A DNA stretch of 64,000 nt from Liolophura sinensis (Eukaryota > Mollusca > Polyplacophora > Chitonida > Chitonidae), in the NCBI RefSeq assembly GCF_032854445.1, contig NC_088304.1, positions 4,092,001 to 4,156,000 on the forward strand, written 5' to 3'. Numbering within the stretch: the stretch's first letter is position 1; every line of letters starts with the position of its first letter. Below are positions 1 through 64,000 of this stretch, piece by piece. A program made the translations under genes and the position numbers. The notes beneath the pieces are model-generated. The model worked only from the letters and a program-made list of their open reading frames with translations, made no database searches and was not told the DNA's origin.

Positions 1-355
1 TGTATTGAAATTAAGTTTGGTAGCAAATCATTTTTCTGCTGGCAACTAAAGTATCCTGCTTTTTGAACTTTACAATAAGCCAGAAAATAATAATGATGTA
101 AAACCACACTCAGCCATGGAGGTCTCCCCCCCCCCCCCGCCACCCCCAAATTATTTATTCTTGGCAAGAAATGATGCAAAACTTTTCCTGGAGCAATTAA
201 ACACATTTTACCAATACATGTATATCTTCAGAAATCTTATTCCTTTGTTTTGTTTCTGAACTGACAATGCCATGACATTAATGGTCTCATTGGATTGCAC
301 ATCTACAATGTTGTCAACATAATGCTGAACGTTGGCAGTCAAAATGAAGACGTAC

Positions 356-3300
356 CTGTGCATTGACATCAGCTCCATGTTCCATCAGACACTGCACAAC
401 CTGTTCCAGGCCCCAGGCACAGCTCAGGTGTAACGGGGATTGACCATCCCTACAGGAATATACAAATACTGAGTAATACAGAAGACAGACATTAAGGGAA
501 TTTAGAGACATCCACTAAATAATTAGTGACAAATTTTTTTTACAGTTTTAGTGAAGGCAATGAAATATATTACGCTTATGTGTAAAGCACTGGTGTAAAA
601 CCGAAATACAGAGAAGGACTTGTTGAAAAACTGTTGATAAAGGATGGTGTAAAACTGAACAAACTACCTAAGAAAAAATCCTTGAAGTATCTTGTAAATG
701 CTGTAAATGAAGAGCTGAAATAATGAACAGTTGACTGAAACATAAAAAATGACATGGAAAAGTTTTGATCTGAGGAGAGGATGACTTACGTGGCTTCTTC
801 CCCTCCTTCTCCATTAGGCCCAGGTCTACGAGGACTATTCTTATCACAGCCACTGTTGAAAACACAAAACCAAAGACAAAACTAAATCTTACATACAAAG
901 CATTTTCGAGTCATATCATTAGTTACATGGTTACTCAGTGACAGGGTACAGAAATATACAGTGTCACTAACCCTCATATGACCCTGGCCCCATACAAGGG
1001 TTACTGACACCATATATTTCTGTATCTTCCTGTAATGAATTCATTCAGCAAAAGACCCATCAATACAGTGCAGAAAACTGATGTATAGTCCTCCTGACCT
1101 CTCACATAGGGGGCAGTTCAATTCAATTCAAATACTGACTAAACCTACCTTCTGATAAGAAAACAGGCCACAGATTCATTGTTCTCGTCTATGGCTCTAT
1201 GAAGCAGCGTTTGTTGACAGTCATCTGGTCCCCGCCCCCAAACATCCACATTACAGCCGTGTTTTACCTGGTCAGGTGAGACATAACTCTATCAAACACA
1301 AAACTTTCACTCTATGTTTTCTTTATAAAGTGAACATATAAAGTTATAGACCAAAGCATCATACATAAAAAATCATTCAAAATTTAAGAGTTTTAATATA
1401 ATCTAAGGCTACACCTATTTCACTTTGTGGTTTATGAGTAAGCTGACATTATAAATTCAAACAAGAATTTTCATTTTTTTTGATCTTGACAGTTTTAGGA
1501 TTTTCCTGTTTTTCAAGGCTTTCTGATCATGTAACTGTCTTCAGCAGGAAAAATTAGCTTGATGGTCTAGATTTCGCAAACATAAGATTATTTTCAAGTT
1601 TTATTTTCATTTTTATACTCTCCCCCGACACTAAAAAAAGATTAATTCGCCGCTTAATACGACAATTTCAATTAGTGTGGCCTAAGGAGTTTCATATGGT
1701 TTAATTATATGTCATAGGCAGCCCCTCATCACTTGGAAGGGTGTTTTGGTCTTGTTACCAAAGATGTGAGATCAACCCCAACTTTGGATAGGGAATTTTC
1801 AAGACTGTCTTGCTTCATTTGTCCTTTGGACCTTCATGCCACGACGTGATCAGCCTTGTATGGTCTTACATGAATGGCAATCATTGGAGAATTCAGGGGT
1901 CGGTGTTTCAATGTAGCAACCTGGTGTTTTTCTCAAACCATAAAATTTGTTGCCGTTGTATAAATGAAAAGTCCTTGAATATGGCATGAAACATCAATGA
2001 AATAAAATAAATATTGTATGTTTATACCTAAACTTTCATTCATAACTAATCTGCCTGATTCTGACGGTCTTTGTTTGGAAGATAGGATGATGTCCTTCTG
2101 GCAAAATGTCATCTTCAGCCACAAAAGTTATTATCAAAAATTTATTATTCCACATAACTTCCATAACAGGATACCATTAAGGCCTGATAGATTACTCTCC
2201 TAATAGGGTCCACAATTACCTCCCTTGGTGTAACTCTCTTTTATGAAGGAGCTAATTTAGTGGACATTGACAATACAAGACATGGATTCATGCCCTCACC
2301 CACCAGAATGGAGGCCAAATCCTCCTGACCTCTCTCAAGGGCCTCCCACAGGGGGCAGTTCCCAGACTCGTCAATCACATTCATATCCGAACCCTTCACA
2401 CATAAGGCATCCACAACCACTGGCAGCTGGCGTTTGATTGCCAGCTGAAGGGGCGTGTCTCCATCAGGGGTTCTGATACAAAGCAAACAAAGTTGTTGTG
2501 TTATAAAACATGTGTGATTGACTTTAAAGAAAAAAGAAAAGGTTGCCCAGCGGGCAATCTGTTTAGCTATATACGACTGTAAATTTTTAACGTTTTAAAA
2601 TCACTGGACAAACCCTGCAAAAATGCAACGGAAGAGTTTAAATTTTTTCACTATGGCCAAATATTTAACTGGATGAAAGTCAATGAACAATAGCTAATAA
2701 ATACAGAGGAAGAGAATTTCCCTACTTGCAGTTAAAATCTGCCTAATATAAGTCAGTGAGAAATGCTGAATGTACATAAGCACATTTAATATTCATACTT
2801 GAGGTTAATGTCTGCCTGATGATTCAGCAGAAACTGGGAGCTTGTTGTGTCCTGATTCTGAATGGCCTGGTGCAACAACGACATGCCCTCTGAGTTCCTC
2901 TCATTAACATGGGCGCCCTCCTTGAGAAGCTGGGAGGCGATCATGTGCAGGCCATTCCACAACGCTAGCCCCAGGGCAGACTGCCCCTGGGAATCCTTAA
3001 TACTGAAATTAGGTAATATCTTGAGCTTGTCAGTTCCAACACTGACACCCGCTGAAATGAGAGGAGGAAATCTTCAGAACCCAATTTGAGAAAGCTAAAA
3101 ATTACTACTTGGTAAATATTTAACTAATTGTTTCATAATTAACATCATGCCATGTTCAGGAATATTTTCCCCATACAACGGCAGTCAGTTTTAGGGGTGG
3201 AGGAATCCGGAGTGCTCGAGGTTAACCAGCAACACTTTCTCTGACAGACTTTCCCATAACGGAAACACAATGTACATTTTTTGAAATATTAATAGTAGAA

Positions 3301-6300
3301 AATCAGCATATGCATGCAATATTATGCCAAAATATTTCTGCTCTTTCAGCCGTTTCATAAGAAGGTTTCTCATACATGCCGATCAAAAGATTTACCTTTG
3401 TAAACGATGAACTCCTGAATGACTTCGTCGTGCCTGTTCGCGATAGCTAGGTGTAAAGGCGTTTGTTGTGACACAGGCTCGTCCTCATCTGTAAAGCCTA
3501 GTTTGGTCAGATCTGTGGGTTTGGTTTGAGCATTAGGGTTCGCTCCCTTGTCCAGTAGGAGGCGTACCAGTTTTGTGAGGCCATGCTTACAGGCAGTGTG
3601 TAATGGTTGTTCACCCTGGAAGAGACATAAATAAAATTTGATAAACATGTAGCTGGATACAATAGGTAATAAAAGAAGTTTGTTTGAGAGCATTTCTCAG
3701 CAAATATATTTTTTTATCTTAAATTCAAGTTGACTTAGTCTATATAGCAAATTCAGTTACACAATGAAAAAGGACATCTGACATACACTTTAAGAAAAGT
3801 ATTGTGTGCTTTACGTTACAGCAGCTAAATCTTTAATCCACTTTTATTATGTTTCATACTTCTTATCTATATATAGCACAAATCTGCCATGTGACAAATG
3901 TTTTTATTATCTATATGATGTTCTGGATATCAATTTTCACCTGAAACCTAGGCTATTAATCATCATCTAATAACACTAGTGAACGACCATATGAATACTT
4001 ATTTCTAAAGATGATAAATCTCACCTTGGAATTAGCTACATTGACCTTCGCCCCATTGGCTGCTAAGAACACGGCTGCTGCCTCAAAGCCTTGGCGTGCT
4101 GCCAGGTGGAGTAGACTATCACCAGTGTCAGGGTTCACGGCATCGGGGGAGCAGCCATGTTTGAGCAGTCTTGCAGCAAAACTGTCCTCCCCAAATACTA
4201 TCTCCGACCCCTTCTCACTATTTTCCATGGCAGCCTGTGGAAAAACAAGACCAGAGACTGACTTGGTCTCACTAAAACCTTACCTATATGAAATAAAATT
4301 AGAGAATGTTCTGAAATAAATCACAGGTCTATCATACAAGTTTTGTCAAGATTCTTCTATAAAATCCTGTGTGACCCATCTACATGTAAGAACTCAGTTA
4401 AATCTTCAGAAAAGCTATGAACAAAATTGTTGTAATTTGTCATTTGGGATAACACTGTTTCCATTTCTTTTGGAAGGTAACATGAGAAACATGAATTTCA
4501 TTATATTTATTTATTTACCAATTAAACAAGCAGATTGGCATTTGATTGACAGTCATCACTTGACCTTTGACCTTCTCCACTTACCTTCAAGGCCATCCAT
4601 AGAGCTGTATGTCCATCCAAATTCTGAAGTTCAAGGTCCAGGTTGCCATGTTGAAGTAAGATGCTAAAAACTGGCTCATTCTTGCAGAATATAGCACGAT
4701 GTATTGGAGTGCTGCAAACAACATCAAACATCTAACTGATTAATTTGAAGGTCTTGTTTTCCACATATTTTATACATCATCACGTTACTCTTCTCTCTCA
4801 ACATTTTCATTTGCCATGCAACGGACATACTCATGAGCACCAAAAAAAAAAAAATCCCTCTCACCATAGGACCGAGTAAACATCAAGAACAATAGACCCA
4901 TGAATATACCTATGAAATAGTTTTTGTTTTGTTGTGTTTAAGCTTGGTTTAATTCAAAATATTATTTCATAAATTTTCCTTAATAGTGCCAAATTATACT
5001 TTGTATTTTGTCAATACTCACTTTCCCTCTGTGTCCTGAGCGTTAGCGTTTGCGCCACTGTCTAGCAGCAGTTTTGCGATGCGCGTCATGCCCTGTACGG
5101 TTTCCTCGCTGGTAACCTCAGGGCTAAAGCTGCTCACCATGTGTAGCGGTGTTTCTCTGTCCATGTGCGTCACTGCATTCACATCAGCCTGATGCTGAAT
5201 CAGAAACTCTGCAGAAAACTCATCCCCTAAAATAACAAATTTTAACTTGTTGTTGTGGTTTACTCCTTCATAGCCAGATTTAGATGGGATAACCCGAGAA
5301 AAAACACAGCAACACACCATGGCAACAATACAACCCGAACATGAGAATGTTCAAGCAAAGGTACATGTACTAGTGTGAATACAGTTAGCTCGATTTCACC
5401 TGTACTATCACCGAGACACGTAACACTGTGGCATGGACAAGACTGCAACTGGTTCAACAATAAAGTTGACTTGAGTGGTCAGCTTAAGGACGGTCTGTTG
5501 CAAAGGAGACCATACTTTATTTTTTGAAAAGGAGAATGATGAGCAGAATTCTGTCAAAATCTCTGCTTTTTACCACACTTTGTGTCACTTCTCTTTGCTG
5601 AGGGAAGGGGAAAACAAATCCCTAAAGCATCCATTGATAGTCGGAAAAGTTTTTCAATGTTTATGGTTTGATATCAGAAGTCGCCACTCTTCCTGTGAGA
5701 AGAACTGTTTTGGACCAAGACTGAAATGTGCCCCTATTACCAGAGAGCACGATGTGGGTTGTAACTGGGCAGCTATGGTGAAAAAGGTCTTTGATCTATC
5801 AACTGAGCAAAGTTTTTATGAAGTTTGATAACAGATCCTTCTGAAGTAATTCCTCACCTCTTTTAATAGCCTTGTGCAGTAAACACTTCCCAGCATTGTC
5901 TCTCTTGTTTACATCTACCTGATTCCCAAATATGGTATTGGCAACACTCTTCTGTTTTGACACAAGTGCTAGGTCCAAGGGGAGGTCACCCAAATTGTCT
6001 ATTTCATTCAACTTGTGTGAAAGCTGAAAAATAGATGGCATGAAAACTAAAATAAGTCAATGGATCACTGAGACTAAGATTCATGTACTTCACTTCAAAA
6101 TGAACATATCTGACAGTCAGACATTTGTAAAAATAAGCCAATTATATAGAACGAAGACCAAATGTCTAGAAAAAAAAAAAAAGTAAAATATGAACTGACA
6201 AATATTGTTTCTAAATTTCCAGTCAAAACTAACACAAAACTAAATTCTGTACAAAATGCTTTCTTAGAATGGCTAAATATTTAAAATATTAAACATACAG

Positions 6301-9300
6301 ATGATTATTACTAAACCATTGTAAAACTAACCTCTGAGTTGAACTCAATGAGATAAAGAAATACGACGTCTTCTCTTTTGGCCCTGATGGCCGTGTGAAG
6401 TGGATATTCCGTCTTTGATTTGAACATCTGATATAACAATGGTGCTGGCATACAGGAAAAATCCTCACTCGTGAAGTCGCTCTGGTGAAACAAGACAATC
6501 ATATAATAATCATTACTTAGTAATTAATTCATCACATTTGGGTTATACTCACATACTCATGCCATACTCACTTCTACAACTGCAGTCAGTTTTATCGGTG
6601 AGGGATATCATGCTGCACGAATTAAACCACTGGCCCTTGGCAAACTGCAGATGAACTTTCCCACACGATACGATACACACAGACATTCACCCACAGAGCA
6701 AGATTAATTTATTTATTTCATTAATTTATTTGATTGGAGTTTTATGCCTTGCTAAATATTTAACTTATACGACTGCGGCCAGCATTATGGTGGGAGGAAC
6801 CCCATGACCATCTGCAGGTTGCTGGGAGATCTTCGAAAAATACAGCTGGAGGGGAAGCCAGCATGAGCTGGATTTGAGCTCACAGCGACCACATTTGCTC
6901 CAGGGTCATTGTGCCGTGCTGGCATGCTAATCCCTTTGGCCACAGAGGCCCCAAGCAAGATCAATATGTACTGGAGGAGTGCAAGTGATCTCCAACAATC
7001 TACATGTAACTGTAACAAATTGCATAACATTAATTCCACAAAACCTGGTTTGTAGGCAGCACCTTTCACATATTTTCTTCACCAAACAATTAACTGTGAA
7101 AAAAGTCTCTAACGAAATCAAACTTAAAGTGCTTGACAATTTTCTATTCTTACCCAGTGGTTAGAGATGAGCTCTGAGCAGTGGTTCTTCAAAATGTCCG
7201 CCTCCATTTCCTCTGCTGTCTGGTAAAACCGTATACAGTTTCGAACATTCACGAAAGACATGAGAGCATTTTCACATCTGAAACAATGACAGGAACAATC
7301 ATCTACGACATTCTTCATTCCATCAGAAATAACAGAAGAAACATAGATTGTGCTTTCAAAAAAGTATTTTAATTTGTTTACTGAACAAAAGATTATGTAT
7401 TACAGCCAAAACATGTTTCAGCCAGTTCATGGTAACATTTAATTGATAAATGCTAATTTATCTATTTCACCACAATATGGCTGAAATACTGCCGATGTGG
7501 CGCTAAGCCATAATCATTCATTCATTCATATTTAATCTATTCAAGCTGCTCCCTTACACAGGTACTAAAGATGAAAGCATGAGAACATCATGCTGAAAAA
7601 GCTCACACACCTGGATTGCAATTCACGCCTTTCCAGGTAAGACATTTCATAGTAAACCAGCACCTGTCTGACTTTTGTAGCTACTATATTTCACCTTCAG
7701 TTTAGCATTTCTTAACAGGCACCTGTCTGACTTTTGCAGCTACTGTATTTCACCTTAAGTTTAGCATCTCTTAGCAAGCACCTATCTGACTTTTGCAGCT
7801 ACTTTAGTTCACCTTTAGTTAAGCATTTCTTAGCAAGCACCTATCTGACTTTTGCAGCTACTGTATTTCATCTTAAGTTTAGCATTTCTTAACAAGCACC
7901 TGTCTGACTTTTGCAGCTACTGTATTTCACCTTCAGTTTAGCATTTCTTAGCAAGCACCTGTCTGACTTTTGCAGCTACTGTATTTCACCTTAAGTTTAG
8001 CATTTCTTAACAGGCACCTGTCTGACTTTTGCAGCTACTGTATTTCACCTTCAGTTTAGCATTTCTTAGCAAGCACCTGTCTGACTTTTGCAGCTACTGT
8101 ATTTCACCTTAAGTTTAGCATTTCTTAACAGGCACCTGTCTGACTTTTGCAGCTACTGTATTTCACCTTCAGTTTAGCATTTCTTAGCAAGCACCTGTCT
8201 GACTTTTGCAGCTACTGTATTTCACCTTAAGTTTAGCATTTCTTAACAGGCACCTGTCTGACTTTTGCAGCTACTGTATTTCACCTTCAGTTTAGCATTT
8301 CTTAGCAAGCACCTGCATGACTTTTGCAGCCACTGTATTTCACCTTCAGTTTAGCATTTCTTAGCAAGCACCTGTCTGACTTTTGCAGCTACTGTATTTC
8401 ACCTTCAGTTTAGCATTTCTTAACAGGCACCTGTCTGACTTTTGCAGCTACTGTATTTCACCTTAAGTTTAGCATTTCTTAGCAAGCACCTATCTGACTT
8501 TTGCAGCTACTGTATTTCACCTTAAATTTAGCATTTCCTAACAGGCACCTGTCTGACTTTTGCAGCTACTGTATTTCACCTTAAGTTTAGCATTTCTTAA
8601 CAGGCACCTGTCTGACTTTTGCAGCTAGTGTATTTCACCTTCAGTTTAGCATTTCTTAGCAAGCACCTGTCTGACTTTTGCAGCTACTATATTTCACCTT
8701 AAGTTTAGCATTTCTTAACAGGCACCTGTCTGACTTTTGCAGCTAGTGTATTTCACCTTCAGTTTAGCATTTCTTAGCAAGCACCTATCTGACTTTTGCA
8801 ACCACTGTATTTCACCTTCAGTTTAGCATTTCTTAGCAAGCACCTATCTGACTTTTGCAGCTACTGTATTTCACCTTCAGTTTAGCATTTCTTAACAGGC
8901 ACCTGTCTGACTTTTGCAGCTACTATATTTCACCTTAAGTTTAGCATTTCTTAACAGGCACCTGTCTGACTTTTGCAGCTAGTGTATTTCACCTTAAGTT
9001 TAGCATTTCTTAACAGGCACCTGTCTAACTTTTGCAGCTACTATATTTCACCTTAAGTTTAGCTTTTCTTAGCATGCACCTGTCTGACTTTTGCAGCTAC
9101 TGTATTTCAGCTTAAGTTTAGCATTTCTTAACAGGCACCTATCTGACTTTTGCAGCTATTTTATTTCACCTTCAGTTTAGCATTTCTTAGCATGCACCTG
9201 TCTGACTTTTGCAGCTACTTTATTTCCCCTTAAGTTTAGCATTTCTTCAGTGACATATTTTGCTGGATTCTGACTTTTTCACTCACCTTACAAGGAAACT

Positions 9301-12300
9301 TTAAGGTTATTTTTTTATAACTTATTTATCTAATTTGGTATTTTATGTCGTACTCAAAAAATATTTCACTTACACGAAATCCCAGGGGAAAATCCACGGC
9401 CATCCACAGGTTGTATAGGTTTTTTGGAGAAGTCTGATGAATTTCTTATCAGAAGAACATAAGCTATGTATCAAAAGTATTATTTTGTGGTCATCATGAG
9501 GTTATGAAAGTGTTTCTTTTTTTCATTTTTATTCATTTGACATCTCAAAACTACTATTGTCTGCCAGTGCTTATAACACTTGCATTATACTGGAACTTAC
9601 TTTTTCCTCAAGTCGGTCAGTTTGAATCTACTGGAAGCTTTCAACAGCTCCAGTAGAAAAGTGTCATCATTCTTGATGTCTATCTGATCCGTGTACACCC
9701 ATTTTAATATCCCAAGGCCAACTTCCACATTAAAATCTACAAACACAAACATGGTACAAACATATATAGCAAGTGAACTAAAATTTCCTCCAAAAAAAAA
9801 GGAGTGCACTCTTGTAAGTGAATGTCATAAAATATTACTTTTGGTGCTGAATCTCAAATTTCTCCAGTAGGGTGTCATGGTACCTTTCTTAATATCTTAA
9901 TATATACAAATCTTAAAACTTCTTTCCAAAATCAACAGAACTCTCAGAATAAGGAAAAGAAGAAACTAATAGTCACGGGTGAAAATGAGCAAATAGTGCT
10001 GCATCACTGAAGCATGAACTGAACACATCAGACCCCCTCCCCCACAACAACAGACACACATTTACATCATTTGTGCCTAGTTTTCGGTTGAGGTATAGCT
10101 CAGACTTGGTCTTGTTTATTTCCTTGGTATTCAGTGTTAAAAGTCAAACGCATCTGCACAGATAAGCTTCACAAAGAAGAGTATTGTGGCAGCTCCAACA
10201 AATGTTACAAATCAACACATGATTCAATATTCTTTAAACAAAACGGAGATATTAAATTATACATCACCCCATGCTGATCAGTCTACATACATACATGTAC
10301 TTTAATAGTCTGACATATAGTCTGCTTATATCAGGTAAATGCGGCCGCTGTGAGTTCAAGTCCAGCTCATGCCGGCTTCCTCTCCGGCCGTACATGGGAA
10401 GGTCTGCCAGTAACCTGTGGATGGTCGTGGGTTTCCCCCGGGCTCTGCCCGGTTTCCACCTACCATAATGCTGACCGCCGGCGTATAAGTGAAATATTCT
10501 TGAGTACGGCGTAAAACACCAATCAAATCAATAAATAAATATATATCAAGTAAATACGTGTTTATGGGAAAAAGACTTCGGAAGCAGTCACCCTGCACTT
10601 ATACGAACTGTAGCTAGAAGGAATTTCCCTTGGTATAGCGCTGGATTGTGGAAATCCATGTTCAAATGCTTTGTGACCCAAAGGGAAAAATCCATCAACC
10701 ATTACCCTAGGATCATCACCAAACAGTTTCTAAGAAGCATCTGACTCTGGCCTGTGAATATGGGTGAGCCCTGGGAGTGGAGAGGATTAGAGTAAATGCT
10801 ATAGCCAGTCAATATTCAAGCATTCACACTGTGGGGCACCATGGAATTTGAACACTGATCCCCACAGAATCCAGCACTGTACCTACTGAGCTGAAGGGAA
10901 ATCCCCACTAGTTACTGCTAGTATAAGCACTGGAATACTGCTCCCATTACACTCTTCCATACCAGGAATTTCCCTTTAGCTCACTAGGTAGAATGCAGGT
11001 TTTTTGGACATGGAGATCTAAGTTCACATCCCCACTGTGACCCACAGAGTAAATCCTTCTGCCTTTACACATGTAGTTTTATGAAAGAAAACCTTAACTG
11101 AAAGAAACTTGTAGGCAACTAACAGTACCTGTGAAGTCAAGTTCTGACACATCTTCTAAGTTACTGACTCCCCAGCAGTCACTTCTGGCTGCCAACACAA
11201 ATTTGTGCGCCTGGATTTGATCTCCTCCATCCAAACGAACAATCAGATCACTGAGGAAAAACAAAGGGGAAATATTCTGTGAACAAAATGATGAAGTAGT
11301 AATTTTTGTTTGATTTTTTTGGGAAAAAAAAATGACTAGACCAAATATACATACATGCATCAACAAAGTATCCAACACGAAGATTAAACAGCATAACCTT
11401 GTGCAATGTTGCGTTGCGGTTCGAATTTTAAAACATTTGCACACACTGAGAAAACAGAAAGCACTGCCATGTTATTAATTTAACCTCTCTTTATAATCCA
11501 AGGAAACAGTTGTTTTCCCTTATGTCGCACAAACCCTGGTTTGCCATTTAATCACATGTGCTTGGGTACGACTGACGCAAAATCGTGCATCCAGTTACTT
11601 CAACATGGTGCATCAGGCTGCTCTAATATGGTGCATCCGGTTGCTCTAATATGGTGCATCCGGTTGCTCTAACATGGTGCATCCCATGTACTCGTAGGAG
11701 CTCCAGACTAAAAATTGCTTTATTATGTTACCAAACATCAGAAAATAATGGCCATGGGCCTTTAGGTCTGTTTCAAACCACTCTTCTTGCAGTTTACTGG
11801 TTGTCTTTTATTTTAATGCCTTTATACTCAGAATGAATTTTTGACAATGCCCGCCAATATACTACAAGCGGAGGAAGCTGGAGTGTCCTGAGTAAACCAC
11901 TAACCTTTGGTAAATTACATGTAAACTTACAAACTTATTCCATAGTTTTTACATGACAATGGTGGAAGGCAAATGTTCTCCAGTATGTATCATGTTAGAC
12001 TGTACTAAACAGCACCATCAACCACCTATTGCCACAAATGTCCCAAAGATAATGGGTGTAGGGGATAAAACTGTGATATCGACTTAAAGTGCATAACCCA
12101 CTGTTTTCAAAGTCACTATAAGTGAGTGAGTGAGTGCTTGGGGTTTAACGTCGTATTTAACAATTTTTCAGTCATATGGCGACGAAGGAATCCTTAGAAA
12201 GCATGTAATGTGCCTCCTTGTTGCAGGACGGATGTCCACTGCTCTTTTATCTAGTGCTGCTTCACTGAGACACCTTACCGAACCCAAGTAAGCCGCCCTG

Positions 12301-15300
12301 CCCGAGCCTTTATACTGATACAGGTCAACCAGTCCTTGCACTATCCCTTTCATGCTGAGCGAGGAAGTTACAACTTCCTCTTTAAAAGTCTTTGACTCAA
12401 CCCAGGATTTGACGCTCTACCAACTGTGCTGTCGGGGCCAGAAAGTCACTATAAGAGGCAGTGTATTGGACCAAAAATTTTATTCATGACAATGTTACTC
12501 ATGTTTCCTGATTATGAGAGTGCTGTTGATTTTGGAAAGTTATTTTGAAGATTGTTTAATATCCTACCAGAAAAATATATACATGTATTACAGAACCAAA
12601 AAGTAATATTTCATAACCACTACTTGCCTCCAAACATGCACTGTCAGGGACAAATTTCAGGTCAAACCACAAAGACTGCACTGAGGCTTTAATAGAAACC
12701 TTGAGATACTACTGATAGTTTCTTGGCATAAGTCACACACATACGAATTCTGAATTTGAAAGTTTCCACAATGGTTACCTGTATTTTGCTTTATTGAATA
12801 AGTCTGCAACAGTTTTGAGCAGCCTGGCTACAAAGTTGTCATCATCCAGCTGGCCTGATGTTGCCGCGGACAACTGGTACTTCCTCTCCACCTCAGCTAA
12901 TTTGTTCTGAAGCTTGACATACTCTTCACGGAGGAGACTAAGGTGATTCCTCAGCTTAACCACCTCAGCTGCCACAGAGGACAAAGAAATAGCACTAAAT
13001 CAAATATCACTTAACAATTTATCATCTTTCAAAATACTCAATACTCACTTCTCAAAAAACTTCTTAAATGGCATTATAAGACAGACAAATCAATCAAAAT
13101 CAAGCAAAAATAACATTTTCATCTGCCTTATAATACTACTTAAGAAGTTTTTTGTGAATGTTGCACTGACTTACATTTAAATCTTTCATAAAAAATAAAA
13201 CATTTATGCCGACTGTTGGGTGTTAATTTACCATGTATTCTCCCAACACTATCCTGAAAACTGTTGCTGTGCATACAAAGTCTACAATTTGCCGGTTTCT
13301 TGAAATAAAAAGGCATGTACCGAGAGTGATAGCTCTATGGAGATACCACAGGTTTATATACACACATAGCCCTAACGGATAACACTGACTTACCCTAAAC
13401 TCCTTAATTCTAAATGTGCTGCCCTCAACATACTGATGTTGTCCACTATATTGTTTGAATTAGCTCAAGTTAGCTGAGGTGTTCCAGATACAGTGTTCAG
13501 CCTGTGTCACAGCTAACTCCACATGAACATTTCATTAACCTTTGTAAGAACTCGAACCCATCCTAACATTTGGTATTCTCTGATTCTCTAATTCATCTGT
13601 CATCTGATGAATTTAATTTACACCAACTCCAGGCAATATTTCTTCCAACGGGACTTTTGATCAACAATTAAATATTTTTTCTGGGGGGGTGGGGGGGGTG
13701 CCTTCAAAATATAAGGTTATCCTGGGCAGTGAATTTTGTTGTCAGTGATTTACCTTTCAAATACACAACTCATACATGTTCTTTGCCACAGGTTAGAAGT
13801 CAAAACATTGTGGACATTAGTGTGACTGCTTTGATTCAAAAGTTGAAATGGTTGGATTGCTGTTAAATGATGGTTTACAGATGGAGTCTTTGGCATGTCT
13901 ACACTTTTATCTTCATAGAAATAGTATAGTTGTATAAAAGAAAATAGAATTGTTGGTGCATATTTTAACAAAGCACATTTTATTTTGCCCAGTTTTCTGC
14001 AAGAAAATGAAACAAAGTGTTGTTATTGGAAGTTGGATATTCCGTCTATCTTCTGTAAAACAGAGATCATAAACTCTGTCAGCATACCAGATAGAACAAT
14101 AATGGACAGCCTTCACGGGTAAATAAAAAAAAACATAAAGACTTGTTAAGATTACTGAAATTTTAAACATGGAATCAGATGGGAAAGGGGCTGAGCACGA
14201 TGTAAGGCGTGTCTCATCTAGTTTGAGTTACCATAATCCCTGCCTATTTCTGTGTTCAATTTATGTCAGCTTAATGACAATCTTTGCTTTGTACTGACAG
14301 GGTGTTGCCCAGGTCTAGAGTACTTGACCAAAACTTCGTGTACATGTCCTACAAGTATCACCTCAACTTCACGAGCCATGTTTGAATTTACTCTGAAACA
14401 AGGCTGATGAGATGTGTATGTCCTGTATATGGACAAGTTTTGGTTCAGTGCATGTTTGCAAAGAGAAGCCATACAAACAGTGGAAAACATCAGTATGTTG
14501 AGAACAGCACACTGCAAACTGAGAAGTGCACACTAAGTCAGTGCACGCCTATTCAAGACTGTGGACATCCGGGCATTGATCGTTATACTCATACCTACAG
14601 GCTTTTCTCGCACAGACACGGCGGTGAAAACATTATGTTACCAACTTGGGAGTTAGTACAGAACTCTGGTTCATGGCTTCATAAGACAAAAACCAGATTT
14701 TGTTAGCTTCCACAATTTACATGAGCTGTACTTATTGTTCTGTTTTCTATCACACTGTAATTTCCAGTTATTATCAGCCATAGTTTTCAAAATCCAGTGT
14801 TGTTTCACCTCATCGTCTGCTTTCCACTCCATGATGTGAGTGAAGTGGCTTGATGTGTGCAGTCTCGAATACGGCATTTTTACTAAATTTGATATTTGTT
14901 TCATTCTTCCAAGCTAAGCCTTCAGAAATACACTGTTAATGTGGAAATTAAGTTGAGAACATGGCTAACCGATCTCAGAGCTACATTTGTACATAAACAT
15001 AACTCCATAGAGCTACTTACACGGTAAGTCAGAAAAGGCAAGCAAAACCTAGGCAACAACCCATCATGGCTTAAGAAACAATACCGAAAACACGATTGTG
15101 TACACTTTTGGAAGGCGAACACATTTAGCTAAATGCGACTAAAGACACTGACACGACAGTGACACATGTCAGTGTAAGTGACAGGGCAGCCAGATTCCGT
15201 CACGTGCGATTTGTAGAGAGCGCACACGTGAATACTGAAGTGAATAAATGCGTATGAAGGCACGTTCAAAAGTGATTAAGCGCAAACAAAAACGTGGTTA

Positions 15301-15388
15301 TGTTCACGAAATGTTCCGATCATGCAACAATTGTACATGAAACACAGCATTCTGAAAGTAAAATTTCGAAGGAGGTACCTTCCGCCAT
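356..15388 (-). CDS. ANKFY1: Ankyrin repeat and FYVE domain protein 1 (Rabankyrin-5), 5' 16 exons, C-terminus off the left edge
   Basis: Rab5 effector family acting on early endosomes and macropinosomes. Coding exons, high to low coordinate: 15388-15379, 12968-12779, 11250-11129, 9736-9601, 7277-7154, 6481-6332, 6023-5858, 5226-5022, 4711-4585, 4234-4025, 3615-3396, 3051-2799, 2472-2304, 1267-1149, 852-790, 449-356. All have AG acceptors and GT donors, and every phase joins without a break, giving about 786 codons of a protein that is roughly 1170 residues in human. The start is a 10-base exon (MAE) at 15388, which supplies the missing ATG; the 12968 exon has none in frame. Domains: N-terminal coiled coil (about residues 5-40), BTB/POZ (about 67-160, containing SDLIVRLDGG and HKFVLAARSD), a BACK-like helical part to 194, then ankyrin repeats from about 217 (TEYPLHTAI, TPLHLAIANR, DGQSPLHLS). 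The final ankyrins and FYVE finger are outside the window. No frameshift or stop seen. Confidence 0.95.
6713..6955 (-). mobile_element. SINE family A in ANKFY1 intron 5
   Basis: Begins with the T-rich tail and GATTGGAGTTTTATGCC, ends GGCCACAGAGGCCCC, the reverse of the tRNA-like head. Confidence 0.85.
7659..9250. repeat. 59-bp minisatellite, about 27 copies, in ANKFY1 intron 4
   Basis: The unit runs from GCACCTGTCTGAC through CTTTTGCAGCTACTG to TTAGCATTTCTTAACAG. Two variants (AAGTTTAGC with TTAACAGG, and CAGTTTAGC with TTAGCAAG) alternate regularly at about 7880-8290, giving a 118-bp higher-order unit; elsewhere the order is mixed. Located between ANKFY1 exons 9736-9601 and 7277-7154. Confidence 0.95.
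10336..10548 (+). mobile_element. SINE family A in ANKFY1 intron 3
   Basis: GCGGCCGCTGTGAGTTCAAG through GGCGTAAAACACCAATCAAA to the (AAAT)n tail; the 5' head is missing. Confidence 0.85.
10970..11062 (+). mobile_element. tRNA-like SINE head of a third family
   Basis: TTTAGCTCACTAGGTAGAATG gives an A-box match and AAGTTCACATCCCC a B-box-like match. A reverse-oriented relative ends in TACTGAGCTGAAGGGAAATC at about 10800-10905. Both are in ANKFY1 intron 3; boundaries are not clear. Confidence 0.5.
11604..11690. repeat. Short tandem repeat, about 24 bp, four copies
   Basis: TGGTGCATCCGGTTGCTCTAA repeats with small changes, in ANKFY1 intron 2. Nothing else is visible nearby. Confidence 0.85.
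12121..12441 (-). mobile_element. SINE family B copy in ANKFY1 intron 2
   Basis: Starts with the (GAGT)n tail and GCTTGGGGTTTAACGTCGTA, ends in the tRNA-like head (CTACCAACTGTGCTGTCGGG). Same orientation as the host gene; near full length. Confidence 0.85.
12985..13900. other. ANKFY1 intron 1, proximal part: no gene
   Basis: AT-rich sequence with a G-rich homopolymer tract at 13682-13700; no exon, SINE or tandem array seen. Confidence 0.6.
13902..14125 (+). pseudogene. Decayed duplicate of the NFATC2IP promoter and first exon
   Basis: This stretch aligns along its length with 15453-15680: the shared order includes TTATCTTCA-AGAAATA, a polyadenine/TTTTATTT part, GAAAACGAAACAAAGTG-like sequence, GTCAGCATACC and the GGGTAAAT donor. 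The start codon of the true exon is lost (ATG replaced), while the donor survives. A new ATG at 14101 would give only 17 bases before the donor, in a phase that does not fit exon 2. It lies in ANKFY1 intron 1, in the same orientation as the parent, about 1.55 kb away. Confidence 0.75.
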
Positions 15389-15619
15389 TTTGTCCGCAAA
15401 GTCATGTGATTACAGTTCTGCAAATATTTAAAAAAATCTTTTAAGGTGTTAAAGCATTTTTATCTTCACAGAAATACTATAGATATATGAAAGAAAATGG
15501 AATAATTGGTACATATTTTGACAAGTGAAAAAAGCATATTTTATTTAGCCCTGTTTCTGCGGGAAAACGAAACAAAGTGGTGTTGTTGAAAGTTGGCTGT
15601 TCGATCCATCCTGAGTGAA
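15389..15619. promoter_or_regulatory. Divergent promoter between ANKFY1 and NFATC2IP
   Basis: Only 231 bp separate the two start codons, so both 5' UTRs and core promoters must lie here or overlap. It contains TCATGTGA (15402-15409), the M-box form of the MiT/TFE E-box. Two CACGTG E-boxes sit just inside ANKFY1 intron 1 at 15201-15206 and 15225-15230. No TATA box is evident. Transcription start sites are not determinable from sequence alone. Confidence 0.7.
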
Positions 15620-18600
15620 ATGGATAATTATATCAGCATACCTGAAAGTGACAGTGATGGAGAACCTTCAAGGGTAAATGAATAGCTCGCTATGCAATCT
15701 TTTTTCTCTGTAGGCCTTCATGTTCTAATCGTGGGAAATATTGCGTTTTAAAGTAGTGACTTCAGTTCGTTCATTCATTCCTCTATCACTATATCAGTCA
15801 TCTTGTTTTCCTAAACCATTTGATAACCGAGATCAAATATTCATTGATTAAACTGAGTTCAAATTGACATGCATTAAGCTACAGTGTACACCTCAGTGGT
15901 ACACTCTAGATACACCTCACTTGTACCTCAGGTACACCTCAGTGGTACACTCTAGATACACCTCACTTGTACCTCAGGTACACCTCATCAGAGTAAGGGT
16001 TTATGTGGTCCAAAGTTGAAATTGAGGGTCTTAAAAGTGAAAGGGTTTGGTGACACTACTGTGTCACAGTAACAGATTAGGAAACTGAAAGGAACACTTT
16101 ACACAGTATGCCGTCAGAACTTGACAGACTTGGATGGCCGGCTCACACTAATTCTTCGGAGAAGAGGCAGCATGTATGTTGTCCCCAGTCTGTAGGCCGA
16201 TAGCAAGTCATTATAGATCCATGGTATCTGTCACTAGACCTACAGTGTTTCTCAACTCCCAGAAATACCTGGTAAGGGCACGGCAAACCCATTTGTAACC
16301 CTCTTCCCTAGTTCAGTTGAATTAAGTTGAGGTCTATTTTCAACAATTTCTGATATTTTAATCGTGGAGTTAAAAAAATAGGGTAGGTCCATTACAAAAT
16401 GCACTTTGTGGAATGAAGTTGGCTGTAAAATCCACTCCAAACGGAATCGAAATGTTGTTGAAATCCACAGAAATGTTTCCATCTCGCTCATCAAAATAAC
16501 TTTGTGCTGTCATGGCGAGTCGGTTGTATTAAAATCTCGGAACCTAGTGAAAAAAGATACAGAAATGAGTCTAACAAGGGAAGACCACGCAACCAGTCTT
16601 AAATGACTACTTTAGCGATGATTTCATCATTCATTGTGGATGTAGAATAGAAAGAACAATTTGCCCGGTCAGTCTACAGAGAAAAATTAATTCTAAAGGT
16701 TCCAGGCAAGGCTTGTCATGTGCGCGTCTGCTTCGTTATCCACGATTTTGAAGAGAGAAAAGGCAACACTTTATCTGATTTTCTGCACATAATTAGTCTG
16801 AAATGGATTTAAACATGTGTGAGGATTGAAAGCATCATTTTCTCTTTAATTCTCAACAGCAATTTGCGTGTGCTGCTGTGTTAGAGTGGATTTACGAACC
16901 CAGTTCATTCTACAAAGTGCCTTGTGGAATGGACCTACCACGTTTTGGAATGTTGAAAATAGGCCTCAACGTTGAATATAATTGAACTACCTTCTTCTTT
17001 AGTTTTATCCCTTACATACCTTTTTTTTGTCATTCTTACACACATTGCATCAATGGCCAGTTGATGAAATTAAATGAAATTAAATTCACCACATTCCATG
17101 CATTTACCTGTCAGGGCTGTGTTTAGGAAAATACAAGGAAAATACAAGGGATGACCTTAGCATTCAGGTCTACGTAAGGAATGATTGTGTGTCAGTGAAA
17201 GGGTTAAGGAATAGGATCTTTTTGGTGGATTCTGTGCAATCTGGGACTAATATATTTATTTTATTGGTGTTTTACGCCGTACTCAAGAATATTTCACTTT
17301 TACGACGGCGACCAGCATTATGGTGGGAGAAAACCGGGGAGAGCCCAGGGGAAACCCATCACCATCCACAGGTTGCTGCCATTACCCTGGTCATTACGCT
17401 GTGCTAGCTAACTAACTGAGCCACAGAGGCCCCCTAGGATAAATATAGGTTACATTGTCCCAGGTGCAACTGACAGACAACTGAGGAATTCTTCAACAAA
17501 AATCAGACAATTTTTATTTGGAAAAGCATGCGCCGGATATCACACCAACATAGCATCACTGTTTGCATACATATGTGGATGAGAGTCTTGAGGGAAAACT
17601 TTTTCTTGTAATTTCAAGCTGAAATGAATGGAATTTTTGGCATCATGAAAAAAAATGAAAGTATGCCATAATGTTCCAAACTGAAAAAGTACCTGCCTGT
17701 GAAAATTGGAGTGTTGACCAAAAGGGTTGGCCTACATCACGTCTTACTGAATACGTCTGCATGATACTGATGTATAAATTACAGAGACGAAAACACAAAT
17801 TTCAGGGTGTACACATTTGAGCTGCTCACTCACTAAATCATGAGACAATGAAGTGAAAGATAACATTTGCATTTTTTCATGTATCTATCTGCTACAAGCA
17901 AAGAAGTGACAGTGCTTGACACAGTACCCCCCCCCCCCCCCCTCCTCGAATTTATTCACATTCTGCAACAAATATTCAAATATTCCTAGAAGCTGATTTC
18001 AGCTGTTACTGTTAACAGTAAATGACCTTAAATTTTATTCATTAGGTTTGAAAGGTAGGATGATGTCCTAAAGGACCAGAAATGTGTAAACTTTAGGGCT
18101 AACTTTAATATGTTGTAACATTCCTTTGCCTCTAAAATTGCACTGTTTTAAGTGACATCTTTTGGCCATTTCCAGACACACCTTCCAGACACTCTAACCA
18201 TTAGGCCACTGAAGCTACCCACTACTGCATGGACATTTTCATTCTGTTTTATATTTTGACAGGAGACAGCTACCTGTATATTGATCAGCTCAGACAGCGG
18301 TGAAGAGGATAACATAACTGTCAAAGGGAGAACATCCCGCTCCCGGGAAACCAAGAAAGGGTGGTCATTTCTTCCACAGAGTTTGCGGAATCCTCGCAAG
18401 AGGACGACTAAATATTCACCTATTGTTAACTTAGACTCCACGTCAGAGAGCAGTAACGACAGTGTGCACTCAGGGTCGTTGTCTGCGTTAAAGGAGACCC
18501 AATTGATGACAGTGACACCGACAAATCACACTGCTGTAAACGGAAAGATTGTTTTGGATCAAGGAAAGCATGATGGTAATGGAGAGAGCTCAAATCTCAC

Positions 18601-21600
18601 AGCCCCGGAAAAAGCCATGTGCATCATACTCCTCACAGCGTGTGCACCACTCTAGACATGCTTTACATCACTGTCCCAAAAATAATGTGCAATTCCCATG
18701 TTTGTTGTACCTTCTTCGTGAAATTTATGATGAAATAATGGAGCAAATCTGTGTTAAGATGAGGAAACTTATGCTTAGTATTGAATGCTATAAACTCAAG
18801 CCTGCTTGGACACTAGACGCCTAATCTGTTATTACGGCTTGTTGCCAGATGTCTCCCTGTTACGTTGGCTGCACATGTTTTCCTAATGGTGCTTGACTGC
18901 ATCACCTCTTTCAGAGATGATTGAAAACATTATTTGTACTCCTAGAGAATCCTCTGGAAAATTTCAAGCGTCTACTGGATGATTTGCTTTGAATGATACA
19001 TCTATATTTTATTATACGCTTATGTTTTGTGAAAAGTTCTTCTGAAAAATCAGGTAAAGGACATCGTGCATTCAACAGTGTTGTTGTTCCTCTTTCAGTG
19101 GAAGCTACTAAACCAACAATGAAGAAATCCATGGCAGATTCAGAGAATGTTCACCCCTCAGAACCAGTGGGACAAAAGGTATTTGCAAAAACACATTTTG
19201 ATTTGTGATTGACTTGTTTTGATTTATGTCCATTGAAGAGATAATCTGGCATTGCAGTAAAGGTAGGGCTTGGACACAAGCTTTCCACAATTAGTTAGTT
19301 GCCTCATAGTGCTGTATGTTAACATCTGGAAGATGCTCCCTGTACTGACCTACCAGGACACAGACATCTGAAGAAGAAAAAAAACTTCTCTCAATCATGT
19401 TAATATCTCTTCATAAGGAAAAACTACCAAGATAGGTTTTCAAGTTGTAACAAAGAGCAAATTTAGCATCAAAATCTAAAGTTTTTCCTTCTGGTTGAAA
19501 GTTTGTGAAGAAAATGTGTATGAAGTGACAAAGAAATCCACCAACTTGGCATAAATAAAGTCACTGATCATTCTAAATGGTGATTCTGGATCTTGTGCTC
19601 ACTGTGATAAAGTGTGACAAAACCATAAAACTAATAACACCAAAGTGGAAAAGATCACACAAACAAATTGTGAAAAAATTGTTATCCTGTCCAGTAATCC
19701 CTTTGCACCTTATTAAACATGAATTTGTTCATGGACATCTTTCAGCACAAACCTGTGGCAGGCTCTGACTCAGACACTGACGATGGGGCCCCTGTCATCA
19801 AAAAGCCAACGAAGTCTCGGACATTCAGGCGAGGCTTGACCTCTCAGAGTTCCATCGCCTGTCAGCCCACGCCCCTTATCGAGAAGACAGAGAGCAGTAG
19901 TATATACTCCACCAGGGTCAGCAACTGTATGAATGCTCTGAGAAAGGGGAAGCTAGGCATACGTGTGGATCTGGCAGATTCGAGTTCTGGTGAGAGTATA
20001 CAATTGTTTGTTCCTTTGGTTAAGGTTTTATATCCCTGCTACAAAGTAAAGTGGGTTATTCTGTTTATGTGAAGTTTAATTTTTAGTATCTGAAACACCA
20101 CATTAAGACTTACATGTATGCTCACAGAAATGAAAAGTTAAATAATTTAACATTGGATTTAATATGTTCCTGAAAGTCTGGTGTGCAACAATATTTTATT
20201 TACTTATTCTCTTGCTTAGCATTCAGTTTGCTTTTCACATCTTCCAGACAATGAAGAAGGGGGATTTATTGAATCAGGAAAGCAAGGGAGACAACCCAGT
20301 GCAGAACACTTGACAGACGATATCAACCTGCATGACCTGTAGGTACCTGCAAATAGAACATGTATATATATAAAACTAGGCTGACAGAATCAGGGTGGGC
20401 AATCTGAATGAAAAAAATGAAAACACGAAAGCCCAAGATAAATGTTCAGACATTAATTGCGGTAATGGTATGAAAATGTTGTGACATTTCCAAATGTTGT
20501 GTTGGTTTGGAGACATTAGAATCTTGATTGTGTTTTGTGAATAATGTGTGAGGATTGTTTATTGTTTTGTGTAAACTTATTTTTTATTTGTATAAATAAG
20601 GGTATAAGACTTATTATAAATACATTCTTCCTCTCCGGCCGTACGTGGGAAGGTTTGCCAGTTATGGGTTTCCCGCAGGTGCTGCCCGGTTTCCACCCAA
20701 ATTAATGCTGGCCGCCGTGGTATAAGTGAAAATATTCTTGAGTACAGCATAAATCACCAATCAAATAGATAAATAAATACATTTACTTCCTCAGAAATAC
20801 ATGTCCTGTTACAAAAGTTTGTCCCATTTCATTGTTGAATTGTTCAATCATTGAAGTTCATTTAGTTGTACCATCTTCAGAATGGTATGGGACCGGCCCG
20901 GATAGCACAGTTGGTGGAGCATCCGCTTCGGGACCTGTAGATCCAGGATCAATCCTTGGTCGAGTCACACCTAAGACTTTAAAAGAGGAAGTTGTAACTT
21001 CCTTGCTTGGCGTTCAGCATGAAGGGGATAGTGCAACGACTGGTTGACCCGTATCAGCATAATGGCTCGGGCGGGGCGGCTTACTTGCCTTCGGTAAGTC
21101 GTCTCAGTGATGCAGCACTAAATAAAAGAGCGGTGGAAATCCGTCCTGCAACAAGGAGGCACATTACACGTGCATGCACCCTAATGATTCCTTCGTCGTC
21201 ATATGACTGAAAAATTGTTGAGTACGACGTTAAACCCCAAGCACTCACTCACTCACTCAGAATGGTATGAATTTGGCTTTATAAATTCTGTTGCCGTATT
21301 TTACGATTGTTGTTTACATCCATAGGTAAGAACTTTTCACTTACACCATACACCAACTATATTATGAAGGCAAAAAAATCTGCTTGTATCAGAATTGTTC
21401 ATATGATAACTTTTTGTCCAAATGTAAGGTTTACTGTACAAATTGAGACACTCTGGCGGAAACAAAAAGAATACCTGATATAGCATTTGTGTATCTAAAA
21501 AGAAAACTGTATTGATAAGATTGAGAACAGATTGTTTCGCTTTCTGTGCCATGATGTCTAGGCCTTGATGGCAGTCAGCCATTTGTGTATTAAAACAAAG

Positions 21601-24600
21601 CTGTTGTGTATTTCCCACAGTTTCTTAGTCCTGATCACTGTCAGATTTAATCCAGTCAGTGCACCTTTTGTTCACAGGTCTCAGAATTCCCCACCTAGAG
21701 ATGACTCTCAGACGTTAGCAAACAGATCTCCCACCCCTCCCCCCTCCCCTCCATCTTCCCCCAAAACCTTGTACCCCTCTACTGTCGGGAACAAGCTGAG
21801 CACCAATGTCAGGAATGCTATCAAGTGAGTGTTCGTCTTTGATTTGTTGTGCTCTGCCAGCAACTTGCGCATAGTTGTGGGTTTCCCCTAGGCTCTGCCC
21901 GTTTCCCTCCAACCATAATGCTGGACGCATTAAATATTCTTGAGTGTGGCGTAAAACACGAGTTAAATAAATAGATAAATAAATCGATTTGTTGTAAAAT
22001 ACAGGGATTCTCCCTTCTGTTACTTTTATCCCCATAACAGTCCTAGGCTGTACTTTGCGATTGTTATTTAATATATTGAGAATATTTAGGCAAAACGGTT
22101 GTCCATCTGTCTGCACTGTAAGGATGTTTTACGAATGAGATTTCTTGTAGCAAAAAATACTAGTGATAATTTGAACTTTTATGTGTAATCTTTCATGATC
22201 TCCATAAAACCTCTCAAATAAAACCACTCAAATAAATCCACTCAAATAAAACCACTCAAATAAAACCACTCAAATAAAGGGATTCATGTTCTCCCTCAAA
22301 TTAGCTTTCTGCTGTCCTGAGAGAAAAAAAATACAGTGAAATAAAAACAAAAAAATACAATTATAGATGCTAAAAAAATTAATGCTTAATGTTTATTTAT
22401 AATAATATTACGTGTGTGTTGACTGGATGGTATTTGTGCAGATTTCTCCATTCTCCACACCTGACTGATTACACCCCATTAGAAGACCAGGACTTGATAT
22501 TTGACGGGGAAGAGCCGGCTGACACAGTCCGAAAGATGATGGTCAAGGTTCGCAGCCGGTCAGGCATCCAGAGGTTCTCACTCAAAATGGTGAACACATT
22601 CATTAGTCTTAATGTTTTTCTTAATGCAGAACAGATATGTATCTCTTGCATATAAAGCTGCCCTTTTGTTAACATTGAATCAAGTCCATTTTTTTTATTA
22701 CCAAGTAACATTGAATCAGTTCCTGCTACGTGAATATGTGTATAATTTAGCACTGAACACTGTTAACTTCACATTCTAATGCAATCATGAGTCCTGTCAA
22801 GCTCAAGACTAAATTTGTTTTGCAAGATAGCTCTGTTGAAAATGGTATTGCAAGTTTCACACATGATTTATAAATTGGTGTTTAACGTTTTACAACACTT
22901 GATCTATATTAATATTATTAAAAATTTGAAAAAGCATACCATGTTCTTACTCAAATTAAATAGTGATGTGAATCTCATTTTTCAGACAGAAACATTTAAG
23001 AGAATATTTTCTGAAATGGCTGAACACGAGGGTGTAAAGGAGGGTCAGATTGTGATGTTTCGACGAGAAGAGTCCATTAGGCCTGCACATACTCCGGAGT
23101 CACTCAGTCTTCACGTTGCCGATATTATAGGTATGTGTTATGTGAATGTGTCAGTGCACACACAGGCACAGGAGACTTGTTGGAATTGTAATCTGATTGA
23201 AATCAGATTGTATGTATATCACTTTGCTAACAACGACCCGACACATTCCACTGCTCGAAACAGGGCAACTGTCAGGGACACACCCAAAGCTGGGGGTAAC
23301 TTTATATGGCAAATCATGAGTCACGATGCCACTGCCAAGCAACAGCATGATCGCAAAGTCAACATTTGGCTGCAGAGCAAGTCGAATCCATTTATAGTTG
23401 TTGTTGTACTCCCATCGGCCAGTTGTTTCAGTGTAACGAACTTAAATCCGCAGAACAAACATTCAGTTGAAGAATAGCGATTAGACTAACATTTCCACCA
23501 TGTTTCCGAGCCAAGCTACTTTTGTTGCAGGGAAGGGGGAATTTCCCTTTTTTCTTACAGACATCAACTGTTTCCAGCGAAAATGAGCTCTTTAGAAAGC
23601 CTCGTATTGATGGGTCACTATTGCCAATGACGTCATCTCCATTCAGTGGAGGTCAAGGGATATGAAGTGTGTAGTATAAGCGTCTGCGCTCAGTGTTTAT
23701 GGTGCCTTTGTAAGTGGCTGACAATGCTCCTGTGGCTGCTAACCATCAGTCTAACTTTTGTTGACAGCCACTTGTCTTCCATCGATCTGCTGTCTGCATC
23801 TGTACGTCATACCTGGGAAAATTCGTCAGTATCTCATCAAAGGCACTCTGATGTTTTTCTCCATTCCTAAATCTGTTCAACTTTGTAGAAGGAAAATTCA
23901 TTAAGTATAAACAGTAATCAGATAAATCAATAATATATTTGTCAACCATTGTAAGTAAAAAATTCTTGTGTATGGTGTTAAACCAGGAACATAGATTTTA
24001 CTTCGTGTTGTGTCAACCTTTTCATGTAGAAAAACAAGTTTGAGTGCAAGTTATGCGCAGAAATAATTTGATGTGAGCAATGGTTGCTAATGAACAGACA
24101 TCAAATTGAACGTAAGATTTCCATAGCGATTGTCTATCTGCCTGTTATAATATATACTGTGCAAAGTAGGAAAAGTTAACAGGCTGAATACAATGATGCA
24201 TGTGGTTAACAATAACTGCTGCCATATGCATGTATGTGAAAAATTATTGAGCAAGGCGTAAGACACTAATTAAATAAATAAAACATTTTACAAAATCTTT
24301 CATATTATAGGCGAAAACATACTAGTTTATTACTCTGGTGAAGAATCAGAAGTTTGGGGCAGAATGGGATAATTTTTGTTTTAAGAATATCCTGATGAAG
24401 TTATTGTGTGTGTGACGTTGTTGTAGTCAGATTTATCCTGTGATGCCCTGGGATGTCATCGTCTTCACACATTATAAGTTGAAGTTGTTTTCTGTGTATT
24501 ATTTCAGACTGTCGTATAGGAGGTGAGGCCGACATGAACGAAAGTCTGGATTGTTCTTTGGTGGAAAATGTCATCACGATTTTCATCCAGGGGAAAGATT

Positions 24601-25410
24601 CAAGATCCAAAACTGCCATCAAAATGAGAAAGGTTGGCTTAAATGATGAATGCTCAGCAGTTTTTTTCTTTTTACTTCATGCTATTGATGAACACATTTT
24701 CTTTAATCTCCATCTTTGTGTCTGAAAGCCTTGTAATCAGGTGAGGATCAGGTTCATACAGATAACTAACAGTGGCAATCCTAGTGCTCAACACAACATC
24801 TTAGGCTAACTACCCACTGATCGTTATCAGTATACTGTGACATGGTTTGGACGTCATGCCTTGTGTCTTTGGCAGGGCATTTGAGTGAGGCAGCATTATG
24901 AATATTTGCTGCAAGAAAAAACAAAACCATAATAATTTTGTAAGCTATATTTAACCCAAGTGATTCTGACAGCATTTAATTCTTTGACATTGGAAAGAAG
25001 AAATTTAACAGTGTTGGATATATGTATATTATTCTGTTCATGAATCACTTTGCTAATACGAAAAGTGTGAAAACTTTGGTGTGATCTGTACAATGTTGTA
25101 TGAATAAAGTCATTCCGGCATCATTGCCGAATTTTATGCAGTTTTAGTACCAGTGAAAATTATTAAAAGTTGACAATGATTTCTGAGTGTGATAACCCCA
25201 AATGGTTACTGTCTGTTACAGGATGATCCTTTAGAGACTGGATTGCAGAAGTATTGTAAGCAAAGTGGTGCCACCATGGAAACCATGTCTTTGGTGTTTG
25301 ATGGGGATGTTGTGAGTGTCAACCAGACGCCAGATGACCTGGACATGGAAGATGGCGACTGCATAGATGTTATAACAACGGGTAAAAAATCCAAGTCAAG
25401 AAAAGTGTAA
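15620..25410 (+). CDS. NFATC2IP: NFATC2-interacting protein (NIP45; Rad60/Esc2 family), complete
   Basis: SUMO-pathway adaptor of the Rad60-Esc2-NIP45 family, nuclear. Ten exons with continuous phase: 15620-15673, 18263-18575, 19099-19178, 19746-19989, 20248-20338, 21678-21824, 22442-22589, 22986-23130, 24508-24632, 25222-25410 (stop TAA), giving 511 residues against 419 in human. The N-terminal half is acidic, Ser-rich and probably disordered, with SIM-like patches (CILISSDSGEED at about 23-34, PIVNLDS at 71-77, IRVDLADSSS at 221-230) and a Pro/Ser run near 270-285. The C-terminus holds two SUMO-like domains: about 335-410 (ending LSLHVADIIDC) and about 425-500 (FDGDVVSVNQTP, DMEDGDCIDVI). 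Exon 9 uses a weak donor (GTTGGC), and the donors of exons 2 and 5 are also non-ideal; they were chosen by phase. The start is divergent from ANKFY1, 231 bp away. Confidence 0.9.
15886..15987. repeat. 46-bp tandem duplication in NFATC2IP intron 1
   Basis: Two identical copies of a unit beginning GTACACCTCAGTGGTACACT plus a partial third. Each unit holds internal TACACCTCA sub-repeats. Confidence 0.9.
17252..17434 (-). mobile_element. SINE family A in NFATC2IP intron 1
   Basis: TTGGTGTTTTACGCCGTACT to GAGCCACAGAGGCCCCC; an internal deletion removes the GTCC-CTTCC part. Confidence 0.85.
20632..20782 (+). mobile_element. SINE family A, 5'-truncated, NFATC2IP intron 5
   Basis: CTCTCCGGCCGTACGTGGGA to an (AAAT)n tail, about 100 bp before the family B insertion. 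Confidence 0.85.
20890..21257 (+). mobile_element. tRNA-derived SINE (family B), full length with target-site duplication
   Basis: The head contains TAGCACAGTTGG (an A-box match) with a degenerate B-box, a body with GCGGCTTACTTGCCTTCGG, and a tail AAACCCCAAGCACTCACTC ending in (ACTC)n. It is flanked by a 12-bp direct repeat CAGAATGGTATG at 20878-20889 and 21258-21269, diagnostic of retroposition. Located in NFATC2IP intron 5. Confidence 0.88.
21850..21986 (+). mobile_element. SINE family A, 5'-truncated, NFATC2IP intron 6
   Basis: GCTCTGCCAGCAACTTGCGC to the (AAAT)n tail. Confidence 0.8.
22206..22278. repeat. 15-bp tandem repeat, five copies, in NFATC2IP intron 6
   Basis: The unit is CTCAAATAAAACCAC with minor variants, between exons 21678-21824 and 22442-22589. 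Confidence 0.9.
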
Positions 25411-25744
25411 CAGAAAAGTGACAGTTTTATCAACATTTAGTATACAGAGGAGTGTGGAATCTGAAACAGTTGGTGAAAAAAATACTGTTTTACTGGTTGG
25501 AGAGAAAAAATACTGCTTTACCCACCTGTAGTGGAGACATCAGGTTGGCATGGGGAAGCACTGCTGCTCTGTAAAGATTTGTTGGACTTGGACAGTTGCT
25601 AAAGTAACTGATCCACCAATCAATGGACAGCAAAGTGTGAATAATTAAAGCATGGCATTATTAACCTGACATGCACTCTTGGTAATCTATGCATTAGCGA
25701 AGACCATGCAGCATTCATGACTGGCAACTTTATGACAATCGCCA

Positions 25745-25750
25745 AATAAA
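25745..25750 (+). terminator. Candidate polyadenylation signal of NFATC2IP
   Basis: AATAAA lies 335 bp after the stop codon, the first canonical hexamer I see in the 3' flank; cleavage would fall about 15-30 bp later. The 26-bp repeats start about 100 bp beyond, consistent with the gene ending here. Confidence 0.4.
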
Positions 25751-25852
25751 AAATATATATTTTAATACACATGCATTACATGTAAGTCAGCTGCAATATC
25801 CTGAATTACCATTACGTAGAGCTTAGCATTCTCTTTGGGGTTGTGCCAGTAG

Positions 25853-26008
25853 TGTGCTATGGACCTACCAGATGTTTTTGTGCTATGAACCTACCAGATG
25901 TTAGTGTGCTATGAACCTACCAGGTGCTAGTGTGCTATGAACCTACCAGATGTTAGTGTGCTATGAACCTACCAGGTGATGGTGTGCAATGAACCTACCA
26001 GATGTTAG
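25853..26008. repeat. 26-bp tandem repeat, about six copies
   Basis: The unit is GTGCTATGAACCTACCAG plus GTGTTAGT-like ends, directly downstream of NFATC2IP. It abuts a different 55-bp array whose units share GTGCTA at the join, suggesting a compound array. Confidence 0.85.
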
Positions 26009-26700
26009 TGTGCTAGAAGTGACCTAGTTGAATGGTGATGGAATGCTGGAAGCATGCTAAATATGTGCTAGAGGTGACCTAGTGGCATGGTGATGGAATA
26101 CTGGAATCCTGCTAAATGTGTGCCAGAGGTGACCTAGTGGAATGGCGATGGAATGCTGGAAGCCTGCTAAACATGTGCTAGAGGTGACCTAGTGGAATGG
26201 TTATGGAATGCTGGAAGCCTGCTAAATGTGTGCTAGAGGTGACCTAGTGGAATGGTTATGGAATGCTGGAAGCCTGCTAAACGGGTGCCAGAGGTGACCT
26301 AGTGGAATGGTGATGGAATGCTCGAAGCCTGCTAAATGTGTACTAGAGGTGACCTAGTGGAATGGTTATGGAATGCTCGAAGCCTGCTAAACGTCTGCTA
26401 GAGGTGACCTAGTGGAATGGTTATGGAATGCTGGAAGCCTGCTAAACATGTGCTAGAGGTGAGCGAGTGGAATGGTGATGAAATGCTGGAAGTCTGCTAA
26501 ACGGGTGCAAGTTGCATGGTAATGGAATGCTAGAATCATTCTACAAGTGAATGAAAGGTAATGGAAGCCTGCTAAATCTGTGCTAATGTTGAGTGAGTTG
26601 ATTGGTTGTGGAAAGTCAGGAGCCATCTACAAGCGCGCTAGTGGCCAGCTTGTGACATGCTAATGGAATGCTGGAAGCTGTCAAAAAGCGTACTAGCGGT
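26009..26700. repeat. 55-bp minisatellite, about nine good copies, then decayed ones
   Basis: The unit runs GTGCTAGAGGTGACCTAGTG, GAATGGTTATGGAATGCTGG, AAGCCTGCTAAACAT. Copies are near-regular to about 26510 and become degenerate to about 26700. Confidence 0.9.
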
Positions 26701-27344
26701 GGGCCGGTAGTAAGACTAGGTGAGAAGTTGATAATGTGGCTCGAATTTAGTTTCAAATTGTACAGAGAAATAGATGGATTTTGTGTGGAACTTTGTGTGG
26801 TGATCAGACTGTACTTCTAATCGGGTTTTACTTTTGGTTCTACTGAGCAGGGAGTAAAAGATTTTTGAGGACTATTATTTGACGTATCGCATTAATTCTC
26901 GGCCTTTTCATAAATTATTTATAATTTTGAATTTTGTAATAACTTAGATGGTTTTGCATGTACATATAGTAGAGTGTATTGATGAACATTGTAACTGTGT
27001 GTCAAATGTTTACACGAAGATGTGAAATTTATAGATCCCATCAGGTGAACTTATACAACCTTCTGAAATGTTCATAGAGCAGATTATTATGAACATGCAT
27101 TTAATTCAGAAATCCCACCAAAAGCATTTCTGCATTCATACAACATGTTACTCTCAACTTTTCAAATGCATTGTCTGAATAGATTAAGCTGTTTATTCAT
27201 TTGCTCATTGAACAGTGGAATGTGTTTTGAGCTGTTCATCAGCATATTAAGGCATTTTTATGGATAGGATTAATGGAACATTGATTATTGTTGTAGAGGA
27301 TTTGCAAAAGTAGAATCAGAAATTCAGCCACTCATCTAAAACTC

Positions 27345-27568
27345 CTTTGTGGCTTAGCACGCCACCACAACCCAGGAGCATCCCAAGTCCAGCTCATGCT
27401 GACTTCCTCTCCAGCCATAGTAAAGGTCTGCCAACAACCCGTGGATGCCCAAGGGCTGTGGGTTTCCTCAAGCCCAGTTTCCTCCCACCATAATGCTGGC
27501 CACTGTCGTATAAGTGAAATATTCTTGATTACGGCATAAAATACCAGTCAATTAAATAAATAAAACTT
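27345..27568 (+). mobile_element. SINE family A, intergenic
   Basis: GTGGCTTAGCACGCCACCAC, AGTCCAGCTCATGCTGACTT, then the 3' body and AATAAATAAA tail. Confidence 0.8.
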
Positions 27569-28118
27569 TAATTCTCAACACCATAATTGTTCCATTAATT
27601 TATTAACTCTTTATGTCTTTGCATTAGCTAGGATCAAAATGTGACAAAAAAAAACAGGAAATTTAGCAGATCATGTGTTGTATTGTATGCTAGAGTTATG
27701 GGCAGATTTTGCTTCAACCTTGTCACCAATTTTCCAGTGCACAGCGTCTTTTTGATCTTCTACACATATCTTGTTTGAAGTGTCATCCATACACAGGTAT
27801 GCAGAAAACCTAGATTTTATTTCTTATTTTATCCCAAGTCCTGTTAATTCAAAGATATTATGTGCAAAGGCAAAAAACATTTATTGAAAGTGATCATCAT
27901 TTGAAAAACCATTAAAAACGATATACATGTGTGTATTTGGAGATATTTCACTTATTTCTTGCCTTTGTTCTTTTTAGTTACAGTCTGATAATTTTGCTCA
28001 GTCATGACAAGTTACAAATCAAGCTTCAATTTCTGGATATTTCTTCCGATTTCTTTCTGTGTCCTTTCTTTGTACTTTGGTGTATTTCTGGTAATTGCAA
28101 AATGGTGCATGATCTTGA

Positions 28119-28560
28119 ATTGAAACTTGGTACAGAGGTTAAACATGACAAATTGGAGTTCAGCTTTCAGGCCTGTCCATTCACCTTCAAGAATTGAAAC
28201 TTGGTACAGAGGTTAAACATGACAAATTGGAGTTCAGCTTTCAGGCCTGTTCATTCACCTTCAAGAATTGAAACTTGGTGCAGAGGTTAAACATGACAAA
28301 TTGGAGATCAGCTTTCAGGCCTGTTCATTCACCTTCAAGAATTGAAACTTGGTACAGAGGTTAAACATGACAAATTGGAGTTCAGCTTTCAGGCCTGTTC
28401 ATTGACCTTCAAGAATTGAAACTTGGTACAGAGGTTAAACATGACAAATTGGAGTTCAGCTTTCAGGCCTGTTCATTTACCTTCAAGAATTGAAACTTGG
28501 TAGAGGTTAAACATGACAAATTGGAGTTCAGCTTTCAGGCCTCTTCATTCAACTTCAAGA
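28119..28560. repeat. 74-bp minisatellite, six copies
   Basis: Units start ATTGAAACTTGGTACAGAGG at 28119, 28193, 28267 and so on; the sixth copy has a small deletion (TAGAGG). Copies are nearly identical, which suggests recent expansion. Confidence 0.92.
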
Positions 28561-28747
28561 AGATAATGGTCGTTTTTTGGCTTGTTTTGAAATTTGTGTA
28601 TACCTACTTTCCCATTTAAAAATTATAGATGACCTGCAAAACTTCCATAAAGCTTATCAAGGTGAGACTGGAGAAAAACATTACAAGGGTTGATGATGTC
28701 ACTGATAAAACGGGAAAAGCTATGGTATTTGGTGTATTTGTATGTAT

Positions 28748-28935
28748 TGTACGAGTTCAAGTCCAGCTCATGCTGGCTTCCTCTCTCGCCGTACGTGGGA
28801 AGTCTGCCAGCAACTTGCGGAAGGTTGTAGGTCTCCCGCGGGCTCTGCCCGATTTCCTTCCAACATAATGCTGGCCAACGTTGTATAAGTGAAATATTCT
28901 TAAGTATGGCCTAATTATATGTAATAAATCAATAA
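28748..28935 (+). mobile_element. SINE family A, intergenic
   Basis: ACGAGTTCAAGTCCAGCTCA to a degenerate tail (TAATAAATCAATAA). Confidence 0.8.
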
Positions 28936-31900
28936 TCATGATTTACTGAACAAAATTATTCTCCCTGTTCTGTAACTAAAGCAGTAACTTCCAGTGCGTT
29001 TTTAGTTTGGAGGCGAAAAAATACATTTGTTGGACGGGCAAAGTTTAAGGGATTACAAAAAGTATAATTTTATCAATCCACAAAAAGAATAATGCCATCA
29101 GGATAACTTGTGAAAAGGTTGAAGAATTAAAGTGATCTGGCCAGTGGACTATGCCTTTCAACCGCTAAGGTCACAGGATGCAGATTCATACCCGGCCTTG
29201 GACACGGAAAATGTAGATCTCCCTTGCTCGCACTCCTTGAGGGACTTTTGTGACAATAAGCAATCAGCAATGTGGTCGTTTGTGCTGTCTAACGTTGCAG
29301 ACATCATGTCCTCCACCAATACACTATGAGTATCTATATATCTCATTCTGGGAAGTTCATCTATAACTGCCAGGTGGGTGGTTTATGCTGTACACTCCAG
29401 TTTTCACCATCCATAAAAAAACCCCATAAAATTCTTAAACCTGACATTAAGCAACAATCAAATAATCTGATCTGTAAGAAACAAAACAGCAGTTTGTTCC
29501 TAGCATGCATTGGCATTTCCTACCTTACTTCTTCAACCACCTCTGTAACCCTTATTTTGAAACATCCTGGGAGAATTATGGGATGTGAAGAAATAATTTG
29601 CACAGTTTTATGAAGTTTGCATTTTTAATGACAAACAATTCATTTTTAGCACCACTTTTATCATAATTGTGTGCATAAATTCCACCAAAAATAGTGCATT
29701 GGTGGTTGAAGAAGGTGAAGATTTACAATATTCAAAATTGCCGCTGCTTATTAACAACAAAAATATGTGTACAACTGCATTTTTTTTCCTGATTTTATTT
29801 CATCAATTGAGCAATGGACAAACACAACAATCCCCTTATACCAGTCGTAATAAGTTCTGTGCAACCATCCACAAAAAGCACACAACTGAAGTTGAAAGAC
29901 TACAATCACTGGCTTCAAACAGAGTCAGCTATAAGTTCATGGAAATTTACACTTTAAATCACCATGCTGTATTGATGATGTTAAAACCAGATCAGTAAAT
30001 CAGACATCACTTGAACTAATTTTACAACAACTAATCACCCTTCTCTACATCAGTTAGTACAACAGCACAATAAGTGTGTGAAAATGTCCATGAAATTATG
30101 AGCAATTGACTACACTAGTGATTTAAGATGCAATTATGAGTTATTGGTCACTGTCTTCACCTGTGTCTGTCAAGTCATCTTTTTTTTTCAATATTTTCCA
30201 ATAAGCCGTTTTCAAGGTACGACTTTTCAGTAGGAACTGATGTCATTGCTTTCTGACAAAATAGGGTTAATCTACCGATTTTAACATGGCTTGGTATACA
30301 GAACACAGAAATCTTATAAAACATAATCAGATTAAGCTTTGAAATGCCTTCCCGGGTGGGCTGTGCTATCATGTATTGAAAAAATAATGATTTCCTGTCG
30401 AGAGTTATATCTATACTAGAATACCATCTATGCCATGTTAAAAGATTGACCAGGATCATTAAGTGCAAACATCATTTTGCACTGACTAGGACATCACTTG
30501 TTTGTCATATTAACATAACTCGAAAACTGCATATTTAGAGAACATTAACTCATCTCTTCATGCATGCCACTTTAATAACAGCATCTTTGTTACTATGACA
30601 ACATCAATGTAAGGTAAGGTAATCAAAAGGTATAATAATAAAACAAATCACTTCCAGACAAGCTGGTTGTAAGATTAATTCTAGTTGTCAATTTCATTAA
30701 ATACACGTACTTTTCAATAAAACATGGTAAAGCCGTATACCTCTTCCATATATTAACAAATAATGCATACATCGTATAACTTTCGGATAAATTTAAGCTG
30801 AGCATAATTAATTTTGCAAATTTAATTTTAGCAATAACATAATTTCTTTGTCTTTTCTAAAAAAATTTCACATTCCAGCCAGCAATGACGGTATCAAATA
30901 CAAAGCAATAAACTGTAAACATATAGCTATTTTTTTCGAAATGACTTTATTACTTATCTTTATTGGGCATGTGTATGACTCCATCTATATAATTTGTACC
31001 ACATAAATTTCCAGCAAGTCAATAAATAGAACAACCTTAGGATGACACTCTATAATAAGAACCTACCTAATACAGCAATAAGAACTGGGTACTCACTGTT
31101 TGTCACACCAGACTTTCACATACACAACTACGTTTAAGTGACTAAGAAACTCTTGTATCACAACTTGGGCTAATATGACCTGGTGATCTTTATATGCAAC
31201 TACACAGTAAGTAACTAACTTGTTTTTAGCACTTCAATTAATGAATACTTTCTATGAAATTAATAGCAAATGTTTTACTTCTAATCATCCAGCTTACACA
31301 GAGACTTCAAATACGATATTAGAACAATCATTACAAATGTGGATGTCAAAAACTATTATGTGACTGACAGAAATTTAAGGCCTTCACATTTTTACACTCT
31401 CTGCAACACAGTTAATTTCTAATTTTTTTTTTTTGCCATTTCATCTTTTTTCTCTATGAAGAACACAGTTCCACATGTATTAATTATACATAAAAGATTT
31501 AGCAGAAGTTCTGTAGATTAACCCGTATACTAATTTAAAGACAACATTTAACTTAGTCATTCTCATATATATGAAAAATACAATAGTAAATTCATAAATC
31601 AATACAAATACATAAAAAAAATCACAATACTTCCATTACCTGTGAGAATCAAAAGTTTTCTTGCGTAAAATTTTCTGTTGTAAGTGCAACACCATATAAG
31701 CTCTGTATAAAACAATATCACTCCATTGTTCACATAAATAACTTTTTGTTTCATAAACCTAGTATCATGATAATTGGTCAACAGTAAAGAAAAAAAAAGT
31801 GAGAATTAAAAAAAATTCCTTGTGAAAAAATTTTACTTCGTAATTGCAAACCATATAAGGCTCGATGTAAAACATATGTATCATTTGCTCACTTGTATAA

Positions 31901-32112
31901 TCAGTTTTATAAAGCATAATCATTATAACACTGTCATAAATAACTTCTCCATTAAAAATTGATAGTTTATTTGCTTTTCCTAAAATCATGTGTATACCTG
32001 TACACAGTTTTAAAATGGAAGTAATTTTCCATGGCAAATCTATCAATCTCACTTCAACCATACTGGAGTATACAGTAGCTGCTACACTGGTCAATGTTGT
32101 TTGTGCTCCAAG

Positions 32113-32190
32113 ATGGTCGCCAAGCTATCGTTGTTATCCGGCTATAACATCACAAACAAACTCTATGCACAAAAATCTCTTAAGTTTCAG
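32113..32190 (+). other. Possible short first exon (26 codons, ATG to GTGAGA donor)
   Basis: A good initiation context (AAGATGG) opens 26 codons (MVAKLSLLSG start) ending in CAG followed by GTGAGAAG, a strong donor. The surroundings are AT-rich and carry no other exon I can see. It may be chance; only transcripts would decide. Confidence 0.2.
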
Positions 32191-32618
32191 GTGAGAAGAG
32201 AAATGACCACCAACTCATCCTGATTTCACCCCCCGTGTTTTCCCATGGGACGATGCTCGTAGCTTTGTTGTGAAATCCACACTATTACTGTTAAGGAGGC
32301 ACCAGTTACTTACAGAGATAAAGGTATATATATGTGCATAAATTGCTGGCAAACTTGTTGACATAGATGCTGTATTAAAATCAGAAGGGAAATTATTAAA
32401 CAAAGTGGAAATTGCACAATTCCATAACAATAAACCAATTTCTTTTGTGCATCGAGAAGACACTAATAAGTGTCATGCCATCTGTCTCATAACTTAGAGG
32501 TTGCTTCACTGAATGAGCAGTTCAAAGTTTAAAACTAGAAAGCGCTATAGATAACAAAGCCCAATGATAAAGTGCCCCAGACTTGCCTGGGTGTTCTTAT
32601 ATGCAGTCACAGAGAGTC

Positions 32619-32619
<1 letters not shown>

Positions 32620-32653
<34 letters not shown>

Positions 32654-32654
32654 T
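32620..32654. repeat. (ACAG)n microsatellite
   Basis: About eight perfect tetranucleotide units. Confidence 0.95.
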
Positions 32655-33107
32655 GAGGGCCTGAAAAGTTACTTGTTTGAATTCAGGTTGTAAAACATTA
32701 GATGTAGCTTTATATCTGGTATATGTAACTGCTCAGATGGAATGACTTCCTCTACACTGGAGACTGTTTGTACAACAGAAAAATGCCTGAGTGTGGTATT
32801 AAACTAACTACATGTACACGGTCAACAAAACAAAGTTATAAAAAAAACAACTATTAAAACAATGAGAAACTCGTAAAACTCTTTCCCGTCTGTATCAAGA
32901 TGGTCCAAAAACTGCGAACTCATTTATTCTTTCCTTTATCACGTCACAATTATCTGTGTACGTGTGCTCATAAAACATATATAAAGTACACATGCAATGA
33001 AAGTCACAGAAGAAAACAATGTGTTTTACTGCTCTTTGGACCGTCTGTGTAGCTTGTCCTCAAGTCTCCAATTATCTCTGCTGATAATCTCTAATCTGAA
33101 ATTATTT

Positions 33108-33292
33108 CACGCATACCATGGCGGCCAGCATTATGGTTGGAGGAAACCGGGTAGAGCACGGGGGGAAACCACGACCATACGCAGTTTACCTACATGAGCT
33201 GGACTTGAACTCACAGTGACCACATTGGTGAGAGGCTCCTGGGTCACTGTGCGGTGCTTGCATGCTAACTTCCTCGGCCACAGAAGCCCTCG
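33108..33292 (-). mobile_element. SINE family A, intergenic
   Basis: GGCGGCCAGCATTATGGTTG to CGGCCACAGAAGCCC; the tail end is missing. Confidence 0.8.
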
Positions 33293-33394
33293 ATTCTGTT
33301 GTTAAATGGCTCAACATACATTTAATCCAAATAAAAAATACAGAGCTACCAAGAGATGTATAAGGCTGTACAAGTGGAAGAACTACCTTGGGCA

Positions 33395-34170
33395 CTATAA
33401 AAATGATACACAATGTTGTAGATGTACAAGTTTGCATAAGCAAACAACTATGGAGAGCACTATAAAAAAGTATGTACTATGTTATACAAATAACAAGAAC
33501 TGCTGAGAACACTATGAAAAGGTATTACAATGTTGCACAAATAACACGAACTATGGAGAGCACTATAAAAGGGTATGTACAATGTTGTACAAATAACAAG
33601 AACTATGGAGAGCACTATAAAAGGGTATGTAAAATGTTGTACAAATAACAAGAACTATGGAGAGCACTATAAAAGGGTATGTACATTGTTGTACAAATAA
33701 CAAGAACTATGGAGAGCACTATGAAAAGGTATCACAATGTTGTACAAATAACAAGAACTATGGAGAGCACTATAAAGGGTATGTACAATGTTGTACAAGT
33801 AACAAGAACGGCTGAGAACACTATGAAAAGGTATTACAATATTGTACAAATAACAAGAACTACGGAGACCACTATAAAAGGGTATGTAAAATGTTGTACA
33901 AGTCACAAGAACTACTGAGAGCACCATAAAGGGTATGTACAATATTGTACAAGTAACCAGAACGGCTGAGAAGACTACAGAAAAATATACACTATGTTGT
34001 ACAAGTAACAAGAACTACTGACAGTACTAAAAGATAGAAGTACTATACTATGATGTAGAAGTAACAAGAACTACTGAAGGCACTACAAAAAGAGATGTAC
34101 ACTGTTGTACAAGTAACAAGAACTCCTGAGAGCACCTCTATAATCGATGTATATGCACTGTGTTGAACAA
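33395..34170. repeat. 52-bp minisatellite, about 14 copies
   Basis: The unit is ACAATGTTGTACAAATAACA, AGAACTATGGAGAGCACTAT, AAAAGGGTATGT; the right-hand copies are more diverged. It lies 3' of the phosphatase stop at 34774, possibly within its 3' UTR. Confidence 0.92.
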
Positions 34171-34773
34171 GTAACAAGAAATAACCATTCATACAAAGAA
34201 CATCAACAATACTTTCTGGGCAATGATCCCTAATTAGTGGACAGTTGACTCTATTCCAAAACTACACCGTGAGTACAGTATGACCCAAAAGTACTATGTA
34301 TGACTGCATGACAAGATTAATGGCACTGAGTCCTCACATACATGTAAGTACACTGTAAAATTTGACCCAATGCAAGCAATAAATATTATCTTGTGGCCGA
34401 TGGTACACGCTGTTCTATACTAATAATGCTGTCAAAAAATCAACCCTGCACTCTGACGAGACCGTAATGGGGCCATGGCAAGTTACAAAGTAAACTCCTA
34501 ATTATCTTTCCAGGACTTTGGAACCAGGAAATTATGCCTCATCACCCTCTAACCTGGCATGATGCACTGAAAACTATCTCCATTTTGGGTTCATACACAA
34601 ATCCGAACACAGACCTCTTGGGCATGGAAGTTTAAAACCAGTCATACAACACGACAGAAAATCTGCAACTTACAACCATTCATCTGTATACTCAGTCCAA
34701 CGCTTGTGCTTTTACTGCTCTTGGTGTTTGTTAAAAGTTTCACATGAGAGTGAAAGTGAAAGTTGATGGCCTC

Positions 34774-37700
34774 TTACAAATCAGTACATAGAAGGTTACG
34801 CCTCAGCCGTTCCTGTTCAATGCTGCTGAATCCAATATACTCCAGGTAGTTTGATACTGACCCATATCTGCGGAAACAAAAATACTTTTTGTACATCTAT
34901 ATTCTTAATCGAATTCAGGCTTAGCGTTGTACTAAAAACAAAATCAGTTGTATAGCTCTGGTAAGGTTCATAGGTGGAGGGCACCAATTAGACCTCAGGA
35001 AAAACCATCTCCTCGGTTACCTACTGATTTCATGTAGTGGCTGAACTAGCAAGGACTGGATTTGAACTTGTGACTTCACTGGTGGATCTAGCAGTTACTG
35101 GAATTCTGCAGGCCATATAACAGGTTTACTAAGTGCCGTACCCTGATACTGCTATTCCAAATTTTGATGAATTTTGCCCTTAGCAAGCAAAAGTAGATCA
35201 AAAATGACCAAAATTAACCTGTTTAACCTACTTTGGGTTCACAAAGGGTAAATAAATTGCTTTGCAAGACCTAGACTCTCCGTTCTGGCAGAAACTCATA
35301 CATTTAAAACATTAAATCAATTCACGAGTATTATTAAAACATGAAGGGTCTGTTCATGTTGGTACTATGTGCCAGACAGGACATATGTTCAACAAGCATC
35401 GCACTAGAAGGGTTAATCCATTGAACTCACCATGGCAACAAAAACGTGTTGCCATGGTCAGTCCAATGGATTTACTCTACTACTCTAAATTCCTCGACCT
35501 TTTCACATATGAAACAAAAACTTTCAGTGCAATTTATGCACATTTTTGATTTGATTTTGAAGAAAAACACACACTGGTTGGATTGGTTAATTTCAAGGCT
35601 GCACAAAAAACATATATTTTTCAGGCAACTCAAAATAATCAAATCTCAGAATATGCTTGAATAAACACTTTGCAAACTGGCGAAAAGGTTAAAGAATAAC
35701 AGTAGTTACAATCAACTTTACAGGCTATATACACCATATTTGTGAGGGTGAACTGTAGGTACCACCATGGAATCTCAATCATTCAATCAGTAACATTTGT
35801 GAGGGTGAACTGTAGGTACCACCATGGAATCTCAATCATTCAATCAGTAACATTTGTGAGGGTGAACTGTAGGTACCACCCTGGAATCTCAATCATTCAA
35901 TCAGTAACATTTGTGAGGGTGAACTGTAGGTACCACCCTGGAATCTCAATCATTCAATCAGTAACATTTGTGAGGGTGAACTGTAGGTACCACCCTGGAA
36001 TCTCAATCATTCAATCAGTAACATTTGTGAGGGTGAACTGTAGGTACCACCCTGGAATCTCAATCATTCAATCAGTAACATTTGTGAGGGTGAACTGTAG
36101 GTACCACCCTGGAATCTCAACCATTCAATCAGTAACATTTGTGAGGGTGAACCATAGGTACCACCCTGGAATCTCAATCATTCAATCAGTAACATTTGTA
36201 AGGGTGAACTGTAATCATTCAATCAGTAAATTTATTAAAGCAACTCCAATACTCCACCTATCCGGACTATATCATGATGTATAACTACAGACAAATTCTC
36301 CCTAATTCAAGCCTGATAAAACAGCCTTACTTTTCACTTAAGTAGTCCAGTAATTTCAGCATTGTAGCTGCCTCTGCAGTCATGAACTGCTCGCTGAAAT
36401 GGTATCGGCCAACCATCTCTTTGTAAAGCCTCTCCTTCACAGGTAGTAATCCAGCCTAGAGAAAAGGAACAAAAGACTCAAATTAGACTAAACTAGTCGA
36501 GTCTGCTCAGAGGAACAGTTTGACAAATATGGCCTTTCTGAAAATTTGACTTTGAAATCTTCCTTCAATGAGAAGTCACACGTAAAAAAAACCATAGATT
36601 TTGGATGTATATTTTATATTTTTCAAAAATCCCTCTATTTTATGCATATTTTCTGTCAATGGTCAGAAATATTCGGAAATGACATCATTGATAAACATAT
36701 TGGGAACGTGGGACCAGATCAGGGCCTCCAATACAGGCTCTACCCCATCCCCACCACGTTTTGGCAGTTATCAACACTGACGTTACCAAGGCAGGTTACT
36801 TACTGACTGCTGAGGTCTGACAACTTATGTGGATTAAAGTCTTTTTTATACTCAACAGGAAATCTGCTAAGTGTCATCAAGTATTTTTAAATAGCAGATT
36901 AACCCACTCTACCTGGATGAATCGAAGTACTGTTTCTTGGCAGATCTTTTGTGAAGGGGAGGAAGCAAGGCATGCACTCAGCGGGATACATTTTACAATA
37001 CAATCATCCTCTTGTTATATTTTAGGCACAGCATTTCTGTACTCAGCATCCAACTTTTAAACCAAAACAAATCTCACTCCAATCTCAACCCTTTGCCAAT
37101 TTGCCTTAGATACATGTGTGTGGCTATTTCAAGCTCACTGCCTGACGTCATATACATACATTGCTTATCTGTTGATTTATTTATCTGATTGGTGTTTTAC
37201 GCCATACTAAAGAATACTTCACTTATACGAGGGCAGCCAGCATTATGGTGGGTGGAAACCAGGCAGAGCCACTGGGAAACCCACAACCATCCGCAGGCTT
37301 ATCTGTTGATAGACAATTATACGTAACTGACTGAAGTTAATACTGACAGTTTGCTTAAAGGCCGTGCTCTGCACCAGGCTGGATCTGTCATAGTTGAGTT
37401 GAGATTTCTTTACTCCTAGATGTAAACTAAGAGATCAAGCAATGATAGATTGAAGGACAGAGCAGTAAGACTTACTTCTGATCGTGAATACTCCTCCGCT
37501 ATTTCCTCTCTTGACTTGCCCAGGCAGTGCATCACGAGTGCAGTTACAATGCCAGTACGATCCTTCCCATGAGCACAGTTTATCAGAGCCGGAATGTTTT
37601 CACTGTCACTTAACAGCTTCAAGGCTAGAAAAATTCAAAAGAACAAACACTTTCATTTTGCATGTTCAAGTAAGAACATGTTCATTTTCCACTTAACAGG

Positions 37701-40428
37701 TTTTTGATTATATGGATGGCAAAATGACTGGCATTGTTGGACACGTGAAATATTACATGTAACATGAGCTGAAAACTGAACATACAGTATTCTTAGTTGT
37801 TCTACTGATTCACAACACTTTGCTTTTCAGCTCTTTCAGTTGATTTCTGATGTTAATATTGATGCACTACTCATCACACCACACACGTACCACAAAGGTG
37901 CTCTGTACTGTGCAAACATCACACCATGCATACCACAGAGATCATCTGTACTGTGCAAACATCATACCAAAAGTACCACAGAGGTGCTCTGTACTGTGCA
38001 AACATCACACCACTCTTACCACAAAGGTGCTCTGTACTGCGCAAACATCCCACTACACGTATCACAAAGGGGCTCTGTACTGCTCAAACATCACACCACA
38101 CATATCACAAAGGTGCTCTATACTGCGCAAACATCCCACTACACGTATCACAAAGGTGCTCTGTTCTGCGCAAACATCACACCACATGTACTGCGGAGGT
38201 GCTCAGTACAGAGCAAACATCACACTACTAGTACAGCTAAGGTACTATGTACTGCACAAACATCACACTACTAGTACAGCTAAGGTACTCTCTACTGCAC
38301 AAACATCACACTATAAGTACCACTAAGGTACTCTGTACTGCACAAACATCACACTATAAGTACCACTAATGTCCTCTACTACATAAACATCACAAGTACC
38401 ACTAATGTCCACAGTACTGCACAAATATCACACCATAAGTACCACTAATGTTCTCTGTACAGCACAAATATCACACTGTAAGTACCACTAATGTCCTCTG
38501 TACAGCACAAATATCACACCGCGAGTACCACTAATGTCCTCTGTACTGCACAAATATCACACCACAAGTACCACTAATGTCCTCTGTACTGCACAAATAT
38601 CACACCACATGCACCACTAATGTCCTCTGTACTGCACAAACATCACACTATAAGTAGTGCTAAGGTCTGCTGTACTGCACAGCAGTCTCATATGATGAAT
38701 GCTTAGCCACAAGGTGTTATGGTGATTTTTCTTGTATATTCATATCTGAGACTGCTCAGACATTAGGTTTAGCTAAATTGACCCAAACCAATTGTCAGAG
38801 CCCTTTACATTTAAAAATTTGATGCTGTTATCTGCTTATGTCAAATATGCTGAGGCTGTCAATACAGCCCTTCATTTTGAGCATCAGCAAGAAATCTCAC
38901 ACCAACACAGGAAAGGACATGTAGGAAATCACAATTGTGCTTGTAATAAATCGAGAGGGGGAAAAGTAAGGAACATAAGTGCCTGCAAACTTTTAAAAAG
39001 CTGAGGAGACGTATTTGTTGGGTAATTTTTGTCTCTTAATGCCTTGATAAACTGCCATGGCAACTGTATCACCTTCTTTAAATGGAGCTCCCTCCAACGT
39101 TGGTTTTGGACAAGATTTGCCCAAACCTAATGTCAGAACAATCTTGTGCCTAATATTTTAATCGCAAATTTCTCAAAATATAATAAATGATTTTTTAGGA
39201 GGATTAAGATGGGAATCCGAAAGGTGTCATTTTTTTGGTGGCATGAGCAGGGCTCAAAGTTTATATCTTCATCATGTTTAAGCAGAATATATATGGATTG
39301 TCCACATCTAGTGCTACAAAACATATGTGGGAAGGTCTGTCAGCTAACTGTGGAGGGTCATTTTCTTCTACTATCATGCTGACCACCATCACATAAGTCA
39401 AGTATTGTTGGCTATGATGTAATTCATTTTTTTTAATTCAAAAAAAAAGGTGTGGGGAAGGGGGGGGGTGTGAATGTGAGCTTTTTACAGGAATCCAACC
39501 CCACTCTCATAGTCAGAACAAGTATTGGATTCCTAGATACCCATTGAAATAAAGCCCGCCTGAAAACTAAAGGGAAGAAAGAAAAACCCATTTCATTACC
39601 TGCACATATACTGCGCTGACTCAGATCCACAATGTCCATATACTGATGGAGAATACCATTCCTATTCAGGACATACTTCGCAAAAGTTTGAACAAAGTAT
39701 AAGTAACCTGTTCTTAAAATGAAGTCGATTAAAAGCCAGAAAAAGGCGTAAAGCTGAATATACCAGGGTGCACGCCTAAACACTGACCAAATGAATCTCC
39801 CAGTAAAGAAATCAATCAGATAGTGCTTAATGGGAGGTGGTGATGAGGAATTAGCCTGACTTTTCTCCAGGGATTCTTTGTCCATAGATGATGTATCAGG
39901 ATTGAACTCTGCTTCCTCCACTTCACTGCCTTCGGTTTCAGAACCGACTTCGTCTTCATTGGGTACTTCTTTGAGTTGAATATCGTTTGATTCCCCGGTT
40001 ATCTTAATATCTGTCACTTTTTCCACCTTTACATCTTTTGAGCTGACCTCCGCTTCTAAGGGTTTCTTCTGTCGTTTATTTTTCCTAGTGACCAGTTTGC
40101 ACTTGACAACCTCTTGTGGTCGGTATTTTTCCCGATGAGGTATTTTGACAGTATACAGTGCAGAAATCCCGTCTAATAGCTTGAGGCCATCCGCCTTGGC
40201 GTACTCCTTTGGCGATCTAAAATCCAAGACGCTCCGAATTCCAAGTCGCTGTAGCTCGCAAACTTCCGTGTCAGTCAAAAAATCAGGTCGGGAAGACCGA
40301 TAAAGTAAGCCCCGTGGCAACTTCTCGTCGTCATTGTAATTTTTCACACATATTTCACGAAAATTCGGCAGATTTTCCATTATTTTGCTTCGACGTTGTT
40401 CGTCCGTCTCTTCTACCGCATGCATCAT
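34774..40428 (-). CDS. Tyrosine-protein phosphatase, Y_phosphatase3-like (GKDRTG type), with hydrophobic insertion, complete
   Basis: Four exons, phases continuous: 40428-39600, 37624-37476, 36455-36331, 34867-34774 (stop TAA), 398 residues. The open frame runs upstream of 40428, but the first ATG is the ATGATG at 40428. The N-terminal half shows the family layout: LPNFREI at 20-26, LLYRSSRPDFLT at 41-52, then LGIRSVLDFRSPKEY. The active-site loop is NCAHGKDRTG (Cys293, Arg299), a CX5R signature of the lipid/tyrosine phosphatase group that includes bacterial MptpB-like enzymes. Between the halves lie a Lys-rich then acidic, Ser-rich low-complexity stretch (about residues 115-200) and a strongly hydrophobic aromatic segment (about 213-248) that could be a membrane hairpin or an amphipathic lid. 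The residue before the catalytic Cys is Asn rather than the usual His. Substrate unknown; lipid phosphate is as likely as phosphotyrosine. Confidence 0.85.
35479..35705 (+). mobile_element. MITE-like element in phosphatase intron 3
   Basis: Same element: TTCCTCGACCTTTTCACATA at the left, GCGAAAAGGTTAAAGAATAA at the right. A more decayed copy lies at about 28970-29130. Confidence 0.65.
35736..36225. repeat. 57-bp minisatellite, eight to nine copies, in phosphatase intron 3
   Basis: The unit begins ACATTTGTGAGGGTGAACTG and ends ATTCAATCAGTA. Copies are almost identical, and because 57 is a multiple of three the plus strand stays open for 180 codons with a 19-residue repeat; this is inside an intron on the opposite strand and is not a gene. 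Confidence 0.95.
37170..37302 (-). mobile_element. SINE family A, phosphatase intron 2 side of exon 37624-37476
   Basis: TTTATTTATCTGATTGGTGT to AACCCACAACCATCCGCAGG; 3' half only. Confidence 0.8.
37875..38680. repeat. 43-bp minisatellite, about 18 copies, in phosphatase intron 1
   Basis: The unit is close to TACCACAAAGGTGCTCTGTA followed by CTGTGCAAACATCACACCA. Left copies (AAAGGTGCTC) and right copies (CTAATGTCCTC) form two subfamilies, so the array grew in at least two steps. Confidence 0.92.
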
Positions 40429-40771
40429 TTCCGCTCTTGAACATAAGCACGCCACCTGGTGTCGTAAAAGTGAACGACTACCTGTCACCGCGCGATGCGC
40501 GCAATTCTAATAACAACGAGAGGGAAATTTATTGTCATCATTTATCTAAGGTAAATCTCGACAGAAACACAATAGTATAGAAACTTATAAATCAACAAAT
40601 ATCGCAATATTGCTCATTGTATAGATGCGCTGCGTGGATTGCATAGCATAAAAAGGGAAACACCCGACTTAGAGATCTTCCTCTGCCAGTTAACCCCCCT
40701 CTCCAAACAAGTGGTACAGCTCGAAAGTCACATGACACTGGCACCGAGCAATACGCGATGACAGCAGGAGA
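40429..40771. promoter_or_regulatory. Divergent promoter between the phosphatase and the 40772 exon
   Basis: The 343 bp between two opposed start codons include several CpG-bearing stretches and a palindromic E-box GTCACATGAC at 40727-40736, a form bound by MITF/TFE/USF factors. No TATA box at an obvious position. Its status as a promoter rests on the complete phosphatase gene on the left and the less certain exon on the right. Confidence 0.5.
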
Positions 40772-40918
40772 ATGCGGCGCGCGATTCATACATTCAGAAA
40801 CATGGAAGATTGCGAAGATTTGGAGTCGGTGGGTTCAGTTGAAGACGACATTTATCCAGGAAGGGACAGGTCTTCATCCAGAATCATCAAATACAGTAAC
40901 TACGTTGATAGACCTAAG
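40772..40918 (+). CDS. First coding exon of an unidentified gene divergent from the phosphatase
   Basis: An ATG at 40802 opens 39 codons ending exactly at a GTAAGA donor (40919); an in-frame ATG at 40772 would add ten Arg-rich residues. The peptide begins MEDCEDLESVGSVEDD, is acidic, then basic and Ser-rich (GRDRSSSRIIKY). The arrangement mirrors the ANKFY1/NFATC2IP promoter: the divergent phosphatase ATG is 343 bp away from 40772, with CpG-containing sequence between. I do not recognise the protein and found no convincing second exon to 64000, so the first intron may be very long or the next exons are short. It could also be a non-coding first exon with a chance ORF. Confidence 0.45.
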
Positions 40919-41595
40919 GTAAGAACTTAGCAGCTGATTCCCCCACTCCCCCTAATTTTGAGAGTTAGACATAGTGACCTGCATGTCGGTGAACTCTCCA
41001 TTCATCGACTGTAGACCCCCTTTACATGTATCGTCAACGCTCACAAGAGTTTTATTGATTTGTAACAGCTAGAAATAACATTTCCAGAAATAAACCAAAT
41101 CAGCGTGTCAGCCGCCTAAGTTACACTAGTGACATATATCACCAGCGGCTTTATAATTCCCTCCCTGTTCAGAATTTTCTGTGTTGATAACACTGGCAGC
41201 CGTACAGACTTGTATGATGCTTTGTTAGCCAGTGACCAGTGAGCCCTTTCTTACTTGATCATTCTGAAAAGTTTACTCCCGCCATAATACTGGCAGTAGT
41301 CATATAACTGAAATAACGTTGAGTGCGGCGTAAAACAAATAAATAAATAACTCGAATTTCACATCGTTGTATGCATAGTACTGGAAAGTTTGACATGGTA
41401 AACTGTGTTTCTCGATTTTCTCCTTTCTCTGTTAATATTCCAATTTGGTATTCCTGCAGTCTTGTGGGTTTAAGCAGATTTGGACGCTCTTGCAAACTAA
41501 TGCTGGTAAAGGCGTACATGGTTTGACGATATAGATGCTAGACAGAATGTATGTCTTAGATCGTTAGGTTTGTCAGCTCATTGGCACTGGTCTGT

Positions 41596-41786
41596 GGCGT
41601 GGCAGTTTACTTGCCTTCGGTAAGTCGTCTCAGTGAAGCAGCACTAAACAATACAGCGGTGGAAATCCGTCCTGCAACAAAGAGGCACATTACACGTACA
41701 TACACCCTAAGGATTCCTTCGTCGTCATATGACTGAAAAATTGTTGAGTATGATGTTAAACCCCAAGCACACACTCACTCACTCAA
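41596..41786 (+). mobile_element. SINE family B, 5'-truncated
   Basis: Body and tail only (TTACTTGCCTTCGGTAAGTC to the (ACTC)n end), consistent with incomplete reverse transcription. Confidence 0.85.
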
Positions 41787-42514
41787 ACGGCAGCCCTTTG
41801 GTGGTCTGAAGAGAAAATCAACTGATCATGAACTGATTGACAGTGCTCAAGATGTTTTTTTTTTTCATGTTTGACACTATTGTACTCCATAAAATTTGAC
41901 CAGGGACATTTACTGGGAGTCTTAACACCTATTCGTGTGTTTTGGGTGTATTGCAAGTTACCAGTAACTGGACCACTTGAAATAAAGTCTGAAATGCTGT
42001 GTTTGAAACTCGCCCTTGTGTTGAAAATACAAACGATTGTAAAAGAAAGAAAAGTGTTATTGTTTAGCTTTATCAAGTATCTGGTTGACTAGACTGACTT
42101 TTTACACATGTTACAAGGCCTGTTTCATGGCATTTTTCAACTTGTCATAAGGGTTTGATACTCAGGGGTTTGGGATCCCAAATAAGGAATTTTGCATTTA
42201 TTTTTGTACTTTGCCTATAATGAGACAAAATTATGATTTCATGTTAAAAAGGTTTCCAAAACTTTTGAGCTATATCAGGCCCTGCGTTACTCTGTTTTCA
42301 TGGTAGAAAGAAATTGATAGGGTGTCACTGGGCTCGCTAGTACTTAAGAGAAAAAAAAATTTACCTACCTACGTACCCATTTTTTCAGGGCCTCGTTACG
42401 GGAAACACATTTTTTTTTGTGGATGGCCTAAACTGTTACAGTTCAAGTAGTGGAAGAATTGTCTTGCCAGTATGTCCAATTTCCGAGAAAACTTTTTATC
42501 ACTTGGACATGCAT

Positions 42515-42646
42515 CGCCAAAGTCCACAACTTTTATCTGCCATGGGGTACTGCTTTGACTATAATACGGAAAATAACTTTCGCCAAAGTCCACAACTTTT
42601 ATCTGCCATAGGCTACTGCTTTGACTATAGTATGGAAAATAACTTT
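42515..42646. repeat. 66-bp tandem duplication
   Basis: 42515-42580 and 42581-42646 both begin CGCCAAAGTCCACAACTTTT and differ at about four positions. Confidence 0.9.
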
Positions 42647-42895
42647 GACGTTAGAGAGCTGGAGTAAAGTCAGCTTGTGGTCGATAATGGAGTCGTGCTG
42701 AAGTTGTATCAAGACGAAGTTTCACTAACCTTTTACTGGGTTGAAAAAAAATATTAAATGCCGTTTTAAGATACCTTGAATGGTAGTCTTTCAGTGGACA
42801 TAAACAGTAGTCAGGTGCTGTCTTTAAATATGTGCTCACTTTAATTGTATATGCACACCATAATGGTGGGAAGAGGTCTTCAACAAGAAGGGGCA

Positions 42896-43163
42896 GGGGC
42901 CTCCGTGGCTCATTTGCTTAGGGTGCCAGCGCAACGTAATGACCCAGAAGGTGCTAAACATTGTGACTACTGTGAGTTCAAGTGCAGCTCATGCTAGCTT
43001 CCTCTCCAGCTGTACGTGGGAAGGTCAGCAACAACCTGCGGATGGTCGTGGATTTCCCCTGGGCTGTGCCTGGTCTCCTCCAACCATATTGCTGACCGTT
43101 GTGGTATGAGAGAAATATTCTTGGGTACGGTGTACAACACCAATTAAATAAATAAATATAATG
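42896..43163 (+). mobile_element. tRNA-derived SINE (family A), nearly full length
   Basis: The head GGCCTCCGTGGCTCATTTGC keeps an A-box-like TGGCTCANTTGC, GAGTTCAAGTGCAGCTC forms a B-box-like region, then the body (TGTACGTGGGAAGG, ATGGTCGTGGATTTCCCCTG) and the (AAAT)n tail. This is the best reference copy of the family in the window. Confidence 0.85.
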
Positions 43164-43219
43164 CCAGGGCTGAGTGATCATTAAAAACATGTTCGTAGGA
43201 GGGTATAATTCTGACTGAT

Positions 43220-43436
43220 CGTGGTTAGGGTGCTAGCACAGAACAGAGACCCAGGAGCCTCACATCAGTGTCGTCACTGTGATCGTCCTGGCTTTGCCTC
43301 CAGTCATACTGGCAACCTTCAGATAGTTGTTGGCATCCCAAGTTCTGCTCCTTCCACTATAATGCTCAGCTGGCCGCCTTTGTGTAAGTGAAATATTTTT
43401 GACTGCAACATCAACACCTGTGAAATAAATAAATTA
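43220..43436 (+). mobile_element. SINE family A, diverged
   Basis: GGTTAGGGTGCTAGCACAGA, CAGGAGCCTC and an AAATAAATAAATT tail; follows the copy at 42896 almost directly. Confidence 0.65.
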
Positions 43437-43470
43437 AACAAAGTATAAGCCTAGTTATGTACATACTCAT

Positions 43471-43870
43471 GACTTTTAACCTAATAAAGCATTAGTTCAG
43501 GCGATTTTAGCAAAAGAAAAATTTAAATGGAAATATTGATGAGTTATTGATGATTGCATAATTGAAAGTATTCCATTGCAAAAATTCATGTGCAAATGTT
43601 CAAAATCTAATAAATAAAGAAATAAAAATTGAACAGCTCGCTGTTATGAGACCATTGGATCAAAAGTTGTATTCGTAATGAACGTCCTTTAATCAGCTAA
43701 GGCTGAATCTGAGTATTCCCCAGTCACATTTAAACTTTGGGAGTGGCTTACTGAATCAGTTTTCTCTGAAGACTTTTAACCTAATAAAGCATTAGTTAAG
43801 GCGATTTTTGCAAAAGAAAAATTTAAATGGAAATATTGATGAGTTATTGATGATTGCATAATTGAAAGTA
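43471..43870. repeat. 100-bp duplication at exact 300-bp spacing
   Basis: 43471-43570 and 43771-43870 both begin GACTTTTAACCTAATAAAGC and differ at two positions; the 200 bp between do not repeat. Confidence 0.92.
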
Positions 43871-44126
43871 AAACGAATGAAGTTGAAAAAAAAATTGAAG
43901 TCATTAAACATTAAGAGAGGAAGAAACACGTGATGTCAGACTTATTATTGCGCTGTTAACATGGTGCACTGGTATAAAAATATAACTTATTTATGTTTGA
44001 AAACATCTAATGGAGTCTGCTTTATACGGTGTGTCCATCTGTCACTTTGGCAGGTACACACAAGGTTTGGTTTCAGCCCCGTCCATGGCGATGGAAATTG
44101 TGGATCCCCCTATTCTGTTTACATGT

Positions 44127-44375
44127 ATTTATTTATTTATTTATTTGACTGGTGTTTTACGCTGTAATCAAGAATATTTCACTTATACAATGGCGGCCAG
44201 AATTATGGTGGTTGGAATTAAGGCAGAGAGAAACCCACAACCATCCGCAGGTTGCTGCGGACCTTTCCACATATGAAGGAAGCCAGCATGTGCTGGACTT
44301 AAGCTCTTAGCGACTGCATAGGCGGAAGGCTCCTGAGTCATTGCACCGCACTGGCATGCTAGCCTCAGAGACTCC
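44127..44375 (-). mobile_element. SINE family A
   Basis: TATTTATTTATTTATTTGAC tail, TTTACGCTGTAATCAAGAAT, to GCACCGCACTGGCATGCTAG; nearly full length. Confidence 0.82.
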
Positions 44376-45607
44376 CTCCCCAATTCTAAGTGTTTGTCTC
44401 GGGCCATTGTGACAGTGAACAAATGATGGTGATTGTGTGGCCACTTTTACAGTCTAGTGCTCTTTGAAGACTACTTGTCTAGCACAAATATGGTGTGAAC
44501 ATCAGAATATTGCTCAAATATGAGGGGAAATTCTGGTAAATTAAATCAGCTTTTCTTTTTGATCATAGATAATGCTCTAAGGTTAATATTGTCTGCTTCA
44601 TTAAGCCATGGCCTGCCGACATCTTTCACTCTACTGTTCAATGATCCATCAGTGATCAAAATGGATAAAAAAAATGGTCTGGTGACGTCAAGATATTGAT
44701 CGCATTAATGTGATTAAGTCACAGGATTATGTCCCTGATCAGCAAGTTCACGCGGTAAAAGGCTAAATGTGAGGCACCATCGATTACACAGAGCCTGGCT
44801 TAATTCCACTAAGTAGCTGGTTAAAGGTTGGAAAGGTGTTACTGACTTGCTTCAGTCTGTGTGGCTCCCCAGATCAATTGACCATTAAACCAATATAGTA
44901 GTCAGTAAAGTCATAGCTTTGTCTTTATTAGCCAGACAGGCTTAACGAGAATCATTGCACCTGTTAACGAGCTGTTATCAGGATATACTGTACATACTGC
45001 AGCCAGGTAAGACATCCTCCAGTGATGTTTGATTGAAAGGTTTTGTGGTAGTGGATATCAGAGAAAAAATATGGCATGAATTTGAATTCCTTTAGACGTA
45101 CAAAAGTGTAATGTGCATGTTCATGTAATGTGTAGCTTGAACAGACCTGTAGACATGCATGTATTTTCATTCAGCTGTATTAACATACATGCAAACCAGA
45201 TGAGGATAAATGCATATTTATGCAACACCAATTTTTCTTTGTGTTTTACAAATAAGACTAAAAAAGGCCAAAAAGTATGCTAGAAATAAAACTGAAAATC
45301 CGCCTTTTTAGGCCAAACAAAAAATATGTTGTGTTTCCAGTAACCGGGGTTAAAAAAATTTAGGGAAGGTAGGTAGGGATTTTTTTTTTTTGTGGAATTT
45401 TTTTTTACATCTGAACCGAAGGCATTCAGACAAATAGAAATTGTTAAATCTCTGTTTTTACTGCTGGCTGTAGCTGCTCCTGTAATGCAGATCTATTACA
45501 ATATCCTAAATACTTAATACATCCCCATATGTGCCTTTCTGGGAGAATTGGGGTGTGATCGTCTAACTTGTTGTTTTATACCGTAGTCAAGAGTATTTCA
45601 CTTTAAT

Positions 45608-45935
45608 ACAGTGAGTGAGTGCTTGGGGTTTAACGTCGTACTCAACAATTTTTCAGTCATATGACGACAAAGGAATCCGTAGGGTGTATGTGATGCGCCT
45701 CCTTGTTGTAGGTCGGCTTTCCAACGCTCTTTTGAGTACTGCTACTTCACTGAGATGACTTACTGAAGGCAAGTAAGCCGTCCCACCTAAGCCATTATAC
45801 TGATACGGGTCAAACAGTCATTGCACTACCCCCTTCATGCTGAATGTTAAGCGAGGAAGTTACAACTCCCTCTTTTAAGGTCTTAGGTGTGACTCAACCC
45901 AGGATTTATCCTGGACTACTGCTATCCTGCCCAGT
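45608..45935 (-). mobile_element. SINE family B, adjoining a family A 3' end
   Basis: Reads as the reverse complement from GTGAGTGAGTGCTTGG to the head. It directly follows a family A 3' end fragment (about 45568-45605, TTTTATACCGTAGTCAAGAG), so one element probably inserted into or beside the other. Confidence 0.8.
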
Positions 45936-46083
45936 CACTTTATTACAAACCATTGATCATTGCCAAGCCTCTAACAACTCCCCCATTTGGAAAATACAGT
46001 GGTGAAGGGCAGGTCTCCAAAGAATAAAGCCTCTTTTATACAGTTCTAATAGCCTCATTGTCCACCCGCCACCAAGACCCCTT

Positions 46084-46237
46084 GAATTTATTTATTTATT
46101 TATTTGATTGGTGTTTTATGCCGTACTCAAGAATATTTCACTTATTCGATGGCTGCCAGCATGATGGTGGGAGGAAACCGGGCAGAGTGATGGGGAAACC
46201 CACGACCATCCGCAGGTTGCTGATAGACCCTTGAAAT
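46084..46237 (-). mobile_element. SINE family A, 3' half
   Basis: TTATTTATTTATTTGATTGG to CGACCATCCGCAGGTTGCTG, beside the 36-bp triplicate at 46302. Confidence 0.85.
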
Positions 46238-46301
46238 TAACTACTCATCTACCTGCAGCGGAATGAGGAAATTCCCGGCATTCCTTTGTAAATCTAACCC
46301 A

Positions 46302-46412
46302 GATCCCCAGGTTAGCAATCTTTGGTGATACCCACTAGATCCCCAGGTTAGCAATCTTTGGTGATACCCACTAGATCCCCAGGTTAGCAATCTTTGGTGA
46401 TACCCACTAGAT
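46302..46412. repeat. 36-bp tandem repeat, three copies
   Basis: The unit is AGATCCCCAGGTTAGCAATC plus TTTGGTGATACCCACT, just downstream (on the minus strand) of the decayed DDE-family gene. Confidence 0.92.
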
Positions 46413-46615
46413 CACTGCCTCCAAACTGAGAATTCAGAGGAAACAAAATCCTTTACATCATTTATACATTTTATTTGGCATACATGTTAATGCCCAGTAT
46501 TTACCAAGACATTAACTTCGGTAAAATCATGTCACACGTGCTTGCCATAGGGCCTTAAACAAGAAACCTCATGTTCCAGAGCAGAACATGCAGCACACAC
46601 TGGTAAAACTGTCTT

Positions 46616-49250
46616 TTACTGTTTCTTAAGTTCAGTGTTTACTGTTCCTTTATCTGTCCCACAGAAACAACACAAATCCTTCTGGCCAATGTCAGAACTG
46701 TAGTATGGAGTTTCCACAAGGGACTCACAGGTGATACCCAGCCTCATGAACACTTTACTGTACAGCGGATTATTTGGTGGGATGACAGGAGCTCCACATG
46801 AATACTCATACTCTGTCATGGTAGTTATGGGTTGAGCCTGCTGGCGCTCAGTAAGTTTACTTTTGGAATACACCACTTTTGGTTTCTTGCACTCCACACA
46901 TTCAAACACTGCTTGTGCATTTTGGGCTGTTAACACTGCGGGCTATACAGAAATGCCACTTTCAGTGGATATAATGGCAGATTGATGGGCGCTTGCTTTG
47001 ATTTTTCCAAGTTTCAGTTTAGCAGCACCAGTTTCAGCTTAGCAGCACCAGTTGCAGCTGCTGGACCATGTTTTTTCTGCTGAGCTTTTGCAGCTTCCTC
47101 CAGGAGGCTAGGACAGTCATCTTCAGATGTTTCTGTTCCATTGACAGTTTCAAAAGGCTTGTAGTGTTCACCTGACTGGTCAAGCACAGGGTCTGGCAAC
47201 CACATCAGTTTTTCTCTCGAGTTAAGTGTTGGAGAACAGCATGAATCATTCATACACTCCCTTTTTTGAAAGGAATATCTGCGACACTGACAATGCTCCT
47301 CCAACCATTTTTGGTAAGATGCCACTTCTTTTGTGCTTTTTTTGGGTCACTTTTGAAGCATTTAGCCCTGGGAACAAACCCTCAACATGCTGTTTCGCCT
47401 CTTGAATTGCAGCATCTTCTACAGACTGCTGAACATTGACAGGTTTCCCTTTGATGGACAGCTTTTCAAATCGACCTTCTATGGTTTCTTTACAGGACCT
47501 GATCCTGTTTGTCCAGGCTTCTTTCAGACCCGGAAACTTCTGTTCCATGTCCCGTATATCGTTCATATTGCCACATCTGCCAAATGTCGCTTCCATTTCT
47601 TGAGAGCAGGTCCAAATTTAAGATTGACATAATGCATTCTGCCATATTTGTCCAGCTTTGTCCTGGTGCATGTCTAGGTCCAGCTTTGTGAACAAGTAAA
47701 TAAGTGAGCGCTTTACACTTTCTAAATTATTTCTTTGATCTGTTCCACCATCTGAAAACTTGGATAAAATCTTTGGTGCTGACTCCACTGTGTCGTTTAG
47801 CGTGACAGAGGCCTCACCGTGACAGAAGGATTTACGGACCATCAGGTATGTCACTTTTAAATAGACAGATGGTGTTAAACAACCTTTGTGGTTCACATCA
47901 TGGTCCAGTCCAAAAACAGAGTTTGTTTTTGCCTTGGACCCCTGTCAACAGCGGTAAACTTGGCTGCCCAAGTGGAATCTTTGCCTTGTCATCACAGCTG
48001 AGAAAAACACACAGATCCCCCAAGGCAACAGACAATAATGGTCGTCCGTATGATGGGCACGCAACTGCCTTCTCTGTATTTTATATTGAACATCAAAACG
48101 CCCTGTAAAGTTTAAAGCTGAGTGTACATAGGTGTTCGTTGGAGTGAACTAAAGACGAACCAGGGTAGAGGATGGTATTTCTGTTCCCTCTGGACATAAG
48201 TCCTTGGCTTGCTGTATCAAATCTTTCAATGAAATCCACTGGGAAAGATGGCCGACGTTGTGACTTCTTTCGTCAGATGCTGTGACCTGCTGGATAACGA
48301 TTCCTAACTTTTCCAAAAATGTATCGAACATTATTAACGGGTGTCCAGCATTGAGTTTTCTTAGATCTGGTAGAAAACCTTTCTCCCCCGAAAATATTAG
48401 TCTCAGTCTTTGTTGAGTGTCTGGGTGTTCTGCGACTGAGACATCCAAAGAGAGCTCCTTGTAAAGAAATTGAACAATGCTAGGCGAAAGAAAAACAATA
48501 TTTTGGAACTTCTGTTGGAAATTGCCTTTCATTTGACGTGTGAAAAACTGGAAGCAGTGATTTGATCTGTGACATGACTCTGGATGTATCAGTCAAAATT
48601 TCTTCTGTAGTTCGCTTTGGCTGGACCTGTACAATAACTGCCACTGTTGTGTGAGAGCCATCGGGAGCATACTTGAACACATCCTCCAGGACAGACAGTT
48701 GAAGGTGTTCCAAGTATCTGAGTCTTTGCGTACTTGACTGAAGTGGGGACAGCAAGTGTTGGCTTTCATCAAATGCTACTGGCTTATTCAGTCCAGCTTC
48801 TTTAACAGACTTATCAAGCAGGTCATATCTCCTTTCAGGAGCATAAATTGCTGCAGATCGTTGTTCTACGATGATATTTTCAGAAACTTCCCTGACTGGG
48901 TGATCCAGTTTTTGCCTTTTAGTCTGCTGTTCTAGTTGCATATTTTTAATATTGAGCATACTACTGAAAATACTTTGCTAGATTTTTTATCCCTGCACGT
49001 ATAACTGACCAGTCTGGAGATGATACACTAGGTCTGAGGGAAATGCTGTAAAGTGCCTCAGCGTGACTTTTCAAGTTATTGCTTGACAAGGGTGGATTTT
49101 TTTCTTCTTTCTTTTTGTGTCATCAAATCCCTGAAATTTTTCAAATATTTGTGGAACTGGACAAAACTTACTCCTCTTCAATGAGACACATCTGATGGTG
49201 TCATGGTGATCAGTGACATACCACAAGGCATTGGTGAGCACCAGCAAAAC
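46616..49250 (-). pseudogene. Decayed C-terminal part of an uncharacterised DDE-signature (transposase-like) protein family
   Basis: Reading the minus strand from about 49250, successive frames give one collinear protein interrupted by stops and frameshifts: LTNALWYVTDHHDTI near 49215, PQIFEKFQGFDDTKRKK near 49150, a long stretch 48959-48485, a frame change near 48530, then a frame to a TAG at 48148 that directly continues (FTPTNTYVHSALNFTG). Next come CDDKAKIPLGQP near 47990, SDGGTDQRNNLESV near 47750, and in a shifted frame APGQSWTNMAEC near 47650. Cys-rich C-terminal pieces follow (HCQCRRYSFQKREC near 47270; CVECKKP, YYSSDIGQKDLCCFCG to 46616). The D, D and E positions look like a DDE/RNase-H-type catalytic triad. 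From memory, similar multi-copy predicted proteins occur in cnidarians and molluscs, but I know no established name. At least four frame changes and stops make this copy non-functional. The call of transposase is inference. Confidence 0.6.
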
Positions 49251-50758
49251 AAAAAAATCAAGAATTGTAATATAAAACTTAACATGTGCCCAACATACAG
49301 TAGAAATTAATCATATCAATTACTTCATCATTCTTTCGGTGATTAAAATTGACACTTACCCTGCAGTGGTATAGCTTGAAATAAAAACAATACAGCAAAC
49401 AAGTACACCAAGAATGAGGACATCAATCTATGTAAACGGCAAGCTTATATCAGACATCTAAACAGCAGGGTGAAATATCTGTCTGACAGGCTACATTGAA
49501 CGCAAAGATTTCTGGCTTGATACCAGAAATTGATGATGACTTAGGTATGGAAAACAAGTTTCACATTCAGGAGCTAATGTAATACAGGAAGATTTTTAGA
49601 AAACCATATAATTGTCTATAAAATCTTAAAATATATGAAAAATTTAAATTCGTGCAAAACTTTAGGGAATTGTAGTATTAAAAAACGGAAGATAAATGTC
49701 ATTTGAGGTGCTAAAACTATGAACAAACCATCTGTTTTTGCCTCACTTAAAAGTATGAAAATGTTCTGAAAGTTAAATGTGAAGGAGAAAAAATACATGT
49801 AAAAATAATGAATCTTTCATAGCTGTTATGCCATATAAAAGAAGCTAGACAGAATAAAAAATAAATATAATCATGCTTGTAGGGAAATATTGCTAAATGT
49901 TGTGTTAGACAGCTGAATGTGGATGGTGCTAAATTAAACAATGATTAATGTTAATGTGAATTGTGTTACAGCAGGAAGTGCATTGGTTTCTGTCTCTGGG
50001 GTTCAATGACATTTTTTTTTTCTAGACACACAGTACTAAGCTGATACATTCAGGAAGAATTCAGGCAAGGCAAAAAAAATACAATACCATGAACTGAATC
50101 TGGAAGTGAAATAAAAACACAAAAATAAATTTCGAAGTGTAAACCATCAGATATACAATATTCAGCACCGACATACCTGCTGAACAGGTAAAATAAGGTA
50201 CACGTTAGTTGTATACTGCCAGTATTAGTATTAAGGCAAGGGTGTTATTACATTCCAAAATCTGTTAAAAGAACATGTACTAAGTACTAAGTTCATATAA
50301 AAAAATGAACCCCATAGAAACAAGCTAACAAAACAAACTGCACACATCCGGGTCCTAACAATTAAGGCTTAGCAACGTATATAAAGTGATGAAAGTAAAC
50401 CCCAATTGTCACTATCCTGTGGGCTGTGTTGTGGTGGCAACCTGGGTTTAATTACCAGTGGGGCCACAGCAGGGAATTAAGAAATTGTCAGTGGCTTGCC
50501 AAAGATCGGTACTTTACCCCGTTTTTTTTTTTTGGAGGTTTTCTCCAGTCACTCTTGAGAGTGGTGTAAAACAACAATTAGCCTGTCAGTCACTGTCTCC
50601 TAAAGTTTATACCTGAATCTCTGCCAGAGCCCTATATTACCCAATTGTACTTGTATTCTGTAAGGAATAAACAGAAATAAACAAAAACACACACTAACAA
50701 ACAATTTTTGTGTACAAAACCAAGCAGAACTTGGAACAAACCTGGGTTATGTAATCAC

Positions 50759-51606
50759 GTTTCTGAATCAGCTACTGTTTTCAAGAAACTACATCCTTCT
50801 TGTCTTTCCAATTCAATTACATCATTAAACGGTCTGTCCTTGTCTGATAATTTTCTACTGGTCAACCCAGAGCTTAACAGACAAAAAAGAAAAAAATCAA
50901 TTAAAAATACCACAAGAATGTAAGTCTAGTAAATGAATCTTCGAACAACAGGATCCAAATGTTCAAACAAATGAAAACAATAAATAAATAAAAGGAGAAA
51001 TCAAGTATTTCATGAACTGGTGAAAGACAAGGAAATTGCAACAGATAGGAGCTTGGATACGATGAGAACAGGAATGAAGTCTGAAATGTTCAGGAATAAA
51101 ATAGTGTGGTACCTGGAAACTTTTGTACAAGGGAGCCTTTTTTCTTTGTCCATCAGAACATCAAACGCAGTTCTAGGCGTGACCTCTGATGCGTCATTAT
51201 TTTCAGGTGTGTTGTTGCAAGTACACTTAAAGTGTATAAACCATATGTTGAAGACACTGACAGCTGACAACACCGGATTTGTAAGATAAACTAAGTAGAT
51301 ACACAGACCGTCTTCTGTGGATGAACAAGACAACGATGATAAACTGAGTTCTTCCAGATCGTGAAGCTTTTGTATAAGCTCTTTAAAAGTCTGAGATCAA
51401 CTGAAATTAATAAATAAGCGTTTGGCTGTCTTGTTTTTCCCGCATCGGTCGACTGTTGCGCATAACAGCGCCATTTTGTCTAAGCCGAAACACGAGGACC
51501 AACCGGACTCTGGATCCGACGGGATATGACAGAGTTCACAAAAGCGATATTCGCATATTTCCTCAACACAGATCAGACGGGAAAGGCAATGGGACAAAAC
51601 TTTCAA
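50759..51606 (-). pseudogene. N-terminal exon-like pieces of the same DDE-signature family, in-frame TGA
   Basis: Piece 1 starts after an AG at 51607 and reads through a Cys-rich segment (CELCHIPSDPESGW) and an ATG at 51474 (MALLCATVDRCGKNKTAKRL). It hits TGA at 51399-51397 and then continues in the same frame as clearly protein-like sequence (SQTFKELIQKLHDLEEL) to about 51320. Piece 2, ending at an AG|GTACCA donor (51113), contains TPRTAFDVLMDKEKR. Piece 3 is 50872-50759 (SGLTSRKLSDKDRPFNDVIE), entered in the phase that piece 2 requires. Same strand and order as the decayed C-terminal half at 46616-49250, and the F-D-V-L-M motif followed by W-Y-[IV] downstream is, from memory, the usual order in this family. 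So the two blocks were probably one gene spanning about 5 kb. The TGA suggests it is broken; the left boundary of piece 2 is unresolved. Confidence 0.5.
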
Positions 51607-52235
51607 CTAAAATAATTTTATAAAAAGAATTAGAATTGGGAGGAAAAAATAGGGTCCGTCGGGTGGCCGGACACTCAACATATTTTTTTTTCAGGCCTTA
51701 TTAGGCTTCCAGTCTAAAAACTGGGCAAAGCCTATTGTTATTATACATTATTATTATTATTATTAGGGTGGGGTCAGAGGGTGAGCAGTTCAGATGTGCC
51801 ATGCGACGTTTGAACTTGTTAGTGCCATTGCCTGTACATGTCATAGCTCTTCGTATTTCAGCTCACCCATGGCTGGCCTCGCTGCCTATCTAGAAAACAG
51901 CACCTGAATTGTCTTTGACAAAAAGCGCATGTACATATGGTTTATATACATGCACAAACACATAGATACCTTCATGTACCATTTAGTTTAAGCCGATGTT
52001 ACCAGAAAATTTAGTCTCAACTGCATATTTGAAATTAAACCATGATATGCTTGTGTTCATAGTTGGTAGATTTATATGTAAGTTTTAATGTGGGTTCTGC
52101 TGGAGATAGATGTGTACAGGCAGGTCTAACATGGCTGGAATACTTGGATCTGAATGGATGCACACTGTAGCTGTGTCAACCAGTGCGAATTACCATACAA
52201 ATTTAATTTACACAGTACTATTAAACACATGTATA

Positions 52236-52457
52236 TACTGTAATTTTTCAACTCTTTGGAATGTTTGCAAGGTGTTTATTCAGGCATATTCTTAACGCAT
52301 TATTCTGTGTTGACTGATAAAATTATACTTCTTGTGAAGCCCAGAAACTGGCCAATCCAACCAATGTAGTTTTGTCCTCAAAACCAAATGAAAAATGTGC
52401 ATTTATTGCAGTGAAAGTTGCTCTTTTATGTGCGAATAGGTTGAGGAATTAGAGTAT
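52236..52457 (-). mobile_element. MITE-like element, copy in inverted orientation
   Basis: About 220 bp, the reverse complement of the element at 53034-53246 with high identity. Ends are TIR-like: TTCCTCAACCT-TTCG at one end and TTTTTCAACTCTTTGGAATG at the other. Confidence 0.65.
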
Positions 52458-52626
52458 ATATAAATTCATCATCAACAAGCAGAAGAAATACACATTTTTT
52501 CTGTGTGGACCAAGTATAGAACATAAATATTATAATGATAAACTTTTCCTGCATGTGAAAAGATACCAGTTTTCCAGGACACCTGCCTTTCCTAAAGCTG
52601 TGTATGGAATTGGGTGTCTACTTGCT

Positions 52627-52826
52627 TCAACGTGGAACTTCGGGTATTGACAATGCAGTTAACTCTTGTTGTACATGTACTTTGGATATATTGGGCTGGA
52701 TTGAATGGCACAATTCTTTGACAGGAAACTTATCGGCTCTGACCTCTGTAATGAATCCATTCGCACGCCCAACTACACCCTCAATGGTGAATAGCTTCTT
52801 TGTTTGTTCATTGGCCATTCCTACAC
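52627..52826 (-). other. Protein-like ORF fragment, possible exon or gene remnant
   Basis: After an AG acceptor-like site (about 52827) the minus strand is open for about 65 codons, encoding NEQTKKLFTIEGVVG and FPVKELCHSIQPNIS-type sequence and ending at TGA. Composition and residue pattern look like real protein rather than random AT-rich sequence, but I do not recognise it and no partner exon is visible. It sits about 1 kb upstream of the decayed DDE-family pieces on the same strand and may be a remnant of another repeat-borne gene. Confidence 0.3.
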
Positions 52827-53033
52827 CGAAACACGATAGGTGCTAGTGAACTTCTGATATTAATCCATGTCTTATAGTGTAGGAATGTCAGTGTGTCACT
52901 TTGAGCAGATCAGCCGTCACGATTTCTTTAAAATGACAAAGACAGGATAACGGATATGGACGTGTGATCCTAATGTCTCAAAGAACTAGCTCAGGTCATT
53001 TAAATATACATTATGTACATATATATGTGAATG

Positions 53034-53246
53034 CTTTTCCTCAGCCTTTTCGCGTATGAAAGAGCAACTTCCAGTGCAACTTATGCACATTTTTAATTTG
53101 ATTTTGGAGACAAAACAACATTTCTTGGATTGGCCAGTTTCTGGGCTTCACAAAAAGTAGGACTTTATCAGTCAGCACAGAATAATGCTTTAAGAGTATG
53201 CCTGAATAAACACCTTGCAAACATATGAAAAGGTTGAAGAATTATA
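53034..53246 (+). mobile_element. MITE-like element
   Basis: Starts TTCCTCAGCCTTTTCGCGTA and ends ATATGAAAAGGTTGAAGAAT; the ends are imperfect inverted repeats of about 20 bp. The body carries TGGATTGGCCAGTTTCTGGG. No coding capacity. Confidence 0.65.
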
Positions 53247-54289
53247 GCCCAGTTGAAACTTGTTGACTGCTTCTCTTAACATGAATCCATCCTAATTTCC
53301 TACTTAATATACTTTATTAGCTTTTTAGAGGTTTAATTGTGTTGAGCATTTTGGTTGATGGCTGATGTACAAATGCTTGTTTTGTTGCATAAATTTGAGG
53401 TCTTTTGTGAGTAGCAATCTGGAACAAAGCCATTATTATTTATAGCCGTAAAAAATTGCTTCAGCAGAGTTTGCCCATTGCAGCCTGATGATTCAGTGTT
53501 TATATCACGTGTACGGCGAAGATGTGTCAGTGTATAGGTAAACAGAGGCTGTGTTCTTTACAAATACAGTGAAAGTTGATTTTCTAATGGGTAGAAATAA
53601 GTGGCGGTGAAAGTAATTTCTGAACATCATATTTCAACAGTACTGAGTGCAATAAAGCTCATCTGGTGGACTGGATGTCTGGGTTTTCATAATTAACCCT
53701 AAATGAATTTTGCAATTACACATACCTCTCATCCCTTCCAGCTACATGTACAACAGAAAAACGAAGCTAAAGAGGACGGGATGTTTTGACTGTTTCCGAG
53801 ACTTCAAAGCTCACAAATAGGGTTAGACCTACAGTGTGGGGCATTTGGACCATATGTTCAGTACTGGTATCGCAAGACTGATAAGGACAATTTAGTGTTA
53901 TTTCCTGGTTTGGGTGATGGAGTAGCTTTCTAAATAAAACCTCGCATGGTTGGCTGTGTCCCGGGATAAACTCCACTCTGCACAGTGCCACTAGGCCTAG
54001 CCTCAAGCAGGGGAATTAATAATAGTTCATGGCAACCATATTGCAGGACTAGGGGTCGATGAAATAGAGATGTTGCATGTCTGACTGCTGGAAACCATCA
54101 GGAAGTAGGAAAGTTTATCACATGTATGATTATGGTTATGATGGGAGGGGGAATGGGGGGAGGGGGGATGGGAGGAGGGGCATTTGCTTGTGACAGTGTA
54201 ATTGTGATGGGCTGAAGGATCAGCCAAGTCTAAGCACAGGTGGATGTGGATGGAGAGTTTAGTACATGCCTTCCAGAAACATGGTATGC

Positions 54290-54445
54290 GTATCTGTACG
54301 TCACCTGTGGGAAAGCTCAGCAGTAGCTTGCCAAAGGGCTTTGGTTTATATCAGGTGCTCCAGTTCCATAGACCCATGAAACTTACTAACATTGTATAGA
54401 AGTGATAAATTCTTGAATATGGCATTACATTAATTAATTGATTGA
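54290..54445 (+). mobile_element. Old SINE-like repeat, fourth family
   Basis: CTGTACGTCACCTGTGGGAA, AGTAGCTTGCCAAAGG, AAATTCTTGAATATGGCATT. Relatives with the same order lie at about 55190-55320, 50490-50578, 23795-23990 and 1900-2010. The copies are diverged, so this is an older layer than families A and B. Confidence 0.55.
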
Positions 54446-54817
54446 GTATAACTTTAAAGGCTTTTAGTAGTCAGCAGGACATGTCTCTGTCGTTCACTCT
54501 ATCTTCTTCTACCCATAAAACTGACTACCCTCGTACAAGTGAAAAGTCTTCACTGTATGACATTAAATAAAAACGGCATGAAAACATGACACAGTGCACA
54601 CCAGAATTGTTAACAGTTGTCAGCTTCAGTGAGATTCTCATCAAAAATCTTGTTTAAATTTCATGTTTCCATTGCGATAAACTTAGTTGGCTTTAAAGGA
54701 CCTCTTACAATGTAAGTACATTTTTGTAATAAACTTGATGGTTGAGAGCACTGGTAATGATCTAGTGGTTAAAGGTGATTTGATTTAACACAATCCTTGG
54801 GTTCAGTTGTGGTTTTG

Positions 54818-55172
54818 GTCAGGGAATTCCCCTGCTTCAGTCGTGGCTTTGGACAGAGAAACCCCCTGCTTCAGTTGTGGCTTTGGACAGGGAATTCCCC
54901 TGCTTCAGTCATGGCTTTGGAGAGGGAATTCCCCTGCTTCAGTCATGGCTTTGGACAGGGAATTCCCCTGCTTCAGTCGTGGCGTTGACAGGGAAGTCCC
55001 CTGCTTCAGTCATGGCTTTGGGCAGGGAATTCCTCTGCTTCACTCATGGCTTTGGACAGGGAATTCCCCTGCTTCACTCATGGCTTTGGACAGAGAATTC
55101 CCCTGCTTCACTCATGGCTTTGGACAGGGAATTCCCCTGCTGAAGTCGTGGCTTTGGACAGGGAATTCTCAG
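54818..55172. repeat. 34-bp minisatellite, about ten copies
   Basis: The unit is ATGGCTTTGGACAGGGAATT plus CCCCTGCTTCAGTC. Because 34 is not a multiple of three, each frame is read in turn, producing three overlapping spurious ORFs. Confidence 0.95.
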
Positions 55173-56144
55173 GTTTAATATGGTGTGCGTTGTCTGTATG
55201 TGACACAAGGAAAAGTGTGACAGTAACTTACCAAATGTTGGTGGTTTATATCGGGCACTGACTGCCTTTGTATGGTAAAGGGAAACATTCTTGAGCATGC
55301 AGTTAAACAATAATGAAGTAATCAGATAAGATTTTGTTCTAGTTTTACAAATATGCCTATTAAGGACATACTAGTATTCTAAATGTGATGTTAGGACTTG
55401 GACTGTTGATGCACATAATGGATTTGAGTTTCTGCATGCAGTGATGTGATGTCAGGGACACATATTGATTCATTATAAATGATTCATTTTTGGGTTTGTT
55501 TGAAAATTATAACTGTTTTAAAATGCCACAAAGATTTTATGTGCAAATTACCATTAACATTTTATGAGGAGAAAGAAGGTTTTATTCTAACTTTTTGTTG
55601 CTCAGTGATCAGGCATTCATTATTCCCCTTATGGTCATTATGAATTATGTATTGAAATTACGTCAGCTGACAAGACGTGAGCTAATAATTTGGCTTAAGG
55701 CTGAATTAAGAATCATTAATCTGTGAGTAGTTGATAAAAAAATAACGAGTAATGCAGGAACCGTTCTTGGTATTAACTTTTCCAGTCCTGCCAGTTATGA
55801 TTCTCTTGTGTATAAAATGTCATATGGCTTGGAAGACAGTCTTTATTTAAAGACTTGGCACCGTTAAAAAAAATAAGCCTTGATGTTGAAACACTGGGAC
55901 AGATTATAAACTTTTTATAAAAATGAGAACTTTTCTAGAGGCAAATAAGGTATTATTTTCATGCTGGAATTCACATTTTTCCATAAACCTTAAAATATCA
56001 TTCTAAAGATGAACAGAGTTCTCAGTGTCAGACAAAATGAGTAACTTTCTGGATTTAAAACTTCAAGTCAAAACATGTATGATGTGTTTTGTGGAGATTT
56101 TTATGAGATGTTATCAGAGTGTAGATACAATCAGATACAAAACA

Positions 56145-56290
56145 AGATTTATTTATTTGATTGGAGTTTTATGCCACTATCGAGAATATTTCATTTATGC
56201 AACAGCGGTCAGCATTATGGTGGGAGGAAACAGGTAAAGCTGAGGGGAAACCCACGACCATCCGCACGTTGTTGACAGACCTTCCCAACT
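56145..56290 (-). mobile_element. SINE family A, 3' half
   Basis: GATTTATTTATTTGATTGGA to CACGACCATCCGCACGTTG. Confidence 0.82.
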
Positions 56291-59200
56291 ACAGCCAGAT
56301 ATCATACAGTGCATAAAACAAGAGGAAGACAACCTACACCAAAAATATTTGTCAAAAACAGTGTATCCAGAGACCTATGGATATGTTACTGTACCAGGGG
56401 GAGAGTTTGATTAATGAATAAGCAGGGACAGTTCAAGTTCATTATGAATTAAAAGATCTTTTATAAGGTGTATACTAAGCTGTTAGCACCAGTGTTCACA
56501 GCACAGCATAAATGCGAATGCATGGACAACAGTGTATATACATGTCACCAAATACTGACATTTCAAATCGATGGTCTTAATTATATTAAAAAATATGGAA
56601 ACTTCTTCTTGAGTTTTTATCTTTGGCAAATAAACGTATTATTTGTATTTAATTTGACTTATTTGGGTCAAAATAGCTTTTCTTCAGAGCGAAAATGAAA
56701 AGTTTGTTATATCTGTGCCTTTGATTAGTCTTAGCTCAGAAGATATTTGCTTTTAGAGTTACATAAGTTGCTTGCCATGGTGAACTTTGGTTCTGTTATT
56801 TGCTCTTAAGTCTGGAATCGCTGTGCTGAGAAGATTCTGTGGAATTCTACACGCTTTGGCCACTGACCATATTGGCTTTTAAAAGATTCAGCAGTGGCTA
56901 AATACATGCAGATACTTCTTCCCTGATTTGGTGTACATCCATGAAAGTTTATATAACAAAGTCCTACTCATTGAAGAACTCTTCCATTTCCTAGAGAAAC
57001 TAAGCTGACATTTTAAAATGATATGAAGGGAAAGCGTTCATGATGTCACATGTTCAGATTCGTTTTGGGATTTCGAATCGGGCAGATAAGTTGTGGAGAT
57101 ATTGTGCTCAGATGACATCAAAACAGCAGTGTGTAACAGGATGCGTTTGTGAACAGCGTATTTTCACAATTCACGTAGGCATGTATGTACATGTAATCCG
57201 TGCTGTTTTAACACGCGCCATGAGCAGCATGAGCTGATGAACATGTACCTTCATGTTGATAATGCTGTTTTGATCAAAGGCACAATCTTTAGTTAATTAG
57301 ATTAATCCTGGTAATCTTTCTGGAACAGCTCTCTGTCTGACCAAAAAAAGTCATCTGGAATTACATAAATTCTTTTTTTTTTGTGGGTTAATCAAATTTT
57401 TGGATGTGCATTGTACTTTGATGCAGTTGCCATACAATTTCGACCATCGCAGTAAAGTTAGTGATTTTTTTTTACCCTGAAAGTTCTACTTGCGTTAGAA
57501 AGATGGTTTAAGATTTGTTGGGAAGATATTTGTAGGATGATGAAAAAGTTGACATTTACCAAAAGTATTAGGATTTTATGACATTTATTTGCCTTTTAAA
57601 ACACATTCTTTCACACAAATTTTTAGGGAAAAATACTGTACATCTAGACAAAGCCAGTCATAAAGATGTGTAAAATGGTGAGGTGATTAAATAGAGGTGC
57701 TTCTTCAACAAGACCATAGCTACATGTAGTTGAGCTCATATCAGAGATTGCTCAGCAGAAAGAGAAATAAATCAAGATGGTCTTTTGCAGGGTTGTTGCT
57801 AGGCTACATGTATATACATCAGTGGAATGAGCACCAAATTTGTAGCAGGGATGGTGGGAAGGAAAGTTCGTACACAAAACCAATTCAAAGGCTTTGTGGA
57901 TTTGAGAGTTGAGTCTAAGAAAAAAAGAGAAGAAATCAACTGGTCATTGTTCTTTGGTAGAATCACACAGTAGTACGGAGCAAATATCAGTGAAGTATCA
58001 GATTTGAGTATTGAGTCAAAATGTCAAGTTTGTAAACATAATGTGGCGTGTATATGATTTTTGACAAGAAAAGTAACAGTGAGCCAAAGCTTGTTAATAA
58101 TGATTTATTACTGGTATGAATTGTTGCAAGTATTTCTTTTTTTAATTTCCTTTTTTTTTTTTTTACTTCTCAATTAAATGATGTAGATAGACCCAGTGTC
58201 AATCTATGAAACAATATCTGTATACTCCTGGAGACATCCGCCATTGTGGATTTGTTTTAATGTCATCTTTGGTCATTCCATGTCATGTAGTACCATATGT
58301 AAGAAATCAGTTATTAGATCTGAACTATGAATAACCAAGAAAAGCCAGAGTTCAACAAAAAATAGGAACAGTTTATTAAATAATGTAACAGTTGTATATG
58401 TTCAGAGATTGGATAGGTACTGGTACATATATACAGGTAAATGGCATCTGTGTGACGAAAAGCATGTACTTGAGTTGGTGCAGGTAACTGTGTAATAGAT
58501 GTCACAGTTACTTCAGTACTGTACTTCAGTAAGCAATATGTCAGCCATATGTTTGGAAAATATCAGCTTATAGTACTTCCAGTTCTTCTCTGGGAGTAAC
58601 AGTTCCAGAAATGGTACAGTAATAACTTGGGATAACTAGTTCCAAAATCTGGGACTCAGGATCTCACTATGCAGAAACGGGGAATCCCAGTCCCACTGTT
58701 GCTCAGGAGCACTTGCATGTCTAGGTAACTTTTCTCAGTATAACTGTTCCTTCATAGACTTATGAATTATAAAATTTAGGTCCAAAAATTCCCAGTTGTA
58801 AACTATTGAGATAAGCTGCCTCAATCACAGTTGAGAATATCAGTTCCACAACATGGGAAAGCCTGGGAACCCTTGTGTCTTAATTTGGTACTAACAGTCC
58901 CATTGTCTCTTGGTATGTTCTCACGCTGAAATCCCACTTCAAAGCTGACAATATGTCTAACTACTTCTTTGACTCCTGTTATATATGCAAAATACCTGCC
59001 TTAGACACACGAAACAAGGTCAAAGTTGAGATGCTATCTTGATGGTGGTCTGAGATCATCTGGGACTTAAAGTGGGAATTTACCCAGTATTTATAGTCTA
59101 CCCTGATAAATATTCATGAGGTACCAGGGATGGTACTCAGAGCTGTGATTGTTTGATACCAAACACACAGCATCTGAACAGAGAAATACTACATGTAATC

Positions 59201-60121
59201 TTATGATGCAAAAATCTAACTGTATATAGATTATAATAATGAAAATATGAACCATAACTTTTTAGAAGGGAAACGAACTTGTAGGGTAAAAATGTTTACA
59301 TTCACCAGTACAGGTTAATGCCCCTATTGAAACTCTCAAATATATCTAACACTAAAAGATGTTGTAATGTGGACCAAATCATAAAACGGCAGTTCACCAT
59401 GAACTAGGAATGCGTATAGCGAAACAACAACAAAAATTAATTGTTGTCCTATATTCGAAAAAACGGATGTTTAATGCCGAAACCATGGCATAGCCAATAA
59501 GTACTAATGTTCTTTACACTGGAAAAGTGCTGCACATGGTTTGCTGCACCACGAATCTGCCCAAAAGTGATGGAAAGTCTTCTCCAATTTCTGACATCCA
59601 AATATTATCTGAGGTCATTAAAAAAATGCTGCATGGGTCCTAACCATGCCACATGTGATCACCAAACATGTCTGTATTGTATGTGAAATATGATCACCGA
59701 TTGGAATCGTTAAGTGTGAAAATTCTTATACTGAATGATACGAGGATCCATGGAAACTGTGTCCTTCAAAATTTAGAACTCGGCGCCAAAAATAATCTTT
59801 CTAGCTAAAGTCTAATAGTCTATCAGATCACAGAATGTTATGTTTCCATGTGTTCAAAATGTTATCTTATGTAATTTAAGAATATACTTAACCCATGGAT
59901 CTTCAAATTCTACATGTAAAACATGTCTATCTACACTATGGGTAAAGCAGTGGTTTAACCCCTAACCTGTCATGGGAATGTACTGTCCTTAGTCAAATCG
60001 CCATAGTATTATAGGTCAGGGATACATGGAGAAGAATATTACCAAAATTTGTAGATTGGACACAGCAGTATATACATATAAACTATAAAAAAAAGAAGCA
60101 AAGAGAAACCAAATGAGGCTC

Positions 60122-60216
60122 TAGCCGTGCAGTTTTCTCCCACCATAATGCTGGTTGCCATTGTTTGAGTGAAATATTTTTGAGCACAGTGTAAAGCATA
60201 AAATCAAATAAATGAA
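60122..60216 (+). mobile_element. SINE family A, 3' fragment
   Basis: TTTTCTCCCACCATAATGCT to TCAAATAAATG. Similar short 3' fragments lie at 41273-41350 (+), 39320-39425 (+) and 9340-9435 (-). Confidence 0.75.
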
Positions 60217-60944
60217 AAAACTTAACTTTTTGACAACTGACCATGTACATGTATTGTACACTAATAAAAACAGTCCTCCAGAATGGGTATTTCCTCCATG
60301 AAAAGGTATATGTGTTTACCTCCATGAAAAGGTACAAGTGTTTACCTCCTTTTATATCAAGGAAAGCATCTTCAACTTTCTTAAAAGGGCTCATTAAGTT
60401 GTAAAAACGTCAAGTTTGCAATTCAAGACATTTCACTACCAGTAAGTTTAGTAGCTGTGCCTGAGTGTGCAAATTCGGCTTTTTTGTAAGCTACTGTTGG
60501 TACCACCTATGATCGACCAGAAAATACAGGACATGATATAAGATTTGAGGTCTCTGACTTTTGGGTATAATCCTCTATGTGAACAAACGAAACCTGAGAA
60601 TATCCAAAGTCTGATCCTGAGTGGAAAAGTGGTCAGACCAGCTTAAAATAGTCTTGGCAAGAATCCCCAGCTGTGGACATTGGGAGCGGGATTAAGATGT
60701 TAGCTGACCAATTTCCTCCTCAGCAAACAGTTCTTGTATTGTTAGTGGATAGAATTTTTTTTGGCCTCCAGTTCAAGTTAAAAGTCAATAACCTGAGGTC
60801 TGTGTGCAGTCTTTTGACAGACATTTTTTTCTTTTGGTTGCCTTAAGCTTGTTTGCTCTGATGTCTGGCCGACCACGAATACGTAAATCTGTGGTATCAT
60901 TCCATAGAGGAGAATGTCGTATTAGATCCTACTTGTTTCATGGG

Positions 60945-61745
60945 TGATGTCCATTTTACATTAAATGGTAATCAGACTCATTCCACCTATGATGTCCATT
61001 ACACATTAAATGGTAATCTGACTCGTTCACCTATAATGTCCATTTCACATTAAATGGTAATCTGACTCGTTTCACCTATAATTTCCATTACACATTAAAT
61101 GGTAATCAGACTCATTCCACCTATGATGTCCATTACACATTAAATGGTAATCAGACTCATTCCACCTATGATGTCCATTACACATTAAATGGTAATCTGA
61201 CTCGTTCACCTGTAATGTCCATTTCACATTAAATGGTAATCTGACTCGTTCATCTATAATGTCCATTACACATTAAATATATATCTGATTCGTTCACCTA
61301 TAATGTCCATTTTACATTAAATGGTAATCAGACTCATTCCACCTATGATGTCCATTACACATTAAATGGTAATCTGACTCATTCACCTATGATGTCCATT
61401 ACACATTAAATGGTAATCAGACTCATTCCACCTATGATGTCCATTACACATTAAATGGTAATCAGACTCATTCCACCTATGATGTCCATTACACATTAAA
61501 TGGTAATCTGACTCGTTCACCTATGATGTCCATTACACATTAAATGGTAATCTGACTCGTTCACCTATGATGTCCATTACACATTAAATGGTAATCAGAC
61601 TCATTCCACCTATGATGTCCATTACACATTAAATGGTAATCAGACTCATTCCACCTATGATGTCCATTACACATTAAAAGGTAATCTGACTCATTTCACC
61701 TATATTTCCATTACACATTACATGGTAACCTGAATCATTTCACCT
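60945..61745. repeat. 44/45-bp minisatellite, about 18 copies
   Basis: The unit is TGATGTCCATTACACATTAA plus ATGGTAATCAGACTCATTCCACCTA. Variants with GTTCACCT (44 bp) and ATTCCACCT (45 bp) are mixed in blocks; the right edge decays by 61745. Confidence 0.95.
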
Positions 61746-62214
61746 GTAATCAAATCTTATCCTTAAAGACATTAAATCATACCAGTGCATTGCTGAAAGT
61801 TCAGAAATAGCAAAGATAATCATCATACACATAATTGACATGTTTATTACATCTGATCTAACGTTGTACTAAGCCAATATTGAATGCCTCACGTTCACAT
61901 TCATATGTAGTCCAATCTGACCACACCAATGCCACACCATGAAATGCTCATTAGCTTCTTGCCTTTTGACGTTTTATGTTTTCGTTTCATCATTGTTTGT
62001 AAACAACTAGAGCCTCCAAATTGCCCTTGATTCGATTTCGCGAGATTAGTTGTGTGTTTAAGGTATAGAGTAGCGAAAAGAATCGAAACAGAGATTTCAA
62101 CACCTTGACTGCAGTCATGTGACATTAACAGTTGCGATGTTTACAAGATTCCCTTCAACATTGTGCAGTGATTATTTCACCAAATGAGCAATTAATCTGA
62201 AATGTCACCTCCCT

Positions 62215-64000
62215 CTGGAAGCACAAGAACATAAGGTGTGTCACCTCCCTATGGAAGCACAAACACATAAGGTGTGTCACTTCCCTATGGAAGCACAAGG
62301 ACATAAAGTGTGTCACCTCCCTATGGAAGCACAAGGACATAAGGTGTGTCACTTCCCTATGGAAGCACAAGGACATAAGGTGTGTTGCCTCCCTATGGAA
62401 GCTCAAGGACATAAGGTGTGTTGCCTCCCTATGGAAGCACAAGGACATAAGGTTTGTCGCCTCTCTCTGGAAGCCCAAGGACATAAGGTTTGTTACCTCC
62501 CTATGGAAACACAAAGACATAAGGTGTGTCACCTCTCTATGGAAGCACAAGGACATACGGTGTGTTGCCTCCCTATGGAAGCACAAGGACATAAGGTTTG
62601 TCGCCTCTCTCTGGAAACCCAAGGAAATAAGGTTTGTTACCTCCCTATGGAAACACAAAGACATAAGGTGTGTCACCTCTCTATGGAAGCACAAGGACAT
62701 AAGGTGTGTCACTTCCCTATGGAAGCACAAGGACATAAGGTGTGTTGCCTCCCTATGGAAGCTCAAGGACATAAGGTTTGTCGCCTCTCTCTGGAAGCCC
62801 AAGGACATAAGGTTTGTTACCTCCCTATGGAAACACAAAGACATAAGGTGTGTCACCTCTCTATGGAAGCACAAGGACATACGGTGTGTTGCCTCCCTAT
62901 GGAAGCACAAGGACATAAGGTTTGTCGCCTCTCTCTGGAAACCCAAGGAAATAAGGTTTGTTACCTCCCTATGGAAACACAAAGACATAAGGTGTGTCAC
63001 CTCTCTATGGAAGCACAAGGACATAAGGTGTGTTGCCTCCCTATGGAAGCACAAGGACATAAGGTTTGTCGCCTCTCTATGGAAGCACAAGGAGATAAGG
63101 TTTGTCACCTCTCTCTGGAAACCCAAGGAAATAAGGTTTGTTACCTCCCTATGGAAACACAAAGACATAAGGTGTGTCACCTCTCTATGGAAGCCCAAGG
63201 ACATAAGGTTTGTTACCTCCCTATGGAAACACAAAGACATAAGGTGTGTCACCTCTCTATGGAAGCACAAGGAGATAAGGTTTGTCACCTCCCTATGGAG
63301 GCACAAGGACATAAGGTGTGTCGCCTCCCTCTGCAAGCACAAGGACATAAGGTGTGTCACCAACCGATGGAAACACAAGGACATAAGGTTTGTCACCGCC
63401 CTATGGAAGCACAAGGACATAGGTGTGTCGCCTCCCTGTGGAAGCACAAGGACATAAGATGTGTCACCTCTCTATGGAAGCACAAGGACATAAGGTGTGT
63501 CCCCTCCCTATGGAAGCACAAGGACATAGGTGTGTCGCCTCCCTGTGGAAGCACAAGGACATAAGGTGTGTTGGCTCCCTGTGGAAGCACAAGGACATAG
63601 GTTTGTCGCCTCCCTATGGAAGCACAAGGACATAAGGTTTGTCACCTCCCTATGGAAGCACAAGGTCATAAGTTTTTTTACCACCCTATGGAAGCACAAG
63701 GACACAAGGTTTGTCACCTCCCTATGGAAGCACAAGGACATAAGGTGTGTCGCCTCTCTATGGAAGCACAAGGACATAAGGTGTGTCACCTCCCTATGGA
63801 AGCACAAGGACATAGGTTTGTTGCCTCCCTATGGAAGCACAAGGACATAAGGTTTGTCACCTCCCTATGGAAGCACAAGGACATAAGATTTGTTACCACC
63901 CTATGGAAGCACAAGGACATAAGGTTTGTCACCTCCCTATGGAAGCACAAGGACATAAGGTGTGTCACCTCTCTATGGAAGCACAAGGACATAAGGTTTG
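62215..64000. repeat. 36-bp minisatellite, about 49 copies, running off the right edge
   Basis: The unit is AAGGTGTGTCACCTCCCTAT plus GGAAGCACAAGGACAT. The 36-bp period is a multiple of three, so both strands are open for over 400 codons with 12-residue repeats. Blocks of six to seven units recur in the same variant order (for example CTCTCTCTGGAA then AAATAAGG), indicating higher-order duplication. I see no sign of a real gene. Confidence 0.96.

What the first reader, a model, noticed from the sequence alone, without database searches (positions are those of the whole stretch)
46616..51606. Remnant of an unnamed gene family with a DDE-like catalytic signature
Seen: on the minus strand, collinear protein pieces in shifting frames with CDDKAKIPLGQP, SDGGTDQRN and GQSWTNMAEC spaced like a DDE/RNase-H triad, an upstream WYVTDHHDTI block, an AFDVLM block further upstream, and Cys-rich ends that look zinc-binding. 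Recollection: similar multi-copy predicted proteins are common in cnidarian and mollusc gene sets but, to my knowledge, are not assigned to a named transposon superfamily. Inference: it may be an undescribed cut-and-paste-like element or a host gene family born from one. The N-terminal half still shows usable splice phases while the C-terminal half is broken.
Basis: partly seen in the sequence, partly recalled or inferred. Interest (0 to 1): 0.75.

Follow-up and report, generated by a model that had tools for sequence, protein, structure and literature searches.

The report
Dead chiton transposon with bacterial-type transposase
This stretch of a chiton genome is a decayed jumping gene whose broken enzyme most resembles a family of bacterial jumping-gene enzymes (ISAzo13), and its ends and the small footprint it left when it landed can still be read.

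Summary
I found five copies in this genome (probably Liolophura sinensis). Four keep both ends: three have exact TTA or TAA duplications; the fourth (TTT/TTA) has a paralogous empty site reading TTA. The four copies translated are broken, and coding copies differ about equally at the three codon positions, against a host gene under selection.

The protein matches no Pfam family. From first D to E it matches ISAzo13 transposases (z 4.9, 0 of 500 shuffles; held-out member 5.2, 0 of 2000) and not Tc1, pogo, PIF, rve or IS66 (z -0.2 to 0.9). D2-E spacing is 43 against 42. Local hhalign was not significant; AlphaFold was uninformative.

Zator is the known eukaryotic relative of ISAzo13, also with 3-bp duplications. 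Whether this is a deep Zator lineage or a separate one is untested.

The parts
45311..51697 (-). whole transposon copy, GGCC...GGCC, 6387 bp
   Evidence: ends shared with other copies, exact positions
51668..51697 (-). 5' terminal inverted repeat (about 30 bp)
   Evidence: inverted repeat I2; letters; the 4 zero-mismatch hits of the inverted-repeat pattern in the genome are all ends of these copies
45311..45340 (-). 3' terminal inverted repeat (about 30 bp)
51698..51700 (-). 5' target-site duplication, TAA
45308..45310 (-). 3' target-site duplication, TAA
51111..51474 (-). first coding exon remnant (MALLCATVDRCGKNKTAKRLF ... AFDVLM ... KVSR), one internal stop; approximate limits; weak ubiquitin-like hint in the C6 copy
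   Evidence: Rad60-SLD E 0.045 and 0.03, below the curated cut-off
50755..50868 (-). second coding exon remnant (SSGLTSRKLSDKDRPFNDVIELERQEG), approximate limits
46533..49247 (-). long last exon remnant (WYVTDHHDTI block to Cys-rich C-terminus), several frameshifts and stops; approximate limits
47991..47993 (-). first catalytic Asp (D1, in CDDKAK)
47870..47905 (-). DHDVNHKGCLTP block, aligned with the DHDF..TPYG region of ISAzo13-type transposases
47750..47752 (-). second catalytic Asp (D2, in SDGGTDQR)
47637..47639 (-). catalytic Glu (E, in QSWTNMAEC); 43 residues after D2 in the joined reading of the C6 copy
46533..46942 (-). C-terminal Cys-rich (CxxC) region, possible zinc binding
   Evidence: sequence; no Pfam match

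Best explanation
It is a dead copy of a low-copy cut-and-paste DNA transposon. The live element had about 30-bp terminal inverted repeats starting GGCC around one gene with introns, coding a DDE transposase of the ISAzo13 type with a long N-terminal part and a Cys-rich C-terminal part. The transposase would bind the repeats, cut the element out with its D-D-E site and insert it at TTA/TAA, leaving a 3-bp duplication. Shown: ends, duplications, one empty site, DNA-level copying, decay of the copies read, and alignment of the catalytic segment with ISAzo13. Inferred: introns and exon limits (from reading frames), cleavage chemistry, roles of the N- and C-terminal parts, and excision as opposed to another DNA route.
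For: Five copies, four with both ends. Duplications TAA/TAA (window), TTA/TTA (C7), TTA/TTA (C10 at 10.35 Mb), TTT/TTA (C1); the empty-site paralogue of the C1 copy on C26 reads TTA. The 4 zero-mismatch hits of the inverted-repeat pattern in 609 Mb are all ends of these copies. Shorter copies of 2.4 kb and 1.1 kb keep both ends. The D1-to-E segment matches ISAzo13: z 4.94 (0 of 500) for 7 sequences, 4.17 (1 of 500) for the 5 canonical ones, 6.22 (0 of 500) for the 2 divergent cyanobacterial ones, and 5.21 (0 of 2000) for a held-out one. Controls: Tc1 -0.20, PIF -0.21, pogo 0.93, rve 0.21, IS66 0.47. The test also recovers ISAzo13-Tc1 kinship (3.56) and finds none for ISAzo13-PIF (-0.83). ISAzo13 and Zator both make 3-bp duplications (PMC10045372, passage).
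Against: hhalign gave probability 0.2%, and 135 of 300 shuffles scored as high. PF07592 (ISAzo13) matches neither the 10 pieces nor the joined core at E up to 10, and tblastn of the joined core against plasmids found nothing at E up to 10. ISAzo13 was picked by eye before the segment test, segment limits were set by me, and column shuffles ignore secondary-structure periodicity; the held-out sequence and five comparators only partly answer this, the Tc1 set was 2 near-identical sequences and the rve one lacks D1. Single copies against the held-out sequence: window z 5.21 (0 of 500), C6 2.93 (0 of 500), C1 3.20 (1 of 500). Upstream of D1 the signal is weak and not specific (ISAzo13 2.66, pogo 2.27, Tc1 1.02, PIF -1.15). 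Both AlphaFold models have mean pLDDT below 40. No intact relative was available.
Confidence: 0.85

Rival explanations
1. It is a PIF/Harbinger element: GG-starting ends and TWA duplications, with a very decayed Harbinger transposase.
For: TWA is the PIF/Harbinger duplication, and repeats of that group and its relatives often begin with G or GG (PMC4482050, passages); DDE_Tnp_4 gave 152 matches in this genome.
Against: No DDE_Tnp_4 or Myb match to the pieces or core scanned; segment test z -0.21, 273 of 500 shuffles as good.
Confidence: 0.05
2. It is an AcademX element (3-4 bp duplications; Academ is common in bivalves).
For: AcademX makes 3-4 bp duplications (PMC10045372, passage); curated Academ elements in bivalves average 5565 bp and Academ is amplified there (PMC10294476, passages).
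Against: No nuclease or other Pfam domain in the pieces scanned. The bivalve paper finds Academ (and Zator) restricted to bivalves among the molluscs it studied; whether it held chitons I did not see. Academ sequences could not be compared, and the AcademH paper is not held.
Confidence: 0.07
3. It is a host gene family born from a transposase, copied by segmental duplication.
Against: Copies end at inverted repeats with 3-bp duplications and differ in their flanks, one with an empty site; codon positions differ about equally, e.g. 0.130/0.087/0.116 over 793 codons; the four copies translated are broken.
Confidence: 0.03

Closest known systems
ISAzo13 family (prokaryotic insertion sequences; Pfam PF07592)
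   Same: D-x-K...(I/L)G, DHD..(T)P, D-x-G, S-x-x-N-x-x-E in the same order; D2-E spacing 43 against 42; 3-bp duplications (paper)
   Different: Seen here in an animal; the reading is much longer, with apparent introns and a Cys-rich C-terminus; no PF07592 HMM match
Zator (eukaryotic superfamily related to ISAzo13/TP36)
   Same: Eukaryotic, ISAzo13-related transposase, 3-bp duplications (papers)
   Different: No Zator sequence was available; I would expect Zator proteins to match ISAzo13 more directly than this one does (inference); architecture not compared
Tc1/mariner and pogo (IS630-Tc1-mariner group)
   Same: Similar catalytic layout ending in an N-x-x-E or comparable motif
   Different: 3-bp TWA duplications rather than TA as in most of that group (some pogo relatives have TAA; PMC7386202, passage); segment test shows no specific link (z -0.20, 0.93)
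PIF/Harbinger
   Same: TWA duplications, G-starting ends
   Different: Transposase unrelated in the test used; no DDE_Tnp_4 or Myb match in the pieces scanned

Membership tests
cut-and-paste (TIR) DNA transposon | terminal inverted repeats at both ends of dispersed copies | tested here: met
   4 of 5 copies keep both ends; genome pattern search
cut-and-paste (TIR) DNA transposon | fixed-length target-site duplication and an empty site | tested here: met
   3 of 4 exact TWA; the fourth has one mismatch and an empty site TTA; an empty site was found for 1 copy, and was sought only for that one
cut-and-paste (TIR) DNA transposon | RNase H-fold DDE transposase | tested here: inconclusive
   D, D, E align with ISAzo13; AlphaFold mean pLDDT 37.4
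ISAzo13 family | match to PF07592 | tested here: not met
   no match at E up to 10
ISAzo13 family | conserved catalytic motifs in order and spacing | tested here: met
   hhalign did not confirm
Zator | 3-bp target-site duplication | tested here: met
   family value from PMC10045372
Zator | transposase groups with Zator in a tree | not testable with these tools
   no Zator sequence at hand; a genome search with PF07592 gave 2 sub-cut-off places elsewhere
PIF/Harbinger | TWA duplication | tested here: met
PIF/Harbinger | DDE_Tnp_4 transposase (and Myb/SANT gene) | tested here: not met
Tc1/mariner | TA duplication and DDE_3-type transposase | tested here: not met
   3-bp TWA; no DDE_3 match; z -0.20
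AcademX | Academ-type transposase with nuclease | tested here: inconclusive
   no Pfam domain in the broken pieces; no Academ sequences to compare

The most novel reading that the evidence does not exclude
A distinct animal transposon superfamily that descends from ISAzo13-type elements separately from Zator: a long, intron-bearing transposase with an N-terminal (possibly ubiquitin-like) part and a Cys-rich C-terminus, TWA targets, GGCC ends, and unrecognised many-copy members in cnidarian and mollusc gene sets.
Probability: 0.4. Interest if true: 0.65.

Novelty: new variant of a known kind. Interest (0 to 1): 0.48.

Why it matters
If intact relatives are as common in cnidarian and mollusc gene sets as recalled, many 'uncharacterized proteins' there would be explained as one transposase family with a defined catalytic triad and target. 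It would also widen the short list of eukaryotic transposon groups paired with a prokaryotic family. By its ends alone (G start, TWA duplication) it could be filed as Harbinger, so short non-autonomous relatives may be misclassified.

Tried and rejected
Host gene family: rejected for these copies. PIF/Harbinger, Tc1 and pogo as the protein's family: no support (a smaller earlier run, agrees: ISAzo13 4.94, Tc1 -0.05, PIF 0.16). A catalytic-stretch protein query found no relative in viral contigs or the GTDB genomes (3 and 14 pattern stretches, none confirmed). Two degenerate DNA patterns found nothing in viral contigs. PDB (best E 0.42, unrelated) and NCBIfam gave nothing for the joined core. 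A last genome search with the joined core found again the C6, C1 and window places, and one C4 place at E 6.1, which is chance level. The two sub-cut-off PF07592 places (C12, C7) showed no transposase that I could read by eye. hhalign was not significant, and its Tc1 set there was contaminated, because some loci were read on the wrong strand; the set was rebuilt with both strands. Rows dropped: Tc1 kept 2 of 8 loci, pogo 5 of 6, PIF 8 of 8, and ISAzo13 7 of the 10 fetched (three lacked D1); one search used 6 ISAzo13 rows (one more dropped for a stop). One search crashed and was rerun. AlphaFold was uninformative twice; no fold search was run on such models. Merlin as a comparator: no match in this genome at E 0.001. 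Papers: PMC10045372 first part of five and passages; PMC12441733 whole text; PMC7386202, PMC5718144, PMC10294476, PMC8533490, PMC4455052, PMC10799480, PMC4482050, PMC11068029 passages; all others search listings only. Paper searches showed, in the rows listed (lists are capped; two were empty), no paper that by title and start of abstract describes this family; Repbase and Dfam were not searchable.
Full report
Where it is. The window lies on contig C10 of a 632-contig assembly of 609,464,459 bases; contig C1 has 96,433,062 bases. The chiton assembly in PMC11068029 has 632 scaffolds, a longest one of 96,433,062 and 609,495,693 bases (passages): scaffold number and longest length agree, the total differs by about 31 kb. 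The species was later corrected to Liolophura sinensis (PMC12441733, whole text). I take this as the likely host.

Observation. A pattern for the SDGG block with up to 2 mismatches is expected 0.01 times in the window and found once; a related pattern without mismatches occurs 3 times in the genome, only at copies of this element, against 1 for its reversed control. The finding's edges are not the element's edges: 46616 is a premature stop and 51606 an ORF limit.

Copies and ends. DNA search found matches at C6, C1, C7 and a second place on C10 besides the window, including stretches that I read as introns. With flanks the shared sequence stops at GGCC on both sides. Exact spans: window 45311-51697 (6387 bp), C1 copy 4249 bp, C7 copy 2438 bp, second C10 copy 1132 bp; no 3' end was found for the C6 copy. 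The two ends are inverted repeats of about 30 bp. Scanning the genome with an 18-base inverted-repeat pattern gave 35 hits with up to one mismatch against 19 for the control; the 4 hits without mismatch are all ends of these copies. A query with the 5' end found these five copies, one 80-bp fragment on C1 and one flank match on C26. Counts are lower bounds by the tool's own statement.

Target-site duplication. Flanking triplets are TAA/TAA (window), TTA/TTA (C7), TTA/TTA (second C10) and TTT/TTA (C1); the C6 copy has TTA at its one end. For the C1 copy a repeat on C26 gives the empty site: the 5' flank (84%) and 3' flank (77%) are contiguous there and read CATATTAATTACTGTAAATTACC. The target was TTA, and one of the two copies at the C1 insertion has since changed. 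So 4 of 4 copies with both ends agree with a 3-bp TWA duplication, three exactly. Empty sites were not sought for the other copies.

Decay. The four copies translated (window, C6, C1, C7) are broken by frameshifts, stops or deletions; the 1132-bp copy was not translated. Differences per codon position are 0.130/0.087/0.116 (window-C1, 793 codons), 0.136/0.132/0.171 (window-C6, 462) and 0.130/0.122/0.188 (C6-C1, 393). Some excess at third positions is expected, because pieces were aligned as proteins. The copies have mostly diverged without protein constraint.

What the protein is. Pieces of the window and other copies match no Pfam family above chance, nor does the joined catalytic core match Pfam, NCBIfam or the PDB. 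The catalytic stretch reads D1 - 101 residues - D2 - 43 residues - E in the joined C6 copy. I noticed by eye that its layout resembled ISAzo13 transposases (recollection), fetched ISAzo13-type sequences from plasmids (3 of the 3 scanned match PF07592) and tested it. Local hhalign put D2 and E in register but was not significant (probability 0.2%, 135 of 300 shuffles as high). A global comparison of D1-to-E segments, with shuffled columns as the null, gave ISAzo13 z 4.94 (0 of 500; 7 sequences), the five canonical members 4.17 (1 of 500), the two divergent cyanobacterial members 6.22 (0 of 500), Tc1 -0.20, PIF -0.21, pogo 0.93. A further ISAzo13-type protein whose letters I first saw (Nostoc plasmid; PF07592 E 2.7e-60) served as hold-out: z 5.21 (0 of 2000). 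Against it the single copies gave 5.21 (window, 0 of 500), 2.93 (C6, 0 of 500) and 3.20 (C1, 1 of 500); rve (a segment without D1) gave 0.21 and IS66 0.47. The method also recovered kinships stated in the literature (ISAzo13-Tc1 3.56, Tc1-pogo 2.35, ISAzo13-pogo 2.06) and none for ISAzo13-PIF (-0.83), Tc1-PIF (1.11) or pogo-PIF (0.54). The alignment shows D-x-K...(I/L)G, DHD....(T)P, D-x-G and S-x-x-N-x-x-E largely shared. Upstream of D1 the signal is weak and not specific (2.66 for ISAzo13, 2.27 for pogo).

Structure. AlphaFold on in-frame pieces gave mean pLDDT 37.4 and 39.0; these carry no weight. The RNase H fold is therefore inferred from the alignment with ISAzo13, not shown.

Mechanism. 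The most likely life of the intact element: the transposase binds the GGCC-ended repeats, cuts with its metal-binding D-D-E site, and joins the ends across a 3-bp stagger at TWA. Ends, stagger and target are shown; the chemistry is inferred from the family. The Cys-rich C-terminus probably binds zinc and perhaps DNA (inference). The shorter copies on C7 and C10 that keep both ends fit non-autonomous derivatives moved in trans, or decay after insertion.

Known or new. ISAzo13 is paired with the eukaryotic superfamily Zator, and both make 3-bp duplications (PMC5718144 and PMC10045372, passages). This element shares those features but fails the PF07592 profile, and no Zator sequence was available, so I do not file it as Zator. 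By its ends it could pass for PIF/Harbinger (TWA; PMC4482050, passages), but the transposase does not fit. I call it a new variant of a known kind. Recollection, not tested: cnidarian gene sets hold many predicted proteins with the same motif order.

Noticed in passing
52238-53247: A 211-nt inverted repeat (85%) with 588 nt between the arms lies just outside the transposon, perhaps another foldback element.
   Followed up: no
46301-46413: Three head-to-tail copies (spacing 36) of a 41-nt match, 100% identical, inside the transposon copy.
   Followed up: no
46083-46222: A SINE-like unit that also occurs at 44124-44257 and aligns with sequence inside the C1 copy and near others, so it may have entered before the copies spread.
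   Followed up: partly
L009:6472-6837 (minus): N-terminal stretch with a weak ubiquitin-like (Rad60-SLD) hint, E 0.03, below cut-off; the model is too poor to use.
   Followed up: partly
L041:1056-1796: The empty-site sequence on C26 matches in three places there: the C1 copy landed in a repeat.
   Followed up: no
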